From: Bradyrhizobium guangxiense
GTDB taxonomy: Bacteria; Pseudomonadota; Alphaproteobacteria; Rhizobiales; Xanthobacteraceae
DNA length: 64,000 nt
NCBI RefSeq assembly: GCF_004114915.1
Contig: NZ_CP022219.1
Location: forward strand, 6,850,501 to 6,914,500
Direction of reading: 5' to 3'
In this document: positions 1 to 64,000 of the stretch, piece by piece
Layout: each line of letters opens with the position of its first letter
How positions within the stretch are numbered: position 1 is the stretch's first letter
Notes under the pieces: model-generated
Database searches by the model: none
Told to the model about the DNA's origin: nothing
Seen by the model: the letters and a program-made list of their open reading frames with translations, nothing else
Program-made: the position numbers and the translations under genes

Positions 1-526
1 CGTGTGACGTATCCACTACGAAATCGGCCCGCTTGCGCTTCTCGGCGTCGGGCGTCTGCTTGGCGATGATGGCATCGAGCTTGGCTTCGTCCATCGTCCC
101 GCGCGCCAGCACCCGCTCGCGCTGGAGTTCCGGCGAGGTCGAGACCACGACCACGGCGTCGACCCGCGTCTCGCCACCGGTCTCGAACAGCAGCGGAATG
201 TCCAGCACCACGACCGGCGCCTTGGCGGCCTCGGCCGCGGCGAAGAATTTTTGCCGGGACGCGCCGAGCATGGGATGAACGATCTGCTCGAGCTGCTTGA
301 TGGCGGCGGGATCGTGCACGACGCGCGCAGACAGCTTTGGCCGGTCCACCTTGCCGTCCACGGTGGTGCCGGGAAAGGCCGCTTCGATCGCCGGCGCAGC
401 TTCCCCCTCGTAGAGCTGATGCACGGCGGCATCCGCGTCGTAGACGGGCACGCCGGCCTCCGCGAACAGTTTCGCGGTGGTGGATTTTCCCATCCCGATC
501 GAGCCGGTCAGTCCCAGGATCCGCAT
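1..526 (-). CDS. coaE: Dephospho-CoA kinase (3' end cut by window)
   Basis: This gene encodes the last enzyme of coenzyme A synthesis, which phosphorylates dephospho-CoA on the ribose 3'-OH using ATP. The ATG lies at 524-526 and the protein opens with the P-loop [11 protein letters not shown] (residues 5-15), followed by the [10 protein letters not shown] segment typical of CoaE. About 175 residues are visible, ending in ADFVVDTSH, so only the C-terminal tail is missing. It starts 21 bp beyond the maf stop and is probably co-transcribed with ppsR and maf. In Caulobacter, as I recall, aroE sits between maf and coaE; here there is no room for it. Confidence 0.95.
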
Positions 527-547
527 CAGCGCGCAGCCATTTCTCAT

Positions 548-1156
548 CTACACCGCAACTAGCCGTTCACGGCGCAGGAACGCAAGCAGCGGCAGCAGCG
601 GCAGGCCGAGAACAGTGAAATGATCGCCCTCGATCCGCTCGAACAGATGGATGCCCAACCCCTCGAGCTGATAGGCGCCGACGCTGGTCGTGACGGCGTC
701 GCCGACAACATCCAGATAGGCTGAAAGCTCGCCCTCGGTCATCTCTCGCATGGTCATGCGGGCGATCGAGACGTCGTCGAAAATGATCTTGCCGTCATGC
801 GCAACCGCCACTGCCGAATTCAGCTCGTGGCTGTTGCCGGCGAGGTCGCGCAATTGCGCCAAGGCCTGCGGACGGCCTGCGGGCTTGTTGAAGAGCCGGT
901 CGCCAAGCGCCAGGGTCTGATCGGCGCCGATCACGTAGCTTGCGGGATGATTGACCGAGACCGCCTTGGCCTTTTCGCGCGCCAGCAGCGAAGCGATCTC
1001 GCGCGGGTTGGAAAGTTTCGAGGTGGCTTGAATACCGCGTTCGTCGATATCGGCTGTGATCGCCTTGAACTCCAGCCCGGCATTGGCCAGCAGCATCTTT
1101 CGCGCGCTGCTCTGCGAGGCCAGAATCAACGGAGATTTGCCGAGCCACAGACCCAT
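548..1156 (-). CDS. maf: Maf-like nucleotide pyrophosphatase
   Basis: Maf proteins are house-cleaning pyrophosphatases that hydrolyse non-canonical nucleoside triphosphates; some members influence septum formation. The 202-residue protein has the family signatures: SQSSARKMLL near residue 14, GADQ at 77-80 and GAYQLEGLG at 160-168. I chose the ATG at 1154-1156 because it gives the usual short lead to LILASQSSARK. A longer frame to 1264 would overlap ppsR by 100 bp and adds no recognisable residues. The gene begins 8 bp after the ppsR stop and ends 21 bp before coaE, so the three are probably one transcript. Confidence 0.93.
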   Translation of the reverse strand: MGLWLGKSPLILASQSSARKMLLANAGLEFKAITADIDERGIQATSKLSNPREIASLLAREKAKAVSVNHPASYVIGADQTLALGDRLFNKPAGRPQALAQLRDLAGNSHELNSAVAVAHDGKIIFDDVSIARMTMREMTEGELSAYLDVVGDAVTTSVGAYQLEGLGIHLFERIEGDHFTVLGLPLLPLLAFLRRERLVAV

Positions 1157-1164
1157 CGTGAAAA

Positions 1165-2010
1165 CTATTCGGAAGGCCGGTTGCGCTGACGATCGCTGTA
1201 CAGCTTCATGATCGCCGCCGCGGTCTCCTCGATGGAGCGACGCGTGACGTCCAGCAGCGGCCAATCATGCTTGGCACTCAGCTTGCGCGCGAACGCGACC
1301 TCCTCGGTGACGGACTGCTTGTCGGTATAGCTGTCGCTGCCGCTACCGGATTCGGCTCCCATGGAGAGCAGGCGATTCTGCCGGATCTGGATCAGGCGTT
1401 CCGGCGTCGCGTGCAGGCTGACGACCAGTGGCCGCGTCAGCGTCTCCAATTGCGAGGGCACCGCGATGCCGGGAACCAGCGGGACGTTGGCGGTACGGAT
1501 GCCGCGATTGGCGAGATAGATCGACGTCGGCGTCTTCGAGGTGCGGGACACGCCGACCAGCACGACATCGGCCTCGTCGAGACCTTCGACATGCTGGCCG
1601 TCGTCATGGATCATCGTGTAGTTCAGCGCGTCGATGCGCTTGAAATATTCCGCGTTGAGGACGTGCTGAGCGCCGACGCGGCCCGTGGTCGCAGCCCCGA
1701 GATAGGCTTCGAACAGCTGCATCACCGGGCCGATGATCGACAGGCTCGGAACATTGATCTCCTTGCACTTGTCCTCGAGCCTGGAGACCAGATCCTTCTC
1801 CAGCAGCGTGAACAGCACGATCCCCGGCGCCTCCTCGATCTCGTCGAGCACGCGATCGAGCTGCTTCTGGCTGCGCACCAGCGGATAGACATGCTCGACC
1901 GGCGTCACATTGGCGTACTGGGCTGCGACCGCGCGCGCCACGGTGATCAGCGTCTCGCCGGTGGAGTCGGAGACCAGGTGCAGATGGAAATAATTGTTCG
2001 AGGTCGGCAC
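1165..2010 (-). CDS. ppsR: PPDK/PEP-synthase regulatory protein (DUF299)
   Basis: This is a bifunctional serine/threonine kinase and pyrophosphorylase that switches pyruvate phosphate dikinase (or PEP synthase) off and on by reversible phosphorylation of a threonine, using ADP as phosphate donor. The 281-residue protein has the N-terminal [10 protein letters not shown] motif (12-21) and the P-loop-like GVSRTSKT (153-160) diagnostic of DUF299. Its ortholog flanks the replication origin in Caulobacter and Rickettsia, next to hemE. Here it is the first gene of the leftward ppsR-maf-coaE group, and its upstream gap (2011-2469) is the candidate origin. Confidence 0.95.
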
Positions 2011-2034
2011 AAAAACTCTTTGAATTGAGCTGGG

Positions 2035-2292
2035 GTGGTTTGTGGATTTCTGTGGAGCTTAACCCCTCGGAAAGGGATGTGCGACACCAGGGGCGGGACA
2101 AGTGCCAATTTTCTTCACACCGCTGCCCGTCAGAACAAGTTCGTCGCCCCAGCGGGCCGGGAACTGGATTACGCGGACAACCCCTTTGATAAGCTGCCGA
2201 TAGAAAGGCGCAAGCCTTTGAAGCTGGCCGACTTATCGCAAAGCGCCAGAGCGATCAGGGATATGTTGATCGGTGTGAACAAGCGCGCGTGA
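2035..2292 (+). CDS. Small hypothetical ORF in origin gap (doubtful)
   Basis: An open frame of 85 codons starts at a GTG (2035), with an internal ATG at 2077. The C-terminal part, [23 protein letters not shown], is hydrophilic and charged. I recognise no family. No convincing ribosome binding site precedes either start, and third-position GC bias is much weaker than in neighbouring genes. It overlaps the DnaA-box-like sites. It may be a chance frame, or a remnant of whatever replaced hemE at this position. Confidence 0.22.
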
Positions 2293-2347
2293 ACGCGCGG
2301 ATGGAATTGCGTGAGTCCAATCCACGGTCACATAGACTCAAACCTTA

Positions 2348-2362
2348 AGAATCTAAGATTCT
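2348..2362. repeat. Inverted repeat carrying two GANTC sites
   Basis: AGAATCT and AGATTCT form a perfect 7-bp inverted repeat around a single A. Each arm contains a GANTC site (GAATC at 2349, GATTC at 2357), the target of the CcrM methylase in alphaproteobacteria. The surrounding 30 bp are unusually A+T-rich for this genome. Confidence 0.7.
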
Positions 2363-2409
2363 AGATTTGAGGAAGGCACTCCGGACGGATATGTGTGCAG
2401 GGTAGGACC

Positions 2410-2424
2410 TTAACGGGTTCTTAC
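2410..2424. promoter_or_regulatory. Near-consensus CtrA-type box
   Basis: TTAA-CGGGTTC-TTAC matches the CtrA consensus TTAA-N7-TTAA at all but one position. It lies 46 bp upstream of the hemJ start and within the candidate origin, where CtrA boxes are known in Caulobacter. CtrA binding here is an inference. Confidence 0.4.
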
Positions 2425-2469
2425 TATCCCCAGCGTTCCCTGCGCTGGATAGAAATCCGGACCGCAAAT

Positions 2470-2904
2470 ATGTTCGAAGACGTCTATCTGTGGATCAAGG
2501 CGCTGCATGTCGTCGCCGTCATCTCCTGGATGGCGGGCATGCTCTATCTGCCGCGGCTGTTCGTCTATCATTCCGAGGCCGAGATCGGTTCGAAGCAGTC
2601 GGAAACGTTCAAGGTGATGGAGCGCCGGCTCCTCAAGGCCATCATCAACCCTGCCATGATCGTCACCTGGCTGGCCGGGCTCTATCTCGCATGGTCCGGC
2701 CATTGGTTCTCATTCGGCTGGCTGCACGTAAAACTGGCATTGGTCCTGGCGATGTCGGCGGTCCACGGCTTTTTTTCCCGCTGGCTGAAAGATTTCGCCG
2801 CCGACCGCCGCCCACGGAGCCAGAAATTCTATCGGATTATCAATGAGGTGCCGACCGTCCTGATGATTGTCATCGTCATCATGGTGATCGTGAAGCCGTT
2901 CTAG
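2470..2904 (+). CDS. hemJ: Protoporphyrinogen oxidase HemJ
   Basis: HemJ is the membrane protoporphyrinogen IX oxidase used by most alphaproteobacteria in haem synthesis. The 144-residue protein is mostly transmembrane. It begins [20 protein letters not shown], with the conserved early histidine H13, and has the LHVKLALVL segment (H86, K88) of the family. I chose the ATG at 2470; the longer frame from 2395 adds 25 non-conserved residues. It lies upstream of rho in the same direction, as in other alphaproteobacteria, but the usual hemE neighbour is not present. Confidence 0.93.
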
Positions 2905-3152
2905 GCAAGGCGCCCGGCAAATCGCTCAGCGCTTCTTCTTGCGGAGCGGAGAGCGATTTTCTATATTGTCGACATCCCACCCAACGCAGGCGGATGTGGT
3001 TGTGTCTGAGCTTTCCAGAGGCCGGACACCGCATCAGGTTTGAAGCCTCACCGGCACTTAACCTTGCCAGACCTGCGGACCTTATCTTCTCACGTCCGCA
3101 TTTCAGAGCCTCCTCGCACCCCCTCCAAGCGTTACCCCACAGGACCACCCCA

Positions 3153-4418
3153 ATGCGGGAAATCAAACTTCAGGACCTCAAGTCGAAAACGCCGGCCGAG
3201 CTCGTCTCGTTCGCGGAAGAGCACGGGGTCGAGAACGCCAGCACGATGCGCAAGCAGGAGCTGCTGTTCGCCATCCTCAAGCAGCTTGCGCTCGCCGAGA
3301 CCGACATCGTCGGTGAGGGCGTCGTCGAGGTTCTCTCCGACGGCTTCGGCTTTCTCCGCTCGCCCGATGCGAATTACCTGCCGGGCCCCGACGACATCTA
3401 CGTTTCGCCATCGCAAATTCGCCGTTTCGGCCTGCGCACCGGCGACACCATCGAAGGCCATATCCGCAGCCCGAAAGAGGGCGAGCGCTATTTCGCGCTG
3501 CTGAAGGTCAACACGCTCAATTTCGAGGACCCGGAAAAGGCCAAGCACAAGGTTAATTTCGACAACCTCACGCCGCTGTTTCCGAATCAGCGTTTCCGCA
3601 TGGAAATCGACGATCCGACGCGAAAGGACCTGTCCGCGCGCGTGATCGACATCGTCGCGCCGATCGGCAAGGGCCAGCGCGCATTGATCGTGGCGCCGCC
3701 GCGTACGGGCAAGACCGTGCTGATGCAGAACATCGCGCACTCGATCACGCATAACCATCCCGAGTGCTATCTGATCGTGCTCTTGATCGACGAGCGCCCG
3801 GAAGAAGTTACGGACATGCAACGCTCGGTGAAGGGCGAGGTGGTGTCCTCGACCTTCGACGAACCTGCGGTGCGTCACGTCCAGGTCGCCGAGATGGTAA
3901 TCGAGAAGGCCAAGCGGCTTGTCGAGCATGGTCGCGACGTCGTCATCCTCTTGGATTCGATCACGCGCCTCGGCCGCGCCTACAACACCGTGGTGCCGTC
4001 ATCCGGCAAGGTGCTGACCGGCGGCGTCGACGCCAATGCGCTGCAGCGCCCGAAGCGCTTCTTCGGTGCCGCCCGCAATATCGAGGAGGGCGGCTCGCTG
4101 ACCATCATCGCCACGGCGCTGGTCGATACCGGCAGCCGCATGGACGAAGTCATCTTCGAAGAGTTCAAGGGTACCGGTAACTCGGAACTGATCCTGGACC
4201 GCAAGGTCTCGGACAAGCGCACCTTCCCGGCGATCGACATCTCGCGCTCCGGCACCCGCAAGGAGGAGCTCATCACCGATCCGCAGGTGCTCAAGAAGAT
4301 GTACGTTCTGCGCCGCATCCTCAACCCGATGGGCACCATGGACGCGATCGACTTCCTGCTCGACAAGCTGCGCTCGACCAAGAGCAATTCGGAGTTCTTT
4401 GACTCCATGAACACCTGA
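3153..4418 (+). CDS. rho: Transcription termination factor Rho
   Basis: Rho is a hexameric RNA-dependent ATPase and helicase that releases transcripts at factor-dependent terminators. The 421-residue protein shows an N-terminal helical domain, the RNA-binding cold-shock motif DGFGFLR (63-69), the Walker A segment APPRTGKT (181-188) and the Walker [10 protein letters not shown] region (211-219). The ATG at 3153 gives the family's standard start [18 protein letters not shown]; the upstream frame extension is non-conserved. It is preceded by hemJ and followed by its own strong intrinsic terminator. Confidence 0.98.
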
Positions 4419-4442
4419 GTGCGTTGCAGCAAAGAACCAGAG

Positions 4443-4464
4443 GGGCGCCTTCTGGCGCCCTTTT
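4443..4464 (+). terminator. Intrinsic terminator of rho
   Basis: GGGCGCC and GGCGCCC (4443-4449 and 4454-4460) form a 7-bp GC stem with a TTCT loop, followed directly by TTTT. It lies 24 bp after the rho stop codon. Confidence 0.85.
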
Positions 4465-4618
4465 GTTGCGACTTTGCTGCGCGGAGGGTGCAACATGATT
4501 GGTGATTTGCCACGGAGCCCTGGCTTCCGTGTAATCAGTTGATATCTTGATATAATACTTGATATTTGCTGCAGCTGCCTGCTCGGGATGAGGCGGTTCC
4601 GCAGCAAAGCACGTCCAC

Positions 4619-4637
4619 TATATTGCACTGCAATATA
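4619..4637. repeat. Perfect 9-bp inverted repeat, 1-nt spacer
   Basis: TATATTGCA and TGCAATATA flank a single C. The dyad sits in the A+T-rich rho-mnmE gap, about 90 bp upstream of mnmE, surrounded by TTTGCTGC octamers. It looks like an operator, but no cognate regulator is evident. Confidence 0.6.
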
Positions 4638-4729
4638 GGCTTTGCTGCAAGATTTGCTGCAGCAATTTGCACCGCTGGCGGGGCCAAAACCGCCATTTGC
4701 GTTTTCGCTGGGAGCCGGACAAATAGGCC

Positions 4730-6085
4730 ATGCATCCGAGCGATCAGACCATCTTTGCGTTGTCGTCCGGCCGCGCGCCGAGCGCGATCGCGGTGGTGCG
4801 CGTTTCCGGCTCGCAGGCCGGTACGGTTCTGGCGACCCTCGCGGGCAAGCTGCCTCTGCCGCGGCAGGCAAGCCGGCGGCTGCTCCGCGACGGCGCAGGC
4901 CAGCCCATCGACGACGCAGTCGTGCTCTGGTTTCCCGGACCGGGCAGCGCAACGGGCGAGGACATCGCCGAATTTCACGTCCATGGCGGCCGCGCGGTGC
5001 TGACCGCGCTTTTTGCCGCGATTTCGATAATTCCGAATACACGAGCGGCCGAGCCCGGCGAGTTCACGCGGCGCTCGTTCGAGAACGGCAAGCTCGACCT
5101 TACCGAGGCCGAGGGCCTCGACGATCTCATTCACGCCGACACCGACCGCCAGCGCCGCCAGGCGCTGCGGCAGTTGCAGGGCTTGCTCGGCGACCGTGCG
5201 CGCGACTGGCGTGAGCGCATCATCGAGGCTTCGGCGCTGATCGAGGCCGGCATCGATTTTTCCGATGAAGGCGATGTGCCCGCGGAATTGATGGCGCCGG
5301 CCGTGAAGGCGATCAAGGCGCTGCATGATGAGATCACAGAAGTGCTTGCGGCACAGGGACATTCTGAACGCCTGCGCGATGGCCTGGTGGTTGCGATCGC
5401 GGGCGAGCCGAATGTCGGCAAATCGACGCTGATCAATCAGCTCGCGCGTCGCGAGGTTGCGATCGTCTCACCGCACGCCGGCACGACACGCGACGTGATC
5501 GAGGTGCAGCTCGATCTGGACGGCTATCCCGTCACGATCATTGATACCGCAGGCATCCGTGAGACCGAGGATCCCGTTGAGCAGGAGGGCGTGCGCCGCG
5601 CGCGGGCGCGGGCCGAGGACGCTGACTTGGTGTTGTGGTTGGTCGAGTCCAGGCAGGCCGTCGATCCGGGCACCATGCGCTCGCTTCGAAAGTCCAAAGG
5701 CGGCGATCGGTCGGAGGGGACGGTCTGGATCGTGCGCAACAAGATCGATCTCGATGGCGTCGGAAGAGCCCGGCCGGGTGGCGAGTTCGAGATATCGGCG
5801 GGTCGCGGCGACGGCATCCCCGAGCTGCTCGAGGCGGTGGTGAAGTTCGCTTCGGGGTTTTTCGGAACCACCGAGGGGGCCGTGGTGACCCGGGCGCGCC
5901 AGCGCAACTTGTTGAGCCGGGCCGCAGACAGCTTGCGCCGCAGCTTGGACCTTGTAGAAGACGGCGAGGAGCTCGCCGCCGAAGAGCTGCGTGCCGCCGC
6001 CTATGCCCTCGGTCGTCTGTTGGGCCGCGTGGACGTCGAGGACGTTCTTGGGGCCATCTTCCAGAAATTCTGCATCGGAAAGTAG
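4730..6085 (+). CDS. mnmE: tRNA modification GTPase MnmE
   Basis: MnmE works with MnmG to add the aminomethyl or carboxymethylaminomethyl group at wobble U34 of several tRNAs. The 451-residue protein has an N-terminal tetrahydrofolate-binding domain, then a G domain with G1 GEPNVGKS (225-232), G2 GTTRD (251-255), G3 DTAG (272-275) and G4 NKID (337-340). It ends in FCIGK, which includes the catalytic cysteine of the C-terminal helical domain. mnmG follows after a 447-bp gap holding parS sites. Confidence 0.97.
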
Positions 6086-6120
6086 CGCTAGTTCTTCATT
6101 CTAGAACTAGTGCTTGTTCC
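6086..6120 (+). terminator. Hairpin after mnmE
   Basis: CTAGTTCT (6088-6095) and AGAACTAG (6103-6110) pair perfectly, and the stem extends outward with G-U and C-G pairs. The loop is 7 nt. The downstream sequence TGCTTGTTCC is only weakly T-rich, so termination efficiency is uncertain. Confidence 0.5.
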
Positions 6121-6273
6121 ATTGCTTGTATTTCACGTGACGGGCGCGGCAGCGGAACTCGTTCCTTTGGCTTGAGACGCCCTCTGCAGCCCGATTAGCA
6201 CAAAATGCAATCCGTGACCGGAAGACGGCAACCTCCGCGTCTCGATGCTCCGGGCTTGGGGCCTTCTGCCTGA

Positions 6274-6289
6274 CGTTTCACGTGAAACA
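6274..6289. promoter_or_regulatory. parS site 1 (ParB binding)
   Basis: cGTTTCACGTGAAACA matches the bacterial parS consensus TGTTTCACGTGAAACA at 15 of 16 positions and has the full palindromic 14-bp core. It lies in the mnmE-mnmG gap. ParB, encoded at 10215-11102, is the expected ligand. Confidence 0.93.
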
Positions 6290-6370
6290 TAGGGTCTTGT
6301 ATGTGATGCCGCGGCACGCGTCTCCCGCTCAGCGGGCAGAGGCGGCTTCCTTGCCTGTCCATGGTGATTT

Positions 6371-6386
6371 TGTTTCACGTGAAACA
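6371..6386. promoter_or_regulatory. parS site 2 (perfect consensus)
   Basis: TGTTTCACGTGAAACA is an exact 16/16 match to the parS consensus. It lies 97 bp after site 1, in the same gap upstream of mnmG. Confidence 0.96.
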
Positions 6387-6405
6387 GCAGTCCATTCAAC
6401 GCCTC

Positions 6406-6432
6406 TTCTACTGTGCATGGGGTTGTTTTCGC
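6406..6432. repeat. 27-bp repeat, copy 1
   Basis: An exact 27-bp match to 46314-46340, both beginning TTCTACTGTGCATGGGG. This copy sits between parS sites 2 and 3. I have seen this sequence type recurrently in Bradyrhizobium intergenic regions, but I do not know its function. Confidence 0.75.
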
Positions 6433-6458
6433 GATTTTCTCCGCCGGCCACGCGCTTC

Positions 6459-6474
6459 CGTTTCACGTGAAACA
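6459..6474. promoter_or_regulatory. parS site 3
   Basis: cGTTTCACGTGAAACA is a 15/16 match, located 58 bp before the mnmG start codon. Sites 1 to 3 are spaced 97 and 88 bp apart. Confidence 0.93.
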
Positions 6475-6532
6475 CCTGCCACGCCCAGTTTTCCCCTTCC
6501 GGCTTTTCTGCCGCTGGGCTAGAAGTCCGCCC

Positions 6533-8413
<1,881 letters not shown>

Positions 8414-8414
8414 G

Positions 8415-8430
8415 CGTTTCACGTGAAACA
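8415..8430. promoter_or_regulatory. parS site 4, overlapping the rsmG start
   Basis: cGTTTCACGTGAAACA matches parS at 15 of 16 positions. The GTG in its CACGTG core (8423-8425) is the apparent rsmG start codon, so the site lies across the mnmG-rsmG junction. Confidence 0.92.
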
Positions 8431-9196
8431 ACGCGGACCGGGCGGGGACAGGCCGCGATCGCGACGGCCTGGAGCGGGTGAGGGCGCCGGTCGCCGATCC
8501 GATCCGACGCCGACCAAGCCGAAGACCGACAAGGCCAAAGCCAACGATCAGGCGTTGGATGCCGTCATTGCCGCCGACAAGATCGCGGCGCTCAAGCTGG
8601 CACCCGTTTCACATGAAACGGAAGCGCGGCTCGACCGCTACATCGCGCTGCTCAGGGAGTGGCAGGCCAAGACCAATCTGGTCGCGCCCTCGACCCTGCC
8701 GCACCTCTGGACCCGCCATATCGCCGACTCGCTCCAGCTGGTCGATCTCGCGCCGACCGCAAAACGCTGGGCCGATCTCGGCAGCGGCGGCGGCTTTCCC
8801 GGGGTCGTGCTCGCCTGCGCCATGGCCGGGACACCGGGCGCGAGCGTCCACCTCGTCGAACGAATCGCCAAGAAGGTCGCCTTTTTGCGCGAAGCGATCC
8901 GCGTCACCACATCTCCGGGAGTCGTACATCTCGCTGAGATCGGGGATAATGTGGATAGAATCACCGGCCCGGTCGATTGCGTCACCGCGCGTGCACTGGC
9001 TCCGCTACACCAACTTATCGGCTTTGCGGAGCCGCTGATGCGCCAGGGCGCAAAGGCGTTGTTTCTCAAGGGTCAAGATGTAGAGGCTGAATTGACCGAA
9101 GCCGCTAAATATTGGAATATTGCGCCTCAGCTCCACCAGAGCCGCACGGGTGACGGCTGGATCGTGGAGTTCAACGCCGCCGAGCGGCGCAGCTGA
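8423..9196 (+). CDS. rsmG: 16S rRNA m7G527 methyltransferase RsmG (GidB)
   Basis: RsmG methylates N7 of G527 in 16S rRNA using S-adenosylmethionine. The catalytic part is clear, with the SAM motif DLGSGGGFPG (118-127) and the downstream TARALAPLHQL segment. The open frame begins with GTG at 8423, inside parS site 4, and the first 50 or so residues are low-complexity Arg/Pro/Lys-rich. The 257-residue length is longer than usual (about 210), so translation may start later, for example at TTG 8558, though no ATG is in frame before the conserved core. Gene order mnmG-rsmG-parA-parB is conserved in bacteria. Confidence 0.93.
   Translation: MKQRGPGGDRPRSRRPGAGEGAGRRSDPTPTKPKTDKAKANDQALDAVIAADKIAALKLAPVSHETEARLDRYIALLREWQAKTNLVAPSTLPHLWTRHIADSLQLVDLAPTAKRWADLGSGGGFPGVVLACAMAGTPGASVHLVERIAKKVAFLREAIRVTTSPGVVHLAEIGDNVDRITGPVDCVTARALAPLHQLIGFAEPLMRQGAKALFLKGQDVEAELTEAAKYWNIAPQLHQSRTGDGWIVEFNAAERRS
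8605..8620. promoter_or_regulatory. Degenerate parS-like site inside rsmG
   Basis: cGTTTCACATGAAACg differs from the 14-bp palindromic core at one central base (CACATG for CACGTG). It encodes VSHET in RsmG. It may bind ParB weakly or be a decayed site. Confidence 0.45.
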
Positions 9197-9226
9197 GGCG
9201 TTCAGGGGTTGAGTGGGGAAATTTCG

Positions 9227-10093
9227 ATGACCGTGATCGACGAGCCGCAGCAAGACCAGACCGGCCAAGAGAAGGCTGAGGTCCCGCATGGCCATCCGCG
9301 CATCCTCGCGCTGGCGAATCAGAAGGGTGGTGTGGGAAAAACAACCACAGCGATCAATCTCGGCACGGCGCTCGCGGCCATCGGCGAGCGCGTCCTGATC
9401 GTCGATCTCGATCCCCAGGGCAACGCCTCGACCGGCCTCGGCATCGACCGCCGCAACCGCTCCTGCTCGACCTATGACGTGCTGGTCGGCGAAGCCGCCT
9501 TGCGTGAGGCGGTGGTGTCGACCGCGGTGCCGCGGCTGCACATCGCGCCCTCGACCATGGACCTCTCCGGCCTCGAGCTCGAGCTCGGCACCACGCCCGG
9601 CCGCGCCTTCAAGCTGCGCGACGCCATCGGCGCGCTCAACAACAACGTCTCGCCGGATGCCGACTACACCTATGTGCTGATCGACTGCCCGCCCTCGCTC
9701 AACCTGCTCACGGTGAACGCGATGGCCGCCTCCGATGCGATCCTGGTGCCGTTGCAGTGCGAGTTCTTCGCGCTCGAAGGTCTGTCGCAATTGCTGCAGA
9801 CGGTGGAGCAGGTGCGCTCGACGCTCAATCCGAACCTGTCGATCCACGGCATCGTGCTGACCATGTTCGACTCGCGCAACAACCTCTCGAACCAGGTCGT
9901 CGCCGACGTTCGGCAATTCATGGGCGAGAAGGTCTACAAGACCATGATCCCGCGCAACGTGCGCATCTCGGAGGCGCCGTCCTACGGCAAGCCGGTGCTG
10001 GTCTACGATCTCAAATGCGTCGGCAGCGAAGCGTATTTGCGGCTCGCTACCGAAGTGATCCAGCGCGAGCGCGAGTTGCGCACGACGCATTGA
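9227..10093 (+). CDS. parA: Chromosome partitioning ATPase ParA
   Basis: ParA is the Walker-type ATPase that moves ParB-parS complexes to segregate newly replicated origins. The 288-residue protein has the deviant Walker A KGGVGKTT (33-40), the A' motif with D60 and D62 (IVDLDPQGN) and Walker B LIDCPPSL with D153. It lacks an N-terminal helix-turn-helix, so it is the chromosomal type. I chose ATG 9227 (MTVIDEPQQ) over the TTG at 9209, although the TTG is also in frame. parB follows after 121 bp. Confidence 0.96.
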   Translation: MTVIDEPQQDQTGQEKAEVPHGHPRILALANQKGGVGKTTTAINLGTALAAIGERVLIVDLDPQGNASTGLGIDRRNRSCSTYDVLVGEAALREAVVSTAVPRLHIAPSTMDLSGLELELGTTPGRAFKLRDAIGALNNNVSPDADYTYVLIDCPPSLNLLTVNAMAASDAILVPLQCEFFALEGLSQLLQTVEQVRSTLNPNLSIHGIVLTMFDSRNNLSNQVVADVRQFMGEKVYKTMIPRNVRISEAPSYGKPVLVYDLKCVGSEAYLRLATEVIQRERELRTTH

Positions 10094-10095
10094 AT

Positions 10096-10167
10096 CCGGA
10101 ATCCCGAGATTTGAAATTGAACAACGTCGAGATCCCGGGTTCGCGCTTCGCGCGCCCCGGAAGGACG
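10096..10167. repeat. Partial GTCATTCCGGGG-family repeat
   Basis: The parA-parB gap contains a partial copy of the palindromic family found at 12445, 34715 and 53496. Shared blocks include GAGATCCCGGGTTCGCG and GCGCCCCGGAA. The outer arms are eroded. Confidence 0.5.
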
Positions 10168-10214
10168 AAAACAGAGTAGCAGGAGCGTTCGAGTTGAATC
10201 CAAGGGAGCTGGCG

Positions 10215-11102
10215 ATGGCCGACGAAGCGCGTTCGCGACTGGGCCGGGGTCTTGCAAGTCTGATCGGTGACGTCGGCGGCGAGGCCCAGCATGTCGATCG
10301 TCCGCGCGCACAGCGCAAGGTGCCGATCGAATTCATCAAGGCCAATCCGCGCAATCCGCGCCGCACCTTTTCGGACGCCGAGCTGAAGGAGCTTAGCGAG
10401 TCCATCAAGCAGCACGGCGTGATCCAGCCGATCGTGGTGCGCCCGGTGAAGGGCGCGCAGGACCGCTTCGAGATCATCGCCGGCGAACGGCGCTGGCGCG
10501 CCTCGCAAATGGCCGGCCTGCACGAGGTGCCGATCGTCCCCGTCGACATCAGCGACAGCGATGCGCTGGAGTTCGCGATCGTCGAGAACGTGCAGCGCGA
10601 AGACCTCAACCCGATGGAGGAGGCGCAGGGCTATCACGCGCTTGCCAACGAGTTCAAACGCAGCCAGGACGACATCGCAAGGGTCGTCGGCAAGAGCCGC
10701 AGCCACGTCGCCAACATGATGCGGCTGACGAAACTGCCGGCCGAGGTGCAGGCCTTCATCGCGACCGGCGAGCTGACCGCCGGTCACGCCCGCGCACTGA
10801 TCGGCGTGCCGGATCCGCTCGCGGCCGCCAAGCGCATCGTCGCGGAAGGCCTCAACGTCCGCCAGGCCGAGGCGCTGGCGCATGAGGAGGGCGTGCGGGA
10901 GCGAAAGCCGCAAAAGGCGCGTGCCAGCGGGGGCAAGGAAAAGGACCCCGACACGATCGATCTCGAAAAGCGCGTCAGCGATGCGCTCGGCCTGAAGGTC
11001 ACCGTCAATCACCGCGACCCCGGCGGCTCGGTGCAGATCAACTACCGCAACCTCGATCAGCTCGACGAGGTGATGAAGCGGCTGGCCAAGGGCGTGCTGT
11101 AG
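10215..11102 (+). CDS. parB: Chromosome partitioning protein ParB
   Basis: ParB is the CTP-dependent DNA clamp that loads at parS and spreads to form the partition complex. The 295-residue protein has the N-terminal CTPase motif GERRWRA (90-96), the ENVQREDLNP motif (124-133), a helix-turn-helix around 152-172 for parS recognition and a C-terminal dimerisation region. The ATG at 10215 is preceded by AAGGGAG; an in-frame TTG at 10194 is less likely. Its predicted targets are the four parS sites 1.8-4 kb upstream. Confidence 0.96.
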   Translation: MADEARSRLGRGLASLIGDVGGEAQHVDRPRAQRKVPIEFIKANPRNPRRTFSDAELKELSESIKQHGVIQPIVVRPVKGAQDRFEIIAGERRWRASQMAGLHEVPIVPVDISDSDALEFAIVENVQREDLNPMEEAQGYHALANEFKRSQDDIARVVGKSRSHVANMMRLTKLPAEVQAFIATGELTAGHARALIGVPDPLAAAKRIVAEGLNVRQAEALAHEEGVRERKPQKARASGGKEKDPDTIDLEKRVSDALGLKVTVNHRDPGGSVQINYRNLDQLDEVMKRLAKGVL

Positions 11103-11161
11103 GCCGTCCTTGTCCTTCCGGCGCGCCTGAAAATCTCGCGCAACACAATCACGCTTTCTCC

Positions 11162-11263
11162 CTCACCCTGAGGAGCCGCCAAGCGGCGTCTCGAAGGGCG
11201 AGGGCCACAGGCGGGCCAGCATCCTTCGAGACGCGCGCAAGAGCGCGCTCCTCAGGATGAGGA
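11162..11263. repeat. Long palindromic repeat after parB
   Basis: The arms CCTCACCCTGAGGAGC and GCTCCTCAGGATGAGG, with an inner CTCGAAGG/CCTTCGAG pair, form a long imperfect hairpin. This is a familiar Bradyrhizobium intergenic palindrome. It lies between the convergent parB and holA genes and may act as a bidirectional terminator. The whole 11103-11402 gap consists of this element, the next one and short linkers. Confidence 0.7.
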
Positions 11264-11301
11264 ACTGACGCCGTCATTGTAAAGCGCATCTGTCTCCACA
11301 T

Positions 11302-11381
11302 CGTCATTGCGAGCGTAGCGAAGCAATCCAGAATCTTTCCGCGAAGGGACTCTGGATTGCTTCGCTTCGCTCGTAGTGACG
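11302..11381. repeat. Second palindromic repeat in the parB-holA gap
   Basis: The left arm (11302-11332, beginning CGTCATTGCGAGCGTAGCG) and the right arm (11351-11381, ending CTCGTAGTGACG) are nearly perfect reverse complements about 31 bp long. The loop is about 18 bp. It belongs to another intergenic repeat family common in Bradyrhizobium. Confidence 0.75.
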
Positions 11382-11402
11382 GGGACAGCGTGAAGGCTTC
11401 AA

Positions 11403-12431
11403 TTAGCCCCGCCGCTTCGCATTCGCCGCGATCGCCATCAGCGTGCGCTGGGCGATGGCGGCGGCCAGGGTCGATTGCTTGCGTGTCTCAAGCGCGGCGG
11501 TCGCGAGCTGCTCGATCACGGCAGCGAGCCGCGTCACGCTGAAATTGCGCAGCGCCGTTTCCACTGCGGGCTTGCGTGAGAAATGCAGGCGCGGAAAGCC
11601 GCCATCGAGCACGGCGGAGGCCGGCGTGCCCTCGGCGATTGCCAGCGCGGATTTGTGCAGCCACGCCGCCTGGCGCTGCGCGGCTGAGATGATCACGCCG
11701 GGGTAGGTGCCGGCGGTCATGGCCTTGGCGAATTCGATCTCGACGATGTCGGGCCGCCCGGCAAAGGCGCCGTCAACGATCGGGTCGAGCTTCAGCTCGG
11801 AGGCGTCCGCGACTACCGCCATCACGTCGTCCAGCGTCACCTCGCCTTTGCCGTGAGCGTAGAGCGTCAACTTGCGCAGCTCGTTGCGCGAGGCCTGGCG
11901 GTCACCGCCGAGGAACGACATCAGCGCCGCGCGGGCGTCCTGCGCGATGCGCAGGTTGGAGATACGCAGTTCCTCGTCCATCAGCTTGGCGAGGTCGCGC
12001 TCGGTATCGGGATAGCAGCCGATTGCCACCGCGGTCTTGGCGCGTTCGCAGGCCTTGCGCAGCGGCGATTCCGGGCGCAGCTCGCCGGCCTCGATCACGA
12101 TGCGGCAATCCCTGACGTTCATCTCGGCCAGCGTGTCGATGCCGGCGGCAAAGCTGCGCGAGCCGGCGCGAACGCGAATGGCGCGGCGGCCGCCGAACAG
12201 CGGCACGGTCATGGCCTCGTCGACGAGGCGCGAGGGCTCGCCGGAGAGCTCGTCGCCGTCGAGCTTGACCAGCGAGAACGGATCGTTGGGATCATCGACG
12301 GCGGATGCGATCAGCGCATCGGCGCGCTCGCGCACGAGGCCGGCGTCCGGACCGTAGAGCAGGATGATCGGGCGACCCGCATCGGGGCGGGCGAGGAAGG
12401 CGTCGATTTCTTTTCCGCGCAGCGCGACCAT
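11403..12431 (-). CDS. holA: DNA polymerase III delta subunit
   Basis: HolA is the clamp-loader subunit that opens the beta sliding clamp during DNA replication. The 342-residue protein begins MVALRGKEIDAFLARP and has the PIILLYGPDAGLVRERAD segment near residue 20, matching the delta N-terminal fold. Its C-terminal helical region (AAQRQAAWLHKSALAI) is typical. It is downstream of leuS and lptE on the same strand, with a 135-bp gap holding a palindromic repeat. holA near parB is common in alphaproteobacteria. Confidence 0.92.
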   Translation of the reverse strand: MVALRGKEIDAFLARPDAGRPIILLYGPDAGLVRERADALIASAVDDPNDPFSLVKLDGDELSGEPSRLVDEAMTVPLFGGRRAIRVRAGSRSFAAGIDTLAEMNVRDCRIVIEAGELRPESPLRKACERAKTAVAIGCYPDTERDLAKLMDEELRISNLRIAQDARAALMSFLGGDRQASRNELRKLTLYAHGKGEVTLDDVMAVVADASELKLDPIVDGAFAGRPDIVEIEFAKAMTAGTYPGVIISAAQRQAAWLHKSALAIAEGTPASAVLDGGFPRLHFSRKPAVETALRNFSVTRLAAVIEQLATAALETRKQSTLAAAIAQRTLMAIAANAKRRG

Positions 12432-12444
12432 GTTGCCCCAACGG

Positions 12445-12558
12445 CGTCATTCCGGGGCGGCTCGAAGAGCCGAACTACGGCGCGCAACTGCGCGCCTGAG
12501 AATCTGGATCAACAATCTCTGGATTCCGGGCTCACGCTGAGCGTGCCCCGGAATGACG
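12445..12558. repeat. GTCATTCCGGGG-family palindromic repeat
   Basis: Outer arms CGTCATTCCGGGGC and GCCCCGGAATGACG flank an interior that includes GCGCGCCTGAGAATCT. The same interior recurs in the copy at 53496. It fills the lptE-holA gap, within a probable transcript. Confidence 0.8.
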
Positions 12559-12566
12559 GGAACGAC

Positions 12567-13118
12567 TTAAGTGCCCGCAGTGAAGAACGAGGCGAGCCGG
12601 GTCGTGATGTTTTCGGCGATCTCGCTGGCGGCACGATCCTCCGCATCGCGCACGGCGCGGTTACGGGAGAAACGCTGGTAGGAGCCCGGCATGTCGTAGG
12701 ACACGCGCGAGAAGGTCGAGCCGGTCATGACCGACTTGCCGCTCGCGACGTCGATCAGGTTGTACTGGGCGTCGATGCCGAAATTTTCGTTGGTCGGCAG
12801 TCCCGTCGTGGCGCTGACGATCAGTGAGGACCGGGTGGTGGTGAAGCGGATGTCCAGCCGGTGGGTCGGCGGCATGCCCGTCGCCGATCCGTAAAGCTTG
12901 AAGGCCAGCGCGTTGCGGATTTCGACGCCGACGCGGGCTTCGCGGGAGGCATTGGGCTTGCTGATCGGGGGCAGCTCCACCCCCATCAGCTTCTCGCGCA
13001 AGCCGGGGAGGCCGTCGCCCCGCTCGGCATACATCGGCTGGAAGCAGCCGGCCGTCAACGCCGCCAATCCGGCGACCGCCAGCAAGCGGGCTGCGATGCG
13101 GATCCTAGCCGACAACAT
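12567..13118 (-). CDS. lptE: LPS-assembly lipoprotein LptE
   Basis: LptE is the outer-membrane lipoprotein that plugs the LptD barrel and helps insert lipopolysaccharide. The 183-residue protein has a signal peptide with lipobox LTAGC (lipidated C25) and then QPMYAE, typical of the rhizobial family. The first 14 bp of its coding frame overlap the end of leuS, which indicates translational coupling. leuS-lptE-holA is a conserved order. The assignment rests on context plus the lipobox and fold-like length. Confidence 0.87.
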
Positions 13119-15729
13119 TTACGATCCTCTTGGGGACGATGATCACCTTGCGGACGGGCTTGCCATCCAGGGCCAGCTTTACCGCATCGAGGGCCAAAAC
13201 GGCAGCCTCGATTTCCGGATTCTGGGCCGCTGTTGCAACCGTGACCTCACCCCGCTTCTTGCCGTTGACCTGGACCACGAGGGTCACGCTGTCTTCAACC
13301 AGCAAATCGCGTTCGATTTGGGGCCAATCGGCCTCGGAAACCAGCCCGCTGTGGCCCAGAACCTGCCAGCATTCCTCGGCGAGGTGCGGCATCATCGGGG
13401 AGAACAGCTGGACCAGGATCTGGCCGGCTTCGCGGATCGCCCAGGCAAGGTCGGCGGACGGCTGCCCGGGACGCTGCAGGATCTCCGAGAAGGCGTTGGC
13501 GAATTCGCGGATATGGGCGAGGCAGACGTTGAAGTGCAGCCGCTCGATTCCGGTGGTGACCTTGTCCAGCGCGCCATGGGCGGCCTTGCGCAAGGCGGTG
13601 GCGTCGGGGCCGAAGCTGGCCGGCCGGGCCGCCGGCGCATCTTTGCCGAGCTCGACGGAATCGTTCACCAGCCGCCACAGCCGCTGCACGAAGCGCGATG
13701 CGCCCTGGACGCGCTCGTCGCTCCAGATCACGTCGCGGTCGGGTGGGGAATCCGACAGCATGAACCAGCGCGCGACGTCGGCGCCGTAGGTCTCGATGAT
13801 GTCGTCGGGGTCGACCGTGTTCTTCTTCGACTTCGACATCTTCTCGATCGGGCCGATCTGGATGTCCTCGCCCGTCGCAAGCAGTGTCGCGCGGCGTCCA
13901 TTGCCGCCAACCTCGATCTTGACCTCGGCCGGCTGCACGTAGGTGCCGTCGGCCTTCTGGTAGGTCTCGTGCACCACCATGCCTTGCGTGAACATGCCGG
14001 CGAACGGCTCGTCCAGCGCGATGTGCCCGGTCGCCTTCATCGCGCGGGGGAAGAAGCGGCTGTAGAGCAGATGCAGGATCGCGTGCTCAACGCCGCCGAT
14101 ATATTGGTCGACCGGAAGCATCCGGTTGGCCACGGCTGGCGTGGTCGGCGCGTTCTCGTTCCAGGGGTCGGTGAAGCGCGCAAAATACCAGGACGAATCC
14201 ACGAAGGTGTCCATGGTGTCGGTTTCGCGCTGGGCCTTGCCGCCGCATTGGGGACAGGTGACGTGCTTCCAGGTCGGGTGATGGTCGAGTGCGTTGCCCG
14301 GCCTGTCGAAGGTCGCATCGTCAGGCAGCTTCACCGGCAGGTCGGCATCCGGCACCGGCACCACGTCGCATTTCGGGCAGTGGATGACGGGAATCGGACA
14401 GCCCCAATAGCGCTGGCGCGAAATGCCCCAGTCGCGCAGGCGGAAATTGCCCTGCCGCTCGCCGACCGGCGAGTTGCCGCGCAGTTCGGTCTCGAGGCGC
14501 TTCGCCACCTCGTCCTTGGCCTGCTCGATGGTCATGCCGTCGAGGAAGCGCGAATTGATCATGCGGCCGTCACCGTCATAGGCGGTGTCGGTGATGACGA
14601 ACGTCTTCGGATCCTGTCCTTCCGGGCACACCACCGGCGTGTTGCCGAGATTGTACTTGTTGACGAAGTCGAGGTCGCGCTGGTCGTGCGCCGGGCAGCC
14701 GAAGATCGCGCCGGTGCCGTATTCCATCAGCACGAAATTGGCGACATAGACCGGCAGCTTCCAGGAGGGATCGAACGGATGCACCGCGCGGATGCCGGTG
14801 TCGAAGCCCTGCTTCTCCGCGGTGTCGATGATCTCCTGCGCGGTGCCGATCTTCTTGATCTCGGCGATGAACTCGGCAAGCTTGGGGTTCTTGGCAGCTG
14901 CCGCTTGCGCCAGCGGATGATCGGCCGAGATTGCCATGAACTTCGCGCCGAACAGCGTGTCCGGGCGCGTCGTGAAGATCTTCAGCTCGCTCTCGCCTGC
15001 AGGGGTCGTCGCTGCGTCCAGCGCGAAACGGATCAACAGGCCCTCCGAGCGGCCGATCCAGTTGCGCTGCATCAGCCGCACCTTGTCCGGCCAGCGGTCC
15101 AGCGTATCCAGCGCCGCCAGGAGCTCCTGCGAGTATTTCGTGATCTTGAAGACCCACTGATTCATCTCGCGCTGCTCGACGACAGCGCCCGAACGCCAGC
15201 CACGGCCGTCGATCACCTGCTCGTTGGCGAGCACGGTCATGTCGACGGGGTCCCAGTTCACCTTGCGCTTCTCGCGCTCGGCGAGGCCTGCGCGCAGGAA
15301 GTCCAGAAACATCTTCTGCTGGTGCTTGTAATAGGAGGGATCGCAGGTCGCGATCTCCCGAGACCAGTCCAGCGACAGCCCGATCGAGCGGAGCTGCTTC
15401 TTCATCGCGGCGATGTTGTCGTAGGTCCAGGCTTTCGGCGCGACCTTGCGCTCGATGGCGGCATTCTCGGCCGGCAGGCCGAAGGCGTCCCAGCCCATCG
15501 GGTGCAGCACGTTGAACCCCTTGGCGCGCATGAAGCGGGCCAGCACGTCGCCCAGCGTGTAATTTCGAACGTGGCCGATATGGATGCGCCCGGACGGGTA
15601 GGGGAACATCTCGAGCACATAGTATTTCGGCCGCGAATCGTCGTTCTTGGAGACGAAGATCGCCTGCTCGTCCCAGAGGCGTTGCCAGCGCGGTTCGGCG
15701 TCGCGGGCGTTATAGCGTTCGGAGGTCAT
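13105..15729 (-). CDS. leuS: Leucyl-tRNA synthetase
   Basis: This class I synthetase charges tRNA-Leu. The 874-residue protein starts [19 protein letters not shown] and has the HIGH motif at 50-53 and KMSKSKK at 630-636. The CPxC pairs of the zinc insert ([11 protein letters not shown] and CPQCGG) are visible in the middle, and the editing domain is present. Length and motifs are those of bacterial LeuRS. It is the first gene of a leuS-lptE-holA transcript and is divergent from a GGDEF gene, with about 190 bp between the starts. Confidence 0.98.
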
Positions 15730-15921
15730 GGAATCGTTGGGGTTTTCGTGGGTTCGGCCGTCTCAAGACGGCGGACTAGGCCATAGAAGACCTCGGGGGG
15801 TCAATGGGTTGCCGCGATTTGGAACTTTGCCCTCGCCTCCGCATAACTACGAGGGCCCACGTTGGCGTGTGATTAAGGGGTCGATGCCAATTTGCGGCCC
15901 AACAAGGCCGCGTTACCGCAA

Positions 15922-16968
15922 ATGCATTCCAGCTTCGACGATCCCGATTACGACTATGCCGCCTCCATCGCTGGACGGGCGATGCGCAGCATGGCCGAAC
16001 AGCGGATTGCGCCGACCCCGGCCAATTTTGCGGTCTGGTACCAATATTTCGCGGGCAGCCATGATGATCTGCGCAACGCGATCGATCTCCTGATCGACCA
16101 CAATCGCCCATTCGACGCCCGAACCAATCAGGATCTGTTCGAGACCTACGTCGCACCCCAGGTGAGCGCGGTCATGGTCGACACCTCCGAGCGGCTGCAG
16201 GCCCTGATGGGTGCGGCCAAGGAATTTCTGGCGACCGCGATCGCTGACAACCATTCGCAGATGCAGGTCATCAGCCAGGTGGCGGACCAGGGCCAGGCCG
16301 GCGTCGATCCGAAGGTGCTGGTCGCCCAGCTCATGAACGAGCTGGCCCGCGCCGCCACAAGGGCGACGCAGCTGGAAGCGGGCTTTGCCGAAAAGACCCG
16401 CGAGCTCGACGTGATCCGCGATTCGCTCTCGCGGTCCGAGCAGCGCGCCCGGACCGACACGCTGACGGGCCTTGCAAACCGGCGGGCGCTCGACGAATTC
16501 CTGCGGAAGGCGCAGACGACTGCGGCATGGGGCGAGCCGCTCAGCGTGCTGATGCTCGACATCGACCACTTCAAGACCTTCAACGACAATTACGGCCACG
16601 GCGTCGGCGACCAGGTGCTGCGCCTGATGGCGAAAGTGCTGCGCGAAAAGGTCCGCGAGCAGGATCTGCCGGCCCGCTATGGCGGCGAGGAGCTGATCGC
16701 GGTGTTGCCGGACGCCGATCTCGCCGCCTGCGCCGAGATCGGCGAACGCATCAGACGCGCGCTCGCCGAATGCACGATCACGCGCCGCTCGACCGGCGAG
16801 ATCCTTCCCAGCATCAGCGTGTCGATCGGCGTGGCGCAGTACCGGGCCGGCGAAGCGATCACCGATCTCATCGAGCGCTGCGACCGCGCGCTCTATCTCG
16901 CCAAGAGCAGCGGCCGCAATCGCGTGGTGACCGAGGCCGAGCTCGATCGCGACGGAGCTGCGGGATAG
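15922..16968 (+). CDS. Diguanylate cyclase (GGDEF), with I-site
   Basis: This protein should make cyclic di-GMP from two GTP. The 348-residue protein has an N-terminal helical region of about 170 residues that I do not recognise, then a GGDEF domain with active-site motif GGEEL at 254-258. An inhibitory I-site REQD stands at 245-248, exactly five residues before it, so product feedback is expected. No transmembrane segment is seen, so it is likely cytoplasmic. I chose ATG 15922 over the in-frame TTG at 15892. It is convergent with a second diguanylate cyclase gene. Confidence 0.9.
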   Translation: MHSSFDDPDYDYAASIAGRAMRSMAEQRIAPTPANFAVWYQYFAGSHDDLRNAIDLLIDHNRPFDARTNQDLFETYVAPQVSAVMVDTSERLQALMGAAKEFLATAIADNHSQMQVISQVADQGQAGVDPKVLVAQLMNELARAATRATQLEAGFAEKTRELDVIRDSLSRSEQRARTDTLTGLANRRALDEFLRKAQTTAAWGEPLSVLMLDIDHFKTFNDNYGHGVGDQVLRLMAKVLREKVREQDLPARYGGEELIAVLPDADLAACAEIGERIRRALAECTITRRSTGEILPSISVSIGVAQYRAGEAITDLIERCDRALYLAKSSGRNRVVTEAELDRDGAAG

Positions 16969-16985
16969 GCTCGGGCGAGACGATG

Positions 16986-17010
16986 CCTCTTCCCCGCAAG
17001 CGGGGCGAGG
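16986..17010. repeat. Short hairpin between convergent cyclase genes
   Basis: CCTCTTCCCCGC and GCGGGGCGAGG pair with one mismatch. The loop is very short and no T tract follows on either strand. It may act as a weak bidirectional terminator. Confidence 0.4.
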
Positions 17011-17025
17011 TGAAGCAACCGCTGA

Positions 17026-18729
17026 CTACGCGCTGGCCGCCATCATGATATCAGTCGCCTCGATCTCGATCGCCTGCACGCCGTGTTCGACAACATTGTT
17101 GCGGCCGCGGTGCTTGGCGGCATAGAGCGCGGCGTCGGCAGCTTCGATGAGGTCGCCGGGGCGCAAGGCCTCGTTAGGCTTGGTCGCGGCAACGCCGATC
17201 GAGACGGTGACGATCATGTGGGCGGAGGTGATGTGTGGCAGGCACAGCTTCAGCACGGCCGCGCGCACCTGCTCGCCGATCTCGACGGCGCGGTTCACAT
17301 CGGTGTTCGGCAGCAGCAGGCAGAATTCCTCGCCGCCATAGCGGGCGGCAAAGCCCATCGTGTCGGCGGCGATGCCGGAGAGCGACTCGCCGAGGCGGGG
17401 CAGGCAGGAATCGCCTTCGAGATGGCCATAGGTGTCGTTGAACAGCTTGAAATGGTCGACGTCGATCATCAGAAGTGCGAGGTCGCTGCCGTATTGCTGC
17501 GCGCGCATCCACTCGAAGTCGAGCCGGCTCTGGAAGCCGCGGCGGTTGGCGAGCCCCGACAGCATGTCGATCGAGGCCATCACCGTCAGCCGGTCGTTGC
17601 TGGCGATCAGCTCGCGCTCGCGCTGGCTCAGTTGTGCGGCCATCGCGTTGAACGCGCGGGCCAGCGGCACGAACTCGGCCGGCAGGCGGTTGCGCGCCGC
17701 GCGGGCCGACAGATCGCCCTCGCCGAGACGCTTGGCCATGTCTGACAGCATCTCGATCGGCTTGATGACGAGCTTTTCGGCGGCGATCAGCGCGCCGAGC
17801 AGCACGAATACGACGACAAAAGCGAGCTGGAGATAGGCGGTGCGGATGTCGCGGCTGACCGCCGCCGACACCTTGTCCTCGTCGATGCTGGCAATCAGAC
17901 GGGCATTGGTGCCGGCGATGCGAATGTAGCTGACCGCGCGGCGGGAGCCGTCGGCGGCGAGAAAGGACAGTGAGCCTTCATCCTGGTCGGACCGCAGCGC
18001 CCGGTCGGCGATGGCCGACATCAGCGGCATATTGTCGAGGGGACGGCCGACCGCGCTGTGCTGATCGGCCGGAGCGGCCAGCACAGTGCCGGCGCTGTCG
18101 ACCAGTACCGCCGTGATGCCGGCGCGGCCGCCGAGATTGCTCATCACCTTCGACATCCAGTCGAGATTGACCGTGGCGAGCACCACGGCATCGGATACGC
18201 CGCTGAAGGCGGACACCGGATAGACCGCCATCACGGTCGGCGTCGGCACCGGCCGCGACAGGATGAAATCGCTCAGCACAAAGCGGCCGGTCTCCTGGGC
18301 CTGCTGAAAATAGGGCCGGTCGCTGAGGTCGAGGCCGACATACATGTGGTTGGTGGCACATTGGATGCGACCGTCCTGGCCGGCGATCAGGAGCGTGCGG
18401 ATCCAGGGCAGGTTCGACGGCAGGCTCGCGCGCAGCACGTCGCAGCTCTTGCTGATGCCGCCGGCGGAGGCGCGAATGAAGGCTTCCGATTTGAGGATGG
18501 TTTCGACCGACGAGATCACCTCGCGCTGCGCATCGGCGCTGTGCCTTGCGACGGTGGTGAATTCAACCGCGGCCTGCGCGATCTGCCGGGTGCGGGTGTC
18601 TTCGAGCGAGCGAATGCGCTCGAGCATCAAGGGCGCCACCAGAATCACCGCGAGCAACGCGAGCCGCGCCCGGATTCCGAGAACCTGCTTGAGTTTCGCT
18701 CGTTTGCGGTTGAGACTAATGCTTGCCAT
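17026..18729 (-). CDS. Membrane diguanylate cyclase with Cache and HAMP domains
   Basis: A 567-residue sensor that should make cyclic di-GMP in response to a periplasmic signal. It has a transmembrane segment at about 20-36, a periplasmic Cache-like region (about 40-295) and a second membrane segment at about 300-318. A HAMP linker follows, then a GGDEF domain with active site GGEEF at 465-469. The four residues at the I-site position read DTMG, so the canonical RxxD inhibitory site is absent, unlike its convergent neighbour. Its gene starts 109 bp from the divergent yggS-type gene. The ligand is unknown. Confidence 0.9.
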   Translation of the reverse strand: MASISLNRKRAKLKQVLGIRARLALLAVILVAPLMLERIRSLEDTRTRQIAQAAVEFTTVARHSADAQREVISSVETILKSEAFIRASAGGISKSCDVLRASLPSNLPWIRTLLIAGQDGRIQCATNHMYVGLDLSDRPYFQQAQETGRFVLSDFILSRPVPTPTVMAVYPVSAFSGVSDAVVLATVNLDWMSKVMSNLGGRAGITAVLVDSAGTVLAAPADQHSAVGRPLDNMPLMSAIADRALRSDQDEGSLSFLAADGSRRAVSYIRIAGTNARLIASIDEDKVSAAVSRDIRTAYLQLAFVVVFVLLGALIAAEKLVIKPIEMLSDMAKRLGEGDLSARAARNRLPAEFVPLARAFNAMAAQLSQRERELIASNDRLTVMASIDMLSGLANRRGFQSRLDFEWMRAQQYGSDLALLMIDVDHFKLFNDTYGHLEGDSCLPRLGESLSGIAADTMGFAARYGGEEFCLLLPNTDVNRAVEIGEQVRAAVLKLCLPHITSAHMIVTVSIGVAATKPNEALRPGDLIEAADAALYAAKHRGRNNVVEHGVQAIEIEATDIMMAASA

Positions 18730-18838
18730 CTTCGTTACCCACCCCGTGGGCCAAGGTAAAGCGAAGGGTTCAAAAACTGTTTCTTGAACTCGGTAAAATT
18801 GGACTTACCTCCGGCTCCGAGCACAACCAGACGACGTT

Positions 18839-19528
18839 ATGACAGAAGCCAACGCCGCGCCGGTAACCGGCCATTCACCAAACGCGCTCGCCGCGGTCGA
18901 AGCCGAAATCGCCCGCGCCTGCAAGGATGCGCGACGCGATCGCGCCTCCGTGACGCTGATCGCGGTGTCCAAGACTTTTGCCGCGGATGCTATTATCCCG
19001 ATCATTGCGGCCGGACAGCGCGTATTCGGCGAGAATCGGGTGCAGGAGGCCAAAGGCAAGTGGCCAGCGTTGTCGTCGGTTTACCCCGGCATCGCGCTGC
19101 ATCTGATCGGCCCGCTGCAATCCAACAAGGCGAAAGAGGCGGTGGCGCTGTTCGATGCCATCCATTCGGTCGATCGTCCGAGCATTTGCCAAGCATTAGC
19201 CAAGGAAATCGAATCCCAGAACAAGCACCCGCAGCTCTTCGTCCAGATCAACACCGGCGAGGAGCCGCAGAAGGCCGGCGTTGCGCCGGGCGAAGCCGAC
19301 GCCTTTCTCGCCGCCTGCCGCGACACCTACGGGCTGACGATCTCCGGATTGATGTGCATCCCGCCGGTCGACGAACCGCCGGCCGCGCACTTTGCCCTCA
19401 CTGCCAAGATCGCCGCGCGCAATGGATTGAGCAATCTGTCGATGGGCATGAGCGCGGATTTCGCCACCGCCATCATGCTCGGCGCCACCCATGTGCGGGT
19501 GGGAAGTGCCATCTTCGGGCACAGGTAG
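18839..19528 (+). CDS. YggS-family PLP homeostasis protein
   Basis: PLPHP proteins bind pyridoxal 5'-phosphate without known catalysis and maintain vitamin B6 and amino-acid balance. The 229-residue protein has the PLP lysine in AVSKTF (K45), the FGENRVQEA segment (63-71), the LIGPLQSNK motif and the C-terminal GSAIFG phosphate-binding turn. Length and start (ATG 18839) are normal. The gene is transcribed alone, divergent from a diguanylate cyclase, and ends in a small hairpin. Confidence 0.94.
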   Translation: MTEANAAPVTGHSPNALAAVEAEIARACKDARRDRASVTLIAVSKTFAADAIIPIIAAGQRVFGENRVQEAKGKWPALSSVYPGIALHLIGPLQSNKAKEAVALFDAIHSVDRPSICQALAKEIESQNKHPQLFVQINTGEEPQKAGVAPGEADAFLAACRDTYGLTISGLMCIPPVDEPPAAHFALTAKIAARNGLSNLSMGMSADFATAIMLGATHVRVGSAIFGHR

Positions 19529-19563
19529 GAGCCGTTAGCGATGGCCGTGCCCGGCAACGGCTC
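19529..19563 (+). terminator. Hairpin after the yggS-type gene
   Basis: GAGCCGTT and AACGGCTC pair over 8 bp immediately after the stop codon. No clear T tract follows, so termination is only probable. Confidence 0.4.
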
Positions 19564-19614
19564 TCGATGAAGCGTGGAGAGAGACGCGCTCGCAATGACC
19601 GGTGTGTGTCGCGC

Positions 19615-20400
19615 CTATTCAAACCCCACCGACGCCGTCCCCAGCACACCGAAATCCACCGCAAGATGATCGCCGGCCGCGATCGGCAGCGGAGGATGGC
19701 ACGTGCCTGTGGTCACCACCTGCCCTGTCCGCAAGGTGATGCCGAGCCCGGAGAGCTCGTTGGCAAGCCAGGCGAGCGCGGCGCGGGGATCGCCGAGCAC
19801 GTTCTTGCCGTGGCCGGTGTAGCGCTCGCCGCGCAGCGTGATCTGCGGCCGCTCCTCGACGAGATCGATCGTGCGCCAATTCGCAGTCGTCGCTGATCCC
19901 AGCACGAACAGATGCGCGCAGGCATTGTCGGCGATGAGCTGCGCCTCGCCCGCGCTGACGAAATCGGCAAAGCGTGAATCGGGAATCTCGATCGCGGGAT
20001 GGAAGCTGTCGACGGCGGCCAGGACTTCCTCGATCGCGTACGGCGCCGCGCGCGGCGGCAGGTCGCGCCCCATGCGGAAGGCGAACTCGGGCTCGCCGAC
20101 GCGCATCGCGTTGCCCTTCATCGAGGCGGTGCCGCCGTCGGCGATCACGGTGTCGCTCAGGATGCGACCGGCCAGCGGTCCCGTGACATTGATGTGCTTC
20201 TGTCCGGAGACACTGGTGGCCGCGATCTTCCAGCCGAACAATTGTCCAAGCGACTGAGTCTCGAGCGCAGCCTGGATGGCGTATCCCTCAGCGCGGCTTT
20301 GCGGCCGCAAGCGCGTCTCCAGCGTGTCAAGCTTGGCGCCGTCGCGCCAATGTCGGACGAGCACGCGCGATGCGGCCGCGATCTGATCCTTGTCGAGCAT
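19615..20400 (-). CDS. 2-keto-4-pentenoate hydratase-like protein
   Basis: The 261-residue protein resembles MhpD/DmpH-type hydratases and decarboxylases of the fumarylacetoacetase superfamily, which act on 2-oxo-pent-4-enoate in aromatic meta-cleavage. The metal-binding pattern VGEPEFAF (E103, E105) and the later AIEIPDSRF segment (E138) fit this family. No other aromatic-degradation genes are adjacent, so the physiological substrate is uncertain. The start ATG is only 6 bp from the stop of the same-strand L,D-transpeptidase gene, so the two are probably co-transcribed. Confidence 0.82.
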   Translation of the reverse strand: MLDKDQIAAASRVLVRHWRDGAKLDTLETRLRPQSRAEGYAIQAALETQSLGQLFGWKIAATSVSGQKHINVTGPLAGRILSDTVIADGGTASMKGNAMRVGEPEFAFRMGRDLPPRAAPYAIEEVLAAVDSFHPAIEIPDSRFADFVSAGEAQLIADNACAHLFVLGSATTANWRTIDLVEERPQITLRGERYTGHGKNVLGDPRAALAWLANELSGLGITLRTGQVVTTGTCHPPLPIAAGDHLAVDFGVLGTASVGFE

Positions 20401-20406
20401 CGATCC

Positions 20407-20943
20407 TCACCCGATGATGATTCTTGTTCGCGGGCCAAGGCGCCGCAGCAACTGCAGCATCGCAGATTTCGTCATGGAGACGCAGCCCGCAGTTGGACCG
20501 AAATTGTCGCGGGCCAGGTGCAAAAATACCGCGCTGCCACGACCGGCGATCCGCGGTTTCGTGTTGTGGTCGATCTCGATGATGAAATCGTAGAGGTGGT
20601 CGGCGCGCTTGAGCCGGTCACCGCCCTGCCCTTCACCGAGCCGGATGCTCTGGTTGTAATGGCGGTCTTGTGGGTCCTCGCACCAGGCATCCTCGCCGGT
20701 GATGATCCGGGCCGGGAGGAAGCTCTGCGGACGGCTGTTCCGGTCGCCCCGCCACCACAATCGCCGGGGACGGAAGCTGCCCCTGGGGGTGCCGCCGTCG
20801 CCCTCGCGCTTGTTGGCCAGGATGCCGCCCTGCCCCAGCGCGACCGGTATGGTCAGTGATCCCGCCGTCAGCCAGCCTCGGCGCGGATTGCCGGCAGCAG
20901 GCTTAACGCGGATCGCGGAGAGCGGGCCGATACTTCGATTCAT
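20407..20943 (-). CDS. L,D-transpeptidase (YkuD-fold) protein
   Basis: The 178-residue protein carries a YkuD-type catalytic region with H142 in FLHLARDNFGPTAGCVSM and the nucleophile C154. Such proteins form or edit 3-3 peptidoglycan cross-links or attach proteins to the wall. I see no obvious signal peptide from ATG 20943, which is unusual for a periplasmic enzyme. A longer frame to 21000 does not supply one either. It belongs to the short single-domain group (ErfK/YbiS-like). It is upstream of the hydratase on the same strand. Confidence 0.8.
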   Translation of the reverse strand: MNRSIGPLSAIRVKPAAGNPRRGWLTAGSLTIPVALGQGGILANKREGDGGTPRGSFRPRRLWWRGDRNSRPQSFLPARIITGEDAWCEDPQDRHYNQSIRLGEGQGGDRLKRADHLYDFIIEIDHNTKPRIAGRGSAVFLHLARDNFGPTAGCVSMTKSAMLQLLRRLGPRTRIIIG

Positions 20944-21179
20944 GGGGTAACCGATTGAAGTAGCTTTGTTTTTCATGTGAACGTGCAATGTCGGATTCAT
21001 TACAGGACATTCATCAAAACGCCCTGCTATTCTGAGTTAGAGTGCTTCTGGCTTGTGAATCGGTGACAGCCCACTACTTCAACACGAATAACAATAATAA
21101 CGGCGACCCCTAAACTTCCCCTCACGACTGGGTGCAGCATGGATGCGCGCCGAGTCGGACCCCAAAAGGATGACCCCCT

Positions 21180-21866
21180 ATGGCCAATGCCCGCAAGATC
21201 CTGATCGTGGATGACGATACCGATCTGCGCGATACGTTGGTGGAGCAATTATCGCTACACGAAGAATTCGAAGCCTCCGCCGTCGATACCGGCGCCAAAG
21301 GTGCGAGCGCCGCCAAGGCCAACGCTCCCGATCTCGTTCTGATGGATGTGGGCCTGCCCGACACCGACGGCCGCGAGGTGGTCCGCTCCTTGCGCAAGGG
21401 CGGCTTCAAGGCTCCGATCATCATGCTGACCGGGCACGACACCGATTCCGATACGATTTTGGGGCTGGAATCCGGCGCCAACGACTACGTGGCAAAGCCC
21501 TTCCGCTTCGCCGTCCTGCTGGCCCGCATCCGCGCCCAGCTCCGCCAGCACGAGGCCAGCGAGGACGCGGTGTTCTCGGTCGGCCCCTACTCCTTCCGGC
21601 CCGGCTCCAAGATGCTGACCGCAGCGAATGCTCGCAAGGTGCGGCTCACGGAGAAGGAAACCGCCATCCTCCGCTTCCTCTACCGGGCCGGCCAGATGCC
21701 GGTCTCGCGCGAGACACTGCTCCAGGAGGTGTGGGGTTATAATTCCGGCGTCACCACCCACACACTGGAAACCCATATCTACCGTCTGCGCCAGAAGATC
21801 GAGAAGGACGCCGCCAACCCGGAAATCCTGGTCACGGAAGCCGGTGGCTACAAGCTGGTGCCGTGA
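21180..21866 (+). CDS. OmpR-family response regulator
   Basis: A 228-residue two-component regulator. The receiver domain has acidic D11-D13, the phospho-acceptor D56 (LVLMD), T84 and K106. A winged-helix DNA-binding domain occupies about 130-228, with the TTHTLETHIYRLRQKIEKD recognition region. No histidine kinase gene is adjacent. The upstream gap of 236 bp shows no clear operator. Conserved orphan regulators of this kind in Rhizobiales can be essential cell-envelope regulators, but I do not assign a name. The gene downstream encodes a cyclic-nucleotide-binding domain protein. Confidence 0.92.
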   Translation: MANARKILIVDDDTDLRDTLVEQLSLHEEFEASAVDTGAKGASAAKANAPDLVLMDVGLPDTDGREVVRSLRKGGFKAPIIMLTGHDTDSDTILGLESGANDYVAKPFRFAVLLARIRAQLRQHEASEDAVFSVGPYSFRPGSKMLTAANARKVRLTEKETAILRFLYRAGQMPVSRETLLQEVWGYNSGVTTHTLETHIYRLRQKIEKDAANPEILVTEAGGYKLVP

Positions 21867-21924
21867 TACGCTCGAAGGGCGTGCGAATCGTTTTAGATCG
21901 CATGCCCTTGAGCCTCGGATCTGA

Positions 21925-22368
21925 ATGTCAATCGACGACGACGTAGCGCTTCTCGAGCGAGTCCCGACATTGCGCCTGTTGGGCGACGCCTCGTTGCGCA
22001 TGCTGGCGATCGGTTCCGAGCAGCGTGATTTCGTCCGCGGCGACACCCTGTTCAATCTCGGCGACGATGCCGATGCCGGCTTCGTGGTCCAACGCGGCGC
22101 CTTCCGGGTCGAGGACGGCGCCGGCGCCGAAATGATCGCCGGTCCCGGCGCGTTGATCGGCGAGCTCGCACTGGTGGTGCCGATGAAACGGCCATCGAGC
22201 GCGATCGCGCTGGAGCACTCCTCCGTCATCCGCGTCGCCCGCAGCCTGTTCCAGCGCGTGCTCGAAAGCGACCCCGCCGCCGCGCTCCGCCTGCGCGACG
22301 AATTCGCGGTGCGCTCCAGCCAGATCGCCAGCGATATCCTGATGGCAGGTGCGAAGCTGACGTCGTAG
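21925..22368 (+). CDS. Stand-alone cyclic-nucleotide-binding domain protein
   Basis: The 147-residue protein is a single cNMP-binding (CRP-like) beta-barrel domain: LLGDASLRMLAI, then GDTLFNLGDDADAGFVVQRGAFRV, then GPGALIGELAL. No DNA-binding helix-turn-helix follows, so it is not a CRP-type transcription factor. It may sense a nucleotide and act on a protein partner. It begins 58 bp after the response regulator on the same strand, which suggests a functional link. Confidence 0.85.
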   Translation: MSIDDDVALLERVPTLRLLGDASLRMLAIGSEQRDFVRGDTLFNLGDDADAGFVVQRGAFRVEDGAGAEMIAGPGALIGELALVVPMKRPSSAIALEHSSVIRVARSLFQRVLESDPAAALRLRDEFAVRSSQIASDILMAGAKLTS

Positions 22369-22392
22369 CTCTCCACCCGCCATTCCGGTGGC

Positions 22393-23208
22393 CTACACGT
22401 CCAGCGTCACCGTGACCGGCACATGGTCCGAGGGCCGCTCCCAGCTGCGCGCGTCGCGCAGAATCTTGAAATCGCTGACCGCATCCTTCAACGCGCGCGA
22501 CACCCAGATGTGGTCGAGCCTGCGGCCGCGATCGCCGACGGTCCAGTCGGCGGAACGGTAGCTCCACCACGTGTAGACCTTCTCGGTCATCGGAATACGG
22601 TCTCGTGCGACGTCGATCCATTCGCCGGCCTCGAGCGCGGCCTTCAGCTTCTCGGTCTCCACCGGCGTGTGCGAGACCACCTTCAGAAGCTGCTTGTGCG
22701 ACCACACGTCGTTCTCGTGCGGGGCGACATTGAGATCGCCGACCAGGATGTGGCGGTCTTCCCCACGCGGATGCAGCGGCTCGCATGCCTTCATCTCGTC
22801 GAGGAAGCGGAGCTTGTGATCGAACTTCTCGTTCACGAGGGGATCGGGGATGTCGCCGCCGGCGGGCACGTAGAAATTATGCAGCACCAGCGGCTTTGCG
22901 ATGCCGGCCTTGTCGCCGAACGACACGGAGATATGGCGGGGATCCACCCTGTCACAGAAGGTGCGGATGTCCGTCGCCTCGAACGGAATCTTCGAGACGA
23001 TGGCGACGCCGTGATAGCCCTTCTGCCCGTTCAGCGCGACGTGCTCATAGCCGAGCCGCTTGAAGCGCTTCAGCGGAAAGGCATCGTCGATGCACTTGGT
23101 CTCCTGCAGGCACAGCACGTCGGGCCGCGCGCTCTTGAGGAATTTCGCGACCAGGTCGATGCGCAGCCGCACCGAATTGATGTTCCAGGTTGTCAGGGAA
23201 AGACGCAT
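22393..23208 (-). CDS. xthA: Exodeoxyribonuclease III
   Basis: This AP endonuclease and 3'-5' exonuclease acts in base-excision repair. The 271-residue protein has the EEP-fold motifs: TWNINSVR near the start, the metal ligand E36 in CLQETK, GDLNVAPHENDVW, the RLDHIWVS segment and the terminal SDHVPV histidine. Length is normal. It is convergent with the cyclic-nucleotide-binding gene and is separated from lolA by a palindromic repeat. Confidence 0.96.
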   Translation of the reverse strand: MRLSLTTWNINSVRLRIDLVAKFLKSARPDVLCLQETKCIDDAFPLKRFKRLGYEHVALNGQKGYHGVAIVSKIPFEATDIRTFCDRVDPRHISVSFGDKAGIAKPLVLHNFYVPAGGDIPDPLVNEKFDHKLRFLDEMKACEPLHPRGEDRHILVGDLNVAPHENDVWSHKQLLKVVSHTPVETEKLKAALEAGEWIDVARDRIPMTEKVYTWWSYRSADWTVGDRGRRLDHIWVSRALKDAVSDFKILRDARSWERPSDHVPVTVTLDV

Positions 23209-23236
23209 GGGAATTGCGTCTTAGCAAGCTCTCGTA

Positions 23237-23316
23237 GGGCGGGCAAAGGCGCAAAGCGCCGTGCCCACCGTCTTTTCGAGCCCGAAAATCGTGGGCACGC
23301 TTCGCTTTGCCCACCC
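23237..23316. repeat. GTGGGCA-family palindromic repeat
   Basis: GGGCGGGCAAAGGCGCAAAGCG with GTGCCCACC on the left is mirrored by GTGGGCACGCTTCGCTTTGCCC on the right. The element fills the lolA-xthA gap and is another repeat type frequent in Bradyrhizobium. Confidence 0.65.
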
Positions 23317-23332
23317 TCCGGCAGCGAAGTGT

Positions 23333-24148
23333 TCAACCCGGCGCGGGGCCGTAATTGGTGAAATCGATCTTGAACATGCTGGGATCGAGCTTCTTGCTCG
23401 AATCCAGATTGTAGACCGCGATCGTGGTGTCGTAGCCCTGCGGGTCGGTGACGGTCCACTGCTTCAGCTGACCGTCCTTGGCGCCGAACATCAGGAGCAG
23501 GCGACTGGTGCCGACCAGCGCCTGCTTCTCCTCGATGGTGACGCTGACGAAGACGTCGTCGGCCGAGACGCTAACGACATTGGTGTCCTTCATCAGGTCG
23601 ATGCGGTCGGACAAGAGGAAGCGCAGCGGCGTCTGCGATAACGGGTACACGTCCTGGGTGGCGAGCTTGCGGTCGCGCACGACCAGGGACGATCCGTCGG
23701 CGACGATGTCGATCGGGCTCGGCGCGTCGTATTCGAAGCGCACCTTGCCCGGCTTCTGGATGTAGAAATCACCCTGGGTCTTGCTGCCGTCGGGGCCGAC
23801 CTGGACGAAATTCCCGACCAGCGTCTGAAGCGACGAGAGATAGGCGCTGACCTTGGCCGCCTGGGCCTTCTGGTTGGCATCGAAGGTCTGGAAGATGCTG
23901 CTCGGCACGTTGCGGCGCGGATCCGGGATCACCGGGTTCGGCGGCGTCTGCATCGCGCCGGTAACGGCGGGTCCACTGCCTCCGGCTTGAGCACCGTCAC
24001 GGCCCTTCGGCGCGGGCTTCGGCACGGGCACGGTCTGCGCCAGGGACGACGCAGTCACCATCGCGGCGGTGACGAGCAGCACGCCAGCCATGCGCGCGCT
24101 TCGCGCAGCGACGGTGGCAGCGAATCGAATGTCCGGATGTCTGATCAA
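23333..24148 (-). CDS. lolA: LolA-like outer-membrane lipoprotein carrier
   Basis: LolA ferries lipoproteins through the periplasm from LolCDE to the outer membrane. The 271-residue protein has an N-terminal signal region (hydrophobic about 18-37) and then a Pro/Gly-rich linker of about 50 residues not found in the E. coli protein. The LolA fold follows: YLSSLQTLVGNFVQVGPDG, GKVRFEYDAPSPIDIVADG and the TQDVYPLSQTPLRFLL stretch. It is downstream of ftsK, as in many alphaproteobacteria, and followed by xthA. Confidence 0.88.
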   Translation of the reverse strand: MIRHPDIRFAATVAARSARMAGVLLVTAAMVTASSLAQTVPVPKPAPKGRDGAQAGGSGPAVTGAMQTPPNPVIPDPRRNVPSSIFQTFDANQKAQAAKVSAYLSSLQTLVGNFVQVGPDGSKTQGDFYIQKPGKVRFEYDAPSPIDIVADGSSLVVRDRKLATQDVYPLSQTPLRFLLSDRIDLMKDTNVVSVSADDVFVSVTIEEKQALVGTSRLLLMFGAKDGQLKQWTVTDPQGYDTTIAVYNLDSSKKLDPSMFKIDFTNYGPAPG

Positions 24149-24242
24149 CGCGTCGTCCTGTGTGGCTAGGCGCCTTTTAGCGTGATTTCGGGCAAAAGCA
24201 GATATCGATTTTGCGTGAAATGAAGTCTCGAGGCGGCTTGCC

Positions 24243-26723
24243 TCACATATGGCTGTCTTCTTCCTCGACCAGAATCTCGCGCTTGCCGGCGTGGTTGGCG
24301 GGACCGACGATGCCTTCCAGTTCCATGCGCTCCATCAGCGAAGCGGCGCGGTTGTAGCCGATTTGCAGACGTCGCTGGATGTAGCTGGTCGAGGCCTTGC
24401 GGTCGCGTTTGACGATCGCAACCGCCTGCTGGAATAGATCGCCGCCGCCATCCCCGCCCATGCCGGTGGCGTCGAACACCGCGCCGTCCTCGTCCTCGGT
24501 GGGCTCCTCGGCGGTGACCGCCTCGAGATATTCCGGTTGGCCCTGCGTCTTGAGGTGGCGCACCACCTTCTCGACTTCCTCGTCGGAAGCGAAAGGTCCG
24601 TGCACGCGGCTGATGCGGCCGCCGCCGGCCATGTAGAGCATGTCGCCCTGGCCGAGCAGCTGCTCGGCGCCCATCTCGCCCAAGATGGTGCGGCTGTCGA
24701 TCTTGGAGGTGACCTGGAAGGCGATGCGGGTCGGGAAGTTCGCCTTGATGGTGCCGGTGATGACGTCGACCGACGGACGCTGCGTGGCGAGGATGACGTG
24801 TAGACCGGCGGCGCGCGCCATCTGCGCGAGGCGCTGCACCGCGCCTTCGATGTCCTTGCCGGCGACCATCATCAGGTCGGCCATTTCGTCGACGATGATG
24901 ACGATGTAGGGCAGCGGGTCGAGCGAGAGCTTCTCTTCCTCGTAGATCGCCTTGCCGGTCTCCTTGTCGAAGCCGGTATGCACCGTGCGCGTCGGCTCCT
25001 CGCCCTTGGCCTTCAATTCGAGCAGGCGCGTGTTGTAGCCGTCGATGTTGCGCACACCGAGCTTGGCCATGTTCTTGTAGCGCTCTTCCATCTCGCGCAC
25101 GGCCCATTTCAGCGCGACCACCGCCTTCTTCGGGTCGGTCACGACGGGCGTGAGCAGATGGGGAATGCCGTCATAGACGGAAAGTTCGAGCATCTTCGGA
25201 TCGACCATGATCAGGCGGCACTGGTCCGGGCGCAGCCGGTAGACCAGGCTGAGGATCATGGTGTTGATCGCGACCGACTTACCGGAGCCGGTAGTACCGG
25301 CGATCAGCATGTGCGGCGTGCGCGCGAGGTCGATGATGACAGGGTCGCCGCCGATGGTCTTGCCGAGACACAGCGGCAGCTTTGCCACCGTGTCGGTCGC
25401 CTCTTTCGCGACCAGCAGCTCGCGCAGGTAAACCTTTTCACGATGCGCGTTCGGCAGCTCGATGCCGATCGCATTGCGGCCCGGCACGACGGCGACACGC
25501 GCCGACAGCGCGCTCATCGAGCGGGCGATGTCGTCGGCAAGCCCGATCACGCGCGACGATTTGATGCCGGGCGCCGGCTCGAGCTCGTACAGCGTGACCA
25601 CGGGGCCCGGATTGGCTTTGACGATCTCGCCGCGCACGCCGAAATCCTGCAGCACGCCTTCGAGCGAGCGCGAATTGTTCTCCAGCTCGGCCTTGCTGAG
25701 CGGCTGGCGATCGCCGGCCTTCGGCGCAGCCAGCATGGAGACGGAGGGAAGATCGAACTTATCGGAGGATTTCTTGGCGGGAGTCTTCGGCGCAGCCTTC
25801 TTGCGCGGCGCGCGTGCGGCGGGCTCCTCTTCCTCCTCCTGCTCCTCTTCTTCCTCCTCCTCGCGGTAACCCTCGTCGTCCTCGTCTTCGGACTGCGGCG
25901 AGATCGAGGGCGCGGCGCGGCCGCCGCCGAGATTCGGCTCCTGGCGGCTGAACTGTGCGGCCTTGCTCTTCGGAGCGCTCGAAACCAGCGAGCGGTAGGC
26001 GGCACCACACAGCCAGATCAGACGCGCCTTCGTACTCATCAGCGCATGGAACAACCAGCCCAGCGACACCGAGCCCCGATCGCCCTCCTCGTCTTCGTCG
26101 AGCGGCTTGTCGTCATCCTCGATCGCCGCGAACTCCTCGTCTCGCTCGCGGGCGCCGAGACCACAGGCGATCAGGAAGGTCGCCGCCATCGCGGCGAACA
26201 GGATCGTGCCCAGCACGATGCGATAGATCGTGCCGGGCGGCCCGAAAATCACCGCGGGCGCACGCACCAGGGCGTCGCCGACCACGCCGCCGAGGCCGGT
26301 CGGCAGCGGCCAGGCGCCGCCATGCGGCCAACAGCTGACGAAGCCCGCTGCGATCACCGTGCAGAGAATCCAGGCGCCGAGCCGCAGCGCTTCGCGGTCG
26401 AACGGCCGATGCGTCATCATGCGCCAGCCCCAGACCGCAACGGTCAGGACCAGCATGATGGCGCCGAGCCCGAGGATCTGCATCGCGAGATCGGCGCCGA
26501 TCGCGCCGGCATAACCGAGGATGTTGCGGATCGGCCGCGAGGTGGCATGGCTGAGGCTGGGATCCTGCACCGACCAGGTCATCAGTGCGGCCGAGGCGAC
26601 GCCCGCAAGCGCGATCAGGCCAAGGCCACTGAGCTCGCGCATGCGCCGCGCCAGACCCTCGCGGATCGACGGCGGCAGATGGCCGACCAGTGGAATGACA
26701 CGTTCGATTGCCGACATGCTCAT
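24243..26723 (-). CDS. ftsK: DNA translocase FtsK
   Basis: FtsK anchors at the septum and pumps chromosome termini to daughter cells at division. The 826-residue protein has several N-terminal membrane segments (about 30-210), then a linker with a striking run of glutamates around residue 288-305. The motor domain has Walker A GTTGSGKS (476-483) and Walker [12 protein letters not shown] near 610. A C-terminal gamma winged-helix domain (about 755-815) recognises KOPS-type sequences. The shorter linker compared with E. coli FtsK is normal for this class. It follows an aminotransferase gene by 8 bp. Confidence 0.97.
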
Positions 26724-26731
26724 GGGCCCGC

Positions 26732-27946
26732 CTAACCCAGAGTCTCGACCAGGCGATGCAGCGCCTGCGCCGTGGTCTCGCTATCCTGCACCAGCGCGAG
26801 GCGAATGTAGCCCGCGCCGGGATTGAATCCGTCGGGCTGCTGCCGCGCCAAAAAGCTGCCGGGCACTACGCGCACGCCGGCTTCCCTAAAGAGCTTGAGC
26901 GTCACGGACACGTCGTCGCCGATCGCGGACGTGTTGAGCCAGACGCAGAAGCCGGCATCGGGCCGGCGATAGCCGTAGCGATTGCCGATGATCTGGTCGG
27001 CGAGATCGAACTTGATCCGGTAGAGCCTGCGGTTCTCCTCGACATGTGCCTCGTCGCCATAGGCAAAGGTCGCGACGTGCTGGAGCGGCACCGGTACCTG
27101 CGGTGCGGCGATGTTGCGCAATTCCAGGAACATGCCGATGAACCTCTTATCGCCGGCGGCGAAGCCGACGCGCAGGCCCGGCAGGTTCGAGCGCTTCGAG
27201 AGCGACTGGAACGCGGCCACGCGGGTGAAATCCGCACCCGCGCATTCGAGCGCGCTGCCCGGTGCTTCGCGGGTGTAGATCTCGGAATAACATTCGTCGC
27301 TGAGGACCATGAAGCCGTAGCGGTCGGCGAGACCCTTCAGGCGTGTGAAGTAGTCGCGCGAGGCGACCGAGCCCTGCGGATTGGCAGGCGAGGCCAGATA
27401 GAACGCCACGGTGCGCGCCAACGTCGCCTCGTCGATGGCATCGAGATCGGGCAGGAAGCCGTTCTCGACAGTGGTCGGCAGATAGACCGGCTCGCACGCG
27501 GCTGCGAGGGCACCGGCGCCGTAGACCGGATAGAACGGGTTCGGCATCAGGATGGCCGGCTTGCCGGGGCGCGGGCCGACATAGCGCGCTGCCGCGATCG
27601 CGGCGAGGAACAGTCCCTCGCGGCTGCCATTGAGGACGAGAATTTCGCTTCGGTGGTCGAGCGGCCGCGGCAGTTTGAAGCGCGACGACAGCCAGGTGCT
27701 CGCTGCCTGGCGGAACGGCTCGGTACCCTGGTTCATCGGGTACCGGCCGAAATCGGCGATGTGCTTGGCCAGCACCGGGCCGACGAAATCAGGCACCGGA
27801 TGCTGCGGTTCGCCAACCGCGAGCGAAATCAAGGGCTTGCCGGGTTGATGCGGCGCCAGCAGCTCGTTCAGCCGGACGAAGGGGGAGCGTTCGTTGTTGG
27901 AGCTTCCACCGGCCTGCGGCGCGCGGGATGAAGCGGTCATGACCAT
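26732..27946 (-). CDS. Class I/II PLP aminotransferase (DapC-like)
   Basis: The 404-residue protein is a fold-type I aminotransferase with the PLP lysine in [17 protein letters not shown] (K251) and the DECYSEIY aspartate (D217). It most resembles the succinyldiaminopimelate aminotransferase (DapC) group, which acts in lysine and peptidoglycan precursor synthesis; substrate is not provable from sequence. Two ATGs (27946, 27940) are possible and neither has a strong ribosome site. It precedes ftsK by 8 bp, so the pair is probably one operon, with a perfect CtrA-type box about 90 bp upstream. Confidence 0.87.
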
Positions 27947-28031
27947 TCTGGGCGCCAGTACTCTTGGAACGGCCGGTCGCTACCATAGGCGCCGGCGGGA
28001 AGCGGTTCAGTTCACCATAGATAGGGCGAGG

Positions 28032-28048
28032 TTAAGACGCGATTAACC
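28032..28048. promoter_or_regulatory. Perfect CtrA-type box
   Basis: TTAA-GACGCGA-TTAACC is an exact match to the CtrA consensus TTAA-N7-TTAAC. It lies 86 bp upstream of the aminotransferase-ftsK pair. The motif reads TTAACC on the + strand, and the TTAA halves are themselves symmetric. Control of a cell-division operon by CtrA is plausible but inferred. Confidence 0.5.
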
Positions 28049-28129
28049 ATCGGCCGCCGCCTGCGTCCAGAGCAGGAATATTGAGACCGGATAACAACGG
28101 GATGCGGGATTACCGGGCCGCGCCGGTTC

Positions 28130-28179
28130 CTCACCTCTCCCGCTTGCGGGAGAGGTCGCGCCGAAGGCGCGGGTGAGAG
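28130..28179. repeat. CTCACCTCTCCC-type palindromic repeat
   Basis: Two nested hairpins, CTCTCCCGCTTGCGGGAGAG and CGCGCCGAAGGCGCG, are flanked by CTCACC and GGTGAG. It is a common Bradyrhizobium intergenic element, positioned downstream of the GFA gene. Confidence 0.7.
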
Positions 28180-28206
28180 TCCACGTAGAGACTGTCCCGA
28201 TGCAGC

Positions 28207-28611
28207 TCAGCGCCCCGGCAGCCTCTCGAATGTCTTCATGCCCGCTGGAATCGCGTGGAATTCCTGCATGTCGCAGGTGTAGATCGCCATCTGCGGCTGG
28301 AACTGCTTGGGCTCGTCGAGGGTGCCGACTTTCAGGATTGCCGCCGGCAATCCCGGAACCTTGGTCACCAGATGCGTGCCGCACTCGGCGCAGAACTCGC
28401 GCGTGACGGCGCGCTCGAGATCCTTGCGCGTGAACTGCTTGGGCTGACCCAAAATGTAGCTGAAGCCGGCCGCCGGCATCGCGATGAAGGTGTTGGGTGC
28501 ACCGCCCGAGATGTACTGGCACTCGCGGCAATGACACTGGGCCTGCATCATCGCCTCGCCCTCGGCCACGTAGCGCACTTCGCCGCAATAGCATCCGCCT
28601 TCCAAACGCAT
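28207..28611 (-). CDS. GFA-family zinc protein
   Basis: The 134-residue protein belongs to the GFA/CENP-V family, named for a glutathione-dependent formaldehyde-activating enzyme, though most members have no proven activity. The zinc cysteines are all present: C7 and C9 in GGCYCGEVRY, C26, C28 and C31 in QCHCREC, and C74 and C77 in CAECGTH. I chose ATG 28611 (MRLEGGCYCG), which has GGGAGGTCGTC just upstream. Longer frames are not conserved. It stands alone after the amtB terminator. Confidence 0.9.
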   Translation of the reverse strand: MRLEGGCYCGEVRYVAEGEAMMQAQCHCRECQYISGGAPNTFIAMPAAGFSYILGQPKQFTRKDLERAVTREFCAECGTHLVTKVPGLPAAILKVGTLDEPKQFQPQMAIYTCDMQEFHAIPAGMKTFERLPGR

Positions 28612-28697
28612 GACGACCTCCCGCTTGTTGTTTCTTGTGGTCGATATTTCTGCGCCGGTGGTGCGGAATGGCAATGCTTTTCTTCAACGCCCTGACC

Positions 28698-28732
28698 AAA
28701 AAGAAAGGGGCTCCAGCTTGCGCTGGAGCCCC
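28698..28732 (-). terminator. Strong intrinsic terminator of amtB
   Basis: An 11-bp perfect GC-rich stem (GGGGCTCCAGC with GCTGGAGCCCC) and a TTGC loop are followed, in the leftward direction, by TTTCTTTTT. It lies 82 bp after the amtB stop. Confidence 0.9.
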
Positions 28733-28814
28733 TCAACGGTCTGGGCATTGCCGGGTATGTGCCCGAACCGTAGTTGTGGACGCGATTGCCGAAGCAACCG
28801 CGCCCCGGGAGGAG

Positions 28815-30263
28815 TTACATGTTGTAGGCGCGCTCGGTGTGCTCGGTGATGTCGAGGCCTTCACGCTCGCTCTCGACATTGGCGCGGAGGCCAACGATCA
28901 CATCGACGACCTTGTAGAGGATCGCCGAACCGACGCCCGACCACACCAGCGTGGTGCAGACGCCCCAGATCTGGGAGACCATCTGCGCCGCGAAGTCGTA
29001 ATCGGCAACCTTCGGCGGGATCGCGGTGTAGTCGATGATGCCGGCGCCGCCGAGGGCCGGGTTCACCAGGATGCCGGTGCCGAGAGCGCCGACGATGCCG
29101 CCGATGCAGTGCACGCCGAACACGTCGAGGCTGTCATCGTAACCGAGCGCGTTCTTCACGACGGTGCAGAAGAACAGGCAGACCACGCCGACCACGAGGC
29201 CGAGGACGATCGCACCCATCACACCGGCGAAGCCGGCGGCAGGCGTGACGGCCACGAGACCCGCGACGGCGCCCGAGATGACGCCGAGCACCGACGGGTG
29301 ACCCTTCACGATCCACTCCGCGAACATCCACGACAGCGCGGCGGCTGCGGTGGCGACAAAGGAGTTGGTCATGGCGAGGGCTGCGCCGCCATTGGCTTCG
29401 AGGTTGGAGCCGGCGTTGAAGCCGAACCAGCCGACCCAGAGCAGCGAGGCGCCGATCATCGACATGGTCAGCGAGTGCGGAGCCATCAGCTCCTTGCCGT
29501 AACCGACGCGCTTGCCGATCAGGAGGGCGCCGACGAGACCTGCGATGCCGGCGTTGATGTGCACCACCGTGCCGCCCGCGAAGTCGATCGCGCCCTTCTT
29601 GAAGATCCAGCCGGCGTCGGCGTTGATTTCGTCGAGCTTGGCCTGCGCCGCGGTCTTCGCCGCCGCATCCCCCGCCGCAGCAAGAGCCTTGGCAGCATCC
29701 TGAATCGCGTCCGGGCCCGGCCAGTACCAGACCATGTGCGCGATCGGGAAGTAGATCAGCGTGACCCAGAGCGGGATGAAGAGCGCGATCGCCGAGAACT
29801 TCATGCGCTCGGCGAAGGCGCCGACGATGAGGGCGGGCGTGATCGCCGCGAAGGTCATCTGGAAGCACATGTAGATGAGCTCCGAGATGTTGGCATCGAC
29901 CGAGAAGGTCGCGGCCTTCGAGTCGGTGGTGACGCCCATCATGAAGGCCTTGGAGAAGCCGCCGATGAAGTCGGAGCCGCCGGTGAAGGCGAGGCTGTAG
30001 CCGTACACGGCCCAGATCACGGTGACGACGCAGACGGTGTAGAACACCTGCATCAGGACGGAGAGCATGTTCTTGGAACGGACGAGACCGCCGTAGAACA
30101 GCGCGAGGCCGGGGATCGTCATCAACAGCACGAGCACTGTCGATGTCAGCATCCAGGCGTTGTCTCCCTTGTTGACCGTTGGCTCGGCGTAGGCTGCGGT
30201 CGCAGCGAACAGGCCGACTGCGAGAGCCGCCAATCCCGCGCCATAGGGACGCTTGAACGTCAT
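28815..30263 (-). CDS. amtB: Ammonium transporter AmtB, copy 1
   Basis: AmtB imports ammonium across the inner membrane and is gated by GlnK. The 482-residue protein has a signal-like N-terminus (MTFKRPYGAGLAALAVGLFA...AYAE) and eleven or so membrane helices. It carries the pore-region GWFGFNAGSNLE and the paired histidines in GGTVVHINAG and FGVHCIGG. A charged insert (KALAAAGDAAAKTAAQAKLDE) lies mid-protein, as in other alphaproteobacterial members. It follows glnK by 37 bp in one operon and ends in a strong terminator. The start ATG 30263 was chosen over an extension to 30347, which would overlap glnK. Confidence 0.96.
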   Translation of the reverse strand: MTFKRPYGAGLAALAVGLFAATAAYAEPTVNKGDNAWMLTSTVLVLLMTIPGLALFYGGLVRSKNMLSVLMQVFYTVCVVTVIWAVYGYSLAFTGGSDFIGGFSKAFMMGVTTDSKAATFSVDANISELIYMCFQMTFAAITPALIVGAFAERMKFSAIALFIPLWVTLIYFPIAHMVWYWPGPDAIQDAAKALAAAGDAAAKTAAQAKLDEINADAGWIFKKGAIDFAGGTVVHINAGIAGLVGALLIGKRVGYGKELMAPHSLTMSMIGASLLWVGWFGFNAGSNLEANGGAALAMTNSFVATAAAALSWMFAEWIVKGHPSVLGVISGAVAGLVAVTPAAGFAGVMGAIVLGLVVGVVCLFFCTVVKNALGYDDSLDVFGVHCIGGIVGALGTGILVNPALGGAGIIDYTAIPPKVADYDFAAQMVSQIWGVCTTLVWSGVGSAILYKVVDVIVGLRANVESEREGLDITEHTERAYNM

Positions 30264-30300
30264 AATATTCACTCCTGCTTGGATAAGGTTGAGCGCGAAA

Positions 30301-30639
30301 TCAGAGGGCCGCGGCATCGGCCTCGCCGGTGCGGATGCGAACCGCATGGTCGAGGTTGATGACGAAGATCTTGCCGTCGCCGATCTGTCCGGTTTTCGCA
30401 GCGGACGTGATGGCGTCGATGGTCTTGTCGACCTGGTCGGAGGCGACAGCGACCTCGATCTTGATCTTGGGCAGGAAGCTCACGGCATATTCGGCGCCGC
30501 GATAGATTTCCGTATGGCCTTTCTGGCGGCCATACCCCTTGACTTCCGTCACCGTGAGACCGTGAACGCCGATGGCGGTCAGGGCGTCACGGACTTCTTC
30601 CAGCTTGAATGGCTTGATAATCGCCATAACAATTTTCAT
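30301..30639 (-). CDS. glnK: PII signalling protein GlnK, copy 1
   Basis: GlnK senses 2-oxoglutarate, ADP and ATP, is uridylylated by GlnD, and blocks AmtB when nitrogen is plentiful. The 112-residue protein starts [16 protein letters not shown] and has the T-loop with the uridylylation tyrosine Y51 in [12 protein letters not shown]. The C-loop signature [11 protein letters not shown] is also present. The 133-codon frame to 30702 extends past the conserved start. A sigma-54 promoter lies about 107 bp upstream. Confidence 0.97.
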   Translation of the reverse strand: MKIVMAIIKPFKLEEVRDALTAIGVHGLTVTEVKGYGRQKGHTEIYRGAEYAVSFLPKIKIEVAVASDQVDKTIDAITSAAKTGQIGDGKIFVINLDHAVRIRTGEADAAAL

Positions 30640-30745
30640 GGGTCCTATCCCCGCTTGGGCCCGGTCCGGACGTGGCCGGGCGTTTCTCGACTGGTTCGCC
30701 ACGAGGGAGAAGTTTCACTACGCGGGCACAGCCGGGACCCCTAGA

Positions 30746-30762
30746 ATCAAATGCCGTGCCAG
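30746..30762 (-). promoter_or_regulatory. Sigma-54 promoter of glnK1-amtB1
   Basis: On the leftward strand CTGGCACG-GCAT-TTGAT matches the RpoN consensus TGGCACG-N4-TTGCA, with a perfect -24 element and one mismatch in the -12 element. The spacing is exact. Transcription would start near 30735, about 95 nt upstream of glnK. This fits nitrogen-limitation control through NtrC. No other gene lies in the 30640-30951 gap; no clear NtrC site was found. Confidence 0.8.
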
Positions 30763-30951
30763 ATCAGGCGTATTGCCTAACGGATTATGAAAACGGGGGT
30801 TTTCGCGTTAGACGGGTGCCGCGGTGCGGTGCGCCATTCCGTCGCGCCCAAAACGTGGTCATGCCTGCTCAAAACAAAAGCACGACAGGCTGCCGACACA
30901 ATGTTGCTCATGTGTCGGGCAGCTGAAAGGTAATTAAGTAGCGTCGGCGCT

Positions 30952-32253
30952 CTATTGCAAGGCTTCGCCGTGCTGCGAAATATCGAGCCCCTCGAGCTCG
31001 TGCTCACGGGATACGCGCAAGGGCACGAACAGGCCGACCAGCTTGAGCAGGATGAAGCTCACGCCCGCCGACCAGACGAAGGTGACGGCGACGCCGTAGA
31101 ACTGGATCAGCAATTGCTGGGGATGGCCCTCGAGGAGGCCGGCGGTGCCGCCGATGGCGCTGGTCGCGAACACACCGCCAAGCAGGGTGCCGGTCAGGCC
31201 TCCGATGCCGTGGACGCCGAACACGTCGAGCGAATCGTCATAGTCGAAACGGTGCTTCAGCCAGGTGCAGGCCCAGTAGCAAACCGCACCTGCGATGATG
31301 CCGATGACGATGCCGTGCCAGGGTGCGACGAATCCGGAGGCCGGCGTGATGGTGCCGAGCCCGGCCACCGCGCCGGAGATCATGCCGAGAACCGAGGGCT
31401 TGCGCCGCGTCGACCATTCGATCGCGCCCCAGGTCAGCGCGCCGGCGCAGGCGGCGAGATGGGTGGCGATGATCGCCAACACCGCGCGCGAATTGGCGGC
31501 GCCCGCCGAGCCGCCGTTGAAGCCGAACCAGCCGACCCACAACAGGCCGGTGCCCATCACCGCGAGCGAGAGATCGAACGGCGAGAGGTTTTCGGTGCCG
31601 TAGCCGTGGCGACGCCCCATCACCTTGGCGGCAACGAGGCCGCCGGTGCCGGCCGACAGGTGCACCACGAGACCGCCAGCGAAGTCGAGCACGCCCATGC
31701 TGTTGAGAAAACCGCCGCCCCATACCCAATGCGCCAGCGGAATGTAGACGAAGATGAACCAGGCGACCGAGAACAGGAGGTAGGCGGAGAACCGCATCCG
31801 GTCGGCGACCGAGCCAGCGACCAGCGCCACTGTGATGATGGCAAACGTCATCTGGTACAGCATGAACAGCGCTTCCGGGATGGTCTTCGCCGCCGGATTG
31901 ACACTGTCCATGGTCATGCCGGCCAGGAACCAGCGGTCGAGCGTGCCGATCCACGGGCCGTCGCCGACGAAGCACAGCGAATAGCCGAACGCGACCCAGA
32001 GAATGGAGATCAGCGTCACCGCCGCCAGGCTCTGCGCCATGGTGGCGAGCACGTTCTTCTTGCGCACCATGCCGGAATAGAACAGCGCAAGCCCCGGGAT
32101 CGTCATCATCAGCACCAGCGCGGTGGCGACGATCATCCAGGCGGTGTCTGCGGTGTTGATCTGGGACTCCGCCGCGTAGGCGGGTGCGGCCATGACCGAC
32201 ACAAATCCGATCGGCGCAGCCATTACGGCCGCGCGGCGCAACAATCCCGCCAT
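30952..32253 (-). CDS. amtB: Ammonium transporter AmtB, copy 2
   Basis: A second Amt-family ammonium channel, 433 residues, with a signal-like start (MAGLLRRAAVMAAPIGFVSVMAAPAYA). It has the GWFGFNGGSAGAANS pore segment, GGLVVHLSAG and FGVHGIGG. It lacks the charged mid-protein insert present in copy 1. It forms an operon with glnK copy 2, which ends 73 bp upstream. The two glnK-amtB pairs are tandem and in the same orientation, so one probably arose by duplication or was kept for a different affinity or regulation. Confidence 0.95.
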   Translation of the reverse strand: MAGLLRRAAVMAAPIGFVSVMAAPAYAAESQINTADTAWMIVATALVLMMTIPGLALFYSGMVRKKNVLATMAQSLAAVTLISILWVAFGYSLCFVGDGPWIGTLDRWFLAGMTMDSVNPAAKTIPEALFMLYQMTFAIITVALVAGSVADRMRFSAYLLFSVAWFIFVYIPLAHWVWGGGFLNSMGVLDFAGGLVVHLSAGTGGLVAAKVMGRRHGYGTENLSPFDLSLAVMGTGLLWVGWFGFNGGSAGAANSRAVLAIIATHLAACAGALTWGAIEWSTRRKPSVLGMISGAVAGLGTITPASGFVAPWHGIVIGIIAGAVCYWACTWLKHRFDYDDSLDVFGVHGIGGLTGTLLGGVFATSAIGGTAGLLEGHPQQLLIQFYGVAVTFVWSAGVSFILLKLVGLFVPLRVSREHELEGLDISQHGEALQ

Positions 32254-32326
32254 GTCGTTTCCCCCAGCAGTGATGACGTCGCACGCTGTGGCGTCGTTGC
32301 CCTGTGCGATCGAAGAGTAAGTTATG

Positions 32327-32716
<390 letters not shown>

Positions 32717-32911
32717 TCAATCTGGCATCTTTCCGGGCAAATGGCACAAAAAAGTTGCAGATTGAAGCGGAAAAACGTTTGGCCGAGGGCGGTCATGTGA
32801 ACGGCCGCCTCTGTACAGGGCAGCCGTCCATCCTTCACAATGCATTTTTGGCATGGATGCGGTGAACCCAGGCGTCCCGGCCGGGACATAAGTATGTTCG
32901 AGGGGGACTTC

Positions 32912-33793
32912 ATGGCGAGTTGGTTCTACGCGTCCGAGGGCAAGCAGCAGGGGCCCTTTCCGGAAGGGCAATTTCGCGATCTCATCGCCCAGGGCGTCGT
33001 GCGCCTGGACACGCTGGTGTGGACCGAGGGCATGGCCGGCTGGCAGAAGGCCGCCGAAATTCCCGGCCTGATTGGCGGCGGCGCGCCGCCGATGGTTCCG
33101 GGCGGCGGGCCCCCGATGATGGGTGCTGGTGGTTATGGCGGCGCAACCAGCGGCGGATCGCTGTCGATCGATTTTGGCATCTGGGACTTCACCTGGCGCA
33201 CGCTGGTGCTCGCGATCGGCTCGTGCTTCATCATCCCGGTGCCGTGGCTGTTCGTCTGGTACACGAAATGGATCGTGCCCTGCATCAAGGTCCCCGGGCG
33301 CCCCAATCTCAGCTTCACCGGCAGCGCGATGACGCTGGTGCCCTGGTTCTTCGGCTTCATCGTTCTGGCGATCGCGCTCGGCTTCGTCGGCAGCCAGTTG
33401 CTGAGCAATTTGCTATTCATCGTCCAGATCGTGCTCTATTGGCTGCTGATCAAATGGATGATCGCGAACCTCGCCTCCAACGGGCAGCCGCTGGGCCTGA
33501 GCTTCACCGGCTCGGTCTGGGCCTATATCGGCTGGAATCTGCTGTTTGCGATTTTCATCATCACCATCATCGGTTGGGCCTGGGTGGCCGCGGCGCAGAT
33601 GCGCTGGTTCTGCCGCAGCATCGAAGGCACGCGGCGCGAGATCGTGTTCAAGGGCAGCGGCCTCGACATCCTCTGGCGCGGCATTGTGGCGGCGATCCTG
33701 TGCAGCCTGATCATCCCGATCCCGTGGGTGTATCGCTGGATCATGAACTGGTTCGCGTCGCAGACCGAGCTCGCGCCGCGCGGGTCGGTGTGA
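32912..33793 (+). CDS. GYF_2-domain membrane protein
   Basis: The 293-residue protein starts with a GYF_2 domain (residues about 1-52: WFYASEGKQQGPFPEGQFRDLI ... WTEGMAGWQKAAEI), a small adaptor fold also written DUF4339. A Gly/Pro linker (54-72) follows, then about six membrane segments that resemble DUF898/YjgN-like proteins. I chose ATG 32912 because AGGGGG lies 8 bp upstream; ATG 32894 is also in frame. Function is unknown. It is monocistronic, facing away from the glnK2 operon. Confidence 0.8.
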   Translation: MASWFYASEGKQQGPFPEGQFRDLIAQGVVRLDTLVWTEGMAGWQKAAEIPGLIGGGAPPMVPGGGPPMMGAGGYGGATSGGSLSIDFGIWDFTWRTLVLAIGSCFIIPVPWLFVWYTKWIVPCIKVPGRPNLSFTGSAMTLVPWFFGFIVLAIALGFVGSQLLSNLLFIVQIVLYWLLIKWMIANLASNGQPLGLSFTGSVWAYIGWNLLFAIFIITIIGWAWVAAAQMRWFCRSIEGTRREIVFKGSGLDILWRGIVAAILCSLIIPIPWVYRWIMNWFASQTELAPRGSV

Positions 33794-33801
33794 CCGGAAA
33801 T

Positions 33802-33826
33802 CTCAAACGCTTCCATCGCGCTTGAG
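33802..33826. terminator. Hairpin between GYF_2 and tesB genes
   Basis: CTCAAACGC and GCGCTTGAG pair with one mismatch across a 7-nt loop between two convergent genes. No T tract is present, so activity is uncertain. Confidence 0.35.
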
Positions 33827-33830
33827 GTGA

Positions 33831-34694
33831 TCAGCTCCTCCGCTCGCGCACCGAGCCTTCCTGCGCGACGGAGGCGACCAGCGTGCCGTCGGGTTTGAAG
33901 ATCGAGCCGCGCGTCAAGCCGCGGCCGCCGCGCGCGCTCGGCGAATCCTGGGCATAGAGCAGCCATTCGTCGGCGCGGAACGGGCGGTGAAACCACATCG
34001 CGTGGTCGAGGCTCGCCGGCATCATGCGCTTGTCGAACAGCGTGCGGCCGTAGCGGGCCATGATCGCGTCGAGCAGCGAGAAGTCCGAGGCGTAGGCGAG
34101 CGCGCACATGTGCAGCGCCGGGTCGTCCGGCAGCGTGGCCGCGGTCTTGATCCAGACATGGATGCGGCCGTCGTCGATCTTCTGGCCGAAATAGCGGCCG
34201 AGCTCGACCGGACGCAGCTCGATCGGCCGATCGGATTCATAGTAGCGGCGGATGAACTCCGGCATCTCCTTGAACATCGGCTGCTTCGCCACCTCCTCCG
34301 CCGTGAGCTTTTCCGGTGGCGGCACGTCGGGCATCTTGTCCTGATGGTCGAAGGCACTCTCTTCCTCGGCATGGAAGGACACCATGATCGAGAAGATCGC
34401 ATTGCCATGCTGGATCGCGGTGACGCGGCGAGTCGAATAGCTCTTGCCGTCGCGCAGGCGCTCGACCTGATAGATAATCGGAATCTGCGGATCGCCCGGC
34501 AGGATGAAATAACAATGCAGCGAATGCGGCAGCCGGCCCTCGACGGTGCGGCAGGCCGCGACCATCGCCTGTCCGATCACCTGACCGCCGAACACCCGCT
34601 GCCAGCTCGTCTTCGGACTGTTGCCGCGGAACAGGTTCACCTCGAGCTGTTCGAGGTCGAGGATCGCAATCAGGTCGATCAGGCCTTTGGACAT
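33831..34694 (-). CDS. tesB: Acyl-CoA thioesterase II
   Basis: TesB hydrolyses medium- and long-chain acyl-CoA to fatty acid and CoA. The 287-residue protein is a double hotdog with the N-terminal QRVFGGQVIGQAMVAA segment, LPHSLHCYFILPGDP, and the C-terminal MPASLDHAMWFHRPFRADEW region that holds the catalytic aspartate. The start MSKGLIDLI (ATG 34694) is the family start; upstream in-frame codons lie in a palindromic repeat. It is convergent with the GYF_2 gene. Confidence 0.95.
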   Translation of the reverse strand: MSKGLIDLIAILDLEQLEVNLFRGNSPKTSWQRVFGGQVIGQAMVAACRTVEGRLPHSLHCYFILPGDPQIPIIYQVERLRDGKSYSTRRVTAIQHGNAIFSIMVSFHAEEESAFDHQDKMPDVPPPEKLTAEEVAKQPMFKEMPEFIRRYYESDRPIELRPVELGRYFGQKIDDGRIHVWIKTAATLPDDPALHMCALAYASDFSLLDAIMARYGRTLFDKRMMPASLDHAMWFHRPFRADEWLLYAQDSPSARGGRGLTRGSIFKPDGTLVASVAQEGSVRERRS

Positions 34695-34714
34695 GATGGT
34701 TCTTTCTGGTGCTA

Positions 34715-34829
34715 CGTCATTCCGGGGCGCACGCAGTGCGAACTCTGGTGCGCAAGTGCGCACCAGAGAATCTCGAGGTGATAACCTCTGGATTCCGGGT
34801 TCGCGCTGGCCCGCGCCGCGGAATGACGG
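34715..34829. repeat. GTCATTCCGGGG-family palindromic repeat
   Basis: CGTCATTCCGGGGCGC on the left is mirrored by GCGGAATGACGGG on the right, with inner hairpin GCGCAAGTGCGC. It is a full-length relative of the elements at 12445 and 53496. It lies between the divergent tesB and ubiH-type genes. Confidence 0.78.
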
Positions 34830-34917
34830 GATCGGGCCGTTCCGCCCTTGTTTCACCGCACTGTTTCGCCCAGCTCAAGTCTGCTAGCAAGACCAAGAAT
34901 TGGCCGGGAATTTGGGT

Positions 34918-36138
34918 ATGTCGGTACAGGGTAGCATTGTCATTGGTGGCGGCGCGTTTGCAGGGCTTGCGCTGGCCCTGGCGCTGCGACAGGGGCTCGG
35001 GCCCGAGATTCCCGTCATTGTCGCCGATCCCGCGCTTGGTACGCGGCCGAGCCGCGACCCCCGCGCCACCGCGATCGTGGCCGCCTGCCGCCGCCTGTTC
35101 GAGGCGATCGGTGCCTGGGACGACGTCAGGGCCGAGGCGCAGCCGATCCTCGACATGGTCGTCACCGATTCCAAGCTGGAGGACGCCACCCGTCCGGTCT
35201 TCCTGAACTTCGCCGGCGATGTCGCGCCCGGCGAACCCTTTGCGCACATGGTCGAGAACCGCCGCCTGATCGATGCGCTGACGGCGCGTGCGGAAGCCGA
35301 GGGCATCGATCTTCGTGCCACCCCCGTGGTGTCCTACGACGCGCACGCCGAAGGCATCGATGTGACGCTCGGCGACGGCAGCGGGATTGCGGCGAGCCTG
35401 CTGGTCGCCGCCGATGGCGCGCGGTCAAGATTGCGCGAGCGCGCCGGCATCGCGACCCATGGCTGGGAGTATGACCAATCCGGCATCGTCGTCACCGTCG
35501 GCCATGAGCGCGATCACGAGGGCCGCGCCGAGGAGCACTTCCTGCCCGCAGGTCCCTTCGCGATCCTGCCGCTCTCGGGCAAGCGTTCGTCCCTGGTGTG
35601 GACCGAGCGCCGCGCCGAGGCCGCGCGCATCGTCGCGCTCGGTGACGAGGAGTTCCACGCCGAGCTCGAGCAGCGTTTCGGCCTGCATCTCGGCGAGGTC
35701 AAGGCGCTCGACGAGCCGCGCGCGTTTCCGCTGTCCTATTTCGTCGCGCGCTCCTTCATCGCCGAGCGCCTCGCGCTGGTTGGCGACGCCGCCCACGTCA
35801 TCCACCCCATCGCGGGCCAGGGCCTCAACATGGGGTTGAAGGACGTTGCTGCGCTGGCCGAAGTCGTCGTCGATGCCGCGCGGCTCGGCATGGATCTCGG
35901 CGCGGCCGACGTGCTCGAGCGCTACCAGCGCTGGCGCCGCTTCGACACCATGGCGATGGGCGTCGCCACCAATTCGCTGAACTTCCTGTTCTCGAACCAG
36001 TCGACGCTGCTGCGCACCGTCCGCGACATCGGTCTCGGCCTCGTCGACCGCGCCCCGCCGCTGAAGAACCTCTTCATCCGCCAGGCCGCTGGGCTCACTG
36101 GCGAGGTGCCGCGGCTGTTGAAGGGCGAGGCACTGTAA
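34918..36138 (+). CDS. FAD-dependent ubiquinone-biosynthesis hydroxylase
   Basis: The 406-residue protein is a UbiH/UbiF/UbiL-type aromatic-ring monooxygenase. It has the FAD-binding GGGAFAGLALALAL (10-23), the RDPRATAIVAACRRLFEAIGAW signature and the GDAAHVIHPIAGQGLNMGLKD motif (about 289-309) characteristic of ubiquinone hydroxylases. Which ring position it hydroxylates cannot be read from sequence. ATG 34918 is preferred over an in-frame TTG at 34900. It is convergent with the Trm112-like gene. Confidence 0.9.
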   Translation: MSVQGSIVIGGGAFAGLALALALRQGLGPEIPVIVADPALGTRPSRDPRATAIVAACRRLFEAIGAWDDVRAEAQPILDMVVTDSKLEDATRPVFLNFAGDVAPGEPFAHMVENRRLIDALTARAEAEGIDLRATPVVSYDAHAEGIDVTLGDGSGIAASLLVAADGARSRLRERAGIATHGWEYDQSGIVVTVGHERDHEGRAEEHFLPAGPFAILPLSGKRSSLVWTERRAEAARIVALGDEEFHAELEQRFGLHLGEVKALDEPRAFPLSYFVARSFIAERLALVGDAAHVIHPIAGQGLNMGLKDVAALAEVVVDAARLGMDLGAADVLERYQRWRRFDTMAMGVATNSLNFLFSNQSTLLRTVRDIGLGLVDRAPPLKNLFIRQAAGLTGEVPRLLKGEAL

Positions 36139-36185
36139 GGGCGAATGGTGAGTGGCGAGTGGTATCCATTCGCTATTCGCTGTTC

Positions 36186-36383
36186 TCAATCGATCTTGCG
36201 CGCCTCTTCCGGCAGCATGATCGGGATGCCGTCACGGATCGGATAAGCCAGCTTGGCGCTGCGCGAGATCAGCTCCTGCTTCGCCGAGTCGAACTCCAGC
36301 GGTCCCTTGGTCAGCGGGCAGACAAGAATCTCCAGCAGTTTGGGATCGACGCTGGCTTCTGGACGTTCGGTGGGCGCGTTCAT
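36186..36383 (-). CDS. Trm112-family small protein
   Basis: The 65-residue protein has the conserved [14 protein letters not shown] and [16 protein letters not shown] blocks of the bacterial Trm112/YcaR family (UPF0434). The zinc cysteines of the eukaryotic form are mostly absent. Eukaryotic Trm112 activates several methyltransferases; the bacterial role is not settled. The start [10 protein letters not shown] (ATG 36383) is preferred over an upstream extension to 36440. Confidence 0.9.
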
Positions 36384-36506
36384 GGGGGTCTCCGGCAATC
36401 GGTTGCCTCTAGCATAGAAATTTGCGTCCGCCCATTGCACCCGCTAAGGCGCCTTCCGGCGAACTGCATACTGCTTCGCGGCAACAAAACCCGGCACAGC
36501 AAGACC

Positions 36507-37037
36507 CTACGCGGAGAGCATCGTTGAGACCTCGTCGAGCAGGATCTGGAGCCGTGCTGCCGGCACCGGCGCGCCCGACAGGGCAAAGCCGAGAAACGTC
36601 CAATAGAGGATCTGGGCGCGGGCCTGCGCCGTCGCCGCCGCGAGCCCGCGCTTCGCCAGCAGCTGCTCGATATAGTCGAGCCTGCGGCGGTCGATTGCGC
36701 GCACCGCCCCTTGCGCCGCCGCATCGAAGGCCGCCCAGTTCCGCACCGCGCGCTCGAGATCGAGCCGCGCCCCGAACGACCTGTGCAGCAGCGCCTTCAG
36801 CGGCTCGGCGCCGGTCGCCTCGACGTCGGCGATGATCTGCTCCGCCGCGATCTCGCGCCAGCGTTTCAGCACGGCGGCCTGGAAGGCCCCGAGATCGGCG
36901 AAATGCCAATAGAAGCTGCCGCGCGACACGCCCATGGCCTTTGCAAGCGGGTCGGCCTTGAGCGCGGTGAACCCGCTCCTGGCCAGCGCCTTGAGGCCTT
37001 CCTTGATCCAGTCGTCGGCGGAGAGCTGCTCGGTCAT
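36507..37037 (-). CDS. TetR-family transcriptional regulator
   Basis: The 176-residue protein has an N-terminal helix-turn-helix (LKADPLAKAMGVSRGSFYWHF, about 26-46) and a C-terminal ligand domain. It is divergent from a three-gene operon (37139-39196), with two palindromic operators between them. That layout is typical of a repressor that controls itself and its neighbour, and the ligand is probably connected with an acyl-CoA or related metabolite handled by that operon. An in-frame ATG at 37058 overlaps the first operator, so I prefer 37037. Confidence 0.9.
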   Translation of the reverse strand: MTEQLSADDWIKEGLKALARSGFTALKADPLAKAMGVSRGSFYWHFADLGAFQAAVLKRWREIAAEQIIADVEATGAEPLKALLHRSFGARLDLERAVRNWAAFDAAAQGAVRAIDRRRLDYIEQLLAKRGLAAATAQARAQILYWTFLGFALSGAPVPAARLQILLDEVSTMLSA

Positions 37038-37056
37038 GTCGGTTCCCAGGTCCACC

Positions 37057-37070
37057 ATACACTAGTGTAT
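37057..37070. promoter_or_regulatory. TetR operator 1 (14-bp palindrome)
   Basis: ATACACTAGTGTAT is a perfect 14-bp palindrome that abuts a consensus -35 box TTGACA (37070-37075) of the rightward operon. Binding here would block both divergent promoters. Confidence 0.75.
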
Positions 37071-37098
37071 TGACACGCCGGCGGCCAGCGCCTATCTC
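37070..37098 (+). promoter_or_regulatory. Promoter of the rightward operon
   Basis: TTGACA at 37070-37075 is followed 17 bp later by TATCTC (37093-37098), a weak -10. The -35 touches operator 1 and operator 2 starts just after the -10, so a repressor could exclude polymerase at both ends. Confidence 0.55.
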
Positions 37099-37099
37099 T

Positions 37100-37117
37100 C
37101 CATACGGTACTGTATGG
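37100..37117. promoter_or_regulatory. TetR operator 2
   Basis: CCATAC and GTATGG are separated by 6 bp (GGTACT). The half-site ATAC is shared with operator 1, and the two dyad centres are about 45 bp apart. Confidence 0.65.
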
Positions 37118-37138
37118 ATAGCCGGGCGAGGTCTGCCG

Positions 37139-37489
37139 ATGCGTGATCTGCTGCTGCAATGTGCAGGCGCCGCGGGAATCCTGGTCGCCCTGATCCATGG
37201 CGTGCTGGGCGAAACCAAGGTGTTCGCCAAAGCGACCATCACCCCGGAGAGCCTGCGCACCTTGATCCGCCTGGTCTGGCAGGCCGGCACGGTCGCTTGG
37301 ATCGGCGGCGGCGTGCTCCTGCTTGCCGCACCGTTACTGGGATCGGACAGCGCGCGGCACTGGATCGTCGCGACGATCGTCGCCGTCTACGGCTTTGCGG
37401 CCGTCGCCAACGCCTGGTGGTCGCGCGGACGCGGCTTTGGCTGGAAGGCTCTCGCCGCCGTGGTCGCGCTGGCGGTCGCCGGATACTGA
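37139..37489 (+). CDS. Small integral membrane protein
   Basis: The 116-residue protein has about four hydrophobic helices and begins MRDLLLQCAGAAGILVALIHGVLGETKVF. I recognise no specific family, although small membrane proteins of this kind often accompany TetR-controlled operons in rhizobia. It is the first gene of the operon after the TetR operators, 30 bp upstream of the crotonase gene. ATG 37139 gives the first residue of the first helix; the in-frame TTG at 37070 is upstream of the operator. Confidence 0.72.
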   Translation: MRDLLLQCAGAAGILVALIHGVLGETKVFAKATITPESLRTLIRLVWQAGTVAWIGGGVLLLAAPLLGSDSARHWIVATIVAVYGFAAVANAWWSRGRGFGWKALAAVVALAVAGY

Positions 37490-37519
37490 ACCTGCGCTGC
37501 GAGCCAAGGGAGAAGCACG

Positions 37520-38323
37520 ATGACCGATCGTGTCCGCGTGACTGTCGAGAACGACGTCGCCCACGTTCGCTTGAACCGCCCGGACAAGATGAATGCGCTC
37601 GATCCGGCGATGTTCGAGGCTGTCATCGAGGCCGGCACCCGGATTGGCGAACGCAGGGATGTCCGTACGGTCGTACTCTCCGGCGAAGGGGGCGCGTTCT
37701 GTGCCGGCCTCGACCTCGATCGGCTCATAGCCACGGCGCAAGGCGATGCATTGATCCCGGGGATCGATTTGACGCGGCGAAGTCACGGCATCGCGAACTA
37801 TGCGCAGCATCTGGTCTGGCTCTGGCGAGAGCTGCCCATGCCTGTCATCGCCGCGGTGCACGGCATCGCTTTCGGCGGCGGCTTCCAGCTCGCACTTGGT
37901 GCCGATCTCCGCTATCTCGCGCCGACCACGCAGCTTGCCGTCATCGAGACCAAATGGGGCCTCGTGCCGGACATGGGCGGCACGCAACTGATGCGCCATC
38001 TCGCGCGCGAAGATGTCGTGCGGGAGCTCACTTATACCGGACGTGTGTTTTCGGCCGAGGAGGCGCTTGCGTTCGGATTTGCGACCGGTCTTGCCGATGA
38101 CCCGGTCGCAGCGGCGCTGTCGATTGCGCACGACATTGCGCGCCGAAGCCCGGATGCGATCCGCGCCGCCAAGCGTCTCCTCAATCTCGCGGCCATTTGC
38201 GACCCGGCCACCGGTCTTGCCGCCGAGACCGCCGCGCAGGCCGCGCTGCTCGGCTCGGCCAACCATATCGAAGCGGTCGCGAGCAATCTCGGGCAGCGGG
38301 CACCGCGATGGAGCTGTAGCTAA
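37520..38323 (+). CDS. Crotonase-family enoyl-CoA hydratase/isomerase
   Basis: The 267-residue protein is a crotonase with oxyanion-hole motifs GAFCAGLDL (59-66) and HGIAFGGGFQL (114-124). The two catalytic positions of enoyl-CoA hydratase are informative: the first (usually GGGCEL) reads GGGFQL, so the glutamate is Q123. The second region, VIETKWGLVPDMGGT, keeps an acidic residue (E143). It may therefore be an isomerase or another crotonase activity rather than a true hydratase. It lies inside the TetR-controlled operon. Confidence 0.88.
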   Translation: MTDRVRVTVENDVAHVRLNRPDKMNALDPAMFEAVIEAGTRIGERRDVRTVVLSGEGGAFCAGLDLDRLIATAQGDALIPGIDLTRRSHGIANYAQHLVWLWRELPMPVIAAVHGIAFGGGFQLALGADLRYLAPTTQLAVIETKWGLVPDMGGTQLMRHLAREDVVRELTYTGRVFSAEEALAFGFATGLADDPVAAALSIAHDIARRSPDAIRAAKRLLNLAAICDPATGLAAETAAQAALLGSANHIEAVASNLGQRAPRWSCS

Positions 38324-38368
38324 GCGTCCGCGGGTGCGCCGCAACTCGAGACGAATGGAGCCTGAGGC

Positions 38369-39196
38369 ATGGTGTTGACACTCGTCACCGGAGGCACGGG
38401 CCACCTCGGCCGCGATATCGTTGATCGTCTGGTTCGCGAGGGGCGCCCTGTCCGGGTGCTTGCGCGATCGCGCGGAACGCGATCGGATGTCGAATGGGCG
38501 ATCGGCGATCTTGCGACGGGCGCGGGTTTGCAGGACGCGTTGCGCGACGTCGATACGGTCATTCACGCTGCGACCTGCTCGCCGATCGCGCGGCGTGGCG
38601 GCATTCGCCCGACCGATTTCTTCACGTCGCCCTCCGCGGTGGACGTCGAGGGCACCGGGCGGCTGTTGTCGTGCTGCGGGGATGCCAAAGTGCGGCACTT
38701 CCTTCACGTCTCCATCGTCGGCCTCGATGACGCAACCCTGCCCTATGCGCGGATCAAGCTCGCGGGAGAACGGCTGGTCCGCGCGTCAGCATTGTCCTGG
38801 TCAATCGTCCGCGCGATGCCATTCTACTATCTGCTCGACAGGCTGCTTGCCGGCCTTGCCTGGCTTCCGGTGTGGCCGGTGCCGACGACGCTGTTCAATC
38901 CGGTCGATACCTCCGATGTCGCCGATCACGTCGTGTCCTGTGCGTTCGACCAGCGACGCGGCGAACGTCCCGAGATTGGCGGTCCGGAAGATCTGACGCT
39001 TGTCTCGCTGGCCCGCCAGTATCAGGACGCGCGAAGGCTGCGTCGAAAGATCCTGCCGATCGAGCTTTCGGATGCGAAGGCGCGCGGCATGGGCTTCGTC
39101 GTCAGCCGGGGCGTTCGCGGACGGCTCTCCTGGGCGGACTGGCTGCAACGCAACGAATCCGCCGAGCGAGCGCGCGTCCCCGCCCGTGAGGCTTAA
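38369..39196 (+). CDS. NmrA/SDR-type NAD(P)-binding protein
   Basis: The 275-residue atypical short-chain-dehydrogenase-like protein has TGGTGHLG (7-14) for NAD(P) binding and resembles NmrA and HSCARG-type redox sensors or reductases. The YARIKLAGERLV stretch supplies a YxxxK-like pair. It is the last gene of the TetR-controlled operon, 45 bp after the crotonase. Its substrate is not evident. Confidence 0.85.
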   Translation: MVLTLVTGGTGHLGRDIVDRLVREGRPVRVLARSRGTRSDVEWAIGDLATGAGLQDALRDVDTVIHAATCSPIARRGGIRPTDFFTSPSAVDVEGTGRLLSCCGDAKVRHFLHVSIVGLDDATLPYARIKLAGERLVRASALSWSIVRAMPFYYLLDRLLAGLAWLPVWPVPTTLFNPVDTSDVADHVVSCAFDQRRGERPEIGGPEDLTLVSLARQYQDARRLRRKILPIELSDAKARGMGFVVSRGVRGRLSWADWLQRNESAERARVPAREA

Positions 39197-39372
39197 GGCC
39201 GCAGCAGCCGTTTCAAATGCGCGCCGCGCTCGGAGAGCATTCGCCTTTTCGCCGACGTTAGAACTTATCTAAAGCGATTCGGCCCGAACCCGATTGACTT
39301 CATACCCCCCTTTGCTTCCTTCAGTCCCGCTTCGCCGCTTGCGTAGCGCGCACGACAAAGGAGGAGATTTTC

Positions 39373-39651
39373 GTGAAGGTCATTCGTGTTGTTGCCGTTG
39401 CACTGACGGTCGGGATCGGCATGGGGTCGGCGGCCATGGCCGACGGTTTCAAGGACTGCACAAAGCTCGACAAGGCGTCGTGGAAGCCGGCCAGCGAAGC
39501 CGAAGCCAAGGCCAAGGCCCTGGGTTACGAGGTGCGGCGGTCCAAGGTGGAAGGCTCGTGCTACGAGGTCTACGGCGTCAAGGAAGGCAAGCTTTACGAG
39601 CTGTTCTACAGCCCCGAGGATCTCAGCCTGAAGAAGACGGTCGCCAAGTAG
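39373..39651 (+). CDS. PepSY-domain secreted protein
   Basis: The 92-residue protein starts at GTG 39373, preceded by a strong AGGAGG site 8-10 bp upstream. It has a signal peptide (MKVIRVVAVALTVGIGMGSAAMA) and a PepSY-like domain (KASWKPASEAEAKAKALGYEVRRSKVEGSCYEVYGVKEGKLYELF). PepSY proteins are small periplasmic domains often paired with cytochromes or peptidases. A cytochrome b gene follows by 67 bp, so the pair is probably co-expressed. Confidence 0.85.
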   Translation: MKVIRVVAVALTVGIGMGSAAMADGFKDCTKLDKASWKPASEAEAKAKALGYEVRRSKVEGSCYEVYGVKEGKLYELFYSPEDLSLKKTVAK

Positions 39652-39718
39652 GTCGGCTGCGCGACGCGATCTGCGCAAAGCAGGGCTTGAGGATGGTCTT
39701 TGCTTGATTGAAGAAGCG

Positions 39719-40297
39719 ATGCCAGAAGCGCGCGGCGTGTCCGGCGGGACACCCGCGGATCGAACCGTTTCGCGGACGGTTGCAGTCTGGGACCTCCCGC
39801 TGCGCCTCTGGCATTGGACTCTCGCGGCTTGCGTTCTGGCCGCGTGGTTCACGCCCACCGTCTATGATCGGCTTCACCGCGTGGTCGGTTATGCGGTGCT
39901 CGGATTGCTTATCTTCCGCCTGGTCTGGGGCTTTTGGGGAAGCCGCTATTCGCGCTTTCGCATGATCAGGGTCAGGCTCAGGGCCGCGCCCGGCTATCTC
40001 TGGAATCTGCGCCGCGGCATCACCGGCCGCTATATCGGGCTCAATCCCGCCGGCACGTTGATGCTGGTGGCGCTGCTGGTCTCGCTCACCGTCTCGGCGG
40101 TCACCGGCGCGATGTCGGTCACCACCACCTTCTTCGGCGTCTGGTGGGTCGAAGATACCCACCACTATTCATCGGACGCGGTCATGGTGCTGGTCGTGTT
40201 GCATGTGCTGGGCGTGCTGCTGATGGGGATCCTCCAGCGCGAGAGCCTGATCCGCGCGATGATCACCGGACGCAAGCGCATCCGCGGCCACCTCTGA
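39719..40297 (+). CDS. Cytochrome b561-type membrane protein
   Basis: The 192-residue protein is a four-helix cytochrome b of the CybB/Ni-Fe hydrogenase b-subunit type. Candidate haem ligands are H32 (RLWHW), H53 (RLHRVVGY), H148 or H149 (DTHHY) and H162 (VLHVLG). It would move electrons between quinol and a periplasmic partner. It follows the PepSY gene, a pairing seen repeatedly in proteobacteria. ATG 39719 is used; an in-frame TTG at 39704 is also possible. Confidence 0.87.
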   Translation: MPEARGVSGGTPADRTVSRTVAVWDLPLRLWHWTLAACVLAAWFTPTVYDRLHRVVGYAVLGLLIFRLVWGFWGSRYSRFRMIRVRLRAAPGYLWNLRRGITGRYIGLNPAGTLMLVALLVSLTVSAVTGAMSVTTTFFGVWWVEDTHHYSSDAVMVLVVLHVLGVLLMGILQRESLIRAMITGRKRIRGHL

Positions 40298-40499
40298 GTA
40301 CATTGCTGATCGTGCCCGCGTTTCGCTGCTCTGTTCGGGCGCGCTCACGCTACGACCTCTTGCGCAAACAGGCGACAGATCAAATTGTGCGGCCGACGTT
40401 AGCCTGCTGCTAAGCATGCAATCGGGCGTTGCACAAAATTAACGCGAAGCACGTTTAGCCCATCCACCATCGACCCAATTGACGATGGAGCGATATTGG

Positions 40500-43001
40500 A
40501 TGTTCCGCGTTTTTTCCTGCCTTACGGCTGAGCACGATTGGCGGCTCGTCGTGCTCGCCGGCTCGGGCTGCTTCGTCGCCAGTATCGTCGCTATTACTAT
40601 CTTTCACCGTGCGATCGCGACCCGCGCAAGAACGCGGTGGATATGGATCCCGATCGCCGGCGCGGCGATCGGATATGGCATCTGGGCAACGCATTTCGTC
40701 GCGATGCTGGCCTACGAGCCCGGCGTGACGACGGGCTACGGCGTTGCGCTGACGGCGTTCTCGCTCGCTGCGGCGATGCTCCTGACCTCGCTCGGCTTCG
40801 GCGTTGCGGTCGGCGCCTCGGGCCGTTGGGGCGCGATGGCAGGCGGCGTCATCATCGGGGGCGGCATTGCCAGCATGCACTATCTCGGCATGTGGGCCCT
40901 CGAAGTGCCGGGTCGGGTCGCCTGGTCAGTGGATCTCGTGCTGATCTCGATCATTCTGGGCATGTGTCTCGGCTATGCCGCGCTGGCGGTCGCACTCACT
41001 TGCCGGGGCTATCGCGGCACGCTCGCAGCTGCGGTCCTGCTGACGCTCGCAATCGTGTCGCATCACTTCACGGCGATGGGTGCGGTGCAGATTACGCCGG
41101 ATCCGACGCGTGCCACGAGCGCCCTGTCGTTGTCTCCGGCCGTGCTCGCACTTGCTATCGCAGGTGTGGCGCTATCGGTGCTGGGGATGAGCTTGATCGG
41201 CGTGCTGGCCGATCGGCGCCTGGCAAGCAGAACCGCCAAGTTCGAGGAGATCATCGGCCAGCTCTCGAATGCCCGGCAGCAGCTCGAAGGCTCGCAGAAC
41301 GAACTCAGGGAACAGACGCTCCGGCTCGATACGGCCATCAACCACATGGTCGAGGGCCTCTGCATGTTCGACGCCGAAAAACGTCTTGTCATCTGCAACG
41401 AGCGCTACGCCAAATTGTACCGGCTGCCGCCGGAGCTGCTGCGCCCAGGAGCTGCGCACCGTGACATCATCAAGCATCGCGTCACAAGCGGCACGCTCAA
41501 AGGCGACACCAGCGACATTGCTGCCGAGCAGTTGGTCTCGAAACTCGATGCCCTGCCGGTCGATGTGGTGTCGAGCCGGATCGACGAGTTCTCGGACGGT
41601 CGACTGATCTGCGTGACGCGACAGCCGATGGCTGGCGGCGGCTGGGTGGCCACCCATCTCGATGTCACGGAGCAACGCCGGTCTCAGGCGAAGATCACCT
41701 ATATGGCGCAACACGATGCCCTGACTGATCTGCCGAACCGCGTGCTGCTGCGCGCACGTCTGGAGGATGCTCTCGTCGATGTGCGCGACAGAGATCTCCA
41801 TTTGGCCGTCCTCATGCTCGACCTCGACCGCTTCAAGGAGGTCAACGACACGCTTGGACATCCCGCAGGGGATTCGCTGCTGCGTTCAGTGGCAGCACGT
41901 TTGCTGGGTTGTGGCAGCGAGACAACGTTCGTCGCTCGATTGGGCGGGGACGAATTCGCCGTCGTCGAGTACGTGACGAATCCAGCGGTGGAAGCGGCGT
42001 CCCTCGCCGAGGCGATCAAAGGCGCGCTCTGCGAACCGTTCGATCTCGGCGATCATCAGGTCACTGTTGGCACCAGCATCGGGATCGCCATAGCGCCGGG
42101 GGATGGCGCTGATTCCGACATGATCCTCAAGAGCGCCGATATAGCGCTGTACTCGGCAAAGACCCGCGGACGCGGTGGATTCCGCTTCTTCGAACCGGAG
42201 CTAAACGAGCTCATACGCGCACGTCGCGACCTTGAACGCGATATGCGGAAGGCCCTCGCGAGAGGCGAATTCGAGTTGCATTATCAGCCGTTCGTCGATC
42301 TGAAGAGCGGCGAAACCCGCGGCTTTGAGGCACTGTTGCGCTGGCATCATCCGGAGCAAGGCCTGGTCTCGCCCGCCGAATTCATTCCTCTTGCGGAGGA
42401 GACCGGTTTGATCCTTCCGTTGGGGGAATGGGTGTTGAGAACCGCCTGCGCCGAAGCCGCCAAATGGCATTCCGATCTGAAGATCGCGATCAACCTCTCT
42501 CCGGCGCAGTTCAGGAGCAGGGAGCTGGTGTCGACGATCGTCGGCGCGTTGGCAACTTCCGGCATTGCGGCGGACAGGCTCGAGCTCGAGGTCACCGAAA
42601 CCGTGATCATGCATGACTGTGCGGCCGTATTCGCAGCACTCAGCCAGCTGCGCGAGCTCGGTGTGCGAATTGCCCTCGACGATTTCGGCACCGGCTGTTC
42701 GTCGCTCAGCTTTCTGCAGAAGTTTCCCTTCGACAAGGTCAAGATCGATCGCAGCTTCGTTAGCGAACTGTCCAGCACCGTGGAAGAACCTCATCGGATT
42801 GCCCGCGCAGTTGTGCAATTCGCCACGAGTCTCGGCAAGACGTCCACCGCCGAAGGCGTTGAAAGCGCCGAACAGCTGGACATTCTGCGCGAAGAAGGAT
42901 GTGTCGAGGGGCAGGGCTACCACCTCAGTCCGCCGATCCTGGCCTCAGCGATCACGCAGCTGAGCGGTCCAAGGGCCGAGGCCGACGTGTGCGCTGCCTA
43001 A
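40500..43001 (+). CDS. MHYT-GGDEF-EAL c-di-GMP protein
   Basis: The 833-residue protein has an N-terminal MHYT membrane sensor of about seven helices (WATHFVAML, ASMHYLGMWAL and SHHFTAMGAV, the repeated His/Met motifs thought to bind copper). A PAS-like linker follows, then GGDEF (482-486) and EAL (610-612) domains. The EAL domain keeps EALLRW, NLSPAQF, DDFGTGCSSL and EGVES, so phosphodiesterase activity is likely. No RxxD I-site precedes GGDEF. I chose ATG 40500 with GGAG upstream; ATG 40485 is an alternative. Confidence 0.92.
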   Translation: MFRVFSCLTAEHDWRLVVLAGSGCFVASIVAITIFHRAIATRARTRWIWIPIAGAAIGYGIWATHFVAMLAYEPGVTTGYGVALTAFSLAAAMLLTSLGFGVAVGASGRWGAMAGGVIIGGGIASMHYLGMWALEVPGRVAWSVDLVLISIILGMCLGYAALAVALTCRGYRGTLAAAVLLTLAIVSHHFTAMGAVQITPDPTRATSALSLSPAVLALAIAGVALSVLGMSLIGVLADRRLASRTAKFEEIIGQLSNARQQLEGSQNELREQTLRLDTAINHMVEGLCMFDAEKRLVICNERYAKLYRLPPELLRPGAAHRDIIKHRVTSGTLKGDTSDIAAEQLVSKLDALPVDVVSSRIDEFSDGRLICVTRQPMAGGGWVATHLDVTEQRRSQAKITYMAQHDALTDLPNRVLLRARLEDALVDVRDRDLHLAVLMLDLDRFKEVNDTLGHPAGDSLLRSVAARLLGCGSETTFVARLGGDEFAVVEYVTNPAVEAASLAEAIKGALCEPFDLGDHQVTVGTSIGIAIAPGDGADSDMILKSADIALYSAKTRGRGGFRFFEPELNELIRARRDLERDMRKALARGEFELHYQPFVDLKSGETRGFEALLRWHHPEQGLVSPAEFIPLAEETGLILPLGEWVLRTACAEAAKWHSDLKIAINLSPAQFRSRELVSTIVGALATSGIAADRLELEVTETVIMHDCAAVFAALSQLRELGVRIALDDFGTGCSSLSFLQKFPFDKVKIDRSFVSELSSTVEEPHRIARAVVQFATSLGKTSTAEGVESAEQLDILREEGCVEGQGYHLSPPILASAITQLSGPRAEADVCAA

Positions 43002-43101
43002 AGCATGATCCGGGAAAGTGCGAAGCGATTCTCCAGAAAGATCCTGCGCAAACAACAACTTAAAGCGCGATGACGATTCGTCTAAATCTCATCGCGCTTT
43101 G
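43001..43101. repeat. RIME-like palindromic element
   Basis: AAGCATGATCCGGG begins a block that ends in the hairpin AAAGCGCGATGA / TCATCGCGCTTT (43062-43100). Closely similar blocks are common in Bradyrhizobium and other Rhizobiales. It lies between the convergent GGDEF-EAL and Lon-N-like genes and could terminate both. Confidence 0.7.
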
Positions 43102-43121
43102 GGTGCGCTTCGCGACCGACC

Positions 43122-43799
43122 TCACTGCAACGGCGGATCGCCGCTGGTGCGCTTCTTGGCGAGATCCATCTCGGTGACCGCGATCAGAATCTCGGCGCGG
43201 GTCTTCAGGTCAGGCGCCTCCAGCATGGCCTGCTTCTCCGCGGGGCCATAGGGCGACATCATGGCCAGCGCATTGACGAGCGCTTCGTTGGGCGCGCTTT
43301 CGACGCCTTCCCAGTCGACCTTGAGATTGTTGGCTTTCAAGAAGTCCGCCAGCACGGCCAGCAGCGCCTCGCGGTCGACCTGGTCCTCGCCCATGCGGGC
43401 GGTGAAGTCGTTGGCGTAGGCGAAGAAATCGACCTTGCATTGCCGGTAGGCGGTGAGCACGTCGAGCTCCTCGACCACCTTGAAGCGCGAGACGCCGGTG
43501 AGCTCGAGGATGTAGCGGCCGTCGCCGGACTCGGCGAGCTGGGTGATGCGGCCGACGCAGCCGACGCGGAACAGCGTCGGCTTGTCGGAATCCTTCGGCG
43601 AGTGCGCGACGTCAGGCTGGATCATGCCGATCAGGCGATGGCCGTCGCGGAAGCTGTCGTCGACCATCGCAAGGTAGCGTGGCTCAAAGATGTTGAGCGG
43701 CATCTGGCCGCGGGGCAGCAGCAGCGCACCCGGCAGCGGAAACACCGGAATGATCTCCGGAAGGTCGGCGGGGCCGCGATATTCGATATTGATCGGCAT
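43122..43799 (-). CDS. Lon-N (LON substrate-binding) domain protein
   Basis: The 225-residue protein consists of the N-terminal domain of Lon protease alone: DLPEIIPVFPLPGALLLPRGQMPLNIFEPRY, then IGMIQPD, then GCVGRITQ and a C-terminal helical part. There is no AAA or protease domain. The role is unknown. It follows the thioredoxin-TPR gene on the same strand, separated by a palindromic repeat. This pairing is conserved in Rhizobiales. Confidence 0.9.
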   Translation of the reverse strand: MPINIEYRGPADLPEIIPVFPLPGALLLPRGQMPLNIFEPRYLAMVDDSFRDGHRLIGMIQPDVAHSPKDSDKPTLFRVGCVGRITQLAESGDGRYILELTGVSRFKVVEELDVLTAYRQCKVDFFAYANDFTARMGEDQVDREALLAVLADFLKANNLKVDWEGVESAPNEALVNALAMMSPYGPAEKQAMLEAPDLKTRAEILIAVTEMDLAKKRTSGDPPLQ

Positions 43800-43823
43800 C
43801 TGCCCGGTCCCCCCTGGACTTGC

Positions 43824-43900
43824 TAGCGCATGATCCGGGCCCGGAGGACCGCGTCAGCGCAAAGTTTGCAGCGGTTCTCCGAACGGATCATGCTCAAAAG
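43824..43900. repeat. GCATGATCCG palindromic element
   Basis: GCATGATCCGGGCC on the left is mirrored by CGGATCATGC on the right. It separates the thioredoxin and Lon-N-like genes and belongs to the same broad family as the element at 43001. Confidence 0.65.
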
Positions 43901-43903
43901 TCC

Positions 43904-44827
43904 CTACGAAAACAGGATCGTCGACAAACGCTTGCGTCCCTCGACGGTTGCATCATCCGTGCCGCCCCAGGCCTCGAAGAACTGAACCAGCTGCTTGCGG
44001 GCGCCGTCATCGTTCCATTTGCGGTCGCGCTTGACGATCTCGAGCAGCTGCGCGGTGGCAGCAGTGCGGTCGCCTTGCGCGTTGAGCGCGGTCGCCAGGT
44101 CGAATCGGGCCTGATGATCGAGCGGGTTTGCGGCGACTTTCTGTTCCAGCTCCGCGACCGGTCCGAGCGACTGGGCCTGCTCGGCGAGATCGATCGTGGT
44201 CTGCACGGCCTTCACCGCGGGGTCGTTGCGCTTGGATTCCGGCACCATGGCCAGCGTCTGCTTGGCCTGCTCCATCGCGCCGGAAACAGCATAGCATTTT
44301 GCGAGGCCCGCGAGCGCCGCGATGTTGGTCGCATCGTACTGGAGCACCTCGGCATAGATCTGCGCGGCGGCGGCCGTGTCGCCCTCGGCGAGCACGGCCT
44401 CAGCCTCCTGCAGGATCTCGGCGATGTTGGGCTCGCCCGGCGCAGTCACGCCCTTGGTCAGCTTTTCGATGAAGGCGTTGAGCTGGCTCTCGGGCACCGC
44501 GCCCATGAAGCCGTCGGCCGGCTGGCCGTTGACGAAGGCGATCACGGCGGGGATCGACTGGATGCCCATCTGGCCCGGGATCGCCGGGGGCTGGTCGATG
44601 TTCATCTTGACCAGCTTGACCTTGCCCTTGGCCGCCTTGACCGCCTTTTCCAGCACGGGGGTGAGCTGCTTGCACGGGCCGCACCACTCCGCCCAGAAGT
44701 CGATCAGCACCGGCTGGCGCTTCGATTCCTCGATGACGTCCTTCACGAAGCTCTGGGTCGTGGTGTCCTTGATCAGATCGGCCGCAGCCGGGTTTGCCGC
44801 TCCGTTACCCTGGTCGATGATCGTCAC
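43904..44827 (-). CDS. Thioredoxin-TPR protein (CnoX/YbbN-like)
   Basis: The 307-residue protein has an N-terminal thioredoxin domain with active site WCGPC (C49, C52) and a C-terminal TPR-like helical region (about 130-307). This is the architecture of CnoX/YbbN, a chaperedoxin that protects proteins under oxidative stress and works with GroEL. I chose GTG 44827 because GAGGGGAT lies just upstream; the frame could extend to another GTG at 44869 without a ribosome site. Confidence 0.92.
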   Translation of the reverse strand: MTIIDQGNGAANPAAADLIKDTTTQSFVKDVIEESKRQPVLIDFWAEWCGPCKQLTPVLEKAVKAAKGKVKLVKMNIDQPPAIPGQMGIQSIPAVIAFVNGQPADGFMGAVPESQLNAFIEKLTKGVTAPGEPNIAEILQEAEAVLAEGDTAAAAQIYAEVLQYDATNIAALAGLAKCYAVSGAMEQAKQTLAMVPESKRNDPAVKAVQTTIDLAEQAQSLGPVAELEQKVAANPLDHQARFDLATALNAQGDRTAATAQLLEIVKRDRKWNDDGARKQLVQFFEAWGGTDDATVEGRKRLSTILFS

Positions 44828-45101
44828 GGGATCCCCTCGTCTGATGTCTGGAGGCGGGGTCTTTAGCACGTCGCCGCCGCCTATGCTTCGCTGTCGGCTC
44901 CTAAATTGGGCCGAAGGGGCCGAATTTCAATCCACCGCGGGCGATTCGGCGGTTCCGGGCCCATTTCGGTCGATTTGCCCGCATTCGGGGTCCATATTGG
45001 GTCTCGGATTGCACATCTATGCCGCCGGTAGCTGTTGCATTCCCCTCCCGCTTTTGGCATACGACAGCCGTTGCCGGCGCGTCACGCGGCCGACACAGGA
45101 T

Positions 45102-45176
<75 letters not shown>

Positions 45177-45252
45177 ATTTTTCCCAGAGCATCCCGCCAA
45201 ACCGGGTCGGGCCGTGGTTCTCCACGCCGCTGGCGGCTGCGTTGGGTTCGCA

Positions 45253-46236
45253 ATGACAATCCTGATTACTGGCAGCGCGGGGCACCTCGGGGAGGCCATC
45301 TTGCGGACGCTCCGGGTGCGGAGTTCACCCGCGCGCGGGGTCGATCTGAAGCCATCTCCCTTCACCGACGCCGTCGGCTCGATCGTCGATCCCGATTTCG
45401 TGCGCGGTCAGATGGACGGCGTTTCCGCCGTCATCCACACCGCGACGCTGCACAAGCCGCATGTGGCGACCCATTCCAAGCAGGACTTCATCGACACCAA
45501 CGTCACCGGCACGCTTAACCTGCTCGAGGCAGCGGCGGCGGCCGGCGTGAAGAGCTTCGTCTTCACCAGCACGACCAGCGCGTTCGGTTCGCAGCTCCGC
45601 CCCGAGGCCGGACAGGCGGCGGTGTGGGTCACCGAGGACCTGCCGCCGGTGCCGAAGAACATCTACGGCACGACGAAACTGATGGCGGAGACCCTGTGCG
45701 AGCTGTTCTTCCGCGAGCGTGCCCTGCCGGTGGTGGTGTTGCGCACCTCACGCTTCTTTCCCGAGGACGACGACGATCCCGTGATGCGCTCGGCCTACAC
45801 GCTGGAGAACGCGCAGGCCAACGAGCTGCTCTATCGCCGGCTGGATATCGCAGATGCCGTGAGCGCCCATCTGCTTGCTGTCGAGCGAGCGGCAAGAATT
45901 GGTTTCGCCCGCTACATCGTCTCGGCCACCAGCCCGTTCGAGCCGCGCCATCTCGCTGCGCTGGCGCGCGATGCCGCCGGTGTCGTGCGTGAGCTCTATC
46001 CGGATTGCGCAGAGCTCTATGCGTCGCGCGGCTGGCGGCTCTTCCCCGAGATCGACCGCGTCTATGTCAACGAGCGCGCCCGCCGCGGGCTGGGCTGGCG
46101 CCCCGAATTCGACTTCGCGCATGTGCTGAGCTGCGTTCGCGAGGGGCGCGATTTTCGCAGTGCGCTGGCGCGCGAGGTCGGCTCGAAAGGCTATCATGAT
46201 GTGCGGCTTGACGACGGGCCCTACCCCGTCGCCTGA
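45253..46236 (+). CDS. NAD-dependent epimerase/dehydratase (extended SDR)
   Basis: The 327-residue protein has the nucleotide-binding TGSAGHLGEAI (6-16), the FVFTSTTSAFG segment and the catalytic YGTTK pair (Y138, K142). It is an extended SDR of the kind that acts on nucleotide sugars or related substrates. The substrate is not apparent. It begins 77 bp after the tRNA. No operon partner is seen. Confidence 0.88.
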   Translation: MTILITGSAGHLGEAILRTLRVRSSPARGVDLKPSPFTDAVGSIVDPDFVRGQMDGVSAVIHTATLHKPHVATHSKQDFIDTNVTGTLNLLEAAAAAGVKSFVFTSTTSAFGSQLRPEAGQAAVWVTEDLPPVPKNIYGTTKLMAETLCELFFRERALPVVVLRTSRFFPEDDDDPVMRSAYTLENAQANELLYRRLDIADAVSAHLLAVERAARIGFARYIVSATSPFEPRHLAALARDAAGVVRELYPDCAELYASRGWRLFPEIDRVYVNERARRGLGWRPEFDFAHVLSCVREGRDFRSALAREVGSKGYHDVRLDDGPYPVA

Positions 46237-46620
46237 TCGGCGCCGCGCTCGTCATTTTGCGCGATGCATCAAATGCCTGTCGGGTGTCACCGCGCGCGCC
46301 GCGGGCTCAGCCGTTCTACTGTGCATGGGGTTGTTTTCGCAGTTTTGGTTTTGACCCGTCTCTCGCGCAGTCCAAAGCGAGCCGTCCGGCGGTCTGATTC
46401 CGCGTTGCAGCGAGAGCGCTGTCGGCGCGGCGTTCGTGCTCATTGACACTCCGTCTCAATTTTTAATGAGCGCAACCGCAGCGCACGCGATGCCCTTCTC
46501 AGCGGGCGCAGATGTGCTAGCCTTTTTGCGTCTGCCGCTCGGCAGATCCCAAACTTCGCCTCTCGACTATCAAAACAAAATAAATCGCAGCCCTGACGGC
46601 TGCCTTAGGGGAGTGACGCG
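46237..46620. other. Gene-less 384-bp gap with the second 27-bp repeat
   Basis: No convincing gene is seen. The gap holds the second copy of the 27-bp repeat (46314-46340) and the promoter region for the sorbosone-dehydrogenase-like gene. Part of it (about 46444-46470) is A+T-rich. Confidence 0.6.
46314..46340. repeat. 27-bp repeat, copy 2
   Basis: Identical over 27 bp to 6406-6432. Flanks differ on both sides (GTTCT versus CTCTT before, AGTTTTGG versus GATTTTCT after). Confidence 0.75.
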
Positions 46621-47895
46621 ATGACATCGATGTTCCATCGATCCGTGTTGGCGCTTGCGGCCGTGGCCCTTCTTGCGGGGACCGGCGCCGGCAGCGCGCA
46701 ACAACAGGACAAGAACAGGGCGTTGAAGAAATACGAATCCGGCACCAAGGAGTTCTGGACCCATCCGCCGGATGACTGGTTCCTCGGCGACGAGACCGAA
46801 GCGCAGAAGGGGCTCGCGCCGCCGTCGGGGCCGCCGACCGGCGCCTCCGATGCCGAGCTCGCCAACATCGTCAAGAAGATCAAGCTGCCGCCGGGATTCA
46901 AAATCGAGGTCTACGCCTCGGGCGTGCTGGCCGCGCGGCAGATGGCCTGGGGTGACAAGGGCACCCTCTTCGTCGGCTCGTTCGGCCTCGGCAACGTCTA
47001 CGCCGTCAAGGACAACAACGGGAAGAAGGAGGTCAAGACCGTCCTCAAGGGCCTCAACATGCCCACCGGTCTCGCCTTCAAGGACGGCGCGCTCTACGTC
47101 ATCGCCGTCGACAAGCTGATCCGCTACGACAATGCGGAGGCCAATCTCGACAAGCTCGGCGACGGCAAGGTCGTCTATGATGACATGCCGTCCTATGCCG
47201 CGCATGGCTGGAAATACATCGCGGTCGACAAGGAAGGCTGGTTCTACATTCCGTTCGGACCGCCCTTCAACGTCGGCATCCCGCCGACCAGCGTCTCGCA
47301 GATCCGGCGCGTCGATCCCAAGACCGGCAATGCAGAAATCTGGGCGCTCGGCGTTCGCAACTCGGTCGGCGGCGACGTCGATCCGCGCACCGGCAAGTAC
47401 TGGTTCACCGAGAATGCCCGAGACTGGATCAGCGATGATCTGCCCTCAGACAAGCTGAACATGATCAACCGGATCGGCGAGCACTTCGGCTACCCCTATT
47501 GCCATCAAGGCAACCTGCCGGATGACAAGTTCGCGATGGGCCACAAGTGCTCCGAGTTCACGCCGCCGGTGCTGAATCTCGGCGCCCACGTCGCTCCGCT
47601 CGGCATGAAGTTCTATACCGGCGACCAGTTCCCCGCCGAGTACAAGAACAACATCCTGATCGCCGAGCACGGCTCCTGGAATAGGCACAAGTACCAGGGC
47701 GGCCGCATCATGCGCGTGATCGTCGGGCCTGACGGCAAGAACCCCAAGCAGGAGGTGTTCGCCTCCGGCTGGATCGAAGGCGATCAGGGCTATCTCGGTC
47801 GTCCCGACGACATCATCCTCGCCAAGGACGGGTCGATCCTGGTCGCCGACGACTGGGCCGGCGCGATCTATCGCATCAGCTACAGCAAGAAGTAG
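46621..47895 (+). CDS. Sorbosone-dehydrogenase-like secreted propeller protein
   Basis: The 424-residue secreted protein (signal MFHRSVLALAAVALLAGTGAGSA) has a six-bladed propeller of the glucose/sorbosone dehydrogenase family. LKGLNMPTGLAF, GVRNSVGGDVDPRTGKYWFTENARDW, IAEHGSWNRHKYQGGR and GRPDDIILAKDGSILVADDW are characteristic. Members are often PQQ-dependent sugar dehydrogenases. A ribosome site AGGGGAG lies 7 bp before the ATG. A dihaem cytochrome c gene follows, which suggests an electron path from this enzyme. The substrate is unknown. Confidence 0.87.
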   Translation: MTSMFHRSVLALAAVALLAGTGAGSAQQQDKNRALKKYESGTKEFWTHPPDDWFLGDETEAQKGLAPPSGPPTGASDAELANIVKKIKLPPGFKIEVYASGVLAARQMAWGDKGTLFVGSFGLGNVYAVKDNNGKKEVKTVLKGLNMPTGLAFKDGALYVIAVDKLIRYDNAEANLDKLGDGKVVYDDMPSYAAHGWKYIAVDKEGWFYIPFGPPFNVGIPPTSVSQIRRVDPKTGNAEIWALGVRNSVGGDVDPRTGKYWFTENARDWISDDLPSDKLNMINRIGEHFGYPYCHQGNLPDDKFAMGHKCSEFTPPVLNLGAHVAPLGMKFYTGDQFPAEYKNNILIAEHGSWNRHKYQGGRIMRVIVGPDGKNPKQEVFASGWIEGDQGYLGRPDDIILAKDGSILVADDWAGAIYRISYSKK

Positions 47896-47910
47896 CGCGC
47901 AACACGATGT

Positions 47911-47946
47911 GAGGCTGCGACCGCGCGATGGCCGCAGCCTCTTTGC
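47911..47946 (+). terminator. Terminator after the sorbosone-dehydrogenase-like gene
   Basis: GAGGCTGCG (47911-47919) and CGCAGCCTC (47933-47941) pair perfectly, followed by TTTGCTTG. Confidence 0.7.
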
Positions 47947-47977
47947 TTGATGCGGCGTGCTCGCCGCGGAACAGGTT

Positions 47978-48110
47978 CGTCATGCCCGGACTTGATCCGG
48001 GCATCCATCATACGAGAAACCTTTTGCAACAAGGATGGATTGCCGGGGCTACACCACGCCGAAGAGGCTTCGGCTTCGCAGGCGGGGCAGCCCGGCGATG
48101 ACAACTGGAG
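47978..48110. repeat. CGTCATGCCCGG-type intergenic repeat
   Basis: CGTCATGCCCGGACTTGATCCGGGCATCC forms an inner hairpin and is mirrored downstream by GGGCAGCCCGGCGATGAC. It is another Bradyrhizobium-type mosaic repeat between the dehydrogenase and cytochrome c genes. Confidence 0.6.
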
Positions 48111-48119
48111 AAGTCAGCC

Positions 48120-48698
48120 ATGCGGGCCGTTCGGTTCGGAATTCTATCCGCGACGCTACTGTTCATCCCGGCCCAGGCCGCCGACAATGCCGCGATCAAG
48201 GAGAAAGCCTCTGTCTGCTCTGGCTGTCACGGTGAGAACGGCATCTCGCAAACCGAGAACGTCCCCTCCCTCGCCGGCCAGCCTGACCAGTTCATCCAGT
48301 GGCAGCTGGTGTTCTTCCGCGCCGGCTCGCGCAAGAACGACCAGATGCAGCCGATCGTCGAGGAGATCACCAACGAGGACATCCGCGCTTTCGGCGCCTA
48401 TTTCTCGCAACTGACACCGCCGAAGGGAGCGGAAGACGGAGATCCGGAGCTGTCGAAAAAGGGCGCGCAAGTCGCCGCCGGCCGCCGTTGCGCCTCATGC
48501 CACACGGACAGTTTTGCCGGCACCAAGGGCGTCGCGCGGCTCGCGGGTCAACGCGAGGAATATCTGATCAAGGCGCTGCACGACTACAAGGCGGGCCAGC
48601 GCGTCGGCGGCGGCGTCGCGGCCATGGCCGATGTCGCCTATCACATGAGCGATGAGGAGATCACAGCGGTCTCGCACTATCTGGCGCATTTGAAATAG
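48120..48698 (+). CDS. Dihaem cytochrome c (c4-like)
   Basis: The 192-residue periplasmic protein has a signal peptide (MRAVRFGILSATLLFIPAQA) and two haem sites, CSGCH (C33, C36, H37) and CASCH (C124, C127, H128). Two similar class I halves, each ending in a LxxL-type motif, make this a c4-like dihaem cytochrome. It follows the sorbosone-dehydrogenase-like gene and could accept its electrons, or serve an oxidase. Confidence 0.93.
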   Translation: MRAVRFGILSATLLFIPAQAADNAAIKEKASVCSGCHGENGISQTENVPSLAGQPDQFIQWQLVFFRAGSRKNDQMQPIVEEITNEDIRAFGAYFSQLTPPKGAEDGDPELSKKGAQVAAGRRCASCHTDSFAGTKGVARLAGQREEYLIKALHDYKAGQRVGGGVAAMADVAYHMSDEEITAVSHYLAHLK

Positions 48699-48725
48699 TG
48701 TGGAGCGAGCGCAACAAGCTCCGCT

Positions 48726-48887
48726 GTCGTCCCGGACAAGCGCGCCTCAAGCGCGCGCAGATCCGGGACCCATAGCCACAGGACCATGTTTTGCGAAGAC
48801 TTGGAGTGACCGGCTTGCGCGCCAATTACTTCCTGTGGTTATGGGCCCCGGATCGGCGCTCCGCTCGCTGCACTTGTCCGGGACGAC
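48726..48887. repeat. GTCGTCCCGGACAAG palindromic repeat
   Basis: GTCGTCCCGGACAAG (48726-48740) and CTTGTCCGGGACGAC (48873-48887) are perfect reverse complements. Inner parts, GGGACCCATAGCCACAGG and CCTGTGGTTATGGGCCC, also pair. It sits between convergent cytochrome c and panE-like genes. Confidence 0.8.
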
Positions 48888-48907
48888 ACCGAGTGTGTGG
48901 CTACTAT

Positions 48908-49831
48908 CTATCCCGCTCGCTGCTTCTCATACGCCTTCAAATGCGTGTAGGCGATGCGCAACTTTGGCACCGGCACCTTGGCGGCGTCGGCGCGGGCAAT
49001 GAGATCGCCGATGACATGATCGGCCTCGACCGGCAGGCCTGCCTTGATGTCGCGGAACATCGAGGCCGTCATCGGCGAGCCTTCGGTGGTGAGGTTGCCC
49101 TTCACCCGCTCGAAGAACGGCCCGCCCGGCGGATATCCCGACGCGGTGGCGATCGCGCTGGTCTCATCCAGCATGCCGAGCAGGAAGTCCCGGCCGCCGG
49201 GAGCTGCGAGGATGTTGCCGACAGAGGTGCGCATCAGGCTGGTGGATGCTGCGAGTGAGGAGAGGAACACCCACTTCTCCCACATGTCCTGCATGATGTT
49301 CTGGCTGGCGGCGGCGCCATTGACGCCGCTCCTGAAGGCTTCATCGATCGCCTTGACGCGCTCCGACAGCTTGCCGTCGCGCTCGCCGTAATTCAGCGAC
49401 TGCATCGGCTGGAGCTGCACCACCTCGCGCTTCTCGTTCAGGGTCGCGGCGATGGCACAGAGCCCGCCGAGCACGCGCTCCTTGCCGAATTTGGCATCGA
49501 GGATGTCGAGATGCTTCATGCCGTTGAGCATCGGGATGATCGCCGTGTTCGGTCCGACCGCCGGCGCAAACGATTTGATGGCGTCGTCGAGATCGAACGC
49601 CTTGCAGCTGAGCAGAACGACGTCGAACTTGTCCTTGAGCGTGTCGGCCTGCACGGTCGGCGGGTTCTTCAACGTCACATCGCCGTTCGGGCTCTTGATG
49701 ACGAGCCCGGCGCTCGCGAGCTCGCCGGCCCGGCGCGGCCGGACCAGGAAGGTGACGTCGCGGCCGGCCTGCAACAGCCTGCCACCAAAATAGCCGCCGA
49801 TGGCGCCGGCGCCGACCACGAGGATGCGCAT
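48908..49831 (-). CDS. 2-dehydropantoate 2-reductase family protein
   Basis: The 307-residue protein resembles PanE, which reduces ketopantoate to pantoate with NADPH. It has the Rossmann motif GAGAIGGYFGGRL (7-19), SCKAFDLDDAI and the PMLNGMKHLD region with the catalytic-lysine neighbourhood. The family has several divergent rhizobial members, so pantoate synthesis is not certain. It is leftward and monocistronic. Confidence 0.85.
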   Translation of the reverse strand: MRILVVGAGAIGGYFGGRLLQAGRDVTFLVRPRRAGELASAGLVIKSPNGDVTLKNPPTVQADTLKDKFDVVLLSCKAFDLDDAIKSFAPAVGPNTAIIPMLNGMKHLDILDAKFGKERVLGGLCAIAATLNEKREVVQLQPMQSLNYGERDGKLSERVKAIDEAFRSGVNGAAASQNIMQDMWEKWVFLSSLAASTSLMRTSVGNILAAPGGRDFLLGMLDETSAIATASGYPPGGPFFERVKGNLTTEGSPMTASMFRDIKAGLPVEADHVIGDLIARADAAKVPVPKLRIAYTHLKAYEKQRAG

Positions 49832-49933
49832 GAGAGAGCTCCGTTATTGTTGTTGTTCTTCAGTAAGAAGGCGAATAGCGAATAGGATAGCAGATGACGA
49901 AACGCGAGTAACGTTTCCTCTACTCGCCGTTTC

Positions 49934-50548
49934 CTACTCGCCCTTCTCCAGCACCATCTCCTCGACCTCGCGGAGCTGCTCCTTGCCGAAGAACATCTCG
50001 TTGCCGACGAAGAAAGTCGGCGAGCCGAACGCGCCGCGGGCCACGGCCTCTTCGGTGTTCTTGATCAGCCTCGCCTTCACCTCGGGCTCCTGGCTGCGGG
50101 CAAACAGCTTCTCGGCATCGAGGCCGGAGGAGGCCAGCGCCTTCGCCGCGATCTCGGGGTCGTCCATCTTCTTCGGCTCGCGCCACATGTGGTGGAAGGC
50201 CGCCTCGACATAGGCCTCGAACACGCCTTCGAGCTGGGCCGCGATCGCCGCGCGCATCAGGTTCAGCGTGTTGACCGGAAAATGCGGATTCCAGACATAG
50301 GGTTGGACCTTGAAGCGCTTGATGAAGCGCTCGGTCTCGATCTGCTGGAATTCGCGCTTGTTCTTGATGCCGGCCAGCGTCTCGGCCGGCGATCTGTTGT
50401 TGGTCGACTTGAAGATGCCGCCGAGCAGGATCGGAACATATTCGAACTTGACGCCGATACGCTGCTCGATCGCGGGAATCGCGAGATGACTGAGATAGGC
50501 GTTCGGGCTGCCGAAATCGAACAGAAACTGCGGGGCAATGCGGGTCAA
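49934..50548 (-). CDS. DsbA-fold 2-hydroxychromene-2-carboxylate isomerase-like protein
   Basis: The 204-residue protein belongs to the glutathione S-transferase kappa/HCCA isomerase family, with the catalytic serine in DFGSPNAYLS (S14) and no CxxC motif. HCCA isomerase acts in naphthalene degradation, but no such pathway is seen here, so it probably acts as a glutathione-dependent isomerase on another substrate. The only fitting start is TTG at 50548, with GGGAGAAC upstream. Confidence 0.87.
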   Translation of the reverse strand: MTRIAPQFLFDFGSPNAYLSHLAIPAIEQRIGVKFEYVPILLGGIFKSTNNRSPAETLAGIKNKREFQQIETERFIKRFKVQPYVWNPHFPVNTLNLMRAAIAAQLEGVFEAYVEAAFHHMWREPKKMDDPEIAAKALASSGLDAEKLFARSQEPEVKARLIKNTEEAVARGAFGSPTFFVGNEMFFGKEQLREVEEMVLEKGE

Positions 50549-50638
50549 ACTCGTTCTCCCTGATCTCGCTTTTCACCCATTGTGACGCAGCGTGACCCGC
50601 AGGTCCACCGTTTAATGATGGTCATAATACTTTGAAGA

Positions 50639-52003
50639 TCAGACCAGACGACGGATCGCCCGCTTGCGCCAGACCATGAGGTAATAGCCCATCTGCAAAA
50701 CGAACATGGCGCAGAACACGATGGGGTAGGCGGCCCACACGCCCTGCAGGCCAATCGTGCGACTGAGGATCACCGCGGCAGGCAGCTCGATTGCGACAAT
50801 CGCGAAGATCGAGAGCAGCATCGGCGTCAGCGCGACGCCGGCCGCGCGCATCGCTCCGGAAAACACCGTGGCGAGGCCGAACGGCACCGAGCTCCACAGC
50901 GCGATGTCGAGCAGGCCATTCGCCAGATCGAGCACGGCGGCGTCGGTGATGAAGAGGCCGAGGATGGCGCGCGGCGCGAGATGGATCAGCGCCACGAGCC
51001 CGCCGGTCAGGACGAGGTTGAAGGCGAGGCCGGTCCGCACGATGCCGTCGAGCCGGGCTCTGTCGCCGCCGCCGACGGCCTGCGCGCCGAGGATCGAGAC
51101 CGCGATCGAAATCGACATCGCCGTGAACTGCGTATACCCCATCACCTGATTGACGGCGCCGTAGGCCGCGGTGGCGTCCGACCCAAAGCCATTGACGAGG
51201 CCGAGCAGCACAAGCTCGGCGATCGCCATCACCACCATGCCGACGGCGCTCGGCAATCCAATGCCGAGAATCTTGCCGAGCATGGCGCCGTTGAGCCGCA
51301 ACTGACGCAGCAGCGTAGCATCCGGTGCCAGCGCGTGCTTCCTCCATAGCAGATGGAGAGCGAGCGCGATCAATGTGAGCGCGTTCGAGATCGCCGCCGC
51401 CCATACCGGACTGGTGATGCCGGCCGCCGGCAATCCGAACGATCCGCGTATCAGCACCGGCGTCAGGACCAGGCCGATCACGGTCGACAACGCCAGCGCC
51501 AGCAGCGGCGTGAGCGTGTCGCCGACGCCGCGGATCATTGCCGTCGCCAGCAGGAAGACGAAGCCGAGCGGCATGGTGAGCAGCATGATCCGCGCATAGG
51601 CGCTGGTCTGGTCGAGAATGTCCGCGGGCGTGGCGAGCGCCATCATCAGCTGGCGGCTGAATAGTCCGCCGACCAGCGCAACCGAGATGGAGAACAACAG
51701 GCCGATCGCCAGCGTGGTGCCTGCAACGATCTTGATCTTGTCGTGCTCGCCCGCGCCGAAGGCCTGACCGATCAAGACGGTCGCGCCGGTGCTGAGGCCC
51801 AAGACGAAGGCGAACAGGAAGAACATCACGGGGAAGAACACCGAAACGGCGGCCAGCGCATCGACGCCGATCATCTGGCCGAGATAGACGTTGCTGACGG
51901 TGCCGAACAGCGATTGCAGCGCACTGCTCAGTATCAAGGGCGCGAGGAAGCGCAAGAATGTCTTCCAGAGCGGCGTGGCGGCGGACATGGATGTGTCTTT
52001 CAT
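50639..52003 (-). CDS. MATE-family efflux transporter
   Basis: The 454-residue membrane protein has about twelve hydrophobic helices and two related halves. The first has SALQSLFGTVSNVYLGQMIG and GLSTGATVLIGQAFGAGEHDKI; the second has GFGSDATAAYGAVNQVMGY and VSILGAQAVGGGDR. MATE proteins export cationic drugs or metabolites in exchange for Na+ or H+. The substrate is unknown. It is leftward, 90 bp upstream of the DsbA-fold gene, and may share a transcript with it. Confidence 0.92.
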   Translation of the reverse strand: MKDTSMSAATPLWKTFLRFLAPLILSSALQSLFGTVSNVYLGQMIGVDALAAVSVFFPVMFFLFAFVLGLSTGATVLIGQAFGAGEHDKIKIVAGTTLAIGLLFSISVALVGGLFSRQLMMALATPADILDQTSAYARIMLLTMPLGFVFLLATAMIRGVGDTLTPLLALALSTVIGLVLTPVLIRGSFGLPAAGITSPVWAAAISNALTLIALALHLLWRKHALAPDATLLRQLRLNGAMLGKILGIGLPSAVGMVVMAIAELVLLGLVNGFGSDATAAYGAVNQVMGYTQFTAMSISIAVSILGAQAVGGGDRARLDGIVRTGLAFNLVLTGGLVALIHLAPRAILGLFITDAAVLDLANGLLDIALWSSVPFGLATVFSGAMRAAGVALTPMLLSIFAIVAIELPAAVILSRTIGLQGVWAAYPIVFCAMFVLQMGYYLMVWRKRAIRRLV

Positions 52004-52069
52004 CAGGGCGTGCGGAGCCGTTGCCGCGCGATGCGCGGCTCGGCCGTCGATGAGGGGAAGACGCGCGCT

Positions 52070-52666
52070 TTACGCGCGGTCGCTGTAGGCGAGCTTGACG
52101 ATGTGGTCGCGGACGTCGGTCGGCCAGTCCGCGATCAGTGCGGTGAAGCGCCGCCGGTCATCCGCAAACAGCGCGCGCGAGGCTTCCTCGAACTGCGGCA
52201 GGTTGCCCGCCATGGTCGACATGAAGTGATAGGCGGCATCGCGTGCCTGCCGCTCGCGGTCCTTGTCGCCGCTGATGCGCCGGGCCTCGTCGACCAGCTT
52301 GCGCAGCGCGACCGAGGCGCCGCCCGGTTGCGCGCCGAGCCACTCCCAGTGCCGCGGCAAAAGCGTCACCTCGCGCGCGACCACGCCGAGCTTGGGCCGG
52401 CCGCGGCCGCGCGGCTCGCTCGGTGGCGTGCTCTCCTCCACCGACGGCGGGACGAGCTTCGCCAACCGCGCCAGCACCTCGCGATCCCCGCCGCGCAGAT
52501 CGAAATCGATCGAGCGACCCGTCGCGTCCTCGAAGATGATGATGGACTCGTCCGGCCGCGGCGCCACCCGCTTGACGACGAGCGCGACTTCGCCTGCCGA
52601 TCCCGACACCAGGCGGCGCTGCCCTTGGAAGGCGGTGAAGGTTTTTTGCATTGAAATCATTGCCAT
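52070..52666 (-). CDS. DUF2239 protein
   Basis: The 198-residue cytoplasmic protein matches the DUF2239 family: TFTAFQGQRRLVSGSAGEVALVVKR, SIIIFEDATGRSIDFDLRG, PKLGVVAREVTLLPRHWEWL and the C-terminal AYHFMSTMAGNLPQFEEASRALF. No biochemical function is known. ATG 52666 and ATG 52651 are both possible. It is divergent from a GST gene, with a palindromic CCCGGG element between them. Confidence 0.85.
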   Translation of the reverse strand: MAMISMQKTFTAFQGQRRLVSGSAGEVALVVKRVAPRPDESIIIFEDATGRSIDFDLRGGDREVLARLAKLVPPSVEESTPPSEPRGRGRPKLGVVAREVTLLPRHWEWLGAQPGGASVALRKLVDEARRISGDKDRERQARDAAYHFMSTMAGNLPQFEEASRALFADDRRRFTALIADWPTDVRDHIVKLAYSDRA

Positions 52667-52690
52667 ATTGAAGACGCTGGGATGGTTTAA

Positions 52691-52726
52691 TACCCGGGTA
52701 AATTACAGGGGTCAATACACCCGGAT
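52691..52726. promoter_or_regulatory. CCCGGG palindromes between DUF2239 and GST
   Basis: TACCCGGGTA (52691-52700) is a perfect 10-bp palindrome, and a related ATACACCCGGATG follows at 52715. The spacing of about 24 bp suggests an operator pair for an unidentified regulator of the divergent genes. Confidence 0.5.
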
Positions 52727-52818
52727 GAAAATATCCGCACCGGCGGCTCGACATTGTGTTCCCGGGCTGGCACCAACGCGCGACCGACTGGCCACGCCTA
52801 GCCCAGGGGATCTTGCCG

Positions 52819-53484
52819 ATGCTGACCGTTCACCACCTCAATAATTCCCGCTCGCAGCGCGTGCTGTGGCTGCTCGAAGAGTTGGGCGTCCCTTACGAGA
52901 TCGTGCGCTATCAGCGCCAGCCGGACATGCGCGCGCCGAAGGAGCTGCACGCCATCCATCCGCTCGGCAAGTCGCCCGTCATCACCGACAACGGCAACAC
53001 CATCGCGGAGTCCGGTGCGATCATCGAATACATCCTCGCGACCTACGGCAACGGCCGGCTGATTCCGCCGCCGAACACGCCGGAGCGGCTGCGCTTCACC
53101 TATTGGCTGCATTACGCCGAAGGGTCTGCGATGCAGCCGCTGCTGCTGAAGCTGCTGTTCACGCTGATGCCGAAGCGCGCACCCGCGCTGCTTCGTCCGC
53201 TGGTGCGAAAGGTCTCGAACCAGGCGCTGACCACGCTGGTCAATCCGCAGCTCAAGCAGCACATGGATTACTGGGAAGGCGAGCTTGCGAAGAGCGAGTG
53301 GTTCGCCGGCAACGAGTTCACCGCGGCAGACATCCAGATGAGCTTCCCACTCGAGGCTGCGCAAGCGCGCGGCGGGCTTGAGCAGGGTCATCCCAAGGCG
53401 ATGGCATTCCTCGATCGCATCCACGCGCGGCCGGCTTACGCCAGAGCGCTGGAAAAGGGCGGGCCCTACCAGGTGGGACGGTAG
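52819..53484 (+). CDS. Glutathione S-transferase
   Basis: The 221-residue protein has an N-terminal thioredoxin-like GST domain (LNNSRSQRVLWLLEELGVPYEI and the glutathione-site AESGAIIEYI) and a helical C-terminal domain (GNEFTAADIQMSFPLEA). It is of the bacterial type with a serine rather than tyrosine as probable first catalytic residue. ATG 52819 is preceded by AGGGGATC; an upstream frame to 52756 is not conserved. It ends at 53484, just before a repeat. Confidence 0.92.
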   Translation: MLTVHHLNNSRSQRVLWLLEELGVPYEIVRYQRQPDMRAPKELHAIHPLGKSPVITDNGNTIAESGAIIEYILATYGNGRLIPPPNTPERLRFTYWLHYAEGSAMQPLLLKLLFTLMPKRAPALLRPLVRKVSNQALTTLVNPQLKQHMDYWEGELAKSEWFAGNEFTAADIQMSFPLEAAQARGGLEQGHPKAMAFLDRIHARPAYARALEKGGPYQVGR

Positions 53485-53495
53485 TCTTTTTCACT

Positions 53496-53576
53496 GTCAT
53501 TCCGAGGCGGTGTGGAATTGCGCGCCTGAGAATCTCGAGATCCCGGGTTCGGCTCTGCGAGCCGCCCTGGGATGAC
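53496..53576. repeat. GTCATTCCGAGG-family palindromic repeat
   Basis: GTCATTCCGAGGCGG and CCGCCCTGGGATGAC form the outer arms. The interior shares GCGCGCCTGAGAATCT with the copy at 12445. It lies between convergent GST and MFS genes. Confidence 0.78.
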
Positions 53577-53578
53577 TA

Positions 53579-54874
53579 TCAGTGCGCATGCAGCACGCGT
53601 CCGCGCGTCTCGGGCAGCGCGAAGGCGGCAATGAAGAACACTGCGTATGCCACCACCGCAAAGATCGCGATCGCATTCGCAAGCGACGTCGTTGCCGAGA
53701 GCGCGCCGACCAGGAACGGAAACAGCGCGCCGATGCCGCGGCCGAAATTGTAGCAGAAGCCCTGGCCGGAGCCGCGTAGGCGCGTCGGATAGAGCTCTGT
53801 CAGGAACGCGCCGACCCCGGAGAAATAGCCCGAGGCGAAGAAGCCGAGCGGGAAACCCAGAATCCAGAGGATCTCGTTGGTGAGCGGCAGCTGCGTATAA
53901 AGCAGCACCACCGCCATGGCGCCGATCGAGAAGATCAGGAACAGATTACGACGTCCGATCCGGTCAGCGAGCCAGGCCCCCGTGAGATAGCCGATGAAGG
54001 AGCCGATGATCAGCGTCGAGAGATAACCGGTCGAGCCGACGATCGACAGATGTCGCTCCTTGGTGAGGAATTGCGGCACCCAGAACGTGACGGCGTAGTA
54101 GCCGCCCTGGCAGCCCGTCGCCATCAGCGACGCAAGCACCGTGGTCTTCGCGATCGGGAAGGTGAAGATCTCCCAAAGCTTTGGATGACTGCCGGTCTCC
54201 GCGTGCCTGGCGCGCGCCTCGGCCGCGATCTCCGGCTCGGTGACGGAGCGGCGGGTGTAGAACACCAGCAGCGCGGGCAGCGCGCCGATCACGAACATCC
54301 AGCGCCAGGCCGTCTCCGCCGGCAGGATCGAGAACAGGATCGCCTGCGACAGCACCGCGAGGCCCCAGCCGACCGCCCAGCCGGACTGCACCGATCCGAC
54401 GGCGCGCCCGCGATATTGCGGCCGGATCGCTTCGCCCATCAGAACTGCGCCGGCGGCCCATTCGCCGCCAAAGCCGAGGCCGAGCACGGCGCGCGCAATC
54501 AGGAGCTGATCGAAATTCTGCACGACCGCGCAGACCAGCGAGAAGAACGAGAACCAGATGATGGTGATCTGGAGCGTCCTGACCCGCCCGATGTGATCGG
54601 AGAGATAGCCGCCAAGCCAGCCGCCGATCGCGGAGGCGAGCAGCGTCACTGTTCCGGCGAGGCCGGCGGACGCCGCATCGACCTTCCACAGCGCGATGAT
54701 GGTGCCGATCACCAGTGGATAAATCATGAAGTCCATGCCGTCGAGCGCCCAGCCCGCCGCGCACGCCCAGAACGTCCGGCGCTCCGGCGTGTTCATGTCG
54801 CGATAGAACGCGAGAAGGCTGGTGTCCTCGATCTCGGCGCGCTCGATGCGCTGGAGCGGATCGGTTGTCGTCAT
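53579..54874 (-). CDS. MFS transporter (AAHS/SHS-like)
   Basis: The 431-residue protein is a twelve-helix major facilitator of the metabolite:H+ symporter group. It has GWALDGMDFMIYPLVIG in helix 1, DHIGRVRTLQ (the loop 2-3 motif), GFGGEWAAGAVLMGE and RTTV-type second-half signature LADRIGRRNLFL. It probably imports an organic acid. It is leftward, below ggt, with a large repeat between. Confidence 0.88.
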   Translation of the reverse strand: MTTTDPLQRIERAEIEDTSLLAFYRDMNTPERRTFWACAAGWALDGMDFMIYPLVIGTIIALWKVDAASAGLAGTVTLLASAIGGWLGGYLSDHIGRVRTLQITIIWFSFFSLVCAVVQNFDQLLIARAVLGLGFGGEWAAGAVLMGEAIRPQYRGRAVGSVQSGWAVGWGLAVLSQAILFSILPAETAWRWMFVIGALPALLVFYTRRSVTEPEIAAEARARHAETGSHPKLWEIFTFPIAKTTVLASLMATGCQGGYYAVTFWVPQFLTKERHLSIVGSTGYLSTLIIGSFIGYLTGAWLADRIGRRNLFLIFSIGAMAVVLLYTQLPLTNEILWILGFPLGFFASGYFSGVGAFLTELYPTRLRGSGQGFCYNFGRGIGALFPFLVGALSATTSLANAIAIFAVVAYAVFFIAAFALPETRGRVLHAH

Positions 54875-54972
54875 GGGCGCTTTCCCCGGCAGTTTCTAGG
54901 CTGCGCCTTGGTAGCACGCGTAGCCGCGAGAGCTAGCGGGCCCGCGCTCCCGTGCCATGCAAATGACGGGAC

Positions 54973-55078
54973 CAGAGCGCTTTCGAGCGAAGTGGACACC
55001 GGTTCGCGTGACGAAAACGCGTCAAAACAAGAATCTAGAGCATCGGTTCTGATTCAATCAGAACCGAAAATGCTCTAG
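54973..55078. repeat. Palindromic mosaic element at the end of ggt
   Basis: CTAGAGCAT (55035-55043) and ATGCTCTAG (55070-55078) are exact reverse complements, and the inner CGGTTCTGATT pairs with AATCAGAACCG. The stop codon of ggt lies in the right arm. The left part (54973-55034, GAGCGCTTTCGAGCGAAGTGG...) is a familiar rhizobial repeat block. The hairpin may terminate ggt. Confidence 0.7.
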
Positions 55079-56829
55079 TGTCCCGCGGCTTCCGCGCCGC
55101 GGGTGCGCGGGTCGGGCGCGCCGAGCGGCCCGTTCGGCGTCACGAGAATCGAATTGGCCGATGTCTGCCCCATCGGCTCCACGACGTGATGGCCCATCGC
55201 CTTCAACTTGAGCAGCACATCATCGGGAAAGCCATGCTCGACGCGCACCTCGTCGGGTAACCATTGGTGATGCAGCCGTGGCGCCGCGACGGCGGCCGCG
55301 ACGTCCATCTTGTAATCGAGCACGTCGACGATGACCTGCAGCACGCTGGAAATGATGCGGCTGCCGCCGGGCGAGCCCGTCACCAGCACCGGCTTGCCGT
55401 CCCTGAGCACGATGGTCGGTGACATCGACGAGAGCGGACGTTTGCCGGGTCCGGGCAGATTGGGCTCGAAGCCGACGAGTCCGTAGGCATTGGAGGCGCC
55501 GACAGCGGCGGTGAAGTCGTCCAGCTCGTTGTTGAGCAGCACGCCGGTGCCCTCGGCAATGAGGCCGACGCCGTAGCTGAAGTTCAGTGTGTAGGTGTTG
55601 CTGACGGCGTTGCCGCGGGAATCGACGACCGAGAAATGCGTGGTGTTGCTGCCCTCGCGCGGCGAGGAGACCGCGGAAACCAGCTCCTGGGACGGCGTGG
55701 CGCGGTCGGAGGAGATTCCGGAGCGCAGCTTGGCCGCGTAGTCCTTTGCGATCAGTGTCTCGATCGGTGCATTGACGAAGGCGGGATCGCCGAGATAGCG
55801 CGCGCGGTCCGCATAGGCGCGCTTCATCGCCTCGATGAGGAGATGCAGCGAGGCCGGCGATCCCTGCTTCAGATCGGCAAGCTGAAAGCCCTCGAGAATG
55901 TTGAGCGTTTCGACCAGCACGACGCCGCCGGACGAAGGCAGCGGCATCGACACGATGTCATAGCCGCGATAGGTGCCGCGCACCGGCGCGCGGACCACGG
56001 GCTGATAGGTCTTCAAATCAGCCGGCGTCATGATGCCGCCCGCATCAGCCACGGCCTTGGCCAGTCTTTCCGCGACCGGCCCCTCATAGAAACCGCGCGG
56101 CCCCTGTGCCGCGACGGCCGACAGCGTTTCAGCGAGATCGGTCTGCACCAGCCTGTCGCCTTCACCGATCGGCGTGCCATCGGGCCGCGAGAAGATCCTG
56201 GCGGAAGAAGGCCAGCGCGCCAGCCGCCGGTGCCAGCCGGGCAGCGTATCGGCGATGTCGTCGCCGACGGCGAAACCATCGCGGGCGAGCGCAATCGCAG
56301 GCTCGAGCAATTGCGCCAGCGTGAACTGGCCGGAGCCGTATTTCTCCAGTGCCAGGCTAAGCCCTGCGACCGTGCCGGGCACACCGACGCCGAGCGGGGA
56401 ATCCCGTGACTTCGCCGGATCGGGCTTGCCATCGGCGCCGAGGAAGATCTGCGGCGTGGTCGCCGCTGGCGCCGTCTCGCGGTAATCGATCGCGATGTCG
56501 TCGTTGCGGTCAGCGGAATGGATCACCATGAAGCCGCCGCCGCCGATATTGCCGGCGCGCGGATAGGTCACGGCCATCGCAAAGCCGGTCGCGACCGCTG
56601 CGTCGACCGCATTGCCGCCGCGGCGCAGGATCTCGGCGCCAACTTGCGCGGATATCTTCTCCTGCGCGACCACCATGCCGTGCTCGGCGGCAATCGCGCG
56701 CACGGTGTCGGGCGCTGCTGGAACATAGGCGCGCCGCGCATCCTGAGCGGTTGCTGTTGCGAGAGTAAACGCCAGGGTGGCGATGACGGCGAAAAATGCC
56801 CGCCGTGTCGAACGTGACGACATCATCAA
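55075..56829 (-). CDS. ggt: Gamma-glutamyltransferase
   Basis: GGT cleaves glutathione and other gamma-glutamyl compounds in the periplasm and is made as a self-processing precursor. The 584-residue protein has a signal peptide (to about residue 28) and the GGNAVDAAVATGFAMAVTYP motif. The processing threonine is in SNTTHFSVVD (T396). The glycine-rich TGSPGGSRI loop is present. Cleavage would give a light chain of about 190 residues. It is divergent from the UMF1-like gene, with 97 bp between starts. Confidence 0.96.
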   Translation of the reverse strand: MMMSSRSTRRAFFAVIATLAFTLATATAQDARRAYVPAAPDTVRAIAAEHGMVVAQEKISAQVGAEILRRGGNAVDAAVATGFAMAVTYPRAGNIGGGGFMVIHSADRNDDIAIDYRETAPAATTPQIFLGADGKPDPAKSRDSPLGVGVPGTVAGLSLALEKYGSGQFTLAQLLEPAIALARDGFAVGDDIADTLPGWHRRLARWPSSARIFSRPDGTPIGEGDRLVQTDLAETLSAVAAQGPRGFYEGPVAERLAKAVADAGGIMTPADLKTYQPVVRAPVRGTYRGYDIVSMPLPSSGGVVLVETLNILEGFQLADLKQGSPASLHLLIEAMKRAYADRARYLGDPAFVNAPIETLIAKDYAAKLRSGISSDRATPSQELVSAVSSPREGSNTTHFSVVDSRGNAVSNTYTLNFSYGVGLIAEGTGVLLNNELDDFTAAVGASNAYGLVGFEPNLPGPGKRPLSSMSPTIVLRDGKPVLVTGSPGGSRIISSVLQVIVDVLDYKMDVAAAVAAPRLHHQWLPDEVRVEHGFPDDVLLKLKAMGHHVVEPMGQTSANSILVTPNGPLGAPDPRTRGAEAAGH

Positions 56830-56926
56830 ATTTCCGCGGCGGCTTCGGACCGGTTCACACGCCTCGCGGCAATGCTATACCGTTTGCGCCAACAGAGGCA
56901 AAACTGTTCGTGATGAGGACTGCGTG

Positions 56927-58315
56927 ATGACGACGATCGCTCCGGATATGCGCATGGCGGCCGCGCAGCGTGCCTATCCGCCGCGCGCTGCCGTCGTCAG
57001 CTGGATCTTCTTCGATTGGGCCGCCCAACCCTATTTCACGTTGATCACGACCTTCGTGTTCGCGCCTTATTTCGCCACCAGCGTTGCGCCGAATCCTGCC
57101 GCCGGCCAGTCGCTGTGGGGATTTGCGATGGCGGCTGCGGGCCTTGCGATCGCGCTGCTGTCGCCGGTGTTGGGAGCGATCGCGGATGCCTCCGGCCGAA
57201 GGAAGCCGTGGATCGCAGGCTTCGGCGCGGTGCTGGTGTTGGCGTCGTGCGCGCTGTGGATCGGCAAGCCCGGCGATAGCGCCGTGATTCCGCCGCTGCT
57301 CACGGCCGTCGCGCTCGCCAGCGTGGGTGCGGAATTCGCCACGCTCTTCAACAACGCGATGATGCCGACCCTGGTGCCGCCGGAGCGGATCGGCCGCCTC
57401 TCCGGCACCGGCTGGGCGACGGGCTATATCGGCGGCATCGTCAGCCTGATCGTCGTGCTCGGCCTGCTCGCCGCAAATCCCGAGACCGGCCGCACGCTGC
57501 TCGGCCTCACGCCGCTGTTCGGGCTCGATCCCGTCACGCATCAGGGCGACCGTGCCGCGGGGCCATTGACCGGGCTGTGGTTCATCATCTTCGTGACGCC
57601 GATGTTCCTGTTCACGCCGGACTATCCGGCAAAGCGGCCCATCCGCGAGGCGCTGCGTGAAGGGCTGGCGGAGCTCAAGCAATCGATCAAGGGCCTGCCG
57701 CAGCAAAGATCCCTGGCGGCATTCCTGCTCGCCAACATGATCTACACCGACGGACTGGTATCGCTGTTCGCGTTCGGCGGCATCTATGCCGCGGGCACCT
57801 TCGGCTGGCACACGATCCAGATCGGCACGTTCGGCATCATGCTCGCAATTGCGGGTGCGTTCGGCGCCTGGCTCGGCGGCAAGCTCGACGATCGTCTCGG
57901 GCCGAAGCGCGTCATCACCGGCAGCCTGCTGGTCCTGCTCCTGTCGGTGGCGGCGATCCTGCTGGTCGACAAGGACAGTGTGTTGTTCGTCAAGGTCGCA
58001 CCGCTGCAAGCGGGTGCGGCCCTGTTCTCGAGTGCGGCCGAGCGCGCCTATCTCGTGCTGGGCTGCCTGATCGGTGCGGCCGGCGGCCCATTGCAGGCCG
58101 CCTCGCGCACACTCTTGATCCGCCTCGCACCGAAAGATCGCATCGCGCAATATTTCGGCTTGTTCGCCCTGACCGGGAAAGTGACGTCCTTCATCGGACC
58201 GCTCTTGATCGGCATGATCACGGCGGCGACCGCGAGCCAGAAAGCCGGCATGGCCGTGCTGGTGGTGTTCTTCGTCGCAGGCCTGGGGCTGTTGATGCGG
58301 GTGCGGGCGCCGTAA
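56927..58315 (+). CDS. UMF1-type MFS transporter
   Basis: The 462-residue membrane protein of about twelve helices resembles the UMF1 (Atg22-like) family: [25 protein letters not shown] at the start, [14 protein letters not shown] in the first loop and [30 protein letters not shown] mid-protein. Eukaryotic Atg22 exports amino acids from vacuoles. The bacterial substrate is unknown. ATG 56927 is used; it is preceded by GAGGAC. Confidence 0.87.
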
Positions 58316-58332
58316 ACTCCCGCCATCGTTCG

Positions 58333-58425
58333 TCGCCCGGATTACGCTGCGCGCAATCCGGGGCGGTCTTTCCACGGGGCGAGAACCCGGACTTCGCTGT
58401 GCTCCATCCGGGCTACGGTCTTGGT
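58333..58425. repeat. CCCGGATT-type repeat block
   Basis: Two short hairpins, CCGGATTACGCTGCGCGCAATCCGG and CCCGGACTT...CATCCGGG, lie between the convergent UMF1-like and purH genes and could terminate both. Confidence 0.6.
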
Positions 58426-58430
58426 GTGGC

Positions 58431-60023
58431 TCAGTGCCGGAAGTGCCGCGTGCCCGTGAACACCATGGCGATGCCGTGCTCGTCGGCGGCCTTGATCACC
58501 TCGTCGTCGCGCATGGAGCCGCCGGGCTGCACCACCGCGGTGGCGCCGGCCTCGATGCAGGCGAGCATGCCGTCGGCGAACGGGAAGAACGCATCCGAGG
58601 CCACCACCGAGCCCTTGGTGAGCGGCTCGGCAAGCTTCAGCTCGTTGGCGGCATCCTGCGCCTTGCGCGCCGCGATCCGGGCTGAGTCCACCCGGCTCAT
58701 CTGGCCCGCACCGATGCCGACGGTGGCGAGATCCTTGGCGTAAATGATGGTGTTGGACTTGACGTGCTTTGCCACCCGGAACGCGAATTTGAGGTCGCGC
58801 ATTTCTGCATCGGTCGGCGCGCGCTTGGTCACGACCTTGAACGTCATGTCGTCGACCACGGCGTTGTCGCGGCTCTGCACGAGCAGACCGCCCGCCACCG
58901 TCTTGGCGGTGAGGCCGGGCGCGCGGGGATCGGGCAGGCTGCCGGCGAGCAGCAGGCGCAGGTTCTTCTTGCCGCCGATGATCGCGATCGCTTCCTCGGT
59001 CGCGTCGGGTGCGATGATCACCTCGGTGAAGATCTTGGTGATCTCGCGCGCGGTGTCGGCGTCGAGCGCGCGGTTCATCGCGATGATGCCGCCGAAGGCC
59101 GAGGTGGAATCGCAGGCCAGCGCCCGGCGGTAGGCTTCGACGAGGTTCGAACCCTCCGCGACGCCGCAGGGATTGGCGTGCTTGACGATGACGCAGGCCG
59201 CCGTGCGCTTGGCGTCGAACTCGCCGATGCATTCATAGGCCGCATCGGTGTCGTTGATGTTGTTGTAGGAGAGCTCCTTGCCCTGCAGCTGCCGCGCGGT
59301 CGAGACGCCCGGGCGCTTGTCGGGCGTCGCGTAGAATGCCGCGGTCTGGTGCGGGTTCTCGCCGTAACGCAGCGACTGGATCAGCCTGCCGCCGAAGGCG
59401 CGGAAGTCGGGCGCGTCGATCTCGAGCTGACGGTTGAACCAGTTCGAGATCGCGGCGTCATAGGCCGCGGTGCGGGCATAGGCCTTTGCGGCCAGCCGCC
59501 GACGCAGCTTCAGCGTGGTGGCGCCCTGGTTGGCAGCGAGCTCGTCGAGCACGGCCTGATAGTCCTGTGCCTCGACCACGACGGCGACGTCGTCATGGTT
59601 CTTGGCGGCGGCGCGGATCATCGCGGGGCCGCCGATGTCGATGTTCTCGATGCAGTCCTCGAAGCCTGCACCTTTGTCGACGGTGGCTTCGAATGGATAG
59701 AGATTGACGACGAGGAGATCGATCGGCGCGATGCCGTGCGCCTTCATCGCCTCCGCGTGTTCCTTGTTGTCCCGGATCGCGAGCAGGCCGCCATGCACCT
59801 TCGGATGCAGCGTCTTGACGCGGCCGTCCATCATCTCGGGAAAGCCGGTGAGGTCGGAAACGTCCTTCACCTTGAGGCCTGCGGCGGCGATCGCCTTCGC
59901 TGTGCCGCCGGTCGAGACCAGCTCGACATCATGCGCGGCCAGCGCTTTGGCGAATTCGATCAAGCCGGTCTTGTCGGAAACGGAGAGAAGAGCGCGGGTG
60001 ACGCGGCGGGGATGGTCAGTCAT
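58431..60023 (-). CDS. purH: Bifunctional AICAR transformylase / IMP cyclohydrolase
   Basis: PurH carries out the last two steps of IMP synthesis. The 530-residue protein has the N-terminal MGS-like cyclohydrolase domain ([47 protein letters not shown]). The formyltransferase domain ([37 protein letters not shown]) follows. ATG 60023 is preceded by AGGAT. It is the last gene of the leftward rsmB-heparinase-purH cluster, conserved in Rhizobiales. Confidence 0.97.
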
Positions 60024-60188
60024 GAGCAAGATCCTCTGTTCAGGGAGTGTCTATGCCCAGGCGCGCGGCGGATATGTGTCGCGCTTCCCGATGGTGCTCC
60101 ATCCAAGGTCGCCAGTCGCGCGAACGAGCGCTCGATAGCAGCTTTTGGCCACTTTCACAACGACGAGATAGGGCCGGATCGCGCCTGT

Positions 60189-61946
60189 TTACAACGGAAG
60201 TTCCGGCTCACGCCGGGCGTTGCGGCGGGCATTGGTGACCGCGGGCGAGGCGGTGGAGCGGACAAAGCTCCAGCGGATCGAGGGTGCCTGCCGCGCATCC
60301 TGCCGGATCACGATCTGCGCGGTGCGGCGGGGGCCGTCATTGCCGGCCAGGAACACACTGTCATCGAGGTCGACCTTGTCGTCGAGCGCTTCGAAGGTCC
60401 AGACGTCGCGGTTCGGCAGCACCAGCATGACGCCGCGCGCATCCGACAGCCGGCTCGCCTTCACCGCCGGATGGAGATGGAAGCGCAGCGCGAAATCGGC
60501 ATCCGCCCCCTTGAAGCGTCCGCCTTGCGGCGGCGACAGCGTGTCTTCACCGTCGATGCGCGCGCCGTCATTGGCGATCATCAGCACGCGGCGGTGGATC
60601 GCGCCGAACTTGGCGAGATAGCCGTCATGCGAGGTCGTGAGCAGCGTGCCGTTCTGCACGACTTCCCGATAGCTTTCGACCTCGACGGGCCCGCTGGTGA
60701 CGGGTGCGCCGTGCAAGAGCCGCTTCATCGCCGACATCTCCACGAACTGGCAGGACGAGGTGTCGTGATAGGTCAGCGTCGAATGCGCCGCGGTGCTGCG
60801 CGCGAACGGCCGCCAATTGTCCCGGCCCGTGGTCGGCATGCCGCAATTGGTGACGATGCGGCTAATGCCGGAGGACAGCTCGAACGACAGGCAGCCGGCA
60901 TGGGCGTCGTGACTGACGCCGGCGGGCGGCGGCGGGCCGGGGTCGATGATCACGGTGGTCTGGCCCGCATCGAGGCGCTGAAAGCCGGTATGCGGCATGT
61001 TGGCCATCGGCGCGCCGTGGGTGTCGTCATAGGCGAGCAGCGTGGCGAGCAGGTCCGAAGACGTCGCGCTCATGCCGTTGAACAGCGCGAAATTGCCGTC
61101 GCCGTGTCGGAAGAAGCGCAGCATCGGCATCATGCGATCGATCGCGTTGAGCAGTGCCGGCGGCGGCGCGATGTTGCGCGCGGCAAAAGTCTGTCGCAGC
61201 GGCAACAGGTCGATCAGGAGCTCGATCAGCGCGCCCGGGTTGCGGGATATGTGGCCGCCGTCGGGCAGGATCTGCCGCTGCAATTCGTCCGACAGCTTCT
61301 TCGATGCGCTGCGGATGTGGCCTGCCTGGTTGGCGAGGCACAGCGCCGCATAGCAGAGCGCGATCAGCACCTGCAGCTTCGGCACCCCGTCGGGAATGTC
61401 GACCATGGTGTAGCGCAGGAAGCGGATCTCGCGCGCGAGGGCGCGTAAATAGCGGCGGTAGAATTTGTTGTCGGTCTCGTTGAGCACCAGCGGCGCCTGG
61501 GACAGCAGCGAAATCACGCGCCGCGCCAGCACGTCGGCGCGGCGCGCGACCGGTCGACGCTTGTTGGCGGGGTTGGCGATCCAGTCTTCGATCAGGGCGC
61601 GCGCATTCGCCCGTGTCAGCGCAGTGTCGGCGGCGCGCAAATGGCGCAGCCAGCCGAAACCGAGCAGCGCGACCTCCCAATCCTCCGACGGCGGCTCGAG
61701 ATCGAAGATCGAGCGGCCGTGGCAATTGACGATCTTGCCGGCGAAGACGAAGCGGCCGGCATAGATCTCGGCGGCGCGGGTCGCATCCGCGGTGCGTAAG
61801 TCGTGCGGCGCGATGATCAACCGGTCGGTGCGGCTCGGCCAGACCCTGGACAGCGCAACGGAACCGCCGCTCGCGCGCGCGAGCATGTTCCGCGCGAAGC
61901 GGTTCATGACCAGCGTCGAGATATGTCTGCGTTGAGCGACCGACAC
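60189..61946 (-). CDS. Heparinase II/III-like protein
   Basis: This alphaproteobacterial protein has an N-terminal helical (alginate-lyase-like) region with FGWLRHLRAA and LPDGGHISRNPGALIELLIDLLPLRQ, and a C-terminal Heparinase II/III beta-sheet domain (FARSTAAHSTLTYHDTSSCQF). It is thought to be a polysaccharide lyase of unknown substrate. The start is uncertain: GTG 61946 (MSVAQRRHIS, 585 residues), ATG 61907 or ATG 62051 are all in frame. I chose 61946 for its length and AAGG upstream. Its position between rsmB and purH is conserved. Confidence 0.83.
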   Translation of the reverse strand: MSVAQRRHISTLVMNRFARNMLARASGGSVALSRVWPSRTDRLIIAPHDLRTADATRAAEIYAGRFVFAGKIVNCHGRSIFDLEPPSEDWEVALLGFGWLRHLRAADTALTRANARALIEDWIANPANKRRPVARRADVLARRVISLLSQAPLVLNETDNKFYRRYLRALAREIRFLRYTMVDIPDGVPKLQVLIALCYAALCLANQAGHIRSASKKLSDELQRQILPDGGHISRNPGALIELLIDLLPLRQTFAARNIAPPPALLNAIDRMMPMLRFFRHGDGNFALFNGMSATSSDLLATLLAYDDTHGAPMANMPHTGFQRLDAGQTTVIIDPGPPPPAGVSHDAHAGCLSFELSSGISRIVTNCGMPTTGRDNWRPFARSTAAHSTLTYHDTSSCQFVEMSAMKRLLHGAPVTSGPVEVESYREVVQNGTLLTTSHDGYLAKFGAIHRRVLMIANDGARIDGEDTLSPPQGGRFKGADADFALRFHLHPAVKASRLSDARGVMLVLPNRDVWTFEALDDKVDLDDSVFLAGNDGPRRTAQIVIRQDARQAPSIRWSFVRSTASPAVTNARRNARREPELPL

Positions 61947-62063
61947 GCCTTGCCTTGAAGGGGGAGAGGATTCCGACGAATCCTTATTAATCCCAAAATC
62001 GACCGCCTGACACCACCCTGAACGGGACGAATCAGTGTCGGAGTTGCACAAACCGGTGCAAAA

Positions 62064-63410
62064 TCAGGATTTAACGAGTCGGCTTGCGAAGAATCCGTCG
62101 AGCCCGCCGAGCTTGGGATCGGCGTTCGGCAGATGGCAGGGCAGGGGGCGCAGATCACCGTCGGCCGTGATGATTTCGTCGAGACCCGCGACCTCCGAGG
62201 CCTCGATCGGGACGCGCCGAAGCGCGGGCTCCGCCGCCAGCAACGCCGCCACGGCGTGCTCGCCTTCCTCGGGTTCCAGCGAGCAGGTGCAATAGATCAG
62301 CGTACCGCCGGGCTTGAGCAGCGACACTGATTTTCGCAGCAGCCGCCCCTGGAGTGCGGTCAGCGCGGCGATGTCAGATTCCTGCCGCAGCCAGGCGACA
62401 TCGGGATGGCGCCGGATCGTGCCGGTCGAGGTGCAGGGTGCATCGATCAAAATGCCGTCGAAGCCCTCGGCGGGGCCGGCCCATTCCACGGCGTCAGCGA
62501 CGACGGTCTCGGCCTGGAGCGACAGCCGCGCCAGATTTTCGCGCAGCCGTGCCACCCGGGCGGGCGAGCGGTCGATCGCCGTGACCTGTGCGCCGGCATG
62601 CGCCAGTTGCGCGGTCTTGCCGCCGGGGGCGGCACAGAGGTCGGCGATGGACTTGCCTTTGACGTCGCCGAACAGCCGCGCCGGCAGCGCTGCGGCGGCG
62701 TCCTGCACCCACCATTGTCCCTCGCTGAAGCCGGGCAGCATGGTCACCGAGCCGTGCAGCAGCATCCGCACCGTTCCGGTCGGCAACGTCTCGCCATGCA
62801 GGCGGCTCGCCCATTGCGCGGGATCCGACTTCACGGTGAGATCGAGCGAAGGCTCGTGGCCAAGCGCCAGCGCCATCTCTCGTGCGGTCGCCTCGCCATA
62901 ATGCGCGCTCCAGCGCGCGAGCAGCCATGGCGGCAGGTCCAGCGATTGCGTGGCGACCTCTTCGACCAGCGCCTTGCCCTCGCGCGCGCAGCGGCGCAGC
63001 ACGGCATTGACGAGGCCGGCATAGCGCGCGGCGCGGCGGTCGGATTGCACGAGGCGAACGGAGAGGTCGACGGCCGCGTGATCCGGCACGTCCATCCAGA
63101 GGATCTGCGCGGCGCCGATCAGAAGCGCGCTCTGCGCGCGCGGCGCATCGGAGGGGATGCCCTTGTCGAGCAGGCGGGACAGCACATGGCCGAGCGTGCC
63201 GAGCCGGCGCAGCACGGTGGCGACCAGGCGCCGCATCAGCGCGCGGTCGCGGTCGGCCAGCGTCTTCAGTCCGGGATGGGCGCCGCCGCCGTCGAGCTGG
63301 TCGTCAAGCGTGCGGTGCTTGTGCAGCACGCCGTCGACGATGTCGGCGGCAATCCGTCGTGCTGCAAGGCCGGGCACTTCGGACGGAGGGGCGAAACGTT
63401 GAGATGGCAT
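62064..63410 (-). CDS. rsmB: 16S rRNA m5C methyltransferase RsmB
   Basis: RsmB (Fmu/Sun) methylates C967 of 16S rRNA. The 448-residue protein has an N-terminal NusB-like RNA-binding domain and a SAM domain. The SAM domain carries DLCAAPGGKTAQL, DAPCTSTGTIRRHPD (C326) and YCTCSLEPEEGE (nucleophile C376). Both catalytic cysteines are present. ATG 63410 (MPSQRFAPPSEVPG) is the family-like start; the longer frame to 63497 is not conserved. It heads the leftward cluster. Confidence 0.95.
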   Translation of the reverse strand: MPSQRFAPPSEVPGLAARRIAADIVDGVLHKHRTLDDQLDGGGAHPGLKTLADRDRALMRRLVATVLRRLGTLGHVLSRLLDKGIPSDAPRAQSALLIGAAQILWMDVPDHAAVDLSVRLVQSDRRAARYAGLVNAVLRRCAREGKALVEEVATQSLDLPPWLLARWSAHYGEATAREMALALGHEPSLDLTVKSDPAQWASRLHGETLPTGTVRMLLHGSVTMLPGFSEGQWWVQDAAAALPARLFGDVKGKSIADLCAAPGGKTAQLAHAGAQVTAIDRSPARVARLRENLARLSLQAETVVADAVEWAGPAEGFDGILIDAPCTSTGTIRRHPDVAWLRQESDIAALTALQGRLLRKSVSLLKPGGTLIYCTCSLEPEEGEHAVAALLAAEPALRRVPIEASEVAGLDEIITADGDLRPLPCHLPNADPKLGGLDGFFASRLVKS

Positions 63411-63598
63411 GCGGAAGCAAGGTTCTGAGCGAGCGGCAGTTCCGCCGCAATGGGCGCATGCCTTGAGAACACGATCTCTGGCACGCGAATATGCCAAATG
63501 TAAGAATGGCTTCCGGTTTTTTCAGCTCCGCGGAACGATTTCAGGAATGCGTTATTGGACGTCGCTTCGCGGCGCGTCCTGCGCTAGAAGACCGGACC

Positions 63599-63802
63599 AT
63601 GAGTGACCAGCCTCCCGTTCCCGATCGCAAGCAGCTCACGCCGGCAGCCCAGCGCGCGCTGGCCGAAGCTGAGGCGCGCCGGCAGGCCGCAGCCGCGCAG
63701 GCCAAGAGCGCGGCCAAGGCGAGGGAGTTGCAGGGACCGCAGGGGCCCGAGCCGACCCGCTACGGCGACTGGGAGCGCAAGGGCATCGCCTCCGACTTCT
63801 GA
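63599..63802 (+). CDS. SDHAF4-like (DUF1674) small protein
   Basis: The 67-residue protein has an Ala/Lys/Glu-rich helical N-terminus and the diagnostic C-terminus PTRYGDWERKGIASDF of DUF1674. Eukaryotic members (SDHAF4/Sdh8) chaperone the flavinylated succinate dehydrogenase subunit; a similar role in bacteria is inferred. It is transcribed divergently from rsmB with about 190 bp between starts. Confidence 0.9.
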   Translation: MSDQPPVPDRKQLTPAAQRALAEAEARRQAAAAQAKSAAKARELQGPQGPEPTRYGDWERKGIASDF

Positions 63803-63854
63803 GCCGTCGCCGGACCGGCAGATTGGGTCCGCCGCGCGATACAGATAGTGCGCG

Positions 63855-64000
63855 CTACAGATAGTGATTGTCGCGGAGGTAACCGATGATGCGCTCGCAA
63901 GCCGTCTCGGTCGACAGTTCTGACGTGTCGATGATGATCTCCGGCGATTGCGGCGGCTCATAGGCCTGATCGATGCCGGTGAATGCCGGCAGTTCGCCGG
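63855..64000 (-). CDS. cysC: Adenylylsulfate kinase, 3' end (partial)
   Basis: Only the last 47 residues lie in the window, ending in a TAG at 63855-63857. The segment GELPAFTGIDQAYEPPQSPEII matches the C-terminus of APS kinase, which phosphorylates adenylylsulfate to PAPS in sulfate assimilation. It could equally be the kinase domain of a CysNC fusion. It is leftward and convergent with the SDHAF4-like gene. Confidence 0.85.
   Translation of the reverse strand, partial: GELPAFTGIDQAYEPPQSPEIIIDTSELSTETACERIIGYLRDNHYL

Follow-up and report, generated by a model that had tools for sequence, protein, structure and literature searches.

The stretch of DNA analysed here, called the window throughout, covers 64,000 nucleotides of Bradyrhizobium guangxiense (C1:6,850,501-6,914,500, where C1 is a contig of 7,220,948 bp in a genome of two contigs), and positions are counted from its first base. 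Near its left end, an intergenic gap that the original prediction singled out as a candidate replication origin (oriC) separates the divergent genes ppsR and hemJ. The main landmarks are the following; entries without a strand have none assigned.

1168..2010, minus strand: ppsR, pyruvate phosphate dikinase regulator (NF003742, 346.7 bits, cut-off 225)
2011..2469: ppsR-hemJ gap, the proposed oriC (skew change-point, conserved synteny, footprint)
2470..2904, plus strand: hemJ, protoporphyrinogen oxidase (TIGR00701, 170.3 bits, cut-off 138.05)
9209..10093, plus strand: gene of a ParA-type ATPase (ParA families match below their equivalog cut-offs)
10194..11102, plus strand: parB (TIGR00180, 196.7 bits, cut-off 58.45; solved ParB structure 6t1f, E 1.6e-67)

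We take ppsR to be of the COG1806 type. Past the gap, hemJ on the plus strand is followed by rho, mnmE, mnmG, rsmG, parA and parB, mnmG and rsmG being named by reading the translations of their open reading frames. Computed over the genome, dnaA, ccrM, gcrA and parABS are all present, so that both a CcrM-type gene and a GcrA gene are encoded. The ppsR-gap-hemJ arrangement recurs in 148 of 149 Bradyrhizobium-group loci, and the remaining locus ends at a contig edge. One of the records, labelled Frankia sp. RB7 (L141), carries a Bradyrhizobium-like ppsR-hemJ-rho locus with a ppsR that is 95% identical, and is probably mislabelled or contaminated. The hemE gene lies at C1:1,231,066, about 1.6 Mb from the gap; in B. 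guangxiense it has moved off the presumed origin, and hemJ borders the gap instead.

The cumulative GC skew of the chromosome, sampled in 93 stretches (1.904 of 7.22 Mb), is lowest near 6.85 Mb and highest roughly opposite, near 3.31 Mb. A two-mean change-point model has its optimum at 6.84-6.855 Mb, and the gap, at 6.8525 Mb, scores within about 0.5 log unit of the best position tested; these log units are approximate because neighbouring blocks are correlated, and a bootstrap over stretches gives a 16-84% range of 6.80-6.94 Mb and a 95% range of 6.02-6.95 Mb. In addition, GGGNAGGG is polarised by replication arm (119:25 versus 24:79). A minimum of KOPS was tried as a fine locator and rejected, as the motifs are too sparse and place it at 6.75 or 6.89 Mb depending on the motif used. 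A skew minimum at the gap was what the original prediction had proposed to look for, and within the resolution of the sample (1.904 of 7.22 Mb; 95% range 6.02-6.95 Mb) the switch expected of an oriC does fall here and not at dnaA. The densest DnaA-like cluster of the sample does lie upstream of dnaA (C1:6,615,104-6,615,420, about 236 kb from the gap), where the 500 bp from C1:6,615,104 hold six boxes with no more than one mismatch and about 300 bp hold six GANTC sites. An origin upstream of dnaA is nevertheless highly improbable: moving the change-point to that place costs 12.88 log units, the skew typical of the left arm persists at 6.62, 6.69, 6.76, 6.78 and 6.80 Mb, and autoregulation of dnaA would account for the cluster of boxes.

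In a contiguous 224 kb, the skew minimum forms a plateau between -4.4 and +10 kb of the window, and the sampled skew resolves tens of kb at best; because of this flatness, skew alone cannot tell the ppsR-hemJ gap from the rho-mnmE gap or from mnmG. The last of these is where an earlier computational study put the origin, and the following sites bear on that placement.

6274..6289: parS-like site, one mismatch
6371..6386: parS-type palindrome TGTTTCACGTGAAACA, the genome's only match to TGTTYCACGTGRAACA
6459..6474: parS-like site, one mismatch
8415..8430: parS-like site, one mismatch

We take the palindrome TGTTTCACGTGAAACA to be a parS type of site. The sites lie 4-6 kb from the gap, and no further parS within two mismatches is found elsewhere in the 1.904-Mb sample. 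The 14-bp parS core is present in 144 of 146 genomes of the genus, a cluster some 3.5-6.5 kb away from the match to the gap is seen in 18 of the 18 genomes with positions listed, and one genome (G132) has an additional copy elsewhere. These sites mark the neighbourhood of the origin; they do not choose between gaps. The sequence TGTTTCACG is half of the parS-type palindrome, and occurs in none of 189 ppsR gaps (0/86 in near relatives, 0/45 in divergent Bradyrhizobium and 0/58 in other genera); its 19 copies in the chromosome sample comprise 5 in palindromes and 14 scattered ones. Domain IV of the encoded DnaA aligns with 1j1v over 86 residues, including RPRQ and GGRDHTTVLHA (E 2.8e-24). We assume 1j1v to be the E. 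coli complex of domain IV with a DnaA box, and 6t1f to be the ParB of Caulobacter; with a domain IV so like that of 1j1v, ordinary DnaA boxes are to be expected.

Ori-Finder in 2008 took the DnaA box of Bradyrhizobiaceae to be TGTTTCACG and, owing to the palindrome TGTTTCACGTGAAACA, placed the origin beside gidA, that is mnmG (PMC2275245). The Lb8 genome paper relied on Ori-Finder (PMC7020250), and the examined part of the 2022 version makes no mention of Bradyrhizobium (PMC10225481). The published placement shares its neighbourhood and the skew switch with the ppsR-hemJ gap, and the palindrome, only about 4 kb away, falls inside the flat skew minimum; the difference is that, on our reading, a parS-type palindrome was taken for DnaA boxes (PMC2275245). 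An origin beside mnmG is most improbable, given that the palindrome adjoins parAB and that the ParB encoded there matches 6t1f, that the DnaA calls for ordinary boxes, and that 14 of the 19 sampled copies of TGTTTCACG stand outside palindromes while ppsR gaps have none.

Conservation within the genus, taken together with sequence content, discriminates between the gaps. Over 74 near relatives, the mean identity is 0.82 for the ppsR-hemJ gap, with best 40-bp blocks of 0.925-0.948 (2051-2130 and 2331-2370), and 0.66 for the rho-mnmE gap; at third codon positions it is 0.64 in mnmE, 0.77 in ppsR, 0.80 in hemJ and 0.81 in rho. Judged from these alignments, the ppsR-hemJ gap is a phylogenetic footprint and the rho-mnmE gap is near neutral. 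It is important to point out that conservation is not decisive by itself, because the hemJ-rho gap is conserved more overall (0.90 against 0.82), presumably as the leader of rho. Its segment 2985-3152 shows coding-level conservation (0.92-0.96 in 40-bp parts) and is possibly a rho leader or attenuator; Rfam gives no match at the gathering score in window positions 1-12000.

The rho-mnmE gap had been named beforehand as a place where an origin would speak against the ppsR-hemJ gap. It lies 2 kb away within the flat skew minimum and contains, at window position 4519, a 50-bp stretch that is equally unstable as that of the ppsR-hemJ gap. Its identity is close to that of mnmE third positions, however, and neither it nor the hemJ-rho gap of the window contains a DnaA-like box or a GANTC site, which leaves an origin there extremely unlikely. 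This poorly conserved gap (4419-4729) also holds repeated TTTGCTGCA words.

Within the ppsR-hemJ gap, the following elements are recognised. Counts refer to the alignment position in 85 near and 45 divergent Bradyrhizobium gaps.

2041..2056, plus strand: tandem TGTGGA, 10 bp apart, putative weak DnaA-like boxes; TGTGRA-N4-TGTGGA in 83/85 near, 31/45 divergent
2111..2119, plus strand: DnaA-like box TTCTTCACA, one mismatch; 77/85 near, 39/45 divergent
2274..2282, minus strand: DnaA-like box TTGTTCACA, one mismatch; 79/85 near, 32/45 divergent
2313..2317: GANTC site 1 (GAGTC); 84/85 near, 38/45 divergent
2319..2325, plus strand: AATCCAC, partial DnaA-box match bordering the A+T-rich element; 68/85 near, 17/45 divergent
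2327..2376: candidate DNA-unwinding element, third least stable separate 50-bp stretch in the surrounding 224 kb
2335..2339: GANTC site 2 (GACTC); 84/85 near, 43/45 divergent
2337..2371: inverted repeat with arms 2337-2345/2363-2371 (9 bp, 89%), enclosing a perfect repeat
2349..2353: GANTC site 3 (GAATC); 85/85 near, 42/45 divergent
2357..2361: GANTC site 4 (GATTC), specific to the near clade; 75/85 near, 1/45 divergent
2387..2394, plus strand: GGATATGT, conserved; 63/85 near, 42/45 divergent
2410..2424, plus strand: near-CtrA box TTAA-N7-TTAC; TTAA-N7-TTAM in 76/85 near, 1/45 divergent

The gaps number 131 distinct ones, after removal of 19 duplicates from 150 genus gaps (B. guangxiense being present twice); of the 146 genomes, 7 that lack a match to the gap were left out, as were some weak matches. 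The divergent loci L207-L246 (40, of which 39 are usable) were picked by a DNA match to the gap itself, so that conservation of the core is favoured in this set. Six divergent loci found via ppsR alone (L171-L176) keep GANTC sites 1, 2 and 3 in 5, 6 and 6 of 6 cases, respectively.

The four GANTC sites at 2313-2361, representing all variants of N, had been the core of the original prediction and are borne out, in a span of 49 bp. The background had been put too high, at about one site per 300 bp: the window contains 132, or one per 485 bp, and the 1.904-Mb sample one per 573 bp. Four GANTC starts within 45 bp occur at a single place in that sample, namely this gap, against 0.24 such places expected. 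Sites 1-3 are retained in divergent Bradyrhizobium. In the 45 divergent genomes, the N at 2349 reads T in 36 cases and A in 6 while GA and TC are constant, as would be expected if the recognition sequence of the methylase is what matters. As far as such comparisons can tell, selection maintains the three GANTC sites that lie within the candidate unwinding element or next to it, and their simplest role would be that of targets for CcrM methylation.

The DNA of the gap is least stable at 2327-2376, where GANTC sites 2-4 and both inverted repeats are located, with site 1 just beside. The A+T-rich inverted repeat of the original prediction turns out to be two: the outer one at 2337-2371 and a perfect inner one of 7 bp at 2348-2362 (arms 2348-2354/2356-2362), whose arms contain GANTC sites 3 and 4. 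The DnaA-box-like 9-mers are likewise present, at 2111 (plus strand) and 2274 (minus strand), as is the TGTGGA pair one helical turn apart, at 2041 and 2051 with 10-bp spacing. No exact DnaA box is found inside 2011-2469; the gap has two one-mismatch copies, conserved though weak. TGTGAACAA is found by alignment position in 79/85 near and 32/45 divergent gaps, and AATYCAC at the alignment position of 2319 in 82/85 and 30/45. Along the gap, the weak boxes come first, followed by AATCCAC at 2319 and then by the least stable DNA, so that the candidate A+T-rich unwinding element stands beside DnaA-like boxes, as in a DnaA-type oriC.

Counting AATCCAC anywhere on either strand would give 86/86 and 37/45, which is overstated; the same holds for any-copy, either-strand counts of GGATATGT, and position-wise counts are used for both. 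GGATATGT occurs twice in the gap (2259-2266 and 2387-2394), with retention in divergent gaps of 2/45 for the first copy versus 42/45 for the second. An automatic anchor on the TCCAC box, which for many loci (the window among them) found a wrong place or none, served only for reading and was kept out of the counts. A perfect copy of the Caulobacter G-box TGATCCACA at 2489, within hemJ, was dropped as a conserved site, since an exact copy is present in 0 of 80 relatives. The IHF consensus is absent from the gap of the window and matched in 1/86 near and 0/45 divergent gaps. DnaA-trios were searched for as a DnaA box with at most two mismatches, a spacer of 0-16 and at least three NAN repeats, following the definition in PMC8287927. 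In the window, the gap shows no more than three, equal to the minimum of that definition, downstream of TTGTTCACA read on the minus strand, and at least five canonical trios occur in 1 of 149 genus gaps versus 1.3 expected.

Beyond Bradyrhizobium, 60 loci from other genera were located via ppsR, one per genus, with about one per family outside the same family. Gap counts are based on 58, as L263 and L282 had no flank recognised within 700 bp and were dropped, and the flank of L247 was set by hand. The residue pattern of HemE follows the ppsR gap in 49 of the 60, usually with hemJ and rho next; hemJ directly follows the gap in Bradyrhizobium and in 8 of 20 genera of the same family. In L263, neither hemE nor hemJ is recognised, rho is the next gene recognised, and the GANTC block is present. 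The module therefore stays while its downstream neighbour changes. Its sequence becomes less recognisable with distance: the 60-bp core gives a clear alignment (z above 5) in 21 of 60 loci and one no better than chance (z below 2) in about 20, all from other families.

GANTC is enriched in both groups, ranking first of the 16 palindromes of the form NN-N-NN: 79 sites versus 39.3 expected in 19 gaps of the same family (z 6.87), and 119 versus 83.0 in 39 gaps of other families (z 4.35; TANTA is next at 4.19). The last 150 bp hold 44 versus 15.9 expected in the same family and 55 versus 29.2 in other families, where 30 of 39 gaps have at least one site in that part. A match to CcrM is found in 59 of the 60 genomes (two of them partial, at contig ends), and the genome missing it is 67% complete. 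On the plus strand of the last 170 bp, AATCCAC occurs in 14 of 58 other-genus gaps versus 0.57 expected, and at least five DnaA-trios follow a DnaA-like box in 15 of 58 versus 1.6 expected.

These comparisons bear on the alternative that the GANTC block is a promoter of hemJ or ppsR controlled by CcrM and GcrA, with no origin involved. The block does lie between divergent genes, and both regulators are encoded. Across the 39 loci with both gaps readable, however, the ppsR gap has 155 GANTC sites versus 83.3 expected, while the hemJ-rho gap shows no enrichment (44 versus 48.5), and the form of the module is constant whether hemE, hemJ or (in L263) rho lies downstream, so that it is not bound to any single promoter. 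A promoter instead of an origin is thus very unlikely; the block could additionally serve as a promoter, above all of ppsR.

The near-CtrA box that had been noted at 2410 (TTAA-N7-TTAC) is present, and no full box, TTAA-N7-TTAA, is found in Bradyrhizobium gaps (0/86 near, 0/45 divergent). The sampled Bradyrhizobium chromosome contains 11 full boxes versus 2 with a spacing of 6 and 1 with a spacing of 8. Full boxes do occur in 15 of the 58 other-genus gaps (L264-L267, L270, L273-L275, L277, L283-L285, L295, L298 and L299), amounting to 17 boxes versus 0.92 expected and a maximum of 6 in 200 shuffles. When the spacing is varied from 2 to 14, a spacing of 7 is found in 15 gaps (0.55 expected) and other spacings in 0-5. 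The rest of the same loci contains none in 146,332 bp, a comparison of little power with 1.05 expected. In L265 and L266, the CtrA box overlaps the AATCCAC position. Alternatively, the full boxes may act at the promoter of ppsR. According to a 2015 review, CtrA sites at origins had not been seen outside Caulobacter and possibly Rickettsia, and ChIP in Hyphomonas neptunium finds CtrA beside the origin (PMC7200025); full boxes in one quarter of the gaps sampled from other genera point to a wider reach of CtrA control over initiation than the review describes.

Overall, the skew switch, the nearby parS sites, the footprint and the synteny with ppsR support the candidate origin, and we put the probability that the ppsR-hemJ gap is the chromosomal oriC, the positional orthologue of the alphaproteobacterial ppsR-hemE origin, at about 0.92. 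In the mechanism we envisage, DnaA would bind the weak boxes (the tandem TGTGGA pair, TTCTTCACA, TTGTTCACA and AATCCAC) and melt the A+T-rich element at about 2327-2376. Helicase would be loaded and forks would run both ways, co-directionally with ppsR on one side and with hemJ-rho-mnmE-parAB on the other, and ParB would then capture the parS sites 4-6 kb away. Firing of the origin would leave its GANTC sites hemimethylated, and their methylation may affect opening. Results from two other bacteria speak against a role of this kind: CcrM is not required for the control of initiation in Caulobacter (PMC3973325), and CcrM depletion in Agrobacterium affects ori2 rather than the DnaA-dependent ori1 (PMC11514494). 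A broader scheme for origins of the Hyphomicrobiales is conceivable though doubtful: GANTC sites of the unwinding element, hemimethylated until CcrM acts late, would impose a SeqA-free refractory period on opening by DnaA, and CtrA control would have been gained repeatedly. With selection acting on GANTC sites near the unwinding element across the order, and CcrM almost universal among its tested genomes, the old question of whether CcrM methylation bears on initiation becomes testable.

The location itself has been proposed before. For USDA110, the origin had been assigned to the interval from bll0636 to blr0637, whose DOA9 orthologues measure 846 bp and 510 bp (PMC4339197), lengths that fit ppsR with its stop codon (1165-2010) and a long frame of hemJ (2395-2904). 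The putative oriC of USDA110 and DOA9 is thus very probably this same gap, and the location is not new (PMC4339197). That proposal rests on comparison with USDA110 and on skew, and the excerpted account includes neither GANTC sites nor a footprint nor a conserved module (PMC4339197). A GANTC footprint of the Bradyrhizobium origin appears in none of the literature matches listed (titles and abstract openings, few of them from subscription papers), which is weak evidence of novelty. Three results go beyond the routine: the footprint with its GANTC sites, the arguments against a prediction built on parS, and the CtrA boxes in other genera. Two published placements of the Bradyrhizobium origin conflict, and the present analysis favours ppsR-hemJ over the gidA/parS palindromes and gives it a precise footprint.

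Among known systems, other genera of the order share with the Bacillus subtilis-type BUS a DnaA-like box followed by NAN repeats above chance, and the Bradyrhizobium version is degenerate. The origins of Caulobacter and Rickettsia are flanked by COG1806 and hemE (PMC1914354); the COG1806/ppsR border is present in B. guangxiense, while the hemE border, usual in the order (49/60) and dispensable for function, is absent. The resemblance to the Caulobacter origin that had been claimed is therefore partial: the Bradyrhizobium gap lacks the full CtrA box, the IHF consensus and the hemE neighbour. It does share with Caulobacter crescentus Cori the COG1806/ppsR neighbour, DnaA-like boxes and several GANTC sites (PMC1914354, PMC3973325), along with an A+T-rich element, and its DnaA-like boxes are weak like the G- and W-boxes of Caulobacter, to which a finely tuned low affinity is ascribed (PMC4468827).
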